A stretch of 42,984 nt of DNA, taken from IMG/VR virus record IMGVR_UViG_3300020469_000088, positions 1 through 42,984 of that record. One strand, written 5' to 3'. Under the pieces are notes generated by a model. It was not told the origin of the DNA and made no database searches. It saw only the letters and a list, made by a program, of their open reading frames with translations. The position numbers and the translations under genes are program-made. The DNA comes from a virus. How positions within the stretch are numbered: the first letter of the stretch is position 1; the number at the start of each line of letters is the position of its first letter. Positions 1 through 42,984 of the stretch are shown here, piece by piece.

Positions 1-309
1 TCTAGCCCTGTAAACAACCTTACCTATAGGATCACCAAGACTTACAGTACCAGAAACCCCCTCTGGTTTAAGTAAGTAGTGATAACCAGTGTTATCTAGT
101 TGTCCTTGTGATAAGACACCTTCAAGACCAGTGACAGGTCTAAACTGCCCTACAATAGCACTTATGTTAGTAGTAACAAGGGAGGGACTAGCCGAAAGTC
201 CCGTCAGTGTCACAGAGTTATTCATATAAGATAGTACAGCACTAGAGTTTAACTCAAACGTACCTATCTCTACTAGACTTGCGGTGTATGCACTAGGCGC
301 ACCGCCAGT
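1..309. repeat. Terminal direct repeat, left copy (imperfect)
   Basis: Bases 1-309 align without gaps to 42676-42984. By hand I count 11 mismatches, at positions 31, 38, 39, 58, 81, 95, 148, 181, 184, 196 and 232, so identity is about 96%. Both copies encode the same stretch of one leftward structural gene. The simplest reading is that the sequence closes on itself and the ends carry two alleles of the same locus; the alternative is two paralogous copies in a larger genome. Confidence 0.9.
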
Positions 310-660
310 GTTACCAGTACCTAACTGGAAGAAGTGCCTTCTGTCTGCTGCATTAACCGTTCTCCAAGCTAATACACCATCTACCGTATTAAGAACGTAA
401 CCACTAGGCTTTCTTAAGTCTGTAGCTGTAGAGATAACAGAACTAGTCTTAGTGGTAAGGGAACCTAAACCTACAGATATACTTATACCTGTGTATCCAG
501 ATCCACCAGCAAGTACGAATATTAGAGGTGTATAGAAAGCTGTAACTGAAGCAACAGAGGCCGTTGCTGACAAGCCACCAATAGTTACAACAGCATTTAC
601 AGAGGATGAACTAGCACCACTCGCTAATGGCGTTGAACTTAGGGGGCTTATACCTAGCAT
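1..660 (-). CDS. Junction-spanning virion protein, N-terminal part (partial)
   Basis: An open leftward frame starts with ATG at 660 and runs off the left edge; the ATG overlaps the TAA of the LamG-like gene (TAATG). The frame stays open through the terminal repeat and matches the frame entering at 42984. Joined across the ends, the gene would span 660 to 1 and then 42675 down to 41686, about 549 residues. The protein is rich in Ser, Thr, Gly and Val, with recurring short Leu-Gly-Ser/Ala-Val/Thr patterns suggesting repeated beta strands, as in virion surface or fibre proteins. No enzyme motif is visible. In this copy the repeat region differs from the right-end allele by four residues (D/G, H/N, L/Y, D/E). 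The product is inferred to be structural from its position; its exact role is unknown. Confidence 0.75.
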   Translation of the reverse strand, partial: MLGISPLSSTPLASGASSSSVNAVVTIGGLSATASVASVTAFYTPLIFVLAGGSGYTGISISVGLGSLTTKTSSVISTATDLRKPSGYVLNTVDGVLAWRTVNAADRRHFFQLGTGNTGGAPSAYTASLVEIGTFELNSSAVLSYMNNSVTLTGLSASPSLVTTNISAIVGQFRPVTGLEGVLSQGQLDNTGYHYLLKPEGVSGTVSLGDPIGKVVYRAR

Positions 661-2048
661 TATTGTACCATAGTCGCAGCAGTGTAGTCAGAGGCAAAGT
701 GTGCGTGTAATCCTGTAAGGTCTGCGGTAGTCAAAATCCTATCATAAAAAAGCATAGCCCGCAGATCACCACTTGGCATGTAGTTATTTAAATTTTGATT
801 TATGTGAGTAGGCGCAAATCCATAGTGAAATTGACCATCAGTAAGTGCAATGGAGTGATATTTTCCGTTGTTATTCGTGTCAGAAATTGCGTCCCAGACT
901 TGACCTGCATTGTAGTTGGTTGCATCGACTTTATCTATATATAATTTTGACGTGGACCACGCTGATTTGCCGTTGGTGCTCCATGTCCCAAACGGAGTCG
1001 TTCCCGGCCTCAAAGATGCACCCGTACTATTTTCTTCGGCTAAAAACGCCGCAGACTCTCTGTCCATTGCCATCATGAAATAGTTATTTTGTATGTTGTT
1101 ATTTCCTGCAAACCATTGTATCCCGCCGGGCGGACTATGATAATCCTCTCTTTTTGCGAAGATCAACACAGCTGTTGAATTTGATGGCTGTGTTTGATTA
1201 GCTAAACCCGTTGAGTGGCAATAAACAGGAGCAGCACCGGTAATTGTGTCGAGTTTTAACGCAGGCAGGCCACCTGTCCCAGATGTTGTGTAGGTACACA
1301 GACTTAAGTCCAAGGTAAAATTAGGTCCTGAATTGCCACTTACGTCACTCCATGTGGTGCCTGATCCGGGGTATGAATTACTGTCTTTTATGTCGTATAG
1401 GCCCAGTAAGCCATTTAACGGGAGGAACGACAAACTACAAGCCGTTGTTCTGGTTGCAGTCCGGACACCATCTGAAGCTCTAACTCTAAAATTTACGTTC
1501 CCCGCTCCGGTGGCAGACGTGTTCGCCGTTAAACTAAAAACGCCCGTGGTTTGATTGATGGACACTGACGTTAATTGAGGTGGTAGGCTGCTTGCACTAT
1601 AGACCGTAGTGCCATTGTGGGCATCAAATGAGTAGGTAACTGGAAAACCATCATCATCAAGAGCTTTAGCATTTATAGTTGAAACAGCCCCAGCGGTTAA
1701 CTCTAAAGTACTTGGAATGGTGTTGGCAAAGTCTGGAGAAGCGTTATCGGTAAAATCCTCTGCTGACATAGTGACAAAAATTACAGCATCAGAACTACAG
1801 GTGATAGCATTACCACTATTACTACTCTCATGAATAGTATTTCTAGCTAAAGTAGGGCCAGTAGCATTATAGTATCCTAAACCTACCTCCCAATTAGAAC
1901 CATCTTCTATGGTATATCTTATGTAGTCCCCAGTAGAAACTCCTGAAGCTGTAAAGGTTTGATACCCGTCAGGGGCGGTGCCTAGAGTTAAAGTACCCGC
2001 ACCGCCACTAGCGACTGTCATTTTAGCTCTGTTGACTAACTTTACCAT
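660..2048 (-). CDS. Tail fibre / receptor-binding-like protein with LamG-type C-terminus
   Basis: The 462-residue protein looks modular. Residues 1-100 resemble the N-terminal segment of many phage tail proteins (NR.K.T start, then WEVGLGYY and LARNTI patterns). Residues 105-210 look like a cadherin or Ig-type beta domain (DDDGFPVTYSF; FRVRASDG). Residues 212-460 resemble a concanavalin/LamG-like lectin fold (LNGLLGLYD, W.D.SGN, and a GDLRAMLFYDR.LT strand near the end). Such a layout fits host-surface or glycan binding outside the cell. It lies between the portal and prohead protease genes, an unusual site for a fibre gene. CpG dinucleotides look more frequent over about 950-1560 than in the N-terminal coding part, where 1801-1920 has none, which hints at domain exchange. 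The fold calls are by eye and the role is inferred. Confidence 0.7.
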   Translation of the reverse strand: MVKLVNRAKMTVASGGAGTLTLGTAPDGYQTFTASGVSTGDYIRYTIEDGSNWEVGLGYYNATGPTLARNTIHESSNSGNAITCSSDAVIFVTMSAEDFTDNASPDFANTIPSTLELTAGAVSTINAKALDDDGFPVTYSFDAHNGTTVYSASSLPPQLTSVSINQTTGVFSLTANTSATGAGNVNFRVRASDGVRTATRTTACSLSFLPLNGLLGLYDIKDSNSYPGSGTTWSDVSGNSGPNFTLDLSLCTYTTSGTGGLPALKLDTITGAAPVYCHSTGLANQTQPSNSTAVLIFAKREDYHSPPGGIQWFAGNNNIQNNYFMMAMDRESAAFLAEENSTGASLRPGTTPFGTWSTNGKSAWSTSKLYIDKVDATNYNAGQVWDAISDTNNNGKYHSIALTDGQFHYGFAPTHINQNLNNYMPSGDLRAMLFYDRILTTADLTGLHAHFASDYTAATMVQ

Positions 2049-2073
2049 AAGACTTTAGTTCCTCAAGAGTGTA

Positions 2074-2559
2074 TTAGGCTAGGCGAAGAATAGAAGTTGA
2101 TGCGCCCGGAGCTGGGAACTGTACAGTAAAGTCACCAGAGGTAGCACTAACAGTTCCACCAAAGTCAAAGATAGCAATAATATTATTAGTGGTAAACTGA
2201 GGATTGTATAAGATACAACCATCAGCAGATGTTGTCACACTTTGAAAGACTGCATCGTTAAAGTCCAAGATAGCAGTTGTGCCATCCATTTGAGGGTAGG
2301 TTGTGGCATTACCACTTGCATCTGTTGTTGATAGGGCAGCAGTTGCACCTGTAGTGAGAGTGTTGTAAACACTAGTGTAACCACTACCGGATGCTTGATC
2401 TGAACCTAACTCCGAGTAAGATACTGTAGTAGGTCCATAGTTAGCAGATGGGTTTTCTTTAATTAGTGCAACTCTCATTGTGTCACTATCAAAATCGTGG
2501 TTTCCCTTAAGCAACTCTAGTTTAAAAGCGTTACTAAGTCCTGTTGTAATAGTACCCAT
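2074..2559 (-). CDS. Small beta-rich virion protein, unknown
   Basis: This 161-residue protein begins MGTITTGLSNAFK.ELL.G.H, followed by D.MRVALIK and repeated Thr/Ser/Gly-rich segments. I recognise the pattern as one common next to portal and head genes in environmental phages, but I cannot assign a function. There is no signal peptide, membrane segment or catalytic motif. Its ATG overlaps the portal stop (TAATG), with AAGGA about 9 bases upstream, so it is probably translationally coupled to the portal and made in quantity late in infection. A minor capsid or fibre-associated component is a reasonable guess from the neighbours only. Confidence 0.6.
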   Translation of the reverse strand: MGTITTGLSNAFKLELLKGNHDFDSDTMRVALIKENPSANYGPTTVSYSELGSDQASGSGYTSVYNTLTTGATAALSTTDASGNATTYPQMDGTTAILDFNDAVFQSVTTSADGCILYNPQFTTNNIIAIFDFGGTVSATSGDFTVQFPAPGASTSILRLA

Positions 2560-3932
2560 TATATATTTTCCTTGTTGTCTTCTTCTGCCTCATCGGACAG
2601 GTCACTTGTTTCAGTTGAGACCTCTGTATCAGGGTCATAGTTCAGTTCAGCTATATCCATAAGGTCTTGTATGACCTCTGGATGATCACTGACGTTAATG
2701 TCTGCACCGTTAAGGTTACGAAGGAATGCTGCAATCTCACGTAGGTCGTGTGGGGCAACATCACCAGCCTTGATACAGGGCATAAGGTCGTAGTTAAGTC
2801 CATTAAGCTGCCATAAGCGTTCTACTAGCTGTTTGTTAAGTACATCGACAATAGCTTGAATGTAGCTTTCTAAGGCACGTAGAAACAGGTCAGTCTTACT
2901 TTTAGAGAGGGCGTATGATCCATTGTTACCCCCACCGAGCATAAGAAACTCAGAAAGAACACTACGGGCAATGTCATGTTGATAACGCCTAACAATAGGG
3001 TCAATATCTAGGTTACGAGTGCCTGAACTGGACATTAACTCTACATCTACTAGACGCACATTAGTGGGGCTACCATCCTTATCAGGGTAGGTGTCACTAG
3101 GGGTAATAATGTAGCCTTGTTCGTTGAACTTTACATCACGTAAGATTTGCTCAAGATTGGCAACAAAACCTGTCTGTGCAGATGTAGCATCCCCAGAAAG
3201 GTACTCAGAAGGAATACGAGCTACAGGGATACCTGCTAACTCACGTTCTACTGCTATAGCTTCTATAGATTGTAGGTTGTTTAAGTATTGATACGATGTG
3301 TAAGCATTGCGTAGGATACTACGACCACTGGGATCACCGTTAATAGAAGTAGTTCTATAATAGAGGCTTTTGTTAGACGGGATGTAGTGTTGAGAAAGTG
3401 CATAACCTGTATCCTGATAGAGTCCTAGTACCTCGCCTGTCTTGGTGTCTACATCAAACCTAGAGACTGTCCAAGGCGCACGACAAACAATTTTACGGAC
3501 ACCCATGCGCCCGTCAGTATACTTACTATACTTCTTATACGATTGCTTAGTAGGCCCAACACGGCGCTTATATACAACCTCAAACCAAGCAAAGCCATAC
3601 GACAAGCTTGATAACGCTTCCGCAATGTGGTCATCAAGCGAATGTTCCATGTCATCAAAGACACTTTCCACAAATAGAGCTTCGTTCTTAGCTTCTTCAG
3701 TATCATTAGCTGGTTCAACCTTGAGTTTGACGTCTCTAAGTACTTGTTCAGCAGCATACATAACTGCGCCAATAGTACTGTCATTATCTCTCATTTCCCT
3801 ATATTTACGGATAGCAGCTTTGCCACGTAACTCAGGAATAAATTCATCAGACCTTATCTGACCATTACGGACGTTCTGTCCACTGACCCCTAGTGTTTGG
3901 GTCGCTTTAGTTTTACTCAATCTTCTGGGCAT
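2559..3932 (-). CDS. Portal protein (DUF935 / Mu gp29-like)
   Basis: The product is the dodecameric ring at one head vertex through which DNA is packaged and ejected. The 457-residue length fits the family. Visible family traits are the charged N-terminus with LRGKAAIRKYREM and a segment over about residues 50-75 (DSTIGAVMYAAEQVLRDVKL), typical of DUF935/Mu gp29 portals. LSYGFAWFEVVYKRR and the conserved YLNNLQSIEAIAVERELAGIPVAR region follow. The C-terminus is acidic. The gene follows terL directly and its ATG overlaps the terL stop (TAATG); the best Shine-Dalgarno is AAGGGA, 8 bases upstream. Gene order terS-terL-portal supports the call. Confidence 0.9.
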   Translation of the reverse strand: MPRRLSKTKATQTLGVSGQNVRNGQIRSDEFIPELRGKAAIRKYREMRDNDSTIGAVMYAAEQVLRDVKLKVEPANDTEEAKNEALFVESVFDDMEHSLDDHIAEALSSLSYGFAWFEVVYKRRVGPTKQSYKKYSKYTDGRMGVRKIVCRAPWTVSRFDVDTKTGEVLGLYQDTGYALSQHYIPSNKSLYYRTTSINGDPSGRSILRNAYTSYQYLNNLQSIEAIAVERELAGIPVARIPSEYLSGDATSAQTGFVANLEQILRDVKFNEQGYIITPSDTYPDKDGSPTNVRLVDVELMSSSGTRNLDIDPIVRRYQHDIARSVLSEFLMLGGGNNGSYALSKSKTDLFLRALESYIQAIVDVLNKQLVERLWQLNGLNYDLMPCIKAGDVAPHDLREIAAFLRNLNGADINVSDHPEVIQDLMDIAELNYDPDTEVSTETSDLSDEAEEDNKENI

Positions 3933-5305
3933 TATAGGAGTCCCTTAGCACTAGAATATGCTAGTTTAAGTTGTGGCTTTGCGTACCCATTAAGACTAAG
4001 GTCGGTGATGGCCCATACACAGGCATCTAATCTATCTGGCGACCCTAAAGACCCAAGAGGTTCCCACTGAACCATCTGATCCTCTAAGTCGTTAAGCCCT
4101 CTGACGTGTTTAACTCTGCCTTGCTCGTATAGTGCAGATACAGGTTCAGCCCTAGCCATCTTGCCTCTACTCGCATGAACGAGGCGTATGGGTAGAGCTT
4201 CATCTTCTGTGTGTAATGTGTGTCTTACCATGTCGCCGCCCTGATTCTTCTCGGCAACAATCCTATCAGCCATATGCTCTCTGTATAACTCAACAGCCTT
4301 AGCTGCCCAAGCTTGAGGACTATACTGTCCTGTATGATCCTCTAAGACATAAGCTGTACCGTTTACATCAACACCAGCTACTATAATACCAGTCATATCA
4401 GAGTCAGTATTATTACTAATAGCAGGGTCTATGGCTACAACAATTCGATTAAGTTGAGGAACGTCATCTTTATCTACTTCGCAGTTAGATAGCAGTTGTC
4501 TATTCCACAGGGCACCAGAGGCTTCATCTAGTATTTCTGCATATAACTCTTGCCTCCCAAGGCGTGTACCTTCATAGGTCTTCCTGATGGCGTCGATAAA
4601 AGTATCAGCGAGATTAGCAGAGTTGTCATAAGTGCTGCCCCTAGAGACAACCGTCTTTTCGTCATCAAGAATAGTCCGTATCAGTTTAGTTGTCTTAGGT
4701 GTAGTAGTAACAAAAACTATGGGTCGTTTACCTAAACGTAACCCAAACTGCATCATGTCCCATGTATCTTGTGCATTTCTCCAAGCACATAACTCATCAC
4801 ACCATGCACTGTAAGCTTGTGGACCCCTAAGTCTTTCTGGGTCTTCTGCTGAAAAGAAGACAGCCTTGGCACCATTAGCCCAAGTCATGCTGTTATTAGT
4901 AGGAGACCACACAGGATAACCCATGTCAGCCTTACGATAGGTCTTGTCGCTCTTGTGGCAAACATTAAGAAGACCTGAGTCTCCTTCGACCATAACTCTA
5001 CGAACGTCTCCTTTAGTGGGGGCAACACAATGAACGATCCTATCGCCCATCTTGATCCTATGCCTGACCCACTCAGAACCAGCTCTCGTTTTACCCCAAC
5101 CCCTACCTGCTAGGGCTACCCAAGTGTTCCACTTACCCTCTGGCTCTAGTTGGTCCTGTCTAGCCCAAAAGCTCCAATCGTATTGTAACTCTTGTGCTTG
5201 GTCAGGTGTTAGCTGCTTAAGGGCCTCTTGTACCTTACCATCAGATAAAGCTCTCAGAGATTCTGCTGTAAGCTTACGCTGCGTCTTCTGTGTCAGGGTT
5301 TGCAT
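3932..5305 (-). CDS. terL: Terminase large subunit
   Basis: This is the ATP-driven packaging motor and headful or cos nuclease. The ATPase shows Walker A G-R-G-W-G-K-T at residues 67-73, Walker B W-C-D-E-L around D170-E171, and the coupling motif V-T-T-T-P at 199-203. The C-terminal RNase H-like nuclease begins at VVAIDPA (D293) with further acidic residues in DSDMTG and in the late LDACVWA segment. At 457 residues it is a normal terminase length. It overlaps the small subunit gene by 32 bases; AAGGA lies 6 bases before its ATG. The sequence does not settle whether packaging is headful or cos-based. Confidence 0.95.
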   Translation of the reverse strand: MQTLTQKTQRKLTAESLRALSDGKVQEALKQLTPDQAQELQYDWSFWARQDQLEPEGKWNTWVALAGRGWGKTRAGSEWVRHRIKMGDRIVHCVAPTKGDVRRVMVEGDSGLLNVCHKSDKTYRKADMGYPVWSPTNNSMTWANGAKAVFFSAEDPERLRGPQAYSAWCDELCAWRNAQDTWDMMQFGLRLGKRPIVFVTTTPKTTKLIRTILDDEKTVVSRGSTYDNSANLADTFIDAIRKTYEGTRLGRQELYAEILDEASGALWNRQLLSNCEVDKDDVPQLNRIVVAIDPAISNNTDSDMTGIIVAGVDVNGTAYVLEDHTGQYSPQAWAAKAVELYREHMADRIVAEKNQGGDMVRHTLHTEDEALPIRLVHASRGKMARAEPVSALYEQGRVKHVRGLNDLEDQMVQWEPLGSLGSPDRLDACVWAITDLSLNGYAKPQLKLAYSSAKGLL

Positions 5306-5690
5306 CTGTATCCTTGCCCAACAAAGTCATGAGGGCATCAATAGCACTTGAGTCTTGATCAGGGTCAGTATACTCGTCGGGGTCATTAACTGTGCTCTGA
5401 GGGCTCCAACCACCCTTACTACGCAAGAACAACTCCTGTGAAGCAAAGTGTCCCTCCATAGCTTGCTGTACGACTACATTACCAACCTTAGAGACAATCT
5501 CTGCTCTAGCTTCAGCTATGTCATTACCGTACAACTTATAAAAGGTTCCATGAGAACCGGGAGCATTCTGATACTTCTTAGCTACAGTAGCCATAATATC
5601 CTTAATGCTCACACCATCTTGAACCGCTTGCCTAACATACTTGGCAATAGGGACACTATAAGGCAACACTTGATTTCTAGGATAAGTCAT
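5274..5690 (-). CDS. terS: Terminase small subunit
   Basis: This protein would recognise phage DNA and load the large subunit. From ATG at 5690 it is 138 residues. The N-terminal half (IAKYVRQAVQDGVSIKDIMA) reads as a helix-turn-helix-like DNA-binding region. The middle (FYKLYGNDIAEARAE, then VVQQAMEGHFASQELFLRSKGGW) matches the usual TerS pattern of FY..F...L..A.A and a closing G-W. The C-terminus is acidic and disordered-looking. The frame could extend to a TTG at 5747, but no ribosome site supports it, so I chose the ATG. The identification rests partly on position just upstream of terL with a 32-base overlap. Confidence 0.75.
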   Translation of the reverse strand: MTYPRNQVLPYSVPIAKYVRQAVQDGVSIKDIMATVAKKYQNAPGSHGTFYKLYGNDIAEARAEIVSKVGNVVVQQAMEGHFASQELFLRSKGGWSPQSTVNDPDEYTDPDQDSSAIDALMTLLGKDTDANPDTEDAA

Positions 5691-5968
5691 AATACTTAAC
5701 GGTTCTTTCGTAGAACTGAAGGTTCTCTGGGGAAAATAAGGGGGCAAGGTCAGATACTCTGCGTCTCACTCATGAAATATATTCGGGGAGGTGTGAGCAT
5801 GACGCTTGCCGTGCTACATCACATAGGTATTCTTTTGTATATGTCAACCCCTAAAGTATACCTTTTTTGTATCTTTTGTATAAGATACTGATTTAACACA
5901 AAAGAAAGTTTAGGGTGCGGGGGCTTATATCGCCTATTTAAGGAAGAGGGCAACAAAAAAAACATAAG
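5691..5968 (-). promoter_or_regulatory. Intergenic control region upstream of terS
   Basis: No gene is seen in this stretch. It holds a perfect 7+7 inverted repeat with a 6-base centre at 5869-5888 (GTATCTT...AAGATAC), a leftward TTGACA at 5847-5842 with only a poor -10 (TATGTG) after it, a leftward TATACT, and one AACATAAGTT half-site at 5961-5970 that overlaps the stop of the upstream gene. Together these suggest a regulated leftward promoter for the packaging and head genes, but no -35/-10 pair is convincing. Confidence 0.4.
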
Positions 5969-6157
5969 TTAAGGTTCAAGTTCTTCTACAAAGACTTCTT
6001 CATTAGTTATAAACTCTAAGAGGTCTATAAGGCAATCCTCTTTAGTTTTATTTATATAGTAATACTTACGACCCTTATACTTGACAACACAATAAACACT
6101 AAAGTCTATTATCCTTTTGTTGTCATGATGTACTATTTCTCTGAAGTCTACTAGCAC
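5969..6157 (-). CDS. Small hypothetical protein (62 aa)
   Basis: A GTG start at 6157 is preceded by AGGAAA with 8 bases of spacing, which supports translation. The protein has a Tyr/Lys-rich centre (YCVVKYKGRKYYYINKTKED) and an acidic tail ending EEVFVEELEP. That is a beta-hairpin-like pattern with no motif I can name. It sits directly downstream of a candidate leftward promoter (6315-6288) and two palindrome pairs. A regulated small early or middle product is plausible, possibly an autoregulator, but no DNA-binding motif is visible. Confidence 0.6.
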   Translation of the reverse strand: MLVDFREIVHHDNKRIIDFSVYCVVKYKGRKYYYINKTKEDCLIDLLEFITNEEVFVEELEP

Positions 6158-6171
6158 CGCTTAAGTTTCCT

Positions 6172-6192
6172 AACATATGTATAACGTATGTT
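6172..6192. promoter_or_regulatory. Operator-like palindrome pair 1
   Basis: Two near-copies of the 10-bp palindrome AACATATGTT lie here: AACATATGTA at 6172 and AACGTATGTT at 6183. Their starts are 11 bp apart, one helical turn. The same pair arrangement recurs at 6247 and 13792. It lies just upstream of the GTG of the 62-residue gene and downstream of a candidate promoter, as expected for a repressor or activator site. The binding protein is unknown. Confidence 0.55.
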
Positions 6193-6246
6193 CCACTTAA
6201 TTATTTAACTATTATGATTAAAACTAAAGTTATTGGTCTTAAGTTT

Positions 6247-6267
6247 AACATACGTATAACATATGTT
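6247..6267. promoter_or_regulatory. Operator-like palindrome pair 2
   Basis: AACATACGTA at 6247 and AACATATGTT (a perfect palindrome) at 6258 start 11 bp apart. The flanking AAGTTTAACATA (6241-6252) is found again, identical, at 13797-13808 next to the third pair. The site is about 20 bases downstream of the leftward -10 at 6293-6288, a position where a bound protein could block transcription. Confidence 0.55.
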
Positions 6268-6287
6268 ATGTCCTGTCCTGTCTTTGA

Positions 6288-6315
6288 CATATAGGAACTA
6301 ATTTTTATTTGTCAA
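6288..6315 (-). promoter_or_regulatory. Candidate leftward sigma70-type promoter
   Basis: On the minus strand TTGACA (6315-6310, 6/6 match) is followed by a 16-base spacer and TATATG (6293-6288, 4/6 match). It would transcribe the 62-residue gene and perhaps the terminase genes. The two palindrome pairs lie just downstream. The assignment is from consensus matching only. Confidence 0.45.
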
Positions 6316-6374
6316 GGGGTAAACTCTGAGAAAAGTGTATGAGTGTGACACTTTGGCACACCCTTTGTTATGCT

Positions 6375-6434
6375 AAGGTATTTTTTTATGTTGTAGATAG
6401 GAGCCCCAAGGTATTTTTTTATGTTATAGATAGG
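6375..6434. repeat. Two-copy tandem repeat, 33-bp period
   Basis: A 27-base segment (AAGGTATTTTTTTATG then TTGTAGATAGG) at 6375-6401 recurs at 6408-6434 with one mismatch. The period of 33 is a multiple of three and the minus strand is open through both copies, but no convincing start precedes it. Each copy has a 7-T run, so a leader, pause or protein-binding element is as likely as coding. Confidence 0.7.
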
Positions 6435-6456
6435 GGTGGAGTCGCACAGAGCGAGA

Positions 6457-6480
6457 ACCCTGGGTTGTATTCCCAAGGGT
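6457..6480. other. Hairpin-forming inverted repeat
   Basis: ACCCTGGG and CCCAAGGGT can pair as an 8-bp stem with one bulge around the 7-base loop TTGTATT. No T-run follows on either strand, so it is not a standard terminator. It lies just downstream of the 46-residue membrane gene and could stabilise or process that leftward mRNA. Confidence 0.4.
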
Positions 6481-6489
6481 CCCACTATC

Positions 6490-6630
6490 CTATAAGTTGA
6501 TACCCCATGAGGAGAGTAGCCAAGCTAAGTCTTCAACCCATACGTGTGCAACTAGAACGATACCTAAGATGGTAGCAACCCAACCTAGAGTTGTAATCAT
6601 CTGCTCTGCCTGACGTTGTGTAAGTTTCAT
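6490..6630 (-). CDS. Small single-pass membrane protein (46 aa)
   Basis: ATG at 6630 has TAGGATAG upstream, giving AGGA with 7-base spacing, and opens a 46-codon frame to TAG at 6490. After a short polar start (MKLTQRQAEQM) there is one hydrophobic segment over residues about 13-28 (LGWVATILGIVLVAHV), then WVEDLAWLLSSWGINL. The predicted form is a tiny inner-membrane protein. The leader motif CACTATCCTATAAGT upstream of the start occurs again at 6483-6497 at the gene's end. The role is unknown; small early membrane proteins in phages often serve superinfection exclusion or host inhibition, which is only a possibility here. Confidence 0.6.
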   Translation of the reverse strand: MKLTQRQAEQMITTLGWVATILGIVLVAHVWVEDLAWLLSSWGINL

Positions 6631-6686
6631 TTCACTATCCTATAAGTAGGGGGAACCGACCGAAGTCAGTTCCCGTTGAAGTTGTA

Positions 6687-7181
6687 TTACTTGGCCTCTG
6701 ATTTGGCGTCAGACTTAGGAGCATTAGCTGCAATAAGAGCCTTGACTGCCTCTGGCAATTCTTGACCAGTACTAGGAGGCTTGGAAGATGACGCCTCCTC
6801 CTGCGCTTTCTTGACGTTAGCGTCATAAGATTTTAGCAGAGTAGCAAACTCAGGAGACATTCCTTCCAGAATAATGAGCTGCTCGCCAGACAATTTTTCA
6901 CTGATTAAGTCAACCACGTGATATTTTGAACGGCAGGAATAGGCTTGATTACCACCGTTACAAAACTCACGGGTATAAGATTTCATAACGTGGTCTAGTT
7001 GGTCATAACTAGACTCAGCTAATAGGGCAAGTAAGGCATCGCAGACAGCTCCTTGTATGGCATCCTGTAAGAAATCACCGTATAGGGCAAGCTGTGAGGC
7101 TTTAGTGGTTTGCACATTCCACATAGCTTTGGTGATAGTTGCGGGAGTGACGAACTGTCCGGAAGTAATAAAATTAGTCAT
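6687..7181 (-). CDS. Hypothetical protein, first gene of the leftward arm (164 aa)
   Basis: I chose ATG at 7181, preceded by AAAGGG about 9 bases upstream. The frame extends upstream to a TTG at 7274 but without a ribosome site. The protein is mostly helical (ATITKAMWNVQTTKASQ; LYGDFLQDAIQGAVCDALLALL), with a Cys/His-containing middle (REFCNGGNQAYSCRSKYHVVDL) and a low-complexity charged tail ending KSDAKSEAK. I recognise no family. Its place right beside the divergent control region suggests early leftward expression; a minus-strand TTGACT lies at 7273-7268, but no good -10 follows it. Confidence 0.65.
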   Translation of the reverse strand: MTNFITSGQFVTPATITKAMWNVQTTKASQLALYGDFLQDAIQGAVCDALLALLAESSYDQLDHVMKSYTREFCNGGNQAYSCRSKYHVVDLISEKLSGEQLIILEGMSPEFATLLKSYDANVKKAQEEASSSKPPSTGQELPEAVKALIAANAPKSDAKSEAK

Positions 7182-7334
7182 GGTATAAACCCTTTCAAGG
7201 TTCTGAGATATGGGGCAGCGTGTTTCCCCGTTTGCTGTGAATACACTATGCCCATATAATAACATAGGAGTCAAGCAAATAATTGCAATAATAGTGAAAT
7301 AATTTAAAACAACTTAAAGTTGATCAGAGCCGGG

Positions 7335-7570
7335 CTAATACAACTTAAAGGCGATACAACCTAAGGTTGCTCAGAGTTAAACTAATACAACCTATGGGCG
7401 ATACAACCTATGGGTTATTAGAATCGTTCTAATACAACTTTAAGGCGATACAACTTATACGGTGCTTAGAATCATTCTAATCAACTTAAAGGCGATACAA
7501 CCTGAAGCTGTTTTAGAATCGTTCTAATCTACCTTAAGCTGATCACCTTAAAGGCGAGCGAGTAAAATAA
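7335..7570 (+). repeat. 47-bp iteron array, about five units
   Basis: Units start at 7335, 7382, 7429, 7477 and 7524, each beginning CTAAT(A)CAAC or similar. The core GGCGATACAAC occurs at 7350, 7397, 7444 and 7491, exactly 47 bp apart. Three units end in the palindrome TTAGAATCRTTCTAA, at 7418-7432, 7466-7480 and 7513-7527. Partial cores AAAGGCGAG follow at about 7550 and 7584. Both halves of the unit are conserved, so this is not a repeat-spacer array. It fits protein-binding iterons for replication or transcription. Confidence 0.85.
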
Positions 7571-7625
7571 AATTCACTCAACCTAAAGGCGAGTGGCTCT
7601 GAATCTGACTCTGAGTAATACTATG

Positions 7626-7820
7626 ACCCCTACCATGGGAAATAGCCGGACCCCTACCATGGGAAATAGCCCTACCGTGGGAAATAGCCTCGCTCCGCTC
7701 GTGGGGTCTGAGTCATACTCTGAGTAATACTATGACCCCTACCGTGGGAATTGGTTTTGCTCCGCAAGCGGCTCTGAGTCATACTAATAGTCTTACTCTG
7801 ACCCCTACCGTGGGAAATAG
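7626..7820 (+). repeat. GTGGGAA repeat cluster A (five copies)
   Basis: Five direct copies of ACCCCTACCRTGGGAAATAG lie at 7626, 7650, 7670, 7735 and 7801; the fourth ends AATT. Interspersed are copies of CTGAGTAATACTATGA and GAGTCATACTAATA. The core CCTACCGTGGG is a near-palindrome. All copies point the same way. A related cluster lies at 11317-11446 and an exact 19-base match sits inside the capsid gene. Confidence 0.85.
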
Positions 7821-8052
7821 TCTGAGTAATCATATGATTAAGAGCCGTAGTTCATCCGTTTACTCAGGAAAATACTAAGACTCGGACTAAGAGTTTCCCC
7901 CCATCTGGACCTAATACTTTTGTTGCCCATAAGTCCAATTATCATTAGTTCTCACAAAATCTCAGAGGTTAAACCCCGGTCAACAAAAGATATTCTCGCA
8001 GAGTACATTCCTGGACTTAACTATTAGCAAACCTCATAGAATAAATCTCCGC

Positions 8053-8081
8053 TTGACTTCTGAGGCTATTTCTGGTATGTT
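8053..8081 (+). promoter_or_regulatory. Candidate rightward promoter with extended -10
   Basis: TTGACT (8053-8058), a 17-base spacer and TATGTT (8076-8081) preceded by TGG give a -35 with an extended -10. It would start the rightward arm about 55 bases before the ATG of the 528-residue gene. The same design (TTGACT, 17 bases, TGn before the -10) is seen at 11424-11452. Confidence 0.55.
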
Positions 8082-8143
8082 GATCTTGGGTCAGAATGTC
8101 TCTGGCCTGCTCACTCTGAGCTTTTTCTAATAGGAGAACTATT

Positions 8144-9730
8144 ATGATTTCCGAAGAACTAGCAGATGAATACATGCCAGACCATTGTGTAAGGCATTGG
8201 GGATTAGCACTTGCTAATTTCCCTAAGTATGAACTAGGAGACGACCCTGATCCTCTAGGTCTTGCTCGTAGGGTAAGAAACCACTTTCATTCCAGAGTAA
8301 ATCAAATAGCTCAGGAGGAAATAGATGTCTATTATCACGCTGTGAGAAAAGCACGGTTAAAAGTTAATAACGATCACATACATGGTTCTATTAGTGATGA
8401 ACAGTGTGACGCTTTATTACACATGCTCAGGAATACTTATTCTGCATATCGGTCGGTAGTTAGTGACCAGATAGAGCTAATAGTAAATACTATGTTGCCA
8501 AACCATGACCTTAAGTCTGCGGGTTTTCTGGCGCTTTGGTTAGACCAGAAGGGCAGAGATCGTGGCAGAGAGGGGCGCATTATCTTGCGTTCTGGCAAAG
8601 GTATCAGAAAGATGTTTCCTTGTCTTACTGATAAAGAAATCGAGACCCTCAATGACGAATATCGCCATGAGTTTTCGGTCAAGGAATTGACCATTCACTT
8701 TGGTCAGACTAGGGCAGACTTTGTTCGTGCCAAACACGGACCCATAGGAAAACTAGAGAACCCAGATACTAGCTCTGGTCGTAAGTTCCTTGGCAACAGC
8801 TGTATGAGATATGACTTTATCGACACTCGGAAGTTGCCTATGCAACCTACTGAGGCTTATGCCTCTGGAGATTTTACTGTCTACTGGACAGAGGATAACT
8901 CTGGCAAAATATGCAGTAATGTTATTGTATATGATGCCTCAGAGAATGATCCTGTAGCCGCACCAATATACGGCGTATGTGAAAAGTCTATTGACACTTT
9001 GCAAGAGCTCTTGTCGGAGAAAGGTATTGAGCTTTACAGTCATCACAATGGTAAAAGATGGTCAGGTGCTAGGCTCTTACGTTTTGACTATGAGGATGGC
9101 GAATATGTTGGCCCATACCTTGATGTCCAACCTCAAATTCTTAGGAAAACCGGTTGTGGTAAATATCTAGTTGTAGACCGTCACGGTGATATTAGTGGCA
9201 CTACTTATCAAGGTATCTTATACGGTGACGGACAGAGCTGCTCCTGTTGCAATGATAGTATTCGTCGGGGTAATGAGTATTACTATAATCACGATACTTA
9301 TTGCTCTGACTGTTACCATGACCGTATCAGGCAGTGTAGCTATTGCGGCGATGACACAGAGATAGACGACTGCACCACGGTGCAGACTGAAACCTCTGAT
9401 TACGAGGAATACTGTTCTCACTGTACGCATCAGCATACTGTTGTCACCTGTAGCGGCGAGACTTGGCTAGAGAGTGACACTAGGGTAACTGCAAATGGTG
9501 ATACTATTAGTGTTGATGAATATGACGCTTCTTACTTTACCTCTGACTGGGACGGGGAAATCTATCCAGATCATAACTTAGCCCCATTAGAGAACGGTGA
9601 CTCTGTATCTCTTACAGAAGTAGCAAATCACCCAGACTATTACCTTTGTGATGACACTGGACTATGGAAAGAAAAACCAGATGACAACTCAGACGACAAC
9701 AACCCGACAACCCCTATTACTGAAAGCTAG
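8144..9730 (+). CDS. Cysteine-rich zinc-site protein, first rightward gene (528 aa)
   Basis: I do not recognise a named family. The N-terminal 300 residues are largely helical and charged, with many His and Arg residues early on. Residues about 366-430 carry four paired cysteine knuckles (C366/C369, C387/C390, C398/C401, C424/C427) that resemble a double treble-clef or LIM-like zinc module. The tail is acidic, with DNSDDNNPTTP near the end. Such modules usually mediate protein or nucleic-acid contacts. AGGAG lies about 8 bases upstream of the ATG. As the first gene after the rightward promoter it may act early in host takeover or regulation, which is inference. A metallopeptidase gene follows after 7 bases, so the two are probably co-expressed. 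Confidence 0.75.
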   Translation: MISEELADEYMPDHCVRHWGLALANFPKYELGDDPDPLGLARRVRNHFHSRVNQIAQEEIDVYYHAVRKARLKVNNDHIHGSISDEQCDALLHMLRNTYSAYRSVVSDQIELIVNTMLPNHDLKSAGFLALWLDQKGRDRGREGRIILRSGKGIRKMFPCLTDKEIETLNDEYRHEFSVKELTIHFGQTRADFVRAKHGPIGKLENPDTSSGRKFLGNSCMRYDFIDTRKLPMQPTEAYASGDFTVYWTEDNSGKICSNVIVYDASENDPVAAPIYGVCEKSIDTLQELLSEKGIELYSHHNGKRWSGARLLRFDYEDGEYVGPYLDVQPQILRKTGCGKYLVVDRHGDISGTTYQGILYGDGQSCSCCNDSIRRGNEYYYNHDTYCSDCYHDRIRQCSYCGDDTEIDDCTTVQTETSDYEEYCSHCTHQHTVVTCSGETWLESDTRVTANGDTISVDEYDASYFTSDWDGEIYPDHNLAPLENGDSVSLTEVANHPDYYLCDDTGLWKEKPDDNSDDNNPTTPITES

Positions 9731-9737
9731 GTGGAGA

Positions 9738-10730
9738 ATGCATAATTTTATTGAGATGTTGGCCTATTGCCGACCACAACACTCAGAAACTCAGAGAGAG
9801 TTTTGCGAGAAATACCTCAGACCAGTATTTGGTCAACCTGACAATGAAGGAAATTATATTGTTGTAGTAGGACATGCTCCGACCATTTGCTTTGCTAGTC
9901 ACCATGACACTGTTCACAAGTCAGACGGCATACAAAAGGTATTAGTCAAGGGTGACAATGCTTCCTTGCCGCCTATCTCAGACAGCTCTTGCCTTGGTGC
10001 AGACTGTACTACTGGCATATGGTTGCAGCTAGAGATGATCAGAGCAGGTGTCGAGGGTGTCTATGTTGTCCATGCCTCAGAAGAGATCGGTTGCCTAGGT
10101 TCCAGATACATTGTCGGACGTAATCCTAGATGGTTACAAAGACTAAATGCCGTAATATCGTTCGACCGTAAGGGTACGGAAAGTATTATTACGCATCAGA
10201 TGGGTTTGCGTACTTGCTCAGATGCCTTTGCCGTATCATTAGCAAAGATCTTAGACCTACATCTGCGTCCAGACGATACCGGCGCTTATACAGATAGCAA
10301 CGAATATGCCTCTGATGTCTCAGAGTGTACTAATCTGTCTGTAGGCTATTACGGCCAACACACTAAGAACGAGCATCAAGACCTATACTATCTCAAGCAA
10401 CTCAGAGATGCTCTTGTAGCCGCAGACTGGTCTCAGCTAGTCATATCTCGTGACCCGTCTGTCTCAGAATACAAGTACGAACGTGGCGGCTGGGACAGTG
10501 ACTGGACTCGTCTTAATAGGCAATACAATACCTCTGTCTTTTTCGATGACGTGTACCCTGCTCAGATAGGTAGCTCAGAACGTGACGAACGGGACGACCT
10601 TACAGACCTGCTCCGAGAATACCCTGCCCAGATAGCAGACTGGCTAGATGCTAATAACATTACCTATGATGACCTCATACAAGAGCTAGACCTTGTAGAC
10701 CCTAAGATGCGGCGTGTTACCTACTGGTAA
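9738..10730 (+). CDS. Zn-dependent aminopeptidase-like protein (M20/M28/M42 type)
   Basis: The two-metal exopeptidase pattern is complete by eye. In the 330-residue form there is H55-x-D57 in SHHDTVH, D89 in GADCTTG, E115-E116 in HASEEIG, D143 in SFDRKG and H208 in GYYGQH. It should hydrolyse peptides in the cytoplasm. I chose ATG at 9738, after AGGTGGAGA; the frame is open upstream into the preceding gene, but that would overlap it by 80 bases. The C-terminal about 100 residues (YERGGWDSDWTRLN onward) are acidic and not part of the catalytic core. It could supply amino acids, mature a phage protein or degrade a host peptide. The pairing with the zinc-site protein is notable. Confidence 0.8.
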   Translation: MHNFIEMLAYCRPQHSETQREFCEKYLRPVFGQPDNEGNYIVVVGHAPTICFASHHDTVHKSDGIQKVLVKGDNASLPPISDSSCLGADCTTGIWLQLEMIRAGVEGVYVVHASEEIGCLGSRYIVGRNPRWLQRLNAVISFDRKGTESIITHQMGLRTCSDAFAVSLAKILDLHLRPDDTGAYTDSNEYASDVSECTNLSVGYYGQHTKNEHQDLYYLKQLRDALVAADWSQLVISRDPSVSEYKYERGGWDSDWTRLNRQYNTSVFFDDVYPAQIGSSERDERDDLTDLLREYPAQIADWLDANNITYDDLIQELDLVDPKMRRVTYW

Positions 10731-10826
10731 TACCCTAGTATCATAACAGACCTCATAGGGTCCGCTCAGAATTGAAACGCTGGGTGGGCCTTTCTGGGTG
10801 AAAATAGTCCAATTACGAGGTATACT

Positions 10827-11030
10827 ATGAGCAAAACAGATATAGACACAAGCTGGCTGGAACACTTAGACACAGTAATAGCTCGGGAACAGACCGAAAA
10901 GGATTTTGACAGGGAGGTTAATCAACTAATAGCTGATATTATTTGGTCGGTCCCTGTCCCAAATCTAGGACATTGTCCTATTAGTAATTGTTATATACCA
11001 CACACGTATCTTAGAAAGAAAGGAAACTAA
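10827..11030 (+). CDS. Small hypothetical protein (67 aa)
   Basis: ATG at 10827 follows GAGG with about 8-base spacing. The protein is acidic and helical at the start (DTSWLEHLDTVIAREQTEKDFDREV) and ends with LGHCPISNCYIPHTYLRKKGN. No family is recognised. The 96-base gap before it holds a weak CCCTA...TAGGG inverted repeat at its start and no obvious promoter. It probably belongs to the same early transcript as the peptidase and the next 49-residue gene. Confidence 0.6.
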   Translation: MSKTDIDTSWLEHLDTVIAREQTEKDFDREVNQLIADIIWSVPVPNLGHCPISNCYIPHTYLRKKGN

Positions 11031-11031
11031 G

Positions 11032-11181
11032 ATGAATAACTATTATTACTATCGCTTAACATTCTATGACCAATCTGGCGAGTTGGTCTGTCATAAATCT
11101 TTCCGTAAAAAGTCAGAGGCTGAGTCAGAGTTAGCCAAAGCAAAAAAAGCCGGACTATTAGTCAGACTATTACCTTATTAA
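11032..11181 (+). CDS. Very small hypothetical protein (49 aa)
   Basis: ATG at 11032 begins one base after the preceding stop, with AAAGGA about 9 bases upstream. The 49 codons read MNNYYYYRLTFYDQSGELVCHKSF at the start and then a basic, Ala/Lys-rich helix with LLVRLLPY at the end. It looks like a compact beta-hairpin plus helix. The function is unknown. A strong terminator-like hairpin follows, marking the end of the early block. Confidence 0.6.
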   Translation: MNNYYYYRLTFYDQSGELVCHKSFRKKSEAESELAKAKKAGLLVRLLPY

Positions 11182-11206
11182 ATACTCATACAATTATTAA
11201 TACTAA

Positions 11207-11238
11207 GGCTCTGAGTAATACTCAGGGTCTTTTTCTTT
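11207..11238 (+). terminator. Rho-independent terminator of the early block
   Basis: GGCTCTGAG (11207-11215) and CTCAGGGTC (11221-11229) pair over 9 positions with two wobbles around the loop TAATA, followed by TTTTTCTTT. It follows the 49-residue gene by 25 bases. It would separate the first rightward transcript from the operon that starts at the promoter near 11424. Confidence 0.7.
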
Positions 11239-11316
11239 GTCTTATTAAAACCAGGACTATTACTCAGACTAATACTAAGAGTCATACTAATACTCTTAGG
11301 CCGGGCATTACTAATA

Positions 11317-11446
11317 GCCCTACAATGGAAAGCCCTCCGTGGGAATTTGGCCCCTACGTGGGAATTTAGTGTGACATTTTTGCCACCCCTACGTGGGAAT
11401 TTGTACCCTACGTGGGAATTTTGTTGACTCCTACGTGGGAATTTGA
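11317..11446 (+). repeat. GTGGGAA repeat cluster B (five copies plus one degenerate)
   Basis: Direct copies of CCCCTACGTGGGAATTTG occur at 11333, 11351, 11385, 11405 and 11428, with a decayed copy at 11317. Compared with cluster A the core is one base shorter and followed by AATTT rather than AAATAG. Upstream (11279-11292) is GAGTCATACTAATA, identical to 7776-7789 in cluster A. The last copy sits inside the spacer of a candidate promoter. No gene lies between 11182 and 11474. Confidence 0.85.
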
Positions 11447-11452
11447 TCTAGT
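11424..11452 (+). promoter_or_regulatory. Candidate rightward promoter with repeat in its spacer
   Basis: TTGACT (11424-11429), 17 bases, then TCTAGT (11447-11452) preceded by TGA as an extended -10. The whole spacer is copy five of repeat cluster B, so any protein binding the repeat would sit between -35 and -10. It would drive the operon starting at 11475. The match is by consensus only. Confidence 0.45.
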
Positions 11453-11474
11453 GCTGGCAGTAAAGGAGAAAAAA

Positions 11475-11690
11475 ATGATAAGTCGTGACCAATTTATGAA
11501 GATGTATGACGAGTACGGAGAGTTAATGACTAAATTAAAAAGAGTGCAGAAAGAGAATGAGAAACTGCGTGAAAGCTACGAGATTCTTAAACGTGAGGCT
11601 GACTACTGGGAAAGGGAAGCTAAGAAAATGAATGAGAAAAACCACAAGCTAAGGGCACAATTAAAATTATGGATGGGAACAGGTAAATGA
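11475..11690 (+). CDS. Small coiled-coil protein (71 aa)
   Basis: I chose ATG at 11475, which has AAAGGAG at ideal spacing. The open frame upstream reaches into the repeat cluster and is not credible as coding. Almost the whole protein is a heptad-like charged helix (MTKLKRVQKENEKLRESYEIL, then ADYWEREAKKMNEKNHKLRAQL), so it should form a parallel or antiparallel coiled coil. No family or activity is evident. The next gene overlaps its stop (ATGA). Confidence 0.7.
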   Translation: MISRDQFMKMYDEYGELMTKLKRVQKENEKLRESYEILKREADYWEREAKKMNEKNHKLRAQLKLWMGTGK

Positions 11691-12004
11691 GACACCACAT
11701 ATACGATACGTGGACACTAATAATGGATTCAGATAGAAGTCCACTAAAGAATATACCTGACAACAATGCACGTCACTTAATCTTACAGATACTTGCATGG
11801 ATGTGGTGCATTGTGTTTAGTATTTTCTTGGGTAGCTATGTTGTGTTTGGACTAACAGCAATAGCGCATGTGTTATTGTTGGCTGCAATAGCTATCACAG
11901 TTGGTACATTTGATACCGCTAATAGAAATCCAAAGATGCTATCTGATTTTGCTAGACGTGTCGATGGTTATAATGGCAGACGTAATAACGGAGAGCATGA
12001 CTGA
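11687..12004 (+). CDS. Small membrane protein (105 aa)
   Basis: After a 25-residue polar start the protein has two closely spaced hydrophobic segments, about residues 30-52 (LILQILAWMWCIVFSIFLGSY) and 53-75 (VFGLTAIAHVLLLAAIAITVG), then a basic cytoplasmic-looking tail (NRNPKMLSDFARRVDGYNGRR). A two-pass inner-membrane hairpin is predicted. The ATGA overlap with the coiled-coil gene implies coupled translation. The function is unknown; its place in the early or middle operon argues against a holin. Confidence 0.65.
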   Translation: MRHHIYDTWTLIMDSDRSPLKNIPDNNARHLILQILAWMWCIVFSIFLGSYVVFGLTAIAHVLLLAAIAITVGTFDTANRNPKMLSDFARRVDGYNGRRNNGEHD

Positions 12005-12234
12005 TGATAAAAATATACGGTGAAAGATTAAAACTGTTTTACCTTTGGTACCTTAAACTGAGAGAAAAAAGACATGAGTTTTGTTTCCCTTGGTACTACC
12101 ACACAAGTTATAATGTGTGGAACTGTATTAGGTGGGCATGGTATAACTCTGACAACAATGACTTAGATGGAAGTTACCTTTGGACATACTCACCAGATGG
12201 TAAGACAAGAAAAAGGAAGGTTAAACATGATTAA
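12004..12234 (+). CDS. Small aromatic-rich hypothetical protein (76 aa)
   Basis: ATG at 12004 overlaps the preceding stop (TGATG). The protein is unusually rich in Trp and Tyr (LFYLWYLKLREKRHEF, WYYHTSYNVWNCIRWAWYN) and ends in a basic stretch (KTRKRKVKHD). No family is recognised. The final bases contain the ribosome site and start of thyX, so the two are coupled. Confidence 0.6.
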   Translation: MIKIYGERLKLFYLWYLKLREKRHEFCFPWYYHTSYNVWNCIRWAWYNSDNNDLDGSYLWTYSPDGKTRKRKVKHD

Positions 12235-12958
12235 AGTAACATACATAGACCACATGGGATCAGACCTGAGTGTTGCTAATGCAGCTAGGGTGTCATTTGG
12301 CAAGAAGAGTGAGATGGATACGAGTGATCAGTGGGGTCCACCTAAACTAAAAGACAAGGATGCTAAACTGATCAAGTACCTAGCCAAGCATAAACATATG
12401 TCACCCTTTGGTCATGCCTTTGCATCCTTTCATGTCAAGGCTCCTATCTTTGTAGCTAGGCAGTTGGTCAAGCATAAGTTTCTACGATGGAATGAGGTTA
12501 GTCGTAGATATGTGGATGATACACCTGAGTTCTACACCCCTAAAGTGTGGCGTGGTAAAGCTGAGGATAAAAAACAGGGTTCTTCTGACAAAGTTATTAC
12601 AGAGTTTCTTGTTCAAGGGGGAGATAGATACACACCTGATCACCTCAAGCAAAAGGTTGGGTATTTCTACCAAACTATGGACATAGCTGACGGTTATGAT
12701 TCTGTAATGGACGAGTCTTGCATGTCACTGTACTGGGACTTTATAAAAGCAGGAGTATGCCCAGAGCAAGCACGTATGGTGTTACCTCAGTCTACAATGA
12801 CAGAATGGTATTGGTCAGGTTCACTAGATGCTTTCATGGATATGTGCAACCTAAGATGTAAGATAGACACACAGTATGAGACTAGGTTAGTTGCAGAATA
12901 TATACAAAGCGAGATGATCAACCTCTTTCCAGTATCAGTAGAGGCTTTAGTAAAATGA
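12227..12958 (+). CDS. thyX: Flavin-dependent thymidylate synthase
   Basis: ThyX makes dTMP from dUMP using methylene-tetrahydrofolate and FAD. In the 243-residue protein the ThyX signature RHRxxSxNExSxR is present in phage-like form as KHKFLRWNEVSRRY (residues 82-95), with R78-Q79 before it. Upstream is HMSPFGH (58-63), matching HxSPFEH. Near the end, ARMVLPQSTMTEWYWSGSL fits the conserved ARxVLP...T..GSL block. I chose ATG at 12227 after AAGGAAGG; it overlaps the previous gene by 8 bases. It supplies thymidine for DNA synthesis and works with the RNR and MazG encoded downstream. Confidence 0.93.
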   Translation: MIKVTYIDHMGSDLSVANAARVSFGKKSEMDTSDQWGPPKLKDKDAKLIKYLAKHKHMSPFGHAFASFHVKAPIFVARQLVKHKFLRWNEVSRRYVDDTPEFYTPKVWRGKAEDKKQGSSDKVITEFLVQGGDRYTPDHLKQKVGYFYQTMDIADGYDSVMDESCMSLYWDFIKAGVCPEQARMVLPQSTMTEWYWSGSLDAFMDMCNLRCKIDTQYETRLVAEYIQSEMINLFPVSVEALVK

Positions 12959-13674
12959 GACCTAAGACAATCATAAGCCTGTATGACTACACGGGCGAGG
13001 CTCTTAAACCTTGGGCTAAAGCAGGGCATTGGTGCTATGCCTATGACATACAGCACGACGAGGAAGACAGGGTAGAAACCTATGACAGTGGGGGATATAT
13101 AACGTACACACATGCTGACCTACACGACTTTAAGCACATTACAACGGTGATTGGCAGGTTCATCGGTTGCGAACCTTTCTTTGGTATGGCTTTTCCCGTA
13201 TGCACAGACTTAGCTGTCTCTGGGGCTGCATGGTTCAAGAAGAAAGCAGAAGCTGACCCAGAGTTTCAAGACAAAGCGGTTAGCCACGTACACAACTGTG
13301 CAAAGGTGTTTGAGGCTTTAGGGATACCATACTTCATAGAAAACCCTGTAAGCGTGTTGGCTACTAAGTGGCGTAAGCCTGACTACAGCTTTCACCCTTA
13401 TGAGTATGGGGGGTACATCCCAGAGGACGAGTCAGAACACCCGCAGTGGCCTGAGTACATTCCAGATAGGGATGCCTACCGAAAGAAGACTTGCTTATGG
13501 GCAGGTAATGGTTTTAAGATGCCTGAGAAGAAAAAGGTTGACTGTTCTGACTACTACGGTAATGGCTACAGTAAGCCTATGATGAAGCTAGGTGGGAAGT
13601 CTATGAGGACTAAGAACATAAGAAGTGCTACACCAAGAGGGTTTGCACAAGCTGTAATGGAGAGCAACAGATGA
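12955..13674 (+). CDS. DNA cytosine-C5-methyltransferase-like protein
   Basis: This 239-residue protein has a class I SAM-binding start (SLYDYTGEALKPWAKAG, then YAYDIQ). It has a catalytic-loop equivalent FPVCTDLAVSGA with C83, an ENP at 129-131 where C5-MTases have ENV, and a closing RSATPRGFAQAV. The usual Pro before the catalytic Cys is Val (P-V-C instead of P-P-C). The family is common in marine phages. By analogy it methylates cytosine in DNA, perhaps to evade host restriction, but a nucleotide-level role is not excluded. Its ATG overlaps the thyX stop (ATGA). Confidence 0.7.
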   Translation: MRPKTIISLYDYTGEALKPWAKAGHWCYAYDIQHDEEDRVETYDSGGYITYTHADLHDFKHITTVIGRFIGCEPFFGMAFPVCTDLAVSGAAWFKKKAEADPEFQDKAVSHVHNCAKVFEALGIPYFIENPVSVLATKWRKPDYSFHPYEYGGYIPEDESEHPQWPEYIPDRDAYRKKTCLWAGNGFKMPEKKKVDCSDYYGNGYSKPMMKLGGKSMRTKNIRSATPRGFAQAVMESNR

Positions 13675-13793
13675 AAATAGAATGGATAGACCCACACACG
13701 TTATACATAATCCACAACAACCATATGTATTGTGTGTTTGAACAAGATGGTAAAATAATTATGGAAAGCAGAAAGCTACCCGCTAGTGACTAA
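13671..13793 (+). CDS. Very small hypothetical protein (40 aa)
   Basis: ATG at 13671 overlaps the methyltransferase stop (ATGA) and opens 40 codons to TAA at 13793. The product (MKIEWIDPHTLYIIHNNHMY then CVFEQDGKIIMESRKLPASD) looks like a compact beta protein. There is no strong ribosome site, so expression would depend on coupling. It is the last gene before the palindrome-rich gap in front of the primase-helicase gene. The function is unknown. Confidence 0.5.
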   Translation: MKIEWIDPHTLYIIHNNHMYCVFEQDGKIIMESRKLPASD

Positions 13794-13853
13794 CATAAGT
13801 TTAACATAAGTTATTACTATTATGTTTAATACTAATAGTTAAAAACTTATGTT
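13792..13853. promoter_or_regulatory. Operator-like palindrome pair 3 plus inverted copy
   Basis: AACATAAGTT occurs at 13792 and 13803, starts 11 bp apart, and its reverse complement AACTTATGTT at 13844-13853 could pair with either as a hairpin. The pair spacing and the flank AAGTTTAACATA match the sites at 6172-6267. It lies in the 181-base gap before the primase-helicase gene. Farther on, TTGTCAAGAGGTAAA (13895-13909) matches 6309-6323 at 14 of 15 bases. I could not find a convincing rightward promoter in the gap. Confidence 0.5.
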
Positions 13854-13974
13854 TAACTAAAGGGCCCTTAAGTTAAGTGGGGCACTTTTGTTTGTTGTCA
13901 AGAGGTAAATAAAAATAAAGTTTACCCTTGTGGTTTTGTTGCCATATGATATGTGTTGTCGAAAGGAGAACACG

Positions 13975-15558
13975 ATGACTGAAATACCACACCAACCTTG
14001 TCCGTTTGTAGCCTGTGGCTCGTCTGACGCTTTTGCCTACAATACAGAAGGCTATGGCAAGTGTCACAGTTGCGGACAGGGATACCCTGCCAATAAGTCG
14101 CACGAAATATTTGACTGGGCAGAAGACAAGTACCCGAAGAAAGAAAGAGGAAACATGAGCGAATACATCCCGACCACAAAGACCATACCCACTACGGGTG
14201 ATGGCAAGTATGTTGACATGAGGGGCATCAAAGCCTCTACTATGGAAGACTACGGTGTTATGACCTTTGATACCACACAAGAGTACAAGTACCCTAGTGG
14301 TGGCGTTAAGGTTCGTAACCTAGTAGAGAAAGGCTTTTGGGCTAAGGACGGGTTCAAGGGTGACGAGTTGTTCGGTATGAACTTCTTCACCGCTGGATCA
14401 TCTAAGATGTTGACCATAACTGAGGGAGAGCTAGACGCCCTCTCTGTGTCGCAGATGCTTAAGTCTGGCACCTACACTAACCCTGTGGTGTCGTTGCCCT
14501 CTGCTACCCCCTCTAAGAAGCTGTGGGAGAACTGTAGTGAATGGATCAATAGCTTTGAGAAGATCATTATTAGTGTTGACGGGGATGAAGCTGGTAATGC
14601 TATTGCCACTAAAATATCAAAGCTGTTCCCCAACAAGACTTACAGGGTTTCGCATGACAAGTACAAAGATGCTAACGAGTTTCTACAAGCAGGGGCTGGA
14701 CAGGAGTTTAAGTCTGCTTGGTGGAACGCTAAGAAGTATGTTCCTGACAATGTTCTTAACACTGCTGATCAGTTCCTTAAGCTGTTTAGAGAAACTCCCG
14801 ACCATCAGTTTGTGCCTACAGGTATACAATCCCTTGACGACAAAATCATGGGACTCATGCAGGGTCACTTTACCGTCATTAAAGCACCCACTGGTATCGG
14901 CAAGACAGAGGTGATGCGGTTCTTAGAGTACAACCTGATACAACGTAACGTACCATTCGCCAGTTGGCACTTAGAGGAGACAAAGCTTAGGAGCCTCTTA
15001 GGGCTTGTTAGTTACTCTTTGGGTATGAATGTGACCCGAAGGGACTTGATCGACTCACAGGGTGCCACTGAGCAAGTAGAAGAGGCCATTAAGAAGATAG
15101 CTAAGAACGAATGTATCTATCAATTCTTCTTGGGTGATGGGCAGAGCACTGAGGAGTTGTGTGAGCAGATCAGATACTTTCGTGAGGCTTGTGATGTTCG
15201 GTATGTATTCTTTGAGCCCATCCAAGATGTAGTGTCGGGTAGGTCAGAGAGTTCTAAGGAAGAGTTGTTGTCGGATTTGTCTGTACGGTTGTCTAAGTTA
15301 GCAGCAGAACTTAATGTGGGTATCATTACTATCGCACACACTAATGATGACGGTGATCCTAAGTATTGTAAAATGATTGGACAAAGGGCTTCGGTTATTA
15401 TAGACTTGAGTCGTGACAGAGAAGCAGAAGACGAGCAGGAAAGAAACACAACGACCTTGAAGGTTGAGAAAAACCGCCCATGTAGTGAAGAGGGTTACGC
15501 TGGTTCTCTTCGGTTTAACATGGATACGTTTACATTACAGGAGTTGGACTATGGATAA
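13975..15558 (+). CDS. T7 gp4-like primase-helicase, probable dual start
   Basis: This would unwind the fork and make lagging-strand primers. In the 527-residue form a zinc motif uses C9, C14, C30 and C33. The TOPRIM primase core has T149-E150-G151 in ITEGELDALS and D202/D204 in VDGDEAGNA. The RecA-like helicase has Walker A PTGIGKT (305-311). I chose ATG at 13975 after AAAGGAG. A second ATG at 14155 (Met61), straight after the zinc domain, is preceded by AGAGGAAAC, the same context as the 5'-exonuclease start at 18754. This parallels T7 gp4A/gp4B, where an internal start yields a helicase lacking the zinc domain. Confidence 0.92.
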   Translation: MTEIPHQPCPFVACGSSDAFAYNTEGYGKCHSCGQGYPANKSHEIFDWAEDKYPKKERGNMSEYIPTTKTIPTTGDGKYVDMRGIKASTMEDYGVMTFDTTQEYKYPSGGVKVRNLVEKGFWAKDGFKGDELFGMNFFTAGSSKMLTITEGELDALSVSQMLKSGTYTNPVVSLPSATPSKKLWENCSEWINSFEKIIISVDGDEAGNAIATKISKLFPNKTYRVSHDKYKDANEFLQAGAGQEFKSAWWNAKKYVPDNVLNTADQFLKLFRETPDHQFVPTGIQSLDDKIMGLMQGHFTVIKAPTGIGKTEVMRFLEYNLIQRNVPFASWHLEETKLRSLLGLVSYSLGMNVTRRDLIDSQGATEQVEEAIKKIAKNECIYQFFLGDGQSTEELCEQIRYFREACDVRYVFFEPIQDVVSGRSESSKEELLSDLSVRLSKLAAELNVGIITIAHTNDDGDPKYCKMIGQRASVIIDLSRDREAEDEQERNTTTLKVEKNRPCSEEGYAGSLRFNMDTFTLQELDYG

Positions 15559-15787
15559 TACAGAAGAGTACTATAACTTTAACGAGGTTTACACAGTAAT
15601 AGTCCCGAAGGAAGAAGGGCCACAGGACATTATTGTTAGGCTTGGGTGTGACGATAAGTATGACTCCTCTGCTTGGACATTGCTAGGCGCATACGGTGAC
15701 ACAAGTGGTGAATGGATAGATATTACAGTAGAAGAATACTGCCAAGCTATAGAGTTAGTGCAGACAATACATAGGAGATTGATATAA
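15551..15787 (+). CDS. Small acidic hypothetical protein (78 aa)
   Basis: I chose ATG at 15551, with AGGAG 7 bases upstream, inside the last codons of the primase-helicase gene. The protein is acidic and beta-rich at first (YYNFNEVYTVIVPKEEGPQD) and ends in a helix (VEEYCQAIELVQTIHRRLI). No family is recognised. It sits between primase-helicase and polymerase and may be a replisome accessory, but that rests on position only. The next gene overlaps its stop (TAATG). Confidence 0.65.
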   Translation: MDNTEEYYNFNEVYTVIVPKEEGPQDIIVRLGCDDKYDSSAWTLLGAYGDTSGEWIDITVEEYCQAIELVQTIHRRLI

Positions 15788-16158
15788 TGCCAGAGCTAAA
15801 AGAAGACTCTAGTGAAAAAGCAGGTTGGGTTTATGTGGGCCGTAAGAAGAATGGGGAAGCTAAGTTTAGAAAGTATACTAATCAGACCCTAGAGCACGTT
15901 ACAAATTATCTGGACTCAAAAGGACTAACCTACTTTGTGTACGAAGATCAGTGCTTGATATTTATTTACAAAGTGAAGGAGCCAAAGAGTAGACATAGCC
16001 CTCGCTATTCTTACTACTACACCACTGGGCAGTGGGGTGGAACATCGAGACGCAAACACTACCACTCAGATGGTATTGAACACTTTGTTGAAAAGTACTA
16101 CAAAACTTATGACGAAGAGAAGGCATACTGGGATGCAAAAGAAGGAGGAGACACATGA
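15787..16158 (+). CDS. Hypothetical protein between helicase and polymerase (123 aa)
   Basis: The protein is basic and rich in Tyr, Lys and His (GRKKNGEAKFRKYTNQTLEH; SRHSPRYSYYYTTGQWGG). The middle contains an alternating beta segment (TYFVYEDQCLIFIYKVK) and the tail is helical and charged. I see no catalytic motif. The ATG overlaps the preceding stop, and its own stop overlaps the polymerase start (ATGA), so it is made together with replication proteins. Nucleic-acid binding is possible from its charge, nothing more. Confidence 0.65.
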   Translation: MPELKEDSSEKAGWVYVGRKKNGEAKFRKYTNQTLEHVTNYLDSKGLTYFVYEDQCLIFIYKVKEPKSRHSPRYSYYYTTGQWGGTSRRKHYHSDGIEHFVEKYYKTYDEEKAYWDAKEGGDT

Positions 16159-18011
16159 CTGTATTCGACATTGAAACTGATGGGTTCTTGGACAAGCTAA
16201 CCAAGATACACGTTGTAAGCTACAAGACACCTGACATGGTAGAGCCTGTGTCTATGTTTGACTACGATGAAATGCGTGAGTTCTTTCTGAGCCAAGATAC
16301 CCTGATCGGTCACTTCATTGTTGGCTTTGATGTTCCTGCAATCGAGAAGGTCTTAGGTATTACTATCAAAGCTAAGTTGATCGACACTCTAAGTGTTAGT
16401 TGGTATCTGTCGCCAGAGAGGGCCAGTCATGGTCTTGCATCTTATGGTGAAGACTTCGGGGTGCCTAAGCCTGTAGTAGATGACTGGGACAACTTGTCGC
16501 AGGATGATTATGCTCACCGTTGTCAGGAAGATGTAAAGATCAACTCTCGTCTGTGGTCGATACAGAACAAGAAGCTTGATCGTTTGTATCTAAATGATGC
16601 TAACAAGTTTAGGTTCTTAGACTATCTGACAACCAAAATGAGAACTGCCAGAGAGCAAGCTGACAATGGTTGGCGTCTTGATACAGCTAAAGCTAACGCC
16701 CTGTTAGTTGACTGGGAAGCAGCTAAGGCAGTTAAGGTCAATCAGTTGATCCAAGTTATGCCAGAAAAGCAGCATTGGGTTATGAAGCACAAGCCAGCAC
16801 TAGCTAGAATGACTTTAAAGAATGGTCTGCCATCTGCTCGTGCTACTAAGTGGTTTGAGCTTTTAGCGGAAGCTAAGTATCCGTTGACTACAGAGAGCTT
16901 ACGGGTGCTACAGAAGACTGATCCAGCTAACCCTAACTCTCCAGATCAGGTGAAGGATTGGCTGTTCTCTATGGGGTGGGAGCCCTGTACGTTTAACTTC
17001 GTTAAGGAAGGTGATGGTGTCAACATGGTAGAAAGGAAGATACCACAAATCCGCAAGGATGGTGAACTGTGTGCTAGTGTTAAACGTCTTATAGACGTCA
17101 ACGAAGGTGTAGCCCTACTAGATGGCCTCACTGTGTTGTCGCACCGTATTGGTATCATCAAATCGTTTATCTCCTGCGAGAAAGACGGGTTCCTCAAGGC
17201 TACCATCAGTGGTCTGACCAATACGTTTAGGTTCAAGCACTCACGCCCTTTGGTTAACTTACCCTCAGTGGACAAGCCTTACGGCGAGGACATTCGTAGC
17301 TGCTTGATTGCACGGGAAGGTATGACTTTATGTGGTGCTGATATGGTAAGCTTAGAGGATACTACTAAGCGTCACTACATGAAGCCCCTTGATCCTGACT
17401 ATGTTGAAGAAATGTCTAAGGACGGGTTTGACCCTCACCTTGACCTTGCTAAGTTTGCTGGTGCTGTAACACAAGAAGATATTGACAAACACAACTCTGG
17501 TGAAGTTAGCCTCAAATCGTTGCGTAAGAACTACAAGGTGGTTAACTACAGTGCTACATATGGCGTAGGAGCCCCTAAGCTGGCCCGTGAGACGGGTCTT
17601 ACACAAACGGCAGCATCTAACCTACTAGAAGCTTTTTGGGCTCGTAACTGGGCCGTACAGAAGGTGGCTAACCAAGCTAAGGTTAGAGAGTTGCACGGCA
17701 AGTCTTGGATACAAAACCCTGTGTCAAAGTTCTGGCATGTGTTGCGTAGTGATAAGGACAGGTTCAGTACACTAAACCAAAGTACAGGTGTCTATTGCTT
17801 TGATACTTGGGTTGGTTACGTCAGGGGTCATGGGGTTAAGATACTAGGTCAGTTCCATGACGAGATAATTGCAGAAATACCACAAGCAAAGGGGGATGAA
17901 CTGGCTAAAGACCTTAAAGACTGTATGAGATATGCCAATCAGGATGTTAACCTAAACATACCATTAGGTATCGACTATTCTTTTGGTAAAAATTATGCAG
18001 AAATTCACTAA
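16155..18011 (+). CDS. Family A DNA polymerase with 3'-5' exonuclease (T7-like)
   Basis: This is the replicative polymerase, 618 residues against about 700 in T7. Exonuclease residues are D5 and E7 (DIET), D59 (GFDVP) and D126. Polymerase motif A has D396 and E401 (GADMVSLED). The O-helix has R457, K461, Y465 and Y469-G470 with the exact four-residue spacing of the family. Motif C is H568-D569-E570 (FHDE). The residue equivalent to E. coli Phe762 is Tyr465, as in T7, a state reported for mainly virulent phages with high-throughput replication. AGGAGGAG precedes the ATG, which overlaps the previous stop. Confidence 0.95.
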   Translation: MTVFDIETDGFLDKLTKIHVVSYKTPDMVEPVSMFDYDEMREFFLSQDTLIGHFIVGFDVPAIEKVLGITIKAKLIDTLSVSWYLSPERASHGLASYGEDFGVPKPVVDDWDNLSQDDYAHRCQEDVKINSRLWSIQNKKLDRLYLNDANKFRFLDYLTTKMRTAREQADNGWRLDTAKANALLVDWEAAKAVKVNQLIQVMPEKQHWVMKHKPALARMTLKNGLPSARATKWFELLAEAKYPLTTESLRVLQKTDPANPNSPDQVKDWLFSMGWEPCTFNFVKEGDGVNMVERKIPQIRKDGELCASVKRLIDVNEGVALLDGLTVLSHRIGIIKSFISCEKDGFLKATISGLTNTFRFKHSRPLVNLPSVDKPYGEDIRSCLIAREGMTLCGADMVSLEDTTKRHYMKPLDPDYVEEMSKDGFDPHLDLAKFAGAVTQEDIDKHNSGEVSLKSLRKNYKVVNYSATYGVGAPKLARETGLTQTAASNLLEAFWARNWAVQKVANQAKVRELHGKSWIQNPVSKFWHVLRSDKDRFSTLNQSTGVYCFDTWVGYVRGHGVKILGQFHDEIIAEIPQAKGDELAKDLKDCMRYANQDVNLNIPLGIDYSFGKNYAEIH

Positions 18012-18017
18012 AGGGGG

Positions 18018-18045
18018 TTGAAAGATAGACTTTCGATCCTATATA
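18018..18045 (+). promoter_or_regulatory. Candidate promoter for the ssDNA-binding protein gene
   Basis: TTGAAA (18018-18023), a 16-base spacer and TATATA (18040-18045) lie in the 62-base gap between polymerase and ssDNA-binding protein, one of few gaps in this operon. GAAAG...CTTTC in the same place could also form a small hairpin. An extra promoter would fit the high demand for the binding protein. Confidence 0.4.
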
Positions 18046-18073
18046 CACTAAACCTCATATAAAGGAATGTAAA

Positions 18074-18574
18074 ATGAGTAAGGCAAAAGCAAGAGTTATC
18101 GTGATGAAGGGTTTCGTAGAGTACGCACGGGTCTTCAAGGAAAACATGGATAGCAACCCTGACTTTCACCCGACAGGTCAGTTTAATATGAACTTCTATC
18201 CAGAGACAGAAGCTGATTTGCAAATGTACTGGGATGCTGGTGTGGCAGAGGAGTTTCGGGGCCACAAACGTCTTAAAGACCCACGGTCAGGTGATGGCTA
18301 TGGTATTGGTCAATACATTCGTCTCAAGCGTGACAATGTAAACCCTATCGCAGAGACACTGGGGGGTGCTCCGCAAGTGGTTAACTGGTCTGGTGACGAG
18401 TTGACTAAGGGTTCTAACTGGTCTTTCTCTGACGGAGAACTCGGCAACGGTACTAAGGTGCAAGTTAAGGTCACTGTCTATGGTGAAGGTGATCGTACAG
18501 GACACCGTATTGATAAGATCGGTGTGATTAACTTGGTGGAGTATCAGTCTACTGTAACAGAGGATGGCTTCTAA
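18074..18574 (+). CDS. Single-stranded DNA-binding protein (T7 gp2.5-like)
   Basis: This 166-residue protein resembles the ssDNA-binding proteins found beside T7-like polymerases in marine phages. Recognisable parts are the short start KARVIVMKGFVEYARVFKEN, then GQFNMNFYPE, GYGIGQYIRLKRDN, a GGAPQVVNW turn and a basic, Gly-rich beta segment (GNGTKVQVKVTVYGEG). The C-terminus is mildly acidic and ends in Phe (TVTEDGF), like the acidic, aromatic-ended tail that gp2.5 uses to contact polymerase and helicase. AAAGGAATG precedes the start. Confidence 0.75.
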   Translation: MSKAKARVIVMKGFVEYARVFKENMDSNPDFHPTGQFNMNFYPETEADLQMYWDAGVAEEFRGHKRLKDPRSGDGYGIGQYIRLKRDNVNPIAETLGGAPQVVNWSGDELTKGSNWSFSDGELGNGTKVQVKVTVYGEGDRTGHRIDKIGVINLVEYQSTVTEDGF

Positions 18575-18769
18575 GTGAAGCTTATCACTCTTAGCCAAGA
18601 AGCATGGGGGCCTGACGATAAACGTGAGGCTTCCTATTCATCCTCTAATGTAGAGACAATCGAGGACTTCCTAGATCATTGTCAAAACGTGGCTAGGGTT
18701 GCAGGGTTCGGAGATTTAGCTATAGGGTCCAAGGTTATGAATGGAGAGGAAACATGGTCCCAGTTTTAA
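18575..18769 (+). CDS. Small hypothetical protein (64 aa)
   Basis: A GTG start directly follows the stop of the ssDNA-binding protein gene, with GAGG about 12 bases upstream, so translation is probably re-initiation. The acidic product (LSQEAWGPDDKREASYSSSN, then IEDFLDHCQNVARVAGFGDL) overlaps the start of the 5'-exonuclease gene by 16 bases. No family is recognised. A replisome-linked role is possible from context only. Confidence 0.55.
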   Translation: MKLITLSQEAWGPDDKREASYSSSNVETIEDFLDHCQNVARVAGFGDLAIGSKVMNGEETWSQF

Positions 18770-19494
18770 AGACTATCGTGGATGGCGACATAGTGGCATA
18801 CCGTGCCGCCGCCCACAAAGTAGAGGCAGATGGTGTAAAGCGTGAGTGTACTGAAATAGAAGCACTAGAGTATACTAATGCTTTTATGAAGGAGATTCTT
18901 GCAGAGTGTTCGTTCTATAATGAGACTGGCGACTACTCTGTTTATCTCACGGGTAAAGGTAACTTTCGTTTCGATATTGCCAAGACTGCGGTCTACAAAG
19001 GAAACAGAAGTGACAAACCCAAGCCTAATCACTTACAGTCAGTCCGTAAGTATCTGTCTGACGAGTGGGGTGCTATAACCTCAGAGGGTGAAGAAGCTGA
19101 CGATCTAATAGCTATTGATTCTGCTAAGACAGGTTACAAAGCCTGTGTAGCTAGTGTTGATAAAGATATGCTACAGATCAAGGGCCTTCACTATAACCTA
19201 ACTAAGAAGACCTTTACTCTGATGGATCACTTTGATGGGTTGCATTGGTTCTATAAGCAAATACTTATGGGTGATGCAGCAGACAACATCAAAGGGCTTT
19301 ACAAAATTGGCCCTGTAAAAGCAGAGGACATGCTAGTTCACTGTAATAACGAGAAGGAGTTATATCAGACCGTGGTACATAGGTACGATGGTGACGAAGA
19401 AAGGGTACTAGAGAATGCCCGACTACTCTGGCTCAGACGAACGGAAGGGGAGATATGGGAACCGCCGCATCATCGAAAGCCAAAGGCCGCTTAG
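18754..19494 (+). CDS. 5'-3' exonuclease / flap endonuclease (T7 gp6-like)
   Basis: This enzyme removes RNA primers and degrades DNA from 5' ends. Metal-binding acids of the 5'-nuclease family are visible: D10 and D12 in VDGDIVAY, E113-E114 and D116-D117 in GEEADDLIA, D136 and D138 in SVDKDML, and D174 and D177 in MGDAADNIKG. A helix-three-turn-helix follows (GLYKIGPVKAEDML). At 246 residues it is a short stand-alone form. GAGAGGAAAC precedes the ATG. It overlaps the next gene, an endonuclease, by 40 bases. Confidence 0.9.
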   Translation: MVPVLKTIVDGDIVAYRAAAHKVEADGVKRECTEIEALEYTNAFMKEILAECSFYNETGDYSVYLTGKGNFRFDIAKTAVYKGNRSDKPKPNHLQSVRKYLSDEWGAITSEGEEADDLIAIDSAKTGYKACVASVDKDMLQIKGLHYNLTKKTFTLMDHFDGLHWFYKQILMGDAADNIKGLYKIGPVKAEDMLVHCNNEKELYQTVVHRYDGDEERVLENARLLWLRRTEGEIWEPPHHRKPKAA

Positions 19495-19802
19495 GTCAGC
19501 AGGAGATAAGAGACAAGATACTGAAAGCCTTTCCAGAACTAGAACCTGACGATGTTAGGTCAACGGCTATGGGCCAACAAGGAGAGGACATACAGTTGAG
19601 CCCAAGGGCAAGAGAGCTTATCCCTATCTCTGCTGAGGTAAAGCGCAGAAAGAACTTGAAGACTATCTATGACTTTGTTGATCAAGCCAAACAGGGTGGT
19701 GAGTATGAGCCAGTAGTTTTCTTTAGAGCAGACCGACAAGAGTGGCTAGTAATAACTAAACTAGATCACTATATAGACTTAATCAAAGGATGGAAGAAAT
19801 GA
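19455..19802 (+). CDS. Putative PD-(D/E)xK endonuclease (resolvase-like)
   Basis: The 115-residue protein has E17, D45 (GEDIQLSP) and E61-x-K63 (SAEVKRRKN) in the order and spacing of the PD-(D/E)xK nuclease core. A conserved-looking SP.AR...P..AE.K block and a basic, aromatic end (EWLVITKLDHYIDLIKGWKK) complete the pattern. A small nuclease here, beside exonuclease and polymerase, could take the place of the T7 gp3 junction resolvase. AAGGGGAGAT precedes the ATG. The exact substrate is not deducible. Confidence 0.65.
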   Translation: MGTAASSKAKGRLGQQEIRDKILKAFPELEPDDVRSTAMGQQGEDIQLSPRARELIPISAEVKRRKNLKTIYDFVDQAKQGGEYEPVVFFRADRQEWLVITKLDHYIDLIKGWKK

Positions 19803-19978
19803 CGATAACTAAATTACTAGGTGAACCCAGAGTAGATGAACGTGGCTTAAGTAAAGTTCTTGTCGAGTATCTAGGTAAACCCTTAGACATGACCTTAGCA
19901 GATTACTCTGTAAAAGCGGTTGTAGAGCATTTTAAGCACTCAGACACGCCTTACATTTTTGGCTACGAAGGTGCCTAA
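19799..19978 (+). CDS. Small hypothetical protein (59 aa)
   Basis: I chose ATG at 19799, which overlaps the preceding stop (ATGA) and has AAAGGA 8 bases upstream. An in-frame ATG at 19790 sits on that ribosome site and is unlikely. The product (ITKLLGEPRVDERGLSKVLV, then LADYSVKAVVEHFKH) looks like a small alpha/beta protein. No family is recognised. Its stop overlaps the next ATG. Confidence 0.6.
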   Translation: MTITKLLGEPRVDERGLSKVLVEYLGKPLDMTLADYSVKAVVEHFKHSDTPYIFGYEGA

Positions 19979-20139
19979 TGTCTGTATACCATGATGACCA
20001 TGAGTTACTTGGTGTTGTGGAAAACTTTGGGCTACTTCAATTAATGTTAGACGCAGGTTTGACTGAGGACGAAGTAGCCCTTCACTTGCACCACACAGGT
20101 TTAATAGACCTAGATGAATACTTGGACGAGGATTACTAA
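19978..20139 (+). CDS. Very small acidic protein (53 aa)
   Basis: ATG at 19978 overlaps the previous stop (TAATG) and opens 53 codons to TAA at 20139. The product is acidic and Leu-rich (MSVYHDDHELLGVVENFGLL, then MLDAGLTEDEVALHLHHTGL, ending DLDEYLDEDY), probably all-helical; the LTEDEVALHL part looks like a small helical repeat. No function is assigned. A one-base gap separates it from the MazG-like gene, whose ribosome site lies within it. Confidence 0.6.
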   Translation: MSVYHDDHELLGVVENFGLLQLMLDAGLTEDEVALHLHHTGLIDLDEYLDEDY

Positions 20140-20140
20140 G

Positions 20141-20575
20141 ATGATTACACAAGATGACATAGATGCCTTCTTGGATATGGCACAGGATGAAATTAAGGAT
20201 TTTCATATATTCCCAGATGCAACACCACAAGAGATGGTTACACAGTTCGTAGACCACATGGGACAACCTATGGACAAGGAGTATAAGCTAGGGTCTGACC
20301 TAGAAGACTTTAGGTTTGCCTTGATACGGGAAGAGTTTTACGAGGTTGTAGACGAAACAACTCCCCAAGCTAGGCTCAAGGAGTTGGCTGATCTATTATA
20401 TGTAATCTATGGTTATGCAGTCACATTCGGATGGGACTTAGACGAAGCCTTTAGGAGAGTGCATGAGTCGAATATGTCTAAGCTAGGGGATGACGGTAAG
20501 CCAATTAAGGACAAAAACGGCAAGGTTATGAAAGGCCCCCGATATAAAAAACCTAACTTGAAGGATTTAGTATGA
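20141..20575 (+). CDS. MazG-like nucleotide pyrophosphohydrolase
   Basis: The 144-residue protein has the all-alpha NTP pyrophosphatase pattern: acidic residues in FALIREEFYEVVDE (an ExxE-type metal site), then KELADLLYVIYGYAVTFGWD, and DEAFRRVHESNMSKL with a phage-typical DDGKP.KD..GK.MKGP tail. MazG relatives hydrolyse NTPs or dNTPs and may tune nucleotide pools or alarmone levels during infection. I chose ATG at 20141 (GAGGATTACTAAG upstream). It sits directly before the RNR gene, overlapping it by four bases (ATGA), which fits a role in nucleotide metabolism. Confidence 0.85.
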   Translation: MITQDDIDAFLDMAQDEIKDFHIFPDATPQEMVTQFVDHMGQPMDKEYKLGSDLEDFRFALIREEFYEVVDETTPQARLKELADLLYVIYGYAVTFGWDLDEAFRRVHESNMSKLGDDGKPIKDKNGKVMKGPRYKKPNLKDLV

Positions 20576-22476
20576 ACAATTATCTACCAACAGACTACCA
20601 GACTTTTATTGCCACCAGTCGTTACGCTCGTTGGCTTGAAGGTTTAGGTCGTCGTGAAACATGGGGGGAGACAGTTAGCCGTTATGTGTCTAATATACTA
20701 TCTCCCCACCTATCTAATGACCCTGATGTTATGAACGAGGTTGAGGCAGCTATTCTCAGCCTGTCTGTCATGCCAAGTATGAGGTCACTTATGACTGCTG
20801 GTGTTGCTGCAAATAGAGACAACACCTGTATGTATAACTGTAGCTATTTACCCGTAGATGATCCTAAGTCTTTCGATGAGGCGATGTTCATCCTCCTTTG
20901 CGGGACGGGGGTTGGTTTCAGTGTTGAGCGTCAGTTCATCACTAAACTCCCTGATGTTCCTCCTCTTTTCGAGAGTGAAACGACTGTCGTCATCAAGGAC
21001 AGCAAGGAAGGATGGGCTAAGGGTCTTAGACAAGTGTTGGCACTCCTATGGGCTGGTGAGGTTCCTAAGTGGGATGTGTCTAAAGTTAGACCTGCTGGTG
21101 CTAGGCTTAAGACGTTTGGTGGTCGTGCTAGTGGTCCTGCTCCTTTGGTTGATTTGTTTAACTTTGCTGTTACTACATTTAAAGCTGCACAGGGGCGTAG
21201 GCTGTCCAGCATTGAGTGTCATGACCTAATGTGTAAGATTGGTGAAGTTGTCGTTGTAGGGGGCGTTAGACGCTCTGCTATGATCTCTTTAAGCAACCTA
21301 TCAGATGATCGTATGCGTTACGCTAAATCTGGGGATTGGTGGAAAACCGAACAACAAAGAGGCCTAGCTAATAATTCTGTAGCTTATACAGAAAAACCAG
21401 ACAGTATGTCATTCATGCGTGAGTGGACTGCACTAATGGAGAGTGGTAGTGGAGAACGGGGAATATTCAACAGACAAGCGTCAGTTAGACAAGCACAAAA
21501 AAATGGACGTAGAGAGTCTGGCTATGAGTTCGGAACAAACCCATGTTCGGAAATCATTCTTAGGCCGAATCAGTTCTGTAATCTTACGGAAGTTGTCATC
21601 CGTGCTAACGACAGTGTGGAAGACCTTGCAAGAAAAGTCCGCATTGCAACTATACTTGGGACTATACAGTCCACCTACACCCACTTTCCATATCTGCGAA
21701 AGGTGTGGTCAACGAATACCGAAGCCGAAAGGTTGCTCGGTGTGTCACTCACGGGGATAATGGACAACAAGCTAATGACATTGGCTAATGAAGGTCTGTC
21801 AGAAACATTGGAGCATTTAAGGGATGTGGCTATTTCTACTAACGCTGAGTGGGCTGACCGTCTTGGTGTCCCTCATAGCACTGCTATTACTTGTGTCAAG
21901 CCCAGTGGAACAGTTTCCCAACTGGTTGACTCATCTTCTGGCATTCATGCTCGTCACAGTCCCTATTATATCCGTACTGTGCGTGGTGATAACAAAGACC
22001 CCCTGACACAGTTTATGATTGATCAGGGTATTCCTAATGAGCCTGACGTAATGAAGCCCGATGCTACCACAGTGTTTAGCTTTCCTATGCGTTCTCCTCT
22101 GGGTGCTATCCATACTGCTGACATGACTGCTATAGAACAGTTAGAGATGTGGTTGATGTATCAACGACACTGGTGTGAGCATAAGCCTAGTGTTACGATT
22201 AACGTCAAGAAGGCGGAGTGGCTAGAGGTAGGTGCCTTCGTATACAAACACTTTGATGAAATGTCAGGTGTATCGTTCTTACCTTTTGATGAACACACGT
22301 ATCAACAAGCACCTTACCAAGAGTGTGACAAAGATCACTATCACGAGGTTGTAGAGACCTCGCCTAACAGCATTGACTGGACTAAGCTGTCTAACTATGA
22401 AGTAGAGGACAACACCAGCGGTATGCAGACTATGGCCTGTACTGGTGATGTGTGTGAGATGGTGGACATTACATAA
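20572..22476 (+). CDS. nrdJ: Class II (adenosylcobalamin-dependent) ribonucleotide reductase, monomeric
   Basis: This makes deoxyribonucleotides from host ribonucleotides using a B12 radical. The 634-residue protein has the active-site motif N323-P-C325-S-E327, partner cysteines C90 (or C86) and C336, and the C-terminal C623-x4-C628 pair that re-reduces the site. Its size and features (RDNTCMYNCSYLP; GTGVGFSVER; CVKPSGTVSQL) match the monomeric Lactobacillus-type enzyme, which reduces triphosphates. The phage thus depends on host or environmental cobalamin, and needs neither oxygen nor a second subunit. It is translationally coupled to mazG. Confidence 0.95.
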   Translation: MNNYLPTDYQTFIATSRYARWLEGLGRRETWGETVSRYVSNILSPHLSNDPDVMNEVEAAILSLSVMPSMRSLMTAGVAANRDNTCMYNCSYLPVDDPKSFDEAMFILLCGTGVGFSVERQFITKLPDVPPLFESETTVVIKDSKEGWAKGLRQVLALLWAGEVPKWDVSKVRPAGARLKTFGGRASGPAPLVDLFNFAVTTFKAAQGRRLSSIECHDLMCKIGEVVVVGGVRRSAMISLSNLSDDRMRYAKSGDWWKTEQQRGLANNSVAYTEKPDSMSFMREWTALMESGSGERGIFNRQASVRQAQKNGRRESGYEFGTNPCSEIILRPNQFCNLTEVVIRANDSVEDLARKVRIATILGTIQSTYTHFPYLRKVWSTNTEAERLLGVSLTGIMDNKLMTLANEGLSETLEHLRDVAISTNAEWADRLGVPHSTAITCVKPSGTVSQLVDSSSGIHARHSPYYIRTVRGDNKDPLTQFMIDQGIPNEPDVMKPDATTVFSFPMRSPLGAIHTADMTAIEQLEMWLMYQRHWCEHKPSVTINVKKAEWLEVGAFVYKHFDEMSGVSFLPFDEHTYQQAPYQECDKDHYHEVVETSPNSIDWTKLSNYEVEDNTSGMQTMACTGDVCEMVDIT

Positions 22477-22913
22477 TGGTAGAAGTCAGAAAGAGGTTTG
22501 AGCAAAGTCTGTATGACAGGTTTGACAACCCTGCAAAGGTCAAGCTTATAGAAATACTAGAGAAGCAGGGGCATACAGTGTCTAACGTAAAGGAGAACTA
22601 CTACGCAGATGTAGAGACTGTTAAGAAAGGCGTGACATACTACTCAGAGGGTGAAGTCAAAAGGGCATGGAAAGGAGAGTGGCCCGATGATTGGACAGAA
22701 ATAAGGATACCCCATCGTAAGTCTAGGCTACTTAAGAAGTATAACAACAACGTAAACTTCTATGTCTTTAACGTCCACTTAAGCCAGTGTTGGATGATTA
22801 GGGGGCAACAAATGACAGAGGGGGTTGTAAGGACTGCTAAAGGTCGTTATATTGTTAAGGGGGAATTGTTCTACCATATTCCTTATAAAGAAGCGGAGCT
22901 AATAAGATTGTAG
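22476..22913 (+). CDS. Possible PD-(D/E)xK nuclease-like protein (145 aa)
   Basis: No family is named with certainty. Residues around ENYYADVETVKKGVTYY and SEGEVKRAW give a D...ExK arrangement with two strands, as in restriction-like nuclease folds. It is preceded by a helix (FDNPAKVKLIEILEKQGHTV) and followed by NVNFYVFNVHLSQCWMI. The ATG overlaps the RNR stop (TAATG). If a nuclease, it might act in host DNA breakdown or recombination; the alternative is a non-catalytic DNA-binding relative. Confidence 0.45.
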   Translation: MVEVRKRFEQSLYDRFDNPAKVKLIEILEKQGHTVSNVKENYYADVETVKKGVTYYSEGEVKRAWKGEWPDDWTEIRIPHRKSRLLKKYNNNVNFYVFNVHLSQCWMIRGQQMTEGVVRTAKGRYIVKGELFYHIPYKEAELIRL

Positions 22914-22925
22914 AAAGGATGAAAT

Positions 22926-23147
22926 ATGGTATATGTTTATATAGTTGTTTTAAGCATGATGAAAGACGGAGAGCCTCACTACTCTGTACGGGCACCTAAT
23001 GCGACCTACAAGACAGAAGAAAGGTGTCAGGCTGTAAGGGAACTTAATATGTTGTACTTACTTCAGACTAAGCCTGACCCTAGCTATAAGTTTGTAAGTC
23101 AGTGCGTAGAGTTCCCCTCTCCCTTAAGTAAGAAGGGGGATTTGTGA
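22926..23147 (+). CDS. Small hypothetical protein (73 aa)
   Basis: ATG at 22926 follows AAGGATGAAAT. The N-terminus is hydrophobic (MVYVYIVVLSMM), either a buried strand or a weak membrane anchor, followed by charged sequence with two cysteines (EERCQAVRELNMLYLLQ; VSQCVEFPSPL). The pattern of a short strand, RAPNATYKTEE, and a helix resembles small phage alpha/beta proteins of unknown role. Its stop overlaps the start of the DUF3310 gene. Confidence 0.55.
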   Translation: MVYVYIVVLSMMKDGEPHYSVRAPNATYKTEERCQAVRELNMLYLLQTKPDPSYKFVSQCVEFPSPLSKKGDL

Positions 23148-23404
23148 TGGCTAAATGGAAAGAAACAGTTGCACCCTTTAACCCTCGTGACGACATGGTT
23201 AATCACCCACCCCATTATGGAACAGGTAACATCGAGTGTATTGATTACATTGAAGACTTCTTAACCAAAGAGGAGTATATCGGATACCTACGTGGGAATA
23301 TTGCCAAGTACTTACATAGGTGGCGCTATAAGAATGGCATAGAAGACCTAAAGAAAGCCGAGTGGTATGGGTCTAGGTTGATTAAGGTGGTGGGTGATGC
23401 CTGA
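23147..23404 (+). CDS. DUF3310 protein (related to T7 gp1.7 region)
   Basis: The family core is clear: VNHPPHYGTGNIECIDYIED, then YLRGNIAKYLHRWRYKNG, then DLKKAEWYGSRLI. DUF3310 proteins are common in T7-like and marine phages. T7 gp1.7, which I recall as belonging to this family, has nucleotide kinase activity, so a role in nucleotide metabolism is possible. I chose ATG at 23147 (TGATG overlap) over a GTG three bases earlier. The codons for YLRGN contain the 13-base string CCTACGTGGGAAT shared with repeat cluster B. Confidence 0.8.
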   Translation: MAKWKETVAPFNPRDDMVNHPPHYGTGNIECIDYIEDFLTKEEYIGYLRGNIAKYLHRWRYKNGIEDLKKAEWYGSRLIKVVGDA

Positions 23405-23552
23405 CTTAATGTCTATAGTAATTGTTGTTCAAACCGTGTTAATACTCTGGCTAGTAGGGAAGGTGGACAGACTAGAGAAGGATATAGAGTTTAAACTAAA
23501 GGTGCCTATGTATGCTCTGTTTAGGCACCTAGAAGAAGAGCACAACAAATAA
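23397..23552 (+). CDS. Small membrane-anchored protein, last rightward gene (51 aa)
   Basis: ATG at 23397 lies within the end of the DUF3310 gene (8-base overlap), with AAGGTGGTGGG upstream. The product has one N-terminal membrane segment (MSIVIVVQTVLILWLVG) and a charged helix (KVDRLEKDIEFKLKVP), ending FRHLEEEHNK. A single-pass anchor with a cytoplasmic coiled coil is predicted. The function is unknown. The terminator begins two bases after the stop. Confidence 0.6.
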   Translation: MPDLMSIVIVVQTVLILWLVGKVDRLEKDIEFKLKVPMYALFRHLEEEHNK

Positions 23553-23554
23553 AA

Positions 23555-23588
23555 AAGCCCCTGTATCCTTGAGTGGACGCAGGGGCTT
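23555..23588. terminator. Bidirectional terminator between converging arms
   Basis: AAGCCCCTG (23555-23563) and CAGGGGCTT (23580-23588) form a perfect 9-bp stem, with a 16-base loop that can pair further (TCC/GGA). On the minus strand the stem is followed by six T residues; on the plus strand by AATTTT. It sits where the rightward replication arm and the leftward late arm meet. Confidence 0.9.
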
Positions 23589-23592
23589 AATT

Positions 23593-23697
23593 TTAAGTAT
23601 TACTTTTGTTACTACGAGATTTTATTAAATCAGATTGTTGTTTAATTTGTTGTTGCTGTTTCTCTAGCTCAAGATATTGCTTATCTAGCTCTGACAT
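23593..23697 (-). CDS. Possible Gln-rich mini-protein (34 aa)
   Basis: ATG at 23697 opens 34 codons (MSELDKQYLELEKQQQQIKQ, then QSDLIKSRSNKSNT) between the last holin-like gene and the terminator. It would form a short coiled coil. No Shine-Dalgarno is visible and the gap to the preceding gene is 19 bases, so it may be an unused frame. Confidence 0.25.
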   Translation of the reverse strand: MSELDKQYLELEKQQQQIKQQSDLIKSRSNKSNT

Positions 23698-23716
23698 TTG
23701 CGGGAACTTTAATACG

Positions 23717-24070
23717 CTACTGTTTACCAAAGAACTTACTCACAGACCTCATTCCTATACTGGCACTAACGATACCCCCCAAGGCAATCTGATACCACTG
23801 AGGCATAACCTCAAGTGCAGCAAAGCCACGGGCTACAATATCGTTGCCCCAATCTCCACAGAAGGCAAGTATTAATGGAATACTGAAAAGCAGCGTTATC
23901 CATTCGTCCTTCCAAGAGTTCTGAGTACCCTTCATAGCTTCTATGTCCCAGTCAATCTCACCAGTAAGCTGCTTTCTTTTAATCTCAGCTTCGGTTAACT
24001 TGACCTGTGTCTTACTATCTATAACGCTTGTGGCTAGTCCTGTCAGACTTTTAATAATAGAACCTATCAT
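23717..24070 (-). CDS. Holin-like protein (GTA three-TM holin type)
   Basis: The protein matches the pattern of the three-TM holin family named from gene transfer agents: an amphipathic N-terminal half, then KDEWITLLFSIPLILAFCG, a short ARGFAALEVMPQWYQ link, and IALGGIVSASIGMRSVSKFF. Holins time lysis by opening the inner membrane for the endolysin. At 117 residues the length is usual. It is the last well-supported gene of the leftward arm and overlaps the next upstream gene by four bases (ATGA). The family is mainly known from alphaproteobacteria, a host hint. Confidence 0.7.
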   Translation of the reverse strand: MIGSIIKSLTGLATSVIDSKTQVKLTEAEIKRKQLTGEIDWDIEAMKGTQNSWKDEWITLLFSIPLILAFCGDWGNDIVARGFAALEVMPQWYQIALGGIVSASIGMRSVSKFFGKQ

Positions 24071-24273
24071 TTTTCATGTCCTAACCATACAGCAAAAGCA
24101 CCAGTCATAGCGCCTGTTACAGTTGCAGTTAGTGCTGTGGCCTGTGAAGTCATGGCATCAGGTGGTAGATTCATAAACCAGAATAACACTTCTATATACA
24201 TGTATGTCATAACAAGCATCATTATTCGTGGAAGTATCTTCCAAGCAAGTATTCTTTCCATTGCTACAGTCAT
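24067..24273 (-). CDS. Second small two-TM membrane protein, holin-like
   Basis: The 68-residue product has two hydrophobic stretches, ILPRIMMLVMTYMYIEVLFWF and ALTATVTGAMTGAFAVWLG, separated by a polar loop (NLPPDAMTSQA), and ends GHEK. This is a class II holin-like topology. The ATG at 24273 overlaps the preceding stop. It may be the true holin, with the neighbouring gene an antiholin, or the reverse; sequence alone cannot tell. Confidence 0.6.
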   Translation of the reverse strand: MTVAMERILAWKILPRIMMLVMTYMYIEVLFWFMNLPPDAMTSQATALTATVTGAMTGAFAVWLGHEK

Positions 24274-24569
24274 TTAAAGTCCTCTTTTAATCCATCCAGT
24301 ATTTCTTTAGCTGATGGTCTGCGTTTCTTAAATTGATAGGCACACTCAAAACTCCTTGGGCATTGTCTAAAAGCTGATCCGTACTCATACTTGGGTATTA
24401 GGGGTGTGGGAAAATATATAGAAGAGGAGCCATTAGGGCCACGATACCAACACTGCTGCACACCCATGATAGAAATATACTTCCATAAGTGACAGGTAAC
24501 CATACGGGTCTTAGCCTCTACTCCCCCCACAGTAGAAATTAAGAGGGTCAGCAATAATATTTTTACCAC
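24270..24569 (-). CDS. Exported cysteine-rich protein in the lysis cassette
   Basis: A typical signal peptide (MVKILLLTLLISTVGGVEA, cleavage likely after VEA) is followed by an 80-residue domain with four cysteines (VTCHLW, QQCWYRG, RQCPRS, FECAYQF), probably two disulfides in the periplasm. No lipobox Cys is present at the cleavage site, so it is not a classical outer-membrane spanin lipoprotein. It may assist envelope disruption or act in exclusion. It overlaps both neighbours by 4-7 bases. Confidence 0.6.
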   Translation of the reverse strand: MVKILLLTLLISTVGGVEAKTRMVTCHLWKYISIMGVQQCWYRGPNGSSSIYFPTPLIPKYEYGSAFRQCPRSFECAYQFKKRRPSAKEILDGLKEDFK

Positions 24570-25045
24570 GTACCAGTACCTACACCAATTAAATACACAC
24601 CACCAAAGACAACAACTAGTATACCAACAGATAAGGCAAACAGTCCTAAGTTATTGATCATCTCCTTCTTAGCTTCCATAGCCCTGTAGACAGTCTCTTC
24701 TCTTTCCTTCCTAATTTGCCTTCTTAGCTTAATCATTTCATCCCAAGTATTAGGACCAAATCTCATGTTCAATAAAAACATTAGCTCTTTCTGTTGAGCC
24801 GCTAGTTTTTTCTTGTGTACTATTATGTCGAAGGCTTCTTTTTCTATACTATCGCCAGCAGTTAGCTTCTGTATAGTAGAAGGGGACTTTCTTTGTTGTT
24901 CAGCTTTATGAAGATCAGAGGCGGCTCCAAACCACTCCCCTAGTTGCCCCATAACGTCCTCTATTTCTCTGCCATGTTGCACCAACTTCTTAGTCATTGT
25001 AAATGCAGTAGTACAGGCTGATATAGCCGTTATGGGGTCTAGCAT
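24563..25045 (-). CDS. Membrane-anchored helical protein, lysis region (160 aa)
   Basis: This is a long charged helical protein with one C-terminal membrane segment, NLGLFALSVGILVVVFGGVYL, at about residues 131-152. The N-terminal part (MLDPITAISACTTAFTMTKKLV, then IEDVMGQLGEWFGAASDLHKAE) belongs to a pattern I have seen repeatedly near lysis genes of marine phages, where its role is not established. The tail-anchored topology would leave the coiled coil in the cytoplasm. The start overlaps the preceding stop by one base (25045). Confidence 0.6.
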   Translation of the reverse strand: MLDPITAISACTTAFTMTKKLVQHGREIEDVMGQLGEWFGAASDLHKAEQQRKSPSTIQKLTAGDSIEKEAFDIIVHKKKLAAQQKELMFLLNMRFGPNTWDEMIKLRRQIRKEREETVYRAMEAKKEMINNLGLFALSVGILVVVFGGVYLIGVGTGTW

Positions 25046-25296
25046 TAGTCTTTCTCCATGACCTCAAGCATCCTTTCAAGGGATTCTTTAATTCCCTTTA
25101 TGTTCTCTTCGATCTTACCTAGTTGCACAGCTTGCATATTAGACGATGCTTCAACAGATTTTACATCACCACTTATTCTAACTATAGAGGCGTAGTTAGC
25201 ATCTACGTCTGCCCTCATTTGTGATATGCTCCAAACTATCATTGCAGCTTGGAGTACCAATGCAAACAGTAATGTTGCCGATATATTTTTACCCAT
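25045..25296 (-). CDS. Spanin- or holin-like single-TM coiled-coil protein
   Basis: From ATG at 25296 the protein has one N-terminal membrane segment (ISATLLFALVLQAAMIVWSI) and a coiled-coil tail (VQLGKIEENIKGIKESLERM), 83 residues in all. The topology matches inner-membrane spanins. The ribosome site GGAGGA is 13 bases upstream; a GTG at 25326, overlapping the endolysin stop, is the alternative start. The position right after the endolysin supports a lysis role, but no outer-membrane partner lipoprotein is visible. Confidence 0.6.
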   Translation of the reverse strand: MGKNISATLLFALVLQAAMIVWSISQMRADVDANYASIVRISGDVKSVEASSNMQAVQLGKIEENIKGIKESLERMLEVMEKD

Positions 25297-25318
25297 TACA
25301 AAGCAGTCTTCCTCCCCC

Positions 25319-25699
25319 CTAGTCACAGGGGTAGGCTTTCCAGTCTAGCTGGAAGTGTGGACCATCAGGGAACTTCTTCCAATCACCACCCCATACAATC
25401 TTAATGTCTAGTTCCTCCGCTGCCTTCTTCATAGCATCACCAATAGGGTAAAACTCGTCCCACTCCCACGACACAGGATAAGGGACAACATCCACTGCAT
25501 GACCTGTCAGGTGACGAGACTTGAGTGTAGTTGACTTACCAGTCCTCTTAAGCATACGCTGACGTTCAATATTACGAACACCCTCAGTTACACTAAAGTC
25601 CTTTTCACTAATCTCTAATGCTCTTTTAACAACAGCAACCATGTCGGGATGTACCCCAGACAGGTTCTGCCTACTTCGTAGTCCTAATTTGTATCCCAT
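25319..25699 (-). CDS. Endolysin, peptidase M15 (L-Ala-D-Glu / D-Ala-D-Ala type)
   Basis: This zinc peptidase cuts peptide crosslinks in peptidoglycan. The motif SRHLTGHAVDVV gives H63 and D70, and PDGPHFQL gives the third ligand H115; W103-G-G-D-W and the FSVTEGVRNIERQR strand-helix are also family features. The 126-residue product has no signal peptide, so it needs a holin for release. It opens the lysis cassette, immediately downstream of the tail genes. Confidence 0.9.
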   Translation of the reverse strand: MGYKLGLRSRQNLSGVHPDMVAVVKRALEISEKDFSVTEGVRNIERQRMLKRTGKSTTLKSRHLTGHAVDVVPYPVSWEWDEFYPIGDAMKKAAEELDIKIVWGGDWKKFPDGPHFQLDWKAYPCD

Positions 25700-25709
25700 T
25701 GGTTGCTCC

Positions 25710-26099
25710 TTAAGATGGTTTAGTGGGCCATGTGATTGTGTTGGGGAATCCTGATTGACTTGGTACGTCCCGTAAAAGCTGTCTATATGCCGCCCATGTA
25801 GATTTATCTACAGGAGAGTCATCAACTTGTGTCCAATCTGAAGTCATCAATAGTTCGTCACGCTCTGCACGAGCTAAAACTTCTGCCGCAACAGGTTCTG
25901 GGTTAGGCTCTGCAACGGGTATATCTTCCACAGCCCACTCTGTACCACTCCATTTAGCAAGTTGGCTGTCAGTTATTGTTGGTGGTTCAGTCTCTACACA
26001 ACCCGCTGGGATAAGCCAATTAGTGTTATCCAAAGGGTCTTGGTCTGCTGTTGTTGTGCCTATAAAGACACCATCAATGTCAGTTTGATATACGTTCAC
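25710..26099 (-). CDS. Tail fibre assembly chaperone-like protein
   Basis: The C-terminal half carries the pattern RAERDELLMTSDWTQVDDSP, then WAAYRQLLRDVPSQ and ITWPTKPS, typical of the small proteins that follow fibre genes and help trimerise or attach fibres (Phage_tail_APC-like). The N-terminus is acidic and probably binds the fibre. It starts with GTG at 26099, preceded by AGGAG. Its place directly after the collar-domain fibre gene supports the call. Confidence 0.75.
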   Translation of the reverse strand: MNVYQTDIDGVFIGTTTADQDPLDNTNWLIPAGCVETEPPTITDSQLAKWSGTEWAVEDIPVAEPNPEPVAAEVLARAERDELLMTSDWTQVDDSPVDKSTWAAYRQLLRDVPSQSGFPNTITWPTKPS

Positions 26100-26111
26100 C
26101 TTAGTGTCTCC

Positions 26112-26915
26112 TTAGTGTTTGATACAAGCAAGTAAAGCTATGTTTCTTCCTCGAGTTTCTGTGCCGCCCGTTGCTCCAGACGCACTTGAAGTAGATATTG
26201 TAGTCCCTCCAACCCCGCCGACGTTCGCACTAGCAGCGGTAATTGAGGTGCGTCCGACTATTGGATGCGTATGAGATTTAAGCTCGTCTGCCTGAGCAGA
26301 TCCAAAGGAACGACCGCTATCTATACCACGAGAGTCATCCCAGCCACGCATAAATTCACCACGAAGGTCAGGGACATTAAACGTACTAGAACCATCACCC
26401 ACACCAAATGTCGTTCCAATAGCTGTAAACAGGTCAGAGTAAGTTGAACGTGAAACAGCCGCACCGTTAGCTTTTATAAAGCCTGTCGGGGGTGTGTTAG
26501 CTGCATGATAGATTACTGCGCCTGCGGGAACTCCCCCACCAGCAGCAGCCCACGATATATCAGTACCATCTGAGGTAAGGACAGTTCCAGCACCACCTTT
26601 AGCTAACCTAGCTGTTTCACCAGAAGCATTGCCATAAAGGATAGAACCTCTAGTGATAGCATCTAGCTGATTTAGTTCACTAGCAGCAGCAGTCATGCTT
26701 GCGTCTAGGGTAATAACACTTACCCAACCATTGTTAGCCTCATTCCTGATCTTAAGAATGTTAGTGTCAGTCTCATACCACCACTGATTAGCATAGGTAG
26801 TAGAAGGCTCTGAATCTCCAGAAGAGTTAGATGCTAGTGCTGCAAGAGCATTATTCAAGTCTGTCCTAGTAGCAGGAAAACTTTGATTAGCAATGTTAAA
26901 GTCGTGTTGCGACAT
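26112..26915 (-). CDS. Tail fibre with phage tail collar domain
   Basis: The central part matches the collar domain: PAGAVIYHAA...PTGFIKANG, YSDLFTAIGTTFG.GDGSSTFNVPDLRGEFMRGWDD and SGRSFGSAQADELKSHTHP. It ends with a Gly/Ser/Thr-rich segment and ETRGRNIALLACIKH. Such fibres contact the host surface. The N-terminal 130 residues (SQHDFNIANQSFPATRTDLN) form the attachment part, also seen on other short phage fibres. The ATG overlaps the stop of the tip protein gene. Confidence 0.85.
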   Translation of the reverse strand: MSQHDFNIANQSFPATRTDLNNALAALASNSSGDSEPSTTYANQWWYETDTNILKIRNEANNGWVSVITLDASMTAAASELNQLDAITRGSILYGNASGETARLAKGGAGTVLTSDGTDISWAAAGGGVPAGAVIYHAANTPPTGFIKANGAAVSRSTYSDLFTAIGTTFGVGDGSSTFNVPDLRGEFMRGWDDSRGIDSGRSFGSAQADELKSHTHPIVGRTSITAASANVGGVGGTTISTSSASGATGGTETRGRNIALLACIKH

Positions 26916-29773
26916 TACGTTATTTCCTTTCCGTAGCCTTTAGCTACATAGTCTAGGGTAACTGCATTGGTGCTTGTTGATCCCCCAGTAAAAGTGTTTA
27001 TAGTAAACCCAGTTCGGGTCTTACTTGTTATTGTATACCTATCACCATCAGTTAAGTTAGCTAGGGATAGACCTATAGCGGGGGTAGCGGCAAAGCCTGT
27101 AGCAAAAGTTACGTTAGTTGTCCCTGTAAATGTTATGTCATTACCAGACTCAACCCTATCTGGCATATCCACTATAGCAGCTAAGGCACTAACTACAGGT
27201 GTGACATTGGTATTAGTAGATGTCATAATAAGCCTAAACTCAAAGGCTCTGGCAGCAATATCAGATACAGAAAACGATTGCCAATCTGTCCAAGTTGGTG
27301 TACCAGAAGGGTCATCATCTGTATGTCTTAACTGTAGGGAAACAGAAGTATCATTAAAGGCTGTAGGGTCTCCATCAAACACACCTGATCTAGCATCAAA
27401 CAAACCTGTAGCAGAATCAAACTTATCTGTTACATCAAACCTAGTGCTTGTAAAAGTATAATTTAAACGGCTTGTGTATTTTTGTCCTAAGTCAAGGGCA
27501 TTACTAAAGTAGTATATACCAGAGGAAGCATAACCTGTAAAATCATCAAGTTCTCCAGATTTGTCATCAAATAAACCTGTAGCATCATCAAAAAGAGGTG
27601 TTATATCTAACTCTAAATACCCATCTCCATTTATAGCTACACCAGATTTAACCCCAGCAAAGGATGGATTTTCTGTAAGTGTAGCTACAACATTAAGATT
27701 TTCTATACCAATAGAGGTAACAACAAAAGTAGCAGGGTTAACAGAAACATTGGAACCACTTGTTGTATCATCTACAGCCTTAATAAAGTATGTACCAACA
27801 CCAGCACTTTGTATGGCAAGGCTACTGCTACCAACAGGTACTTGTGCTATATCCTCTGCTTCTGAATATACTGCACCGCTAGTTAAGTGGGAGTACCTGA
27901 TGATATAGTGGGCTAAGTCTAAATCAGTAACTGGTGTCCAAGTTAAGAACAAGTTACTACCGACTACGTTACCATCAAAGTTAGTTACGTCTGCTGGTGG
28001 AGAACCTAGTGCTTCTACAAAGTGGTTGCTTATAGTGTTGTAGGTTCCATGTACTCCAAGGGAATTAGTAGCCCTAGCCCTTATGTCATAGAAACCGTCT
28101 TCTACACCAACTACTTCAACCCTGTCTGTACCAACAAAGGCACCTATAGTTGCAAGAGAAGTATAGTTAGTGTCTCCTGTCTTTTTAAACTGAACCTCTG
28201 CTGTATCCATGATGGTGCTTGTGTTGTTTATATCAATCAGCAGGACACCAAGGGTCTTACCTTTAACCCTCCTTAACTCAGTACTAAGATTAATTCCAAG
28301 CTCAGGGACAGTAAAAGGAGACAATAGAGTAGTGTTATCTCTTTCATATACTACACCATCGTCAACCTCATCAAAAACACTCTCAGATATTTCTTTGAGG
28401 GTCATCTCTACTTGGAGGTCGTACTCATTCTGTAACCCAAATGTCCAAGAGACGACTTCAAACTCTTTGTTAGTCCAACCAAGTCTAGTGTTAGTGATCC
28501 TTACATTGTCACCCGTCTGTACTTGAAAAGCCCTAAGACCAAAGGATGCTTGAACCTGTAGCTGTTGTCTGTTACGCTCTAAGACAATCCTAGCTGTTCT
28601 TCTAGCTTCTATGGAATTGTCAGTCCAAGGGAAGTCATAGTCTATAGAAGACTCTTGTCCATTATCAGCAAGAACAAAAGCATCATTGGTTACAGGTGGA
28701 AAGTCTGTTACTACCCAGTTGCTTTCTGAACCTTTAAATGTACCTTTGACACTGTTAAAGTTATCACGACGAGAGTGTCTAGTTGACAAGCTAAGTCCTG
28801 ACCTAAGATCGTCTTCATTTAGATCTAATACAGGAGCAGTCCATTTAGCAGCCTTTACGTTCCAATAGCCCTGAGTGTACCATATAGTACCCCCCATAGA
28901 GGTCATAAGGTCAGCTATAAGTTCCTGTGGCTCTATTGCTGTAGTGAAGGCACCATTAGCGGTGTATCGTGTTGTACCAGCATTTGTGCTAGTTTCATCA
29001 CATATGTTAGCAGCGGTAATAAAGGCGGTATCATTTATGTTGGCATTAGCTTCCCCTAAGCCATAGCCTGTAGATGTTAGATAGTCTCTTACGCACAGGG
29101 CAGGGTTATCAGACCAAGCATTAGCAGCAGATGGACTCCTTGGGTCGTATAACTTCTTACCCTTAATGACAGCGGTAATCTCAGGGACGTTATTGGGGAA
29201 GGCATCTGCATCAAAAGTGAACTTACAGTACAAATAAGCAATACCACGAAGTCTATGGTTATCTGTCCAACTAGATACAGCACTGACTAGGTTACTGTCA
29301 GCAAGCTGGTCTGGTGATCCTAAGTGTTCATAAATCTTAATCTTACCTTGGTAACGACTAGGAGAAGTTACAGTACCACTACCGTCTATAGTTGCTACTT
29401 CATCGTTAATGTATATCTGCTCAAAAGAAGTTATTTCATGTCCAGCAAAGGCAACAACCCTGTGTAGGTCTACGTTATCTGTACCTGTAGTACCATCAAA
29501 TATCCTAGCACCCGCAACTTTCATCTTACCATAGATGATCTGGTGGGCTATGGTAGAACCCCTTTGTGTTACTTCATAGCCCCTCTTACGTTCAATACCA
29601 CCTGCTAAACTGGGTCTGAACGCTCTTGAGGATTCATAGGACAGGGCTGAGAATGCGTAAGCGTTAGCTAAAGCTGGCCCTATCACAGGTATAGTAGCCA
29701 GAGCAAAGGTTATACCTGCATGAACAATTACCCTAACAACAGCTTTGGCAAGGCTTTTAAAGCTAAGGCCCAT
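26915..29773 (-). CDS. Tail tip / host specificity protein (lambda J-like)
   Basis: At 952 residues this is the central tip protein. It has a hydrophobic N-terminal stretch (residues about 14-45), a J-like core (GSTIAHQIIYGKMKVAGARI; EQIYINDEV; DPRSPSAANAWSDNPALCVRDYLT; LIADLMTSMGGTIWYTQGYW) and a fibronectin III-like domain at about 585-680 (DVTNFDGNVVGSNLFLTWTP). A C-terminal region follows with repeated LFDDATGLFDDKSG-type segments, here in two diverged copies near 720-800. It probably senses the receptor and triggers DNA ejection. It follows the two baseplate-hub genes as in other siphoviruses. Confidence 0.88.
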   Translation of the reverse strand: MGLSFKSLAKAVVRVIVHAGITFALATIPVIGPALANAYAFSALSYESSRAFRPSLAGGIERKRGYEVTQRGSTIAHQIIYGKMKVAGARIFDGTTGTDNVDLHRVVAFAGHEITSFEQIYINDEVATIDGSGTVTSPSRYQGKIKIYEHLGSPDQLADSNLVSAVSSWTDNHRLRGIAYLYCKFTFDADAFPNNVPEITAVIKGKKLYDPRSPSAANAWSDNPALCVRDYLTSTGYGLGEANANINDTAFITAANICDETSTNAGTTRYTANGAFTTAIEPQELIADLMTSMGGTIWYTQGYWNVKAAKWTAPVLDLNEDDLRSGLSLSTRHSRRDNFNSVKGTFKGSESNWVVTDFPPVTNDAFVLADNGQESSIDYDFPWTDNSIEARRTARIVLERNRQQLQVQASFGLRAFQVQTGDNVRITNTRLGWTNKEFEVVSWTFGLQNEYDLQVEMTLKEISESVFDEVDDGVVYERDNTTLLSPFTVPELGINLSTELRRVKGKTLGVLLIDINNTSTIMDTAEVQFKKTGDTNYTSLATIGAFVGTDRVEVVGVEDGFYDIRARATNSLGVHGTYNTISNHFVEALGSPPADVTNFDGNVVGSNLFLTWTPVTDLDLAHYIIRYSHLTSGAVYSEAEDIAQVPVGSSSLAIQSAGVGTYFIKAVDDTTSGSNVSVNPATFVVTSIGIENLNVVATLTENPSFAGVKSGVAINGDGYLELDITPLFDDATGLFDDKSGELDDFTGYASSGIYYFSNALDLGQKYTSRLNYTFTSTRFDVTDKFDSATGLFDARSGVFDGDPTAFNDTSVSLQLRHTDDDPSGTPTWTDWQSFSVSDIAARAFEFRLIMTSTNTNVTPVVSALAAIVDMPDRVESGNDITFTGTTNVTFATGFAATPAIGLSLANLTDGDRYTITSKTRTGFTINTFTGGSTSTNAVTLDYVAKGYGKEIT

Positions 29774-29784
29774 TAGTTAACTCC

Positions 29785-30357
29785 TTACTGCGTTGTAGCT
29801 TTATCAGGGCTTCTTCCCCAGATTATCTCTTTGTCTTGTAAGTCCTCTATAAAATCCATGCCAAGGTCTCCGGAATACACAGACTTCTGATAAGCAGAAG
29901 TGTACCTAGCAACTCTTGGTCTCTCTAGGTCTATTAGTTTGTTTTCTACAGTTAGTTCTATAGTAGCTGTATCAGGATTTTCCTGTATGTTCATCTGATC
30001 CATATAACCAGAAAAAGTCTGAGTTAAGGCTGTAGTGTCTGAAGTAATGCCAAAATATATATTACAGACACGACCCTGATATGGCTCCTGTAGGGCAAGA
30101 GAGACTACCTCAGAGGTCATACCACTAAGGGTAATAGTTGCTCCCCTTACAGAAAGGTCAGAGGCTTCTTCTATAGAAGATATATCTAGTAAATTGCCTG
30201 ATCCTGTCCAAGTATGCCCACCGTAAGAAAGTTCCCCCACTCCTGTCCAAAGACGTATCTCATTAGGACTGTCAAACAACAGTTCTACAGCAAAGAAGGG
30301 AGAGATTACATCATCGTCTAGGGCATTAAGTACTACTGAGGGAATAGTCCTAGTCAT
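29785..30357 (-). CDS. Baseplate hub protein (DUF2163-like)
   Basis: The 190-residue protein shows the pattern of hub or tail assembly proteins upstream of J: FFAVELLFDSPNEIRLWTG, YGGHTWTGSGNLLDIS, ATITLSGM, QGRVCNIYFG and TATIELTVENKLIDLERPR. It likely joins the tail tube end to the tip. The start overlaps the preceding stop (TAATG). The call comes from pattern recognition and gene order. Confidence 0.7.
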   Translation of the reverse strand: MTRTIPSVVLNALDDDVISPFFAVELLFDSPNEIRLWTGVGELSYGGHTWTGSGNLLDISSIEEASDLSVRGATITLSGMTSEVVSLALQEPYQGRVCNIYFGITSDTTALTQTFSGYMDQMNIQENPDTATIELTVENKLIDLERPRVARYTSAYQKSVYSGDLGMDFIEDLQDKEIIWGRSPDKATTQ

Positions 30358-30947
30358 TATGTAATTACCTCTACAGCCTCAAAGGAGATACCATAAGTAC
30401 TAGAGTTACCTATCTGCCAATCCTGTACGTTACTTGCTAGTCTAAAGACACCCTTAGCGTTGTCTACAGTTACAGCAGCACCAGAGTAAGTAGCTTTTAG
30501 ATTAGGCCATATATCTACTGCTCCTGTAGATGATACATCTGTCAAAACTTTATGTAACTTAGATGTACTAGTTGTACCTAGTTGTATATAGTCACCAGCT
30601 TTAAGTGTTGTCCCATCAGAGACTGTAAGGGTAACAGAAGAGGCACCAGCAGTACCCGTAGCTGTATAAGAACTGTTAGTAGCTGTACCTCTGGGTTCTG
30701 TACAGTTAGGATCACCTAAGAGAAAGGTATGCACTGGTCCCTGTAACGACAATAAGAAAGCTATCCAAGGTTCACCTAAGTCTCTCCTGACAGGTGGTAT
30801 AGTTACAGAGGCTTTCCATGCTTGACCTGTGTGTTGTACTATTTGTTGTTTATAAGTAAAGGGAGACTCAGAGGTGGCAACAGCGTTCATAGCACTAAGA
30901 GTTATTTGTGCAAATCCTATATCAGTTGGTGCAGTCTTTAGTGCCAT
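30357..30947 (-). CDS. Distal tail protein-like (DUF2460-type)
   Basis: The 196-residue protein begins MALKTAPTDIGFAQITLSAM, with IVQHTGQAWKASVTIPPVRR, FLLSLQGPVHTFLLGDPNC and a final GVFRLASNVQDWQI...SFEAVEV strand set. This is common in phages between the tape measure and the hub. It probably forms the ring at the distal end of the tail tube. An inserted Thr/Ser-rich beta segment lies in the middle. SD and gene order are consistent; the exact family name is tentative. Confidence 0.65.
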   Translation of the reverse strand: MALKTAPTDIGFAQITLSAMNAVATSESPFTYKQQIVQHTGQAWKASVTIPPVRRDLGEPWIAFLLSLQGPVHTFLLGDPNCTEPRGTATNSSYTATGTAGASSVTLTVSDGTTLKAGDYIQLGTTSTSKLHKVLTDVSSTGAVDIWPNLKATYSGAAVTVDNAKGVFRLASNVQDWQIGNSSTYGISFEAVEVIT

Positions 30948-30956
30948 GAGGTTTCC

Positions 30957-33749
30957 TTACCCAAACGCTTGTTTCATTTGACCACCCCTACGACGATCAT
31001 CTAGTATTTGCTTCTTAGTCATACTAGCAATAGCTGGGGCTTGCTGTGCTATAATCTTCTTAACACTCTCGTCACCATTAGCTTGAAAGTTAAAGTTCTG
31101 ATGGATGATAACGTCACCAGATCCACCTTCTGCCTGTACGCCTAGCTTACCGTTCTTACCACGCTTAAGTGGCATAATAGCTTCTGGGCCAGCTTCACCC
31201 ATGAGACCTGTACGACCATCATTCATAGGGAAGTAAGTGGGTCCACCTACGACACCACCATCAGCATATGGTACTAAGTTTCCATTTCTAAACACATTGC
31301 CGTTGGCAAAGGCAGAAGCATTAAAGCTCATAAAATCGTCTATACCACCACTGATCATACCTGTAATCATTTTAACAACATAAATTTGATACAGATCATT
31401 AATAATAGCTTTAGCCATATCTTTAAAGGCATCTTTAACTGACTTTGTGCCATCTACTATAGAGGTCAAGGCACTACCAAAACTGTTAGCTATGGTGTCT
31501 GCTACTTCCTTCTGTACTTTTTTCTGTTCTTCAAATACCCTAGTTCTTCTCTCTTCTTCTGCTACAAGTTCAGATATAGACCTGAGTTGACTTTCTTTAG
31601 CCTTAATGTCAGCGTCTTGGTTTTGGAACTTAAGTTGCATATAGACTTCTTGTTCCCTACGAGACTGACCCTCTAATCCAAACAAAGCCTTACTTAACTC
31701 TATCTGTCTTTCCAGAGCCTTGATTGGGCCTTCCATAGTTGTTGATTTTTTGCCTTTTGATCCTTGGTTGTTTGAATCCTTATATATCTTTACTGCGCCT
31801 TCTATCTGCCCCATGTTAACACCGTATGGTGACCGAGACAGACTTAAGTTAGCGTTGAAGGTGGCTAACCTATCTGCTTCTGCATCTTGCAGTTCTTTCC
31901 TCTTTTTATATACCTCAACAGCGGCATCTAACTCTGCTTCCTTCTGGGCGGCTATTAGGTCAGCTTGGTGTTCGTAGCCCTCAAGCATGAGTTTTTCTGC
32001 TATTTCGGAGGCCTCGTTTTCCTTCTTAATCCTGTCTTTATATATTCTGACAGCTTCTAAGAGTTTAGCATCTTCTATATTCTTTTGCCTCTGATACTCC
32101 ACGTCAGCGGCTTTTATACGGGCATTGGCAGCTTCGTCTTGTGCCTTCTTTTGATCTTTAGCTATCTTAGCCGTAGCTTTCGCTATGTCTGCCTGTAACT
32201 TAAGGGCCTTTTTTCTTGCGGCAGCTATAGCTTTCGCTGAAGCTTCGTTGCTCCTGTTCTGACTAGCTTGCAATAACCCACTGCCATCTATTGCAGACTG
32301 TAATTGAGAGTACTCTTCACGAAGCTCTTGCATCTTTTGGACAAACCTCTGACCTGACATGGTCAGTGTGGTAAACCCGCCAGTACTCTGCCTGATCTTC
32401 TCCTCAAACTCTTCTATTATACGGGCCGCATCTCCTGCTGTACCAGATTGTTCTGCTACAAGAAGTTGTTGAAAATACTTTTCTACATCAGCAGCACTGA
32501 CCCCAGTACCGAAACCTTTGGCGAGGTCCTCAGCATAGGCTTTACCCGCTTCCTCCCCCGCCGAGGCATAACCCTTATAAGCTCTGGGAGCAATCACGGC
32601 GAGTAGGGTTGGTGAAATGTCTATCACCCGTTGCGCTGCGTCAGCAAGGCCAAGCATATCGGCAGCGACTGACATTATAGAACCTTTTGACTGTTTAGCG
32701 TACTCTTCTAAAGAAGCTCTAAAGTCAGAGTCAGCGATAGCAGCGTTTAAGTCTCTTACAGAGTCTGCCATCCTAGCCATAGAACCTGCCATACTTCCGT
32801 ACTGTTCCCCCAAGTCCTTGAGGTCTAAAGGTTCCATCGAGTCTACTAACGTCTCAATAGAGTCCTTAAGGTCATCTACGACTTCCCCAAAGTCCCTCGT
32901 ATCATTAGTTGCCGTATGAGTCTGGTAGATTAGGTTACCAATCGCAGCAGCAGCGGCAATTACGGCACCCACAACAGCGCCCCCAGTACCAAAGATGCCA
33001 GCTAACTGTGAACCCTGTTGCCCGAAGGCTACGAGTGCGTTCTGACCAGATGCAACCTGTACGATAAAGTCATTGACCTGATAACCTGCTTGTTGCAGAC
33101 CAACTGATGCAAACCTCTTAGTTCTCTGTTGGGCTCTGTATGCTTGATCACCATAACGGGCAAACTGGTTTCCTGCGTCTACAATTTGTCCACTTTTACT
33201 TGCAGCTATGAAAGCTTTGTAATCAGCTTTTAGTGCTTTAATTGCACGGGAGGCTCTTTCAGGCCCGTCTTCCATACCTTCAAAGGCTCTGTCTATATCC
33301 TTAAGGCCCTGCTTGTACCTCTTAGTAGCAGCGTAAGTACTGTCATAGGTCATCCGAAGTTTTTCGGTGTCGTTCTTAGTTTTTTCTCGCTGCTTGGCTA
33401 AATTTGCTTCGGTTCTAATAGCAGCTTTCTGCTCTTTTTCTAGCACCTTATCGGTGTCTATGTAGTCTTGGAGGGTCCTTATCTCTTGTTGCAAGATACG
33501 TTCGTGAGCTTCAATCTGCTGTGTCCTAGCCTCTCCAACAAGGTTGTCTTTTAGACGCTGCTTGATAAGCTTGTCTTCTAACCTAATCAGCCGTTCAGTA
33601 GCCGTCATACCTCTTTTAGCAGCAGCGGCTTCTGCATCGTAGTTACTTTGGCGACGAACACTGACCTTGTTGAACGCAACTAACGATTTAGTTGCCAGAT
33701 CAATATCTTTCCTGTTGTGTACTACGAATCTGAGGTCAACTGTGGGCAT
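30957..33749 (-). CDS. Tail tape measure protein
   Basis: At 930 residues it is mostly long charged coiled coil (RLEDKLIKQRLKDN; YQRQKNIEDAKLLEAVRIYK). A central hydrophobic stretch rich in Gly and Ala (GGAVVGAVIAAAAAIGNLIY, about residue 250) and NAAIADSD-type helical segments follow, with a C-terminal GEAGPEAIMPLKRG motif that many tape measures share. It sets tail length, roughly 140 nm at 0.15 nm per residue, and is ejected ahead of the DNA. It follows the two tail chaperone genes, as expected. Confidence 0.92.
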   Translation of the reverse strand: MPTVDLRFVVHNRKDIDLATKSLVAFNKVSVRRQSNYDAEAAAAKRGMTATERLIRLEDKLIKQRLKDNLVGEARTQQIEAHERILQQEIRTLQDYIDTDKVLEKEQKAAIRTEANLAKQREKTKNDTEKLRMTYDSTYAATKRYKQGLKDIDRAFEGMEDGPERASRAIKALKADYKAFIAASKSGQIVDAGNQFARYGDQAYRAQQRTKRFASVGLQQAGYQVNDFIVQVASGQNALVAFGQQGSQLAGIFGTGGAVVGAVIAAAAAIGNLIYQTHTATNDTRDFGEVVDDLKDSIETLVDSMEPLDLKDLGEQYGSMAGSMARMADSVRDLNAAIADSDFRASLEEYAKQSKGSIMSVAADMLGLADAAQRVIDISPTLLAVIAPRAYKGYASAGEEAGKAYAEDLAKGFGTGVSAADVEKYFQQLLVAEQSGTAGDAARIIEEFEEKIRQSTGGFTTLTMSGQRFVQKMQELREEYSQLQSAIDGSGLLQASQNRSNEASAKAIAAARKKALKLQADIAKATAKIAKDQKKAQDEAANARIKAADVEYQRQKNIEDAKLLEAVRIYKDRIKKENEASEIAEKLMLEGYEHQADLIAAQKEAELDAAVEVYKKRKELQDAEADRLATFNANLSLSRSPYGVNMGQIEGAVKIYKDSNNQGSKGKKSTTMEGPIKALERQIELSKALFGLEGQSRREQEVYMQLKFQNQDADIKAKESQLRSISELVAEEERRTRVFEEQKKVQKEVADTIANSFGSALTSIVDGTKSVKDAFKDMAKAIINDLYQIYVVKMITGMISGGIDDFMSFNASAFANGNVFRNGNLVPYADGGVVGGPTYFPMNDGRTGLMGEAGPEAIMPLKRGKNGKLGVQAEGGSGDVIIHQNFNFQANGDESVKKIIAQQAPAIASMTKKQILDDRRRGGQMKQAFG

Positions 33750-34105
33750 TACTGCGTCCTTATGTATATTACGTCAAGTTCTTTGACGGCTTCTACTTCT
33801 CTGGGGTCTAGGGGTGTGCCTGTTAATTCTATCCAAGACTTGATGTTCTCATAGGTTAGAGGGTTAGCACCACTAAAACCTCCTGTCCTAGCCTTGCTAC
33901 ATGCAATAAAGGCAGACCAGATATGAGACAAAAGAAAAGGGAAGTCTGGTCCCTCTAATTCCTTTGGTCTAATACCCGTCTGCCTCTCTACTTGTTCCAG
34001 ATGCTCACGCTCGCTTGTTCCACTTTCATCAGTCTTGTTGAGTGCGAAGGAATGTTCCGCAAACTCAAGCAAGTCTTGGATCAGGCTTTCGTAAAATCCA
34101 CAGAG
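33749..34105 (-). CDS. Tail assembly chaperone, frameshift extension (gpGT-like C-terminal part)
   Basis: The open frame starts at 34105 after a TGA and has no ATG anywhere; the first alternative start is a TTG at 34072 with no ribosome site. The frame is -1 relative to the upstream chaperone and overlaps its last eight codons, so it is probably reached by a -1 ribosomal frameshift between 34105 and 34081. In lambda-like tails the shifted product (gpGT) recruits tube subunits to the tape measure. The sequence (RPKELEGPDFPFLLSHIWSA, then NPLTYENIKSWIEL) is helical. Its stop overlaps the tape measure start. Confidence 0.65.
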   Translation of the reverse strand, partial: LCGFYESLIQDLLEFAEHSFALNKTDESGTSEREHLEQVERQTGIRPKELEGPDFPFLLSHIWSAFIACSKARTGGFSGANPLTYENIKSWIELTGTPLDPREVEAVKELDVIYIRTQ

Positions 34106-34479
34106 TCAGCAACAGCCTCCTCTATCTGATCCTTAATCCAGAACAAGTTTGTGTAAACTTCTTTGCAGAGTGCCGGTGTTAGCTTAGGCTTCTTACCATC
34201 GTAAGTAATATCCCAAGCTGCTGTTGTCCGAACTAAGAGGTCGATTGTGTCTGCCTCTAGCTCCTCTGCGGAAAAGTTAGTAGCTTTTCTCTTTGATGCT
34301 TTTGCAATACGTTTGTTTGTATGTTCGTGCATCACAGCTTTATACTCCTTAGTATGAGGAGCGTATACTGTGATAGACATTTCACTACCGTCTTGGTTAG
34401 TGAGTGACTCCAATGTAGATGGGTGTACTAAGAGTACTTCTACAGTATCAGAGGTAGGTTTTAAGTTCATTAAGTCCAT
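34081..34479 (-). CDS. Tail assembly chaperone (gpG-like)
   Basis: The 132-residue protein has a beta-rich start (VEVLLVHPSTLESLTNQDGS, ITVYAPHTKEYKAVMHE) and a helical C-terminal half (AEELEADTIDLLVRTTAAWD, ALCKEVYTNLFWIKDQIEEA), the pattern of small chaperones between tail tube and tape measure genes. AGGA lies 7 bases upstream of the ATG. The last codons (GAT TTT ACG AAA GCC TGA) overlap the -1 open frame of the next gene. Confidence 0.7.
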   Translation of the reverse strand: MDLMNLKPTSDTVEVLLVHPSTLESLTNQDGSEMSITVYAPHTKEYKAVMHEHTNKRIAKASKRKATNFSAEELEADTIDLLVRTTAAWDITYDGKKPKLTPALCKEVYTNLFWIKDQIEEAVADSVDFTKA

Positions 34480-34500
34480 GTCAGGTTCCTGTCAGGGTTA

Positions 34501-34562
34501 TGTCGGGTAGAAATAAAGGGGAGCATCAGACCCGACACCAATGCCCCCCGCCCTAGCTAGGG
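34501..34562 (-). other. Two inverted repeats between tail tube and chaperone genes
   Basis: The palindrome CCCTAGCTAGGG (34551-34562) follows the tail tube stop, and TGTCGGGT (34501-34508) pairs perfectly with ACCCGACA (34530-34537). Neither is followed by a T-run. Such structures after an abundant structural gene often stabilise its 3' end or reduce read-through, which would fit a need for many tube subunits and few chaperones. Confidence 0.6.
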
Positions 34563-34563
34563 A

Positions 34564-35496
34564 TTAGGAGTCGGTACGAATGATCTTCAAGTTACTTGCA
34601 GTTGTCGTATCGAAGAGTGCTGTGAAGCCAAGGCTAATTACACGGCTTGTTGGGCCATCCACACCTACATCAGCAGAGTTAATCTTAACTCGTGGGAATA
34701 GGAAGGTGTAAGCATTGGCAGCAGTTGGGTCATTGACAGACACTTGAATAGCTGACTCTGTTTCGTTAAGGAAACGGTTAATCAGAGAGGCATCGTCAAA
34801 ATATGCGGAGAATGACCCTGTAACTTCTGCACGACCAACCTCAAGTGCTGGTGCTTCATCAGAGCCAACAACAAAGGTAGGTGCGAAGGAGTTAGTTACG
34901 TTAAAGTCGATCTGAGTAATGATAGCAGAGGATGCAAGGCCAGCTACATTATTACCAATCTGTAGGTCTCCTGAGTAGGCATCAAAAGGTGCGTTAGTAC
35001 TTGCTGCATCCTGCGTCTTCTGTGTAGCACCAATACTCATACCCTTACCAACCATGCCAAAGGTGGTAGTTACCATCTGGTTGGGGGCAATAGATACCCC
35101 CATAGTAGAAACAGTCTGTCCTGTAAACAAACGAGCTTGGTCAATGTCAGCAGAGTAATCCTCAATAGAGAAGTACTTAGGTGTAGTACCAACTAGCAGA
35201 TAATCATTAGAACTAGCGTCTGTCCAAGTGTTAAGCATCACTGATTCAAGGAAAGGGTCGAAGTCACCTTTACGAAGGTCAACTACAATGTCACCAGCGG
35301 ATTGTTTATTACCATGACGCTCATGGCGAGGCATACGGTCAGCTTGAATGTCTGTACCCGCAACTAAATCTTTAGTCAGGTTTAGGCCGTGTGAAGTGAA
35401 TGGGATGTTCTGGAAGTTACCAGAAGGAGTAGTCCCGAAAGTGGATTCAGTGATAAAGCTTAGGCTAGACCGTGAACCCTGTGCGAAGGTAGGCAT
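34564..35496 (-). CDS. Major tail tube protein
   Basis: The 310-residue protein has the tail tube pattern: SRSSLSFITESTFGTTPSGN at the start, LNLTKDLVAGTDIQADRMPR, SAGDIVVDLRKGDFDPFLES, and a long beta-rich remainder with MVTTTFGMVGKGMSIG and GSFSAYFDDASLINRFL. Hexamers of it stack to form the tail. It is flanked by the tail terminator and the chaperones, the canonical order. The coding sequence contains the string CGTGGGAATA on the opposite strand (34691-34700). Confidence 0.88.
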   Translation of the reverse strand: MPTFAQGSRSSLSFITESTFGTTPSGNFQNIPFTSHGLNLTKDLVAGTDIQADRMPRHERHGNKQSAGDIVVDLRKGDFDPFLESVMLNTWTDASSNDYLLVGTTPKYFSIEDYSADIDQARLFTGQTVSTMGVSIAPNQMVTTTFGMVGKGMSIGATQKTQDAASTNAPFDAYSGDLQIGNNVAGLASSAIITQIDFNVTNSFAPTFVVGSDEAPALEVGRAEVTGSFSAYFDDASLINRFLNETESAIQVSVNDPTAANAYTFLFPRVKINSADVGVDGPTSRVISLGFTALFDTTTASNLKIIRTDS

Positions 35497-35507
35497 GTGT
35501 TATTCTC

Positions 35508-35933
35508 CTAATTATAAATGTACCAGCCGATTGTGATCGGTATGTAGTACCAAGGTGTGTCTAATAGGCCCTGAGCCCTTTCAGTATAATCTATAGACAC
35601 GATGGTTGTTGTTCCGCCACTTGTGTAAGAGACGTCAGTGTTTGACTCAAAGTTGTCAATTATCAGTTCAGCTAGGGTTTCTGCTGCGGCGGGTCCAGCG
35701 TTCTCTGGTGCATGTACGTTTATATGGAAAATGCCCCTATAAAGTATTTGAGAGTTTGGACCTCTTGCTGCTCTTACACGCTGCGTGGGAATAAACTCAC
35801 ACTGAACAAAAGAGGTGCCGGTGATAGGGTTGAAGGAAACATTCTCGTAAGCTACAGAAAAAGAATTAGCAGTGGCTAAGGTGGCTAGTCGGCTTTCTAG
35901 TGCAGCTCTGATGGTTTTATGTATACTAGCCAT
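35508..35933 (-). CDS. Tail terminator-like protein
   Basis: The start IHKTIRAALESRLATLATAN followed by VSFNPITGTSFVQCEFIPTQ is typical of the DUF4128/lambda gpU-type proteins that cap the head-proximal end of the tail tube. The protein ends in repeated short beta strands (WYYIPITIGWYIYN). At 141 residues the length is normal. It sits between the neck gene and the tail tube gene. CGTGGGAATA occurs on the opposite strand at 35784-35793. Confidence 0.78.
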   Translation of the reverse strand: MASIHKTIRAALESRLATLATANSFSVAYENVSFNPITGTSFVQCEFIPTQRVRAARGPNSQILYRGIFHINVHAPENAGPAAAETLAELIIDNFESNTDVSYTSGGTTTIVSIDYTERAQGLLDTPWYYIPITIGWYIYN

Positions 35934-36370
35934 TACTCAGCCCCTGTATCTACTGTTGCGCCACCAAGGATGTTAGCTAGTCTTGTGTATACGTGAGACC
36001 CACCTTGACCACCAGCTCTAGGGATGTTCCCTCTTGGGTTGTTCTCAACTATACTGGCATGAGGAGAGTTGTTTCTAATGTTAAAGACGTCCTTAGTTAA
36101 ATCTAGTTTACCAAGGTCAGACATGAGTTGTTCTCTAGCTATCGAAGGGTTTCCAGACTTTTTTCTACGGCCTCTAGCTGACCTGCTTCTTGGAGCACCA
36201 GCAGTGTTACTTAATGTGTGGGACTCAATATAGGCACCTGTATCTACAGGAGACTCTAACACTAAGAACTCTATAGACTGCACTAACATCTCTCTGACAG
36301 CATCTTCTGCTATAGTATCTAAGTCTGATATGACCTCTTCAAAAGTACCTGTAAGTTTAGTTTTAGCCAT
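35933..36370 (-). CDS. Neck / tail completion protein (HK97 gp10-like)
   Basis: From ATG at 36370, preceded by CAGGAG, the 145-residue protein has a helical start, then VLESPVDTGAYIESHTLSN, a signature of the HK97 gp10 family (PVDTG..R). A basic Arg/Lys/Ser linker (RSRSARGRRKKSG) and NNSPHASIVENN follow. It helps join head and tail. The frame extends seven codons upstream into the previous gene, but the ATG at 36370 has the better ribosome site. Confidence 0.78.
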   Translation of the reverse strand: MAKTKLTGTFEEVISDLDTIAEDAVREMLVQSIEFLVLESPVDTGAYIESHTLSNTAGAPRSRSARGRRKKSGNPSIAREQLMSDLGKLDLTKDVFNIRNNSPHASIVENNPRGNIPRAGGQGGSHVYTRLANILGGATVDTGAE

Positions 36371-36372
36371 AA

Positions 36373-36729
36373 CTACTCCTGCACAGTACACAAATGACAG
36401 ATGGGGATACCAGCAGAGAAGATAGTAGTCACAGATATTATCTTTACAGTGTCGCCGTTACCTATAACGAGGTCTTCATCATCAGGAGTTATAGATAACC
36501 CTTGAGCAGAGATAAGAAGCTTACGAGACCCTCTTACGATCTCATCAGTGTTTCCAGCTATCCCTAGCGCATAGTTATAAAAGTAACCTAGTATAGAATA
36601 GTCTGTTGTAGCCTCTCCTGATCTACTGCCAGTAGCAGGGTCATAAGTCCCATCTGTAGTAATCTTACGCAGAGTCAAAGACTGTCCGTGGTCATTAACA
36701 AGTCTATATAAGTCACCAGACCTAAACAT
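36373..36729 (-). CDS. Head closure / head-tail joining protein
   Basis: The 118-residue beta-rich protein (LYRLVNDHGQSLTLRKITTD, YDPATGS, LLISAQGLSITPDDEDLVIG, DTVKIISV) has the order and motifs of small SPP1 gp16-like head stoppers. It lies between the connector and the gp10-like gene, as expected. No catalytic residues are present. The call comes from pattern and position. Confidence 0.65.
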   Translation of the reverse strand: MFRSGDLYRLVNDHGQSLTLRKITTDGTYDPATGSRSGEATTDYSILGYFYNYALGIAGNTDEIVRGSRKLLISAQGLSITPDDEDLVIGNGDTVKIISVTTIFSAGIPICHLCTVQE

Positions 36730-36738
36730 TACTTAGCC

Positions 36739-37206
36739 CTAACTGTTGTAGCCGTAAGAGTCGGATTCGTTATAACTTGCAGGGTTCTTAAACCTATCTC
36801 TCCTAAAGCTGGGCTCTATTCTGTCAGTGTTATCACGAACAGCCTTAACAGCAGTTACACTAATACCACCGGCTTTAATACCTATGACGGCACCAGCAGT
36901 TTTACCTTGATACTCAAGGCTATCTGCTAAGGTCATATACTGGCTTGCTAGAGTAGAGTATTTAGAGGTTAATACACCATCGAGTTCTGTGTCAACCAGT
37001 CGTGAGTACTTAGACGATATAACCCTAGCTACCCAAGCAGCAGAGTAGTAAACATTGTTGCCCGTCTGAGTGAGACTAAAGTTAATCTCCTCATTTTCAA
37101 GCTGCCGGTCATTAGTGTCTGTATCCCCAGACAATAACCTAACACTGTTTAACCTCTCAGCAGCAGTAGCTGTCCCAAGGGTAGTAGGATCATACGTCCA
37201 AGCCAT
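36739..37206 (-). CDS. Head-tail connector / adaptor (gp6-like)
   Basis: The 155-residue protein starts WTYDPTTLGTATAAERLNSV, with RLLSGDTDTNDRQLENEEIN and YYSAAWVARVISSKYSRLVD, the helical pattern of adaptor proteins that bind the portal. The C-terminus is charged (PSFRRDRFKNPASYNESD). The ATG overlaps the preceding stop. It is the first neck gene after the capsid cluster, which supports the adaptor role. Confidence 0.72.
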   Translation of the reverse strand: MAWTYDPTTLGTATAAERLNSVRLLSGDTDTNDRQLENEEINFSLTQTGNNVYYSAAWVARVISSKYSRLVDTELDGVLTSKYSTLASQYMTLADSLEYQGKTAGAVIGIKAGGISVTAVKAVRDNTDRIEPSFRRDRFKNPASYNESDSYGYNS

Positions 37207-37601
37207 TAACCGTTCTCCAACTCGCCGTAGTTACGCCTCCAACTACGAATCATACCTCGTTGCTTATCTAGTACTCTAGACTTCTTACAACGCTTTTTGT
37301 CATACTCTCTTGTTGTTGGTACAGCGGCTTTCACCTTTTCATTAATACTGTCAACGAGGGCATTAAGTCCGTCTATATCTAAAGCTTCAAGGCCGTCTCC
37401 AACCCTCATGCCAACTTCTTTAGCTGAGTTATGAAATAGTGTTCTCTGATTGTAGAGAATACGGACTTTGTTATCGTCTATGCTAAGTTCTTTCCAAGGA
37501 AAGTGATCACCAGCAGCCCATTGCCTACCGTTAGCGGTAAAGGGCACTCTTACAAACGTAGGGCGATCTACCTGAAATGGGAAGTCTTCTTGTCTAATCA
37601 T
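37206..37601 (-). CDS. Hypothetical head-region protein (131 aa)
   Basis: I chose ATG at 37601, preceded by AGGAG; the frame is open 17 codons upstream but without such a site. The product begins IRQEDFPFQVDRPTFVRVPF and contains GDHFPWKELSIDDNKVRILY and a basic end (KKRCKKSRVLDKQRGMIRSW). It recalls small proteins that follow capsid genes in marine siphoviruses, but I cannot assign a function. A DNA- or capsid-binding role is possible from the basic tail. Confidence 0.6.
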   Translation of the reverse strand: MIRQEDFPFQVDRPTFVRVPFTANGRQWAAGDHFPWKELSIDDNKVRILYNQRTLFHNSAKEVGMRVGDGLEALDIDGLNALVDSINEKVKAAVPTTREYDKKRCKKSRVLDKQRGMIRSWRRNYGELENG

Positions 37602-37655
37602 GTCGGGGTCTCCTATGTGGGTGGGACACCCTAAAGCATCCCACCAGTTCAACTA

Positions 37656-38657
37656 TTATTGAACGATACCGTTAAAGAAGTAACCCAAGTCTGGGCCAAC
37701 TACTTTCATGTCGTAGGACATTTTAACTTGAATGTGCTCTGCGACTTGCTGACGCTTGAGTGCATCATCCGAGAAGGACTCAACAGTAATACCCAGATTG
37801 TTTGCTCCGGGAATCGAGTTCCATGCAAAGGTCATACCAGCGGCAGGGGTCATAAGACCGGCATTTGCTGGTGTGTGACACAACATAGCATGTTTACCAC
37901 CGATAAAGGCAGTATTCTCAGCAGCACCTTCTACAGCAGTATTTCTTACTGCTTCCATGATGTAGAGATTCTGTACTTCAAAGATTTCAGCCAACTTAGC
38001 ATCTGTGATCAGAGCAGGGTTGCTGACAGTCGAGCCACCGTTGAGGCGAGCTAGAATGTCTGGGTGGTTAATCAGAATGTCACGAACTTCTTTACCAATA
38101 ACCATAGTGTTTGGCTTGTAGCCACCAGAGGTAAGCTGCATAGTACGGCGAGCCTCTGTAACATTCTGGATAGGTGTTGAGTTAGTGTAGTCGTTCCAGT
38201 AGATAGGAGTACCTGCACCAGAAGCAGCACCAGACACACTAGTTGTCCAGACACCGTTAGCGAAGAAGGTCGAAGCAAACTGCTCCTCACGGTGGATCAT
38301 CAGGCGCATAGCCAGAGTCTCCGCACCCGCTTGACGGATTTGTAGTACTTCGTCTTCGTTAGCAATAGTCTGCTCGTCGAAGTCCATACCAAGGCCATAC
38401 ACATCAGCAAAGTAGCTGCTGTTGGAGATAGCCATACCGATACGGTTAACCTCAGTGCGTGGCGCAAGTTTCTTTACGTCACCAGTGCGGTTCATGTTGG
38501 CACGGTCATAGATGTAGTACTTGTCAGACTGACGAGCTACCCCTACCGTGGGAAATACCTTATCTGCGATAAAGTTCTCTTGTGATTGTGCATAGGCCAG
38601 TGTCAAGTTAGACAGCGGGCGGTCGATATGCACCTGTGATGGTGTCAATAGTGGCAT
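37656..38657 (-). CDS. Major capsid protein (HK97 fold)
   Basis: The 333-residue protein has the capsid pattern: RPLSNLTLAYAQSQENFIAD, KVFPTVGVARQSDKYYIYDR, a long helix with QIRQAGAETLAMRLMIHREE, GGYKPNTMVIGKEVRDILIN, and a final beta region (VESFSDDALKRQQVAEHIQV). AAGGAAAC precedes the ATG. It is made with scaffold and protease from the genes just upstream. The codons for VFPTVG contain, on the opposite strand, a 19-base exact copy of the intergenic repeat (38539-38557). Confidence 0.92.
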   Translation of the reverse strand: MPLLTPSQVHIDRPLSNLTLAYAQSQENFIADKVFPTVGVARQSDKYYIYDRANMNRTGDVKKLAPRTEVNRIGMAISNSSYFADVYGLGMDFDEQTIANEDEVLQIRQAGAETLAMRLMIHREEQFASTFFANGVWTTSVSGAASGAGTPIYWNDYTNSTPIQNVTEARRTMQLTSGGYKPNTMVIGKEVRDILINHPDILARLNGGSTVSNPALITDAKLAEIFEVQNLYIMEAVRNTAVEGAAENTAFIGGKHAMLCHTPANAGLMTPAAGMTFAWNSIPGANNLGITVESFSDDALKRQQVAEHIQVKMSYDMKVVGPDLGYFFNGIVQ

Positions 38658-38682
38658 AATTTAGTTTCCTTATTCTATGCTA

Positions 38683-39051
38683 TTAAGCGTGTGCGTTGCC
38701 AGTGGAGATTAACTCGATGGCGATCAACTGGTCAGTTACGCCAGCTTCGTAGGCACGGCCTAAGATAATATCGCCAGAAGCTGAGTTGACAGCTTTACCA
38801 GCAGCGTCCGAAGACACGTCATCACCAATAGTGACTGTGCCACCACATTTGACCATGACTTTACCAGATACGGTAATAGTAGATGCAGCAGCGGCGGTTC
38901 CACCTACTTCGATGACACCGAAAGCTTGGGCTCCATCACCACAAACTGCGGCTTTACCAGCAGCATCCATAGCAGCAAATAGAAATTGTGAACTGCTAAG
39001 ATCAGCAGCAGAGATTAGTGTGCGGTTGTCTCGTGATTGAGTAACAGCCAT
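38683..39051 (-). CDS. Head decoration / stabilisation protein
   Basis: This is a 122-residue small beta protein rich in Ala, Gly and Thr (FAAMDAAGKAAVCGDGAQAF, GVIEVGGTAAAASTITVSGK, VMVKCGGTVTIGDDVSSDAA). It resembles DUF2190-type decoration proteins that bind the mature capsid surface. It lies between scaffold and capsid genes, the usual place. AAAGGGGAA precedes the ATG. Confidence 0.72.
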   Translation of the reverse strand: MAVTQSRDNRTLISAADLSSSQFLFAAMDAAGKAAVCGDGAQAFGVIEVGGTAAAASTITVSGKVMVKCGGTVTIGDDVSSDAAGKAVNSASGDIILGRAYEAGVTDQLIAIELISTGNAHA

Positions 39052-39053
39052 TT

Positions 39054-39854
39054 TTATTCCCCTTTATAGGATTTAGTGATAAGAGCTTTACCTTCATCGG
39101 TCTTAGCTACAGCAGCGTAGGCCAAGGCATGTTCACTCTTCTTCATTTTATGTTCGTCCATGTAGGACTTTACGAGGGCGTCCAACTTATCAGACGCAGA
39201 GGCAAACTCTCCGTCAACATCAGATTTACCCAGCTCAGTCATACTACCTTCAAAGGCTTTGTCGGCTGCTTTGAGTGCTTGCATGATTGTTTCTTCGTCT
39301 CCGAAATTGGCAACCAAAGATTTGGCTACTTCAAGATCAAAGTGTGGTAGTTCGGCCTCTGCATGTTTAACTAAGATAGCATCTGCCTTAGCAACTTCTG
39401 CTTCTTCTAGTGCCTTAAGAATAGGCGCAGGAATATCAGCCTTGTTGATTTGCTCATCACCGTAAGTCATATACTCAGGCTCAACCATTTTTTCGATTGA
39501 TTCTGCTTTAACGATGTAACCAGCTTCTTTCAGAGACTTGCTAAGGCGATCAATCTCGGCTTTAGCTAGATCTAGTTCAGCTTTAACGGTATCTACCTCG
39601 TCCAACGGACCTTGGTAATCTTTCTTCATGTCCATGTTATACATTTTCATAGCTTCGTCCTCGGACATACCTTTGTCCATGTAAGGCTTCAGCTTGGCTT
39701 TCATGTCATCAGACATTTTTTCTACTTCGTTCTCCATAGTTTCTCCCTCGGAGTTGTCCCTTTTATAAAGAGAGACCATTGCTTGTTTGTTAGCTGGACG
39801 ATCAACCAAGGACAGTTCATCTAACTCAAGTTGTTTAAGTAAATTAGGCATCAT
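39054..39854 (-). CDS. Capsid scaffolding protein
   Basis: From ATG at 39854 (AAGGA upstream; 39851 is an equally possible start) the 266-residue protein begins MMPNLLKQLELDELSLVDRP. That ELSLVDRPAN motif is typically found at the end of XkdF-type proteases or the start of the following gene. A long acidic, helical, Lys/Glu/Ala/Met-rich body follows (KAELDLAKAEIDRLSKSLKE), with many predicted coiled coils. It would guide capsid assembly and be degraded by the protease. It overlaps the protease gene by 11 bases. Confidence 0.72.
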   Translation of the reverse strand: MMPNLLKQLELDELSLVDRPANKQAMVSLYKRDNSEGETMENEVEKMSDDMKAKLKPYMDKGMSEDEAMKMYNMDMKKDYQGPLDEVDTVKAELDLAKAEIDRLSKSLKEAGYIVKAESIEKMVEPEYMTYGDEQINKADIPAPILKALEEAEVAKADAILVKHAEAELPHFDLEVAKSLVANFGDEETIMQALKAADKAFEGSMTELGKSDVDGEFASASDKLDALVKSYMDEHKMKKSEHALAYAAVAKTDEGKALITKSYKGE

Positions 39855-40791
39855 AAGATTCCTTGATTGCACGACCACCTATTGAGAAGGCCGCAAGTTC
39901 ACCAGATTTGACCCTAGCCCAGACGTCATCATCGTAGACTTTAAAAGCTACAACCCAACCCTCTCGGTCACTCTGGATGCCAAGGGATTCACCAATCTCT
40001 TTGGTGACAGGCATAGAGTGGATAACCGCTCCAATCTGATCCCCTTTGTGCATTTCTTTACCGACACGAATATTTTCCATGAAGTTATTCACGGCCTTTA
40101 CAAGTGTCTCCGGTTCGATAACATCGCCTTGGCGATCAACCACAGGTTCGCCCTTTTCGGTAACGACTGAGGCCCACCCATAGACGAGACGTTGTTCGTC
40201 ATCTGCCTTAAGGATTTGTCCTTCGATATTATGTTTTGTGATTTGTGACACTGAGGTTCCTCCCTCCCACATTCTGCAAGACCAGTATCCTGCTGTCGTT
40301 TTATCCTTCTTTGAGTCGCAGTTATGCCTTGCACGGAAGTTGGCCCTAGCTTTCGGGTCATCTCTCCGTATCTCCATATTGGGGTCTCCGAAAGCCACAC
40401 GTTTGACTTTACCTCCGCTTTGTACGAAAACTTCAAACTTCTTGTTGCCACCCTTAATACGACGAGGTTTGTTTAAGGTGACTTGCTCCCCTTGATACTC
40501 AGCCTTTGTTACTTCTTCGTCAGACTTCTTACTACTAGAAGCATGTGAAGCTGGTAGAAGGTCTTTGTCGTGCTTAGGAGATTTAGAGCCCGATACAATC
40601 CGAAGGAAGCTGTTTACCCTAGCCATAGCCCACTGTTCAGGAGACTTTACGTTAGGTCTTACAGATCCGGGATTTGTCTTATATGCACCAATACCACGAC
40701 GGTATACAGCCTCTAGCATAGAGGTCGTTACCTTATGCTTAGACCTAGCATTATGCTCCTTTACTTTATTAGCTATTCCCGCTTTAGGCAT
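39844..40791 (-). CDS. Prohead protease (XkdF / S78-like) with N-terminal extension
   Basis: The C-terminal half is an XkdF-type prohead protease: QRLVYGWASVVTEKGEPVVD, GDVIEPETLVKAVNNFM, a candidate catalytic His in GKEMHKGDQIGAV and Ser in GELAAFSIGGRAIKES. The N-terminal about 170 residues form a separate region with VKRVAFGDPNMEIRRDDPKA, then FRARHNCDSKKDKTTAGYWS, a pattern I know from other marine phage proteins, possibly metal-binding (H-N-C...C-R). The fusion may tether the protease to another head component. The ATG overlaps the preceding stop. Confidence 0.8.
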   Translation of the reverse strand: MPKAGIANKVKEHNARSKHKVTTSMLEAVYRRGIGAYKTNPGSVRPNVKSPEQWAMARVNSFLRIVSGSKSPKHDKDLLPASHASSSKKSDEEVTKAEYQGEQVTLNKPRRIKGGNKKFEVFVQSGGKVKRVAFGDPNMEIRRDDPKARANFRARHNCDSKKDKTTAGYWSCRMWEGGTSVSQITKHNIEGQILKADDEQRLVYGWASVVTEKGEPVVDRQGDVIEPETLVKAVNNFMENIRVGKEMHKGDQIGAVIHSMPVTKEIGESLGIQSDREGWVVAFKVYDDDVWARVKSGELAAFSIGGRAIKESYDA

Positions 40792-41327
40792 TATGCCTGT
40801 CCTCCCATTCCAGAGTGGTTTACACAGTAATAGTGCAAAGTGGGTGTACTGGCACTTATTACGATTGTTACAGTTGCACCAGAAGAACCAGCAGTTCCCG
40901 ATACAGTTACCCCTGTAGTGTACTCAGAGCCACCCCCAGCATGAGTGCCGTTAGGAGTGGTAGAAAACCTTAGTGGGTGAGAGGAATTAGAAGAGTCCGA
41001 TTGGTCAAATACATAAGTTCTTCCAGCGACAAAACCTACTGATGGACTTACTGCTCCCCCAATGTAAAACTTGTTACCTGTACCATAACTGTTAGTGCCA
41101 GAGGCTACTGTTACTATTAAGTTTACCTCACCAGAAAATTTAGGGAGATACTCTTTAAACCACTTAGCTTCCCTAAATGTATTAAACTTACTGAGTTTGG
41201 TTGGGTTTGAACCGTGAGTAACGTGGTATTTAGAAGTAGACGTATTAAACGTAGCTACATTCTCATTGTTGTTACTAGTATAAGGGGACTCACTTCTAGC
41301 CCACTTGTTGTAGTCTGATGTTGACAT
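40791..41327 (-). CDS. Virion protein with cupredoxin-like C-terminal domain
   Basis: Residues about 66-178 look like a small beta-barrel of the cupredoxin type. The four residues that bind copper in type 1 sites are all in place: H117 in SHPLRF, C168 and H171 in YYCVNHSGM, and M174. The closing YYC.NHSGMGG pattern is widespread in marine phage structural proteins. The N-terminal 60 residues (FNTFREAKWFKEYLPKF) are charged and may attach to the virion. Whether copper is bound in this phage is not known. AGGAG precedes the ATG, which overlaps the previous stop. Confidence 0.7.
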   Translation of the reverse strand: MSTSDYNKWARSESPYTSNNNENVATFNTSTSKYHVTHGSNPTKLSKFNTFREAKWFKEYLPKFSGEVNLIVTVASGTNSYGTGNKFYIGGAVSPSVGFVAGRTYVFDQSDSSNSSHPLRFSTTPNGTHAGGGSEYTTGVTVSGTAGSSGATVTIVISASTPTLHYYCVNHSGMGGQA

Positions 41328-41674
41328 TATACGCTCCTACAACGGAGTATGACAGCCCGTTGAATAGTGGTGTTCAGACTTGTGGTAATAGTGCAGATAA
41401 AGGTGTAATCTCTTTTATCTACTCCACCAGCAATATAAATAATAGCTGACTTACCCGAAAGTGCCTGAGAAATATTCTGTATGGAATCAGTCTCTGCTCC
41501 ACCACTAGCAAAGGTTAGATCTCTACCTGCTGCTAGTACCGTCTCTGTAGGATAGTTAGTAGACCTTACAGACCATACTACATTAGAAATAGTCATGCCC
41601 TCTGTAACTGTAGTCCAATCTACACTGTAGTCTAGCAGTTCATCAGGGTCTTTATTGGGCCAAACTAAACTCAT
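41327..41674 (-). CDS. Small Ig-like virion protein (fibre adaptor-like)
   Basis: The 115-residue protein reads WPNKDPDELLDYSVDWTTVT, then MTISNVVWSV and DYTFICTITTSLNTTIQRAV followed by ILRCRSV, a pattern common in phages for a small beta-sandwich protein thought to link fibres or decorate heads. It has no catalytic residues. AGGA lies 7 bases before the ATG. It sits between the junction-spanning protein and the cupredoxin-like gene, so these probably form one surface module. Confidence 0.65.
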   Translation of the reverse strand: MSLVWPNKDPDELLDYSVDWTTVTEGMTISNVVWSVRSTNYPTETVLAAGRDLTFASGGAETDSIQNISQALSGKSAIIYIAGGVDKRDYTFICTITTSLNTTIQRAVILRCRSV

Positions 41675-41685
41675 ATCAATTCCTA

Positions 41686-42984
41686 TTAGGCGGCTACATT
41701 ACGTGGGGAGGTCTCTGTTACATTTGCTACACGGCTTATTGGTATCGGGAAACTGGATCTTGCAGGATTATACAGGTGCTTAATTGTTTCATAATCAAAG
41801 GTAACACCTATTGCAGTTACGTTAGGGTTAAAGAATAACTCAACGTACTGTCCGTCTATTGCGGTAAAGCTAACACCACCGTGAAAAACAGTCACTGGAT
41901 CTAGTGTTGGTAAATCAAAGGAAGCACTTACAAGGAAGGTAATACTACCAAGAGAAGAAGATACACTGTTGCCGTTGGGGAATACAGTAGAGGACGCAAC
42001 AGGTGCAGCAATTACATTAGACTCTAGTGTAGTCTCCAGCCCTGCACTTATAACCGCTTTTGAGGTTGATAGGGTTGTAATAGTGCCAAGAGATGCAGTA
42101 GTAGGGAAGCTAGAGGTTAGAGGCTCAAGTACGTTTGCTTGAACACTTCCTAGACCCACGGTAGAAATATAACCAGTTACAGGAAGTGTATTGTGAGATG
42201 ATAGAGTTATTAACCCTAAAGCTGTGGTTATGGGTAGTGCAGGAACTTGCTCTGTAGAACTCTGGTTAGCTAACTGTCCTAAAGAAACAGTAGCCTTTAA
42301 TGAATCCTCTGCAACTAGGTCGGGGTGAGAATTATTAAGTGTCCAATAAATATTTGTACTTACAGTTAAGGGGAAGCTATCTGTTAACTGTTTTTGTACA
42401 CTACTATTAGCTAAGTCAGAAAGTGCAAATGTTCCTATAAGGGTCGCAGAACTGCTAAGAGAACTTAACTGAAACCTTAAAGATGGGTCACTAAATGTCG
42501 TATACTCGGTAATACCAGAAAGGGCAGGTTTTGCATTTACAAGGGTGGCTACACTACCAAGAGATGCGGTAACAATATTAGAGGTCGTAAGTCCCTGATT
42601 AGCTACTGCAACAGTCACAGCACCAAGGCTAACAGTTGCTTCTTGGTCGTGGTTGTAAGGAGCAAAGTGCTGTAGTCTAGCCCTGTAAACAACCTTACCT
42701 ATAGGCTCACCATAACTTACAGTACCAGAAACACCCTCTGGTTTAAGTAAGTAGTTATAACCAGTGTTACCTAGTTGTCCTTGTGATAAGACACCTTCAA
42801 GACCAGTGACAGGTCTAAACTGTCCTACAATAGCACTTATGTTAGTAGTAACAAGAGAAGGACTAGCCGAGAGTCCCGTCAGTGTCACAGAGTTATTCAT
42901 ATAAGACAGTACAGCACTAGAGTTTAACTCAAACGTACCTATCTCTACTAGACTTGCGGTGTATGCACTAGGCGCACCGCCAGT
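41686..42984 (-). CDS. Junction-spanning virion protein, C-terminal part (partial)
   Basis: An ATG at 42900 starts a 404-residue frame, but the frame is open for 28 more codons to the right edge and matches the left-end copy, so the true start is probably the ATG at 660. The whole protein would be about 549 residues. It consists of repeated short beta segments with ASLG, SLGAV or VGLGSV patterns and many Thr/Ser/Val residues, like a stacked-repeat surface or fibre protein. No enzyme motif is seen. It precedes the Ig-like and cupredoxin-like genes in the late transcript. Confidence 0.7.
   Translation of the reverse strand, partial: TGGAPSAYTASLVEIGTFELNSSAVLSYMNNSVTLTGLSASPSLVTTNISAIVGQFRPVTGLEGVLSQGQLGNTGYNYLLKPEGVSGTVSYGEPIGKVVYRARLQHFAPYNHDQEATVSLGAVTVAVANQGLTTSNIVTASLGSVATLVNAKPALSGITEYTTFSDPSLRFQLSSLSSSATLIGTFALSDLANSSVQKQLTDSFPLTVSTNIYWTLNNSHPDLVAEDSLKATVSLGQLANQSSTEQVPALPITTALGLITLSSHNTLPVTGYISTVGLGSVQANVLEPLTSSFPTTASLGTITTLSTSKAVISAGLETTLESNVIAAPVASSTVFPNGNSVSSSLGSITFLVSASFDLPTLDPVTVFHGGVSFTAIDGQYVELFFNPNVTAIGVTFDYETIKHLYNPARSSFPIPISRVANVTETSPRNVAA
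42676..42984. repeat. Terminal direct repeat, right copy (imperfect)
   Basis: This is the partner of 1-309, aligned base for base with about 11 mismatches. Five of the mismatches change four residues and six are silent. It lies inside the coding sequence of the junction-spanning protein. Confidence 0.9.

Follow-up and report, generated by a model that had tools for sequence, protein, structure and literature searches.

In the KP34-like phages and in Phimunavirus, a 'putative peptidase' of the family analysed here belongs to the core early genes, according to two core-gene reports (PMC4411677, PMC6115819). They list it, in the T7-like podovirus gene pairs KP34 gp10-gp11 and PhiM1_09-PhiM1_10, right after a 'hypothetical protein' which is homologous to the zinc protein described below, and both genes lie in the early region before the primase. 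In the passages of these reports on the two genes we found no discussion of the linkage or the function of the two genes. A different phage protein, Rac of the phiKMV-like phages, provokes cleavage of the host RNAP alpha (PMC7552054). It belongs to the true GNATs, has a pocket for acetyl-CoA and depends on proteases of the host.

Here we examined a window of 42,984 nt, which is the entire virus record IMGVR_UViG_3300020469_000088. The original prediction, made from the letters of the DNA, was that a 528-residue protein with four CxxC pairs and a peptidase with five metal ligands, 7 nt further on, form a unit in the early arm. Both open reading frames, 8144-9730 and 9738-10730, and the conserved ligands bear this description out. 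The features are:

8132 to 8136, plus strand: AGGAG, a Shine-Dalgarno-like site ahead of the P0001 ATG at 8144 (sequence)
8144 to 9730, plus strand: P0001, zinc protein of the SCM family, 528 residues, ATG start, first gene of the rightward arm (iterative HMM, AF2)
8144 to 8518, plus strand: helical N-terminal part of P0001, residues 1-125, with two long helices at 41-79 and 85-117 (AF2 secondary structure)
8519 to 9178, plus strand: SCM alpha/beta core of P0001, residues 126-345 (alignment; weak GNAT-like Foldseek matches)
8798 to 8806, plus strand: Ser-Cys-Met motif (P0001 residues 219-221), where conservation within the core is highest (alignment)
9239 to 9313, plus strand: predicted first zinc module of P0001, C366xxC369...C387xxC390, weakly LIM-like, family-wide (alignment, profile)
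9335 to 9424, plus strand: predicted second zinc module of P0001, C398xxC401...C424xxC427, conserved in part (AF2, alignment)
9738 to 10730, plus strand: P0002, probable clan MH exopeptidase (PHROG 4191), 330 residues, ATG start (profile, fold, ligands)

The ATG of P0002 at 9738 follows the stop of P0001 after 7 nt. This start is supported by the relatives, which begin at the same Met; a longer GTG frame from 9648 is a possible alternative. A GGTGGAG motif abuts the ATG. Because this is closer than the normal Shine-Dalgarno spacing, translational coupling is likely. P0001 has its four CxxC pairs at residues 366/369, 387/390, 398/401 and 424/427; in a composition-preserving shuffle at least four occurred with p=0.002. 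Both genes are under purifying selection: dividing dN by dS, we obtained approximately 0.14-0.24 for the gene of the zinc protein and 0.05-0.16 for that of the peptidase. Upstream of P0001, the intergenic region between divergent genes (window 7270-7850) carries iteron-like repeats with a 47-nt spacing, TTAGAATCGTTCTAATACAACTT / ACAACTTAAAGGCGAT, followed by five copies of CCCTACCRTGGGAAATAG; these repeats may mark an origin of replication or a site for a regulator.

The single sequence of P0001 had no confident profile or database match and no PHROG, and PDB sequence searches with P0001 and with its alignment returned nothing significant. An iterative HMM over the fetched loci joined it to Pasto gp4, KpV475 gp10 (136 bits), PP90 orf8 (103 bits) and BDU-MI-1. 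We call this the SCM family, a name coined here from the most conserved motif. KpV475 gp10 and PP90 orf8 are PHROGs 6980 and 13313, both without a listed function, which were matched by 16 and 5 members, respectively, of the SCM alignment (A3); by sequence the two PHROGs are divergent branches of the family. P0001 has the homologous core with SCM, Y276 and PYxD, and the first CxxC..CxxC module, by which the family is recognised. Over 81 diverse members S219, C220, Y276, D327, G357 and C366 were invariant (S219 and C220 in 81/81), and M221 (78/81), P235, Y239, D243, P324 and Y325 nearly so. At core residue 259, 75/81 members have Arg, but the clade to which the window belongs has Asn (window 8918-8920), possibly a change of activity or specificity. 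An SCM protein of Vibrio phage vB_VpP_DE18 (MZ182247.1, 40719-41903) is labelled 'putative structural protein', probably a mis-annotation.

The cysteines of the first module are kept throughout the family (C366 81/81, C369 77/81, C387 76/80, C390 77/81); the first two CxxC pairs are predicted to form one zinc site. C401, C424 and C427 are retained by just 24-30 of the 81 relatives. The 'four-knuckle' protein of the original prediction does have its four CxxC pairs, yet they are not knuckles of the retroviral type, and the term overstates the common feature since the second set is conserved in a minority only. Past the second module look-alike repeats without cysteines run to about residue 512. 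A scan of the local open reading frames for the zinc module found no other protein to which it is fused; the sole extra find was a broken-off piece in locus L151. Pfam LIM matched weakly in 11/81 members, with a best E of 0.0023, and LIM structures were matched at weak E-values only; any likeness of the modules to LIM or treble-clef fingers is weak.

In the AF2 model of P0001 (mean pLDDT 91.4, pTM 0.57) the N-terminus is helical and the core alpha/beta, and hairpin-helix units resembling zinc fingers are strung together. N-termini vary highly in length and sequence across the relatives. When the model was compared with the PDB by Foldseek, nearly all of the top 50 matches were GNATs or FemX; the best reached E 0.02 and prob up to 0.98, with TM <0.5 and rmsd >5 A, and no match was at E<=0.001. 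The hhalign probability of SCM against the GNAT profile was 0.4%, from shallow alignments. Pfam GNAT was not found among the A3 members, and a CoA P-loop (QxxGxG) was not seen in the aligned family. This sub-threshold fold match makes 'GNAT-like' a lead for the core and not a membership. Among viral models the strongest matches were mostly uncharacterised phage proteins, several of them recognisably of the SCM family, and next came phage 'amidoligase enzyme' and 'LIM domain' proteins. By sequence, amidoligase membership was not supported, at an hhalign probability of 0.4% with an alignment of 5 sequences, and neither was PcfJ membership, at 0.2% with an alignment of 3 sequences. A known defence component was set aside after six pair proteins had no match in PADLOC, which omits most anti-defence proteins.

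P0002 matched the full-length profile of PHROG 4191, 'peptidase', over residues 3-318 (E 3.7e-79), as did all 82 aligned relatives, and scored 22.4 bits against Pfam M28 (PF04389), barely over the cut-off of 21.3. The metal ligands are H55, D89, E116, D143 and H208 and the general base is E115. In 82 relatives D89, E115, E116, D143 and H208 are invariant and H55 is at least 90% conserved. The AlphaFold2 model (mean pLDDT 88.6, 82 sequences) had 219 Foldseek matches at E <0.001 and resembles PepT, TET/M42 and related aminopeptidases (best E 4.7e-10, PepT 3gb0); by sequence the profile also matched PepT-type tripeptidases (hmmsearch E 2e-11). A catalytic domain of about residues 1-240 is followed by a helical tail, and the secondary structure has no lid or dimerisation insert of the M20/M42 type. 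By profile, ligands and modelled fold P0002 belongs to the di-zinc exopeptidases of clan MH and is probably an aminopeptidase of the PepT/M42/M28 type. Its relatives occur in 375 deposited phage records. In addition to the KP34-like phages and Phimunavirus, where it is a core early gene, such a peptidase is present in Maculvirus. Thus, the notion that a peptidase in the early arm is unusual is not correct.

The pair of SCM gene and peptidase gene is present in hundreds of deposited genomes, with carriers among unrelated phages, prophages and some plasmids, so the idea that no existing system has this pairing had to be dropped. Carriers are lytic Autographiviridae and other phage contigs, some of them integrase-bearing; the bacterial genomes belong to Sphingomonadales, Rhizobiales and others. 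In Drulisvirus and Phimunavirus the pair is located in the early region ahead of the primase, and Maculvirus and a Cronobacter phage have the same gene order. In Pasto an ArdA antirestriction gene is immediately upstream, the one such case in the scan of non-redundant loci. Integrase is the family that flanks the pair most often, and in uncultured-phage loci of the L042-L074 type a tyrosine integrase gene is often directly 3' of the peptidase. A conserved third gene was not found; integrase, ThyX, primase and ParB recur as lineage neighbours only. Judged by terminase (81% identical) and DNA polymerase (56% identical), the window's nearest cultured relative is Roseobacter phage CRP-6 (MK613348.1), which has a similar gene order. 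CRP-6 lacks both the SCM and the peptidase gene, so the pair is accessory.

Plasmid copies have varied surroundings. The conjugative Sphingopyxis plasmid pMC4 has the order DUF2958-ParB-SCM-M28-toprim, with HEPN and Abi genes near the pair. On Limnohabitans pTEGF4 SCM-M28 is followed about 5 kb on by a methylase and a relaxase. Methylobacterium plasmid pVL1_2 carries SCM-SCM-PEP and SCM-PEP in tandem (L218, 12826-22071), all annotated as hypothetical proteins, and tandem copies also exist in a Mesorhizobium genome. Bradyrhizobium symbiosis plasmids have a 348-residue SCM piece without zinc modules and with no annotated peptidase nearby.

How strict is the linkage? We surveyed loci which had been retrieved through their similarity to the peptidase and which extend at least 1.5 kb upstream; they are not all independent (62 were left once near-duplicates were removed). 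SCM adjoins the peptidase in 76/78 of the viral loci, in 38/45 of those from bacterial genomes and in 4/4 of those from cultured phages. A lack of co-occurrence elsewhere had been named as the finding that would count against the prediction, and this survey favours it. Gaps between the genes are mostly -13 to +31 nt. The exceptions which lack SCM despite sufficient room, seven genome and two viral loci, have distant peptidases. In ten viral loci SCM is on the opposite strand at 0.6-1.6 kb from the peptidase (L085, L087-L092, L096, L099, L056), and in one genome locus (L108) the order is swapped with SCM downstream. This demonstrated that the linkage survives rearrangement. Protein distances of SCM and peptidase correlated over 59 loci with r=0.85, compared to a permutation maximum of 0.14.

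The reverse, SCM-first test was based on record counts and whole genomes and not on an unbiased contig scan. Phage records per host genus with SCM and with peptidase numbered 231 and 230 for Klebsiella, 42 and 42 for Vibrio, 10 and 10 for Escherichia and 4 and 4 for Shigella; 314 phage records had SCM relatives of the KpV475 type. All 11 SCM matches in ten whole genomes fell into pair loci, and 384 further genomes from the class to which G010 belongs contained none, so SCM is specific for mobile elements there. P0003 as a query found nothing. Taken together, the linkage is obligate-like, the partners co-evolve, and the pair is confined to mobile elements in the genomes sampled. The two genes act as a unit in phages, prophages and plasmids, as was claimed, even where inverted or swapped in order; linkage and co-evolution rule out that they are housekeeping genes or chance neighbours. 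Almost certainly they make up one two-part tool, which the mobile element employs shortly after it has entered a cell. Of the two, SCM is the gene that evolves faster, as expected for a recognition partner.

What might such a unit do? Our tentative reading, to which we give somewhat less than an even chance, is a co-inherited module for entry or early infection in which P0001 picks out a protein of the host, perhaps modifying it as well, for trimming by the peptidase, so that a defence or a regulator is disarmed. The pair would be expressed when the mobile element enters or early in infection. The LIM-like zinc modules and the helical N-terminus of P0001 would bind a protein, and the invariant Ser-Cys/Tyr/Asp set of the core could form either a pocket for binding or an additional active site. 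P0001 would thereby recognise, and might chemically alter, the host protein; the exopeptidase would trim the selected protein and so disarm a defence or regulatory factor. The position in the entry region, the ArdA adjacency, carriage by plasmids and the faster evolution of the partner speak for counter-defence or takeover and less for a nutritional or structural role. From these data we infer a physical complex of P0001 and P0002, a protein as target and a role in counter-defence or takeover; selection of a host target by the zinc protein and counter-defence, both already proposed from the sequence, are possible. Amino-acid scavenging, which had also been proposed, would have the peptidase degrade host peptides for phage protein synthesis with P0001 as a helper. 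Peptide recycling is an established function of clan MH exopeptidases, PepT among them, and P0002 matches PepT in fold and sequence, yet the near-obligate large zinc partner, the plasmid copies and the absence from CRP-6 make this the least probable of the explanations considered.

Possibly P0001 is an enzyme in its own right. Much as protein-modifying enzymes of phages do, a GNAT-like transferase core might add a tag of acyl, aminoacyl or peptide type to a protein of the host; this tag or the substrate would then be trimmed or edited by the exopeptidase. The many GNAT and FemX structures in the top 50, the amidoligase and LIM proteins next in the viral comparison and the chemistry suggested by invariant C220, Y276 and D327 are consistent with this, as is the cleavage of host RNAP alpha provoked by the GNAT Rac (PMC7552054). 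However, no PDB fold match attained E<=0.001, TM stayed <0.5 with rmsd >5 A, profile probabilities for GNAT, amidoligase and PcfJ were <1% (shallow alignments) and QxxGxG was not seen; we regard it as unlikely. That the peptidase is a maturase or regulator, with the zinc protein as its substrate and P0001 as the sole effector, would agree with the strict pairing, the co-evolution, the near-overlapping genes and the faster change of P0001. Highly variable N-termini are odd for the substrate of a conserved exopeptidase, however, and the peptidase is the more conserved partner, which renders this proposal quite unlikely. A role in defence or superinfection exclusion, in which the pair guards the carrier cell or its replication from other mobile elements, would likewise agree with its carriage by temperate phages and plasmids; bacterial genomes and plasmids, one of them conjugative, have the pair, and HEPN and Abi genes are near it on pMC4. 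Yet it is a core early pair of lytic Autographiviridae, for which protection of the host is of little use, and PADLOC had no match. This role we consider very unlikely.

The trimming of a host protein selected by P0001, our preferred reading, can be extended. The pair might represent a new kind of targeted proteolysis in which a partner guided by zinc and dependent on a cysteine would mark or present a specific host protein, from which its own exopeptidase would then take off residues, one shared off-switch for the same defence or regulator in lytic phages, prophages and conjugative plasmids. In this far-reaching form the proposal is rather doubtful. The interest lies in the breadth and strictness of the pairing: SCM partner and peptidase span phages of Klebsiella, Pectobacterium and Vibrio as well as bacterial genomes and plasmids. 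That the pairing is obligate-like in lytic phages and on plasmids alike points to a single conserved target in the host, with which all of them need to deal at entry, and identification of this target would reveal a widespread defence or host control point.

Compared to known systems, P0002 has the catalytic fold and the five ligands in common with the PepT-like tripeptidases (3gb0, 3rza), TET/M42 and Pfam M28. In contrast to these the phage family has no lid or dimerisation domain, has motifs of its own, FDR...ITHQ and SVGY..H, and comes with a partner gene attached. The GNAT fold of Rac, which is linked to proteolysis of a host protein, is weakly suggested for P0001, likewise a phage protein; unlike Rac, P0001 has no acetyl-CoA pocket signature and has its own peptidase partner. 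Rac may serve, by analogy, as a precedent for an acyltransferase coupled to host-protein proteolysis. With ArdA and plasmid entry genes the pair shares the setting, i.e. the upstream ArdA of Pasto and the plasmid copies near ParB, toprim and relaxase; there is no sequence relation, and this is an association only, with one ArdA case. Open-licence papers on M28-peptidase anti-defence and on Drulisvirus takeover had nothing on the pair, and a description of it as a system was not found in the open-licence literature. Already known are each of the two genes, in sequence databases and core-gene tables, and the peptidase family. The window is a marine member of the pair that the KP34-like phages and Phimunavirus also carry, and not its first example.

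Follow-up and report, generated by a model that had tools for sequence, protein, structure and literature searches.

Short asymmetric operator and stoperator sites, with an operator overlapping the early promoter Pleft and a consensus specific to each genome, are described for the cluster A mycobacteriophages L5, Bxb1 and D29 (PMC9283540, PMC6550527, PMC5712189). D29, which is lytic, has kept the L5-type sites and lost the repressor (PMC5712189). Phages of the L5 type are temperate or recent derivatives of temperate phages, marked by integrase or partition genes; their 20-30 sites are spread genome-wide, mostly in short intergenic gaps and oriented with transcription, and their repressor is homologous to L5 gp71. 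In the P22 Arc type the repressor site lies between the -35 and -10 hexamers, Arc being a ribbon-helix-helix protein on a symmetric operator, and promoters of the MerR-activated type have a 19-20 base spacer with a symmetric site.

We analyzed the IMG/VR virus record IMGVR_UViG_3300020469_000088 (42,984 bases), from a marine phage, whose whole length is called the window. Its closest isolate is Roseobacter phage CRP-6 (MK613348; 76.5% amino acid identity in the capsid protein and 56% in the DNA polymerase), and phages of the CRP-6 type are ubiquitous in marine viromes (PMC6918029). The MK613348 record annotates neither a repeat nor a promoter at the array before gp01 that is treated below. The part of the literature searched has nothing on such arrays or on promoters or regulators of CRP-6-type phages, and the word 'promoter' is absent from the main text of the two papers on CRP-6 and its relatives.

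The locus under study, cluster B, is like the sites of L5, Bxb1 and D29 in having short asymmetric sites in one orientation, one of them at what appears to be an early promoter, with a spelling that varies by genome. Unlike L5-type sites, those of the window stand close together in arrays ahead of operons, solitary ones being few and only possible (11 in two arrays, including a decayed copy, and 2 solitary inside genes), and the candidate operator lies in the promoter spacer. Tyrosine integrase PF00589 matched in 0 of 10 records, several of which may be fragments, and a repressor was not found. By analogy, cluster B may work like an L5-type operator/stoperator system; we do not file it with that system, because neither the genome-wide spread of sites nor temperateness was found. 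A repressor site in the spacer is common to the Arc layout and to our reading of cluster B, but here the site is asymmetric and the ribbon-helix-helix family RHH_1 was unmatched in eight records. The MerR type does not fit, the spacer here being 17 bases and the site asymmetric. Nearest is the CRP-6 array, whose last copy likewise falls in a 17-base spacer, at the first operon in CRP-6 and at the second in the window.

Cluster B and its last copy

By comparison with CRP-6, the early genes of the window lie on the + strand from 8144 to about 23400, with structural genes on the - strand on both sides. The first early operon has a repeat-free promoter-like pair, TTGACT-17-TATGTT (8053..8081, +). 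A terminator-like hairpin lies at 8109-8121, between that promoter and the ATG at 8144, in a stretch largely kept in relatives. Another (11205..11231, +; 12 pairs, loop of 3, T-rich tail) divides the first early operon from cluster B. The second early operon starts with the ATG at 11475, preceded by AAAGGAG at 11463-11469, and its first gene (11475..11690, +) encodes a 71-aa protein with coiled-coil-like matches.

An earlier note on this DNA claimed five copies of a repeat, plus a decayed one, before the operon at 11475, and this was borne out. The pattern CCCCTACGTGGGAATTTG, with up to three mismatches, has five matches in the whole window, all on the + strand and all inside 11332-11445, far above the shuffled sequences (mean 0.02; five reached in 0 of 100 shuffles). 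The copies lie at 11332..11349 (two mismatches), 11351..11368 (one), 11386..11403 (the exact consensus), 11405..11422 (two) and 11428..11445 (one), with start-to-start distances of 19, 35, 19 and 23. The decayed copy, CCCTACAATGGAAAG (11318..11332, +), is conserved in relatives.

Copy 5 sits between TTGACT (11424..11429, +) and TCTAGT (11447..11452, +), which are separated by 17 bases (11430-11446); the -10-like hexamer lacks A at position 2 and is preceded by TG at 11444-11445, and the start would fall near 11459. The note had the last copy exactly occupying this spacer. The copy is in the spacer and the promoter parts are where the note placed them, but 'exactly' is too strong: the 18-base copy begins two bases inside the -35 hexamer, ends one base before the -10 and covers 16 of the 17 spacer bases. 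A standard consensus scan, which accepts only -10 hexamers with A at position 2, omits this promoter. When scored without that requirement, using assumed hexamer frequencies, TTGACT-17-TCTAGT is the best candidate in 11290-11475. Judged from the window alone, the case for a promoter is thin. A sigma54 promoter, seen by eye only as TGG-N8-TTGC over copy 4 of relatives, was discarded, being lost in the window.

An imperfect palindrome, GTGACA-N4-TGCCAC (11371..11386, no strand assigned), separates copies 2 and 3; it reads GTGACA-N4-TGTCAC in L025 and L040, and may be the site of a second protein or an RNA hairpin. The repeat itself was rejected as a hairpin or inverted repeat: a repeat search gave no inverted repeat within the array, and the middle bases of the copies vary without matching changes. 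We think it very improbable that the repeats act in RNA, as a leader element transcribed from a start further upstream. The RNA of the array does fold somewhat better than its shuffles (z -2.14, with 6 of 200 as good), and the palindrome is changed on both sides in L019. That reading is opposed by the lack of an Rfam match, by the variable middle bases with no compensating change inside a copy and by the position of the repeats, which lie upstream of the predicted start in 12 of 15 tested arrays.

Arrays in relatives

In an alignment of the window with 15 distinct related contigs, the order and orientation of array B are kept in all 16 sequences and its exact spacing in 15. The position of the decayed copy reads CTACAATGGAAAG in 13 of the 15 relatives and CTACAGTAGAAAG in L011 and L021. 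At the -35 position 14 relatives have TTGCAC, one has TTGTAC and none has the TTGACT of the window; at the -10 position TTTAGT occurs 11 times, TCTAGT three times and TACTGT once. In L040, L025 and some other close relatives, a promoter-like site elsewhere in the region has the highest hexamer score. A small open reading frame (ORF) follows the array in 12 of the 15 and contains a further motif copy, CCCTACGGTGGAAAATG or close; it is absent from L027, L028, L040 and the window (11453-11474).

Arrays with other spellings show the same geometry. In CRP-6 an array spelled CCCTCCGATGGAAAA stands directly before gp01, its last copy filling the 17-base spacer from TTGACC to TAGAGT. Four CRP-6-like contigs (L226, L228, L229 and L230) have a repeat of about CCCCCAGTGGAAAT between TTGACC and TAAAGT, and L227 has nearly the spelling of CRP-6. 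Repeat-like sequence is likewise enclosed by TTGCAC-17-TAAAAT in L033 and by TTGCCC-17-TAGAAT in L032, so that TTGNNC-17-TANANT surrounds the repeat in CRP-6, L226-L230, L032 and L033. In L031, L032 and L033 the array again follows the peptidase gene (best segments 51-59% amino acid identity there), with its spelling changed. The -10 elements of CRP-6, L226-L230, L032 and L033 are better than that of the window. The promoter claimed around copy 5 gains from this recurrence of a copy in a 17-base spacer, but is weakened by a -35 hexamer unique to the window among the 16 aligned sequences and by TCTAGT, a poor -10.

We scored the hexamers flanking every copy in 15 arrays: those of the window, L040, L033, L032, CRP-6 and L226-L230, and five of 14 close relatives (L009, L019, L025, L027 and L028). 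The best-fitting pair flanks the promoter-proximal copy in all 15: this is the last copy in 12 of them and, in L226, L228 and L229, the last but one. For nine arrays, mononucleotide shuffles reach the score of the top copy in 0-10 of 2000 trials; the remaining six, at 119-199 of 2000, are individually weak. Because the arrays share ancestry, these are not 15 independent events but come from about three lineages (the window group with L040, L032/L033, and the CRP-6 group).

CRP-6-like phages carry two alleles of the array. Copies differ at a mean of 2.84 of 16 positions within a phage (31 pairs) and at 6.08 between alleles (117 pairs), although the flank is up to 97% identical right to the edge of the array (157 bases aligned between L229 and CRP-6). 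In L228 and L229 some copies deviate from their own allele. An additional copy follows the -10, ahead of the ATG, in L226, L228 and L229.

No such array was found downstream of the peptidase gene in L034-L039 and L041, and the one relative among genome contigs, of 6.9 kb, lacks it. BLAST of the array against cultured phages gave two matches only, both at chance level, and a search for more distant arrays through the L032 gene returned L032 itself only.

The window has a second array of the family, cluster A (7627..7820, +), with five copies of the variant CCCTACC[AG]TGGGAA and no promoter in any spacer. It lies about 230 bases upstream of the TTGACT-17-TATGTT pair, a conserved promoter whose own region is free of repeats and alignable in 14 loci of relatives. 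No convincing hexamers were found around any copy of cluster A in the window, L021, L025, L027, L040 or L042, of either L031 array or of two arrays in the L005 record; the best scores in these ten arrays run from -9.4 to 4.5. The note had offered the embedded promoter as a regulatory model for the repeat family. That generalization fails on cluster A, L031 and L005, and the spacer position is therefore a property of some arrays, not of the family.

Such arrays could also be iterons of a replication origin that lie next to promoters by accident, a reading we consider improbable. They are short tandem asymmetric repeats adjoining A+T-rich simple sequence in intergenic DNA, and the minimum of cumulative GC skew falls in segments that span 5-9 kb and take in the region of cluster A. 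However, the skew tracks gene direction and so says little, one genome has two separate arrays of different spelling, and iterons would not explain a copy fitting a 17-base promoter spacer in several lineages.

A second repeat family, with a unit of about 16 bases, is ATACAACYTAAAGGCG-like at 7335-7528 of the window and reads TGTCAC/GTTGCA in CRP-6 (L204 44504-44740); in either phage it occupies the late side of the divergent region. CCTACATGGGAA occurs in the loop of a terminator-like hairpin between converging operons in L125 (1448) and at the matching place in L126-L132; the loop in the window differs.

Two solitary copies lie inside genes of the window. An exact 18-base copy of the cluster A repeat runs antisense to the capsid gene (38540-38557). 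The DUF3310 gene contains the 12-base core of the B repeat (23287-23298), which encodes LRGN there, and several relatives retain the same codons. Of the 24 closest relatives listed (L044 to L067), 22 retain the 13-base core of the capsid site, but synonymous conservation there ranks only 42-43 among 327 windows, which is not exceptional. The two sites compare with a mean of 0.50 in synonymous shuffles (reached by 10 of 150), a weak excess that is partly shared by descent, and at three mismatches there is no enrichment (two sites against a shuffle mean of 3.63). All sites are on the + strand, the direction of early transcription; the capsid site opposes its gene, and synonymous shuffles give the same strand bias. 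Given the unexceptional capsid conservation and the weak enrichment, we rejected the solitary copies as selected sites. A match in L148 near the DUF3310 gene was judged to be chance: its region is a different one and aligns with other coding sequence.

Search for a regulator

Pfam searches of the tested ORFs of the window gave no convincing helix-turn-helix domain. Neither HTH_3 nor RHH_1 matched in any of eight records, the control for RHH_1 being positive in 10 of 14 genomes. PF00940 (T7-like phage RNA polymerase) also matched in none of eight, but its control was positive in no genome either. Two ORFs were considered as regulators and set aside. For the 180-residue ORF at 6687-7229 the model was helical and of low confidence (pLDDT 65.7), and no PDB entry matched it under E 0.001. 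The 528-aa ORF at 8144-9730, the largest of the early ORFs without an assignment, was modeled with pLDDT 72.3 and pTM 0.45, with no match under E 0.001 and none in CRP-6.

It is quite improbable, in our view, that the array is a relic of a temperate ancestor, on the pattern of lytic D29, with its retained L5-type sites and lost repressor (PMC5712189). The lack of a tyrosine-integrase match in the ten records and of a recognised repressor family (HTH_3, RHH_1) would suit a relic, but several of those records may be fragments, and two observations point to selection acting now: the arrays are near-identical in 15 contigs, and in CRP-6-like phages the allele changes across the copies.

Gene gp14 of CRP-6 (L204 3586-4101), annotated as hypothetical, is sigma-like (phrog_1740, E 1.3e-7), with 48% to 98% identity among near relatives. 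A phrog_1740 search found nothing in eight records, but it missed the gp14 homologue in G005 and so has little weight as a negative.

A protein of this kind enters an unlikely reading in which the repeats are sites of an activator or alternative sigma factor: a phage factor on the repeats would recruit polymerase, and dependence on that factor would explain why the window group has poor hexamers. Both the -10 and the -35 of that group are weak, and gp14 diverges in L228 and L230 (48-59%) more than most of its neighbours do. Against this, L226 has a gp14 98% identical over 152 of 171 residues and yet carries the other array allele, and a gp14 homologue was not found in the window. An activator is also a poor match for the good host-type hexamers of L032, L033 and the CRP-6-like phages, and for the copies that three phages have downstream of the -10.

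A candidate operator array

On balance, and with moderate confidence, we read cluster B as an array of operators through which a repressor would block host RNA polymerase at the promoter of the second early operon. Transcription by the host enzyme with its main sigma factor would begin near 11459, directed by TTGACT-17-TCTAGT. The asymmetric repeats would be bound by a sequence-specific protein, encoded by the phage or, less likely, by the host. Binding to copy 5 would mask the promoter spacer and repress initiation, and the copies further upstream would increase occupancy locally.

Four points favour recognition of an operator by a protein: the array keeps its order, orientation and almost always its spacing; it keeps its place after the peptidase gene while its spelling changes; copies agree within a phage, whereas the two alleles differ between phages with near-identical flanks; and in three CRP-6-like phages a copy lies past the -10 and before the ATG. 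Since related phages with other spellings are built alike, the repeat is probably the switch site of a putative regulator. Repression is favoured because of that further copy, in what we infer to be a usual repressor position, and because of the usual 17-base spacer; where fair hexamers stand 17 bases apart, no activator is required. Counting against the operator reading are the window's -10 without A at position 2, its unconserved -35, the six individually weak arrays among the 15, the better promoter-like site elsewhere in L040, the lack of an embedded promoter in cluster A, L031 and L005, the better-than-shuffled RNA fold and the absence of a matched regulator gene in the searches above.

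A spacer-operator promoter recurring in several spellings pins down both a site and a start position, and its DNA could serve as bait to isolate the regulator. A wider suggestion, which we consider doubtful, is that CRP-6-type phages have operators of heteroimmune style with neither an integrase nor a known repressor found: a repressor of an unrecognised family would silence the early genes, all operator copies would change spelling together from one near-identical phage to another, and phages that share a spelling would, on co-infection, silence each other's early operon. If spelling does decide cross-regulation, superinfection groups would be predictable from sequence.
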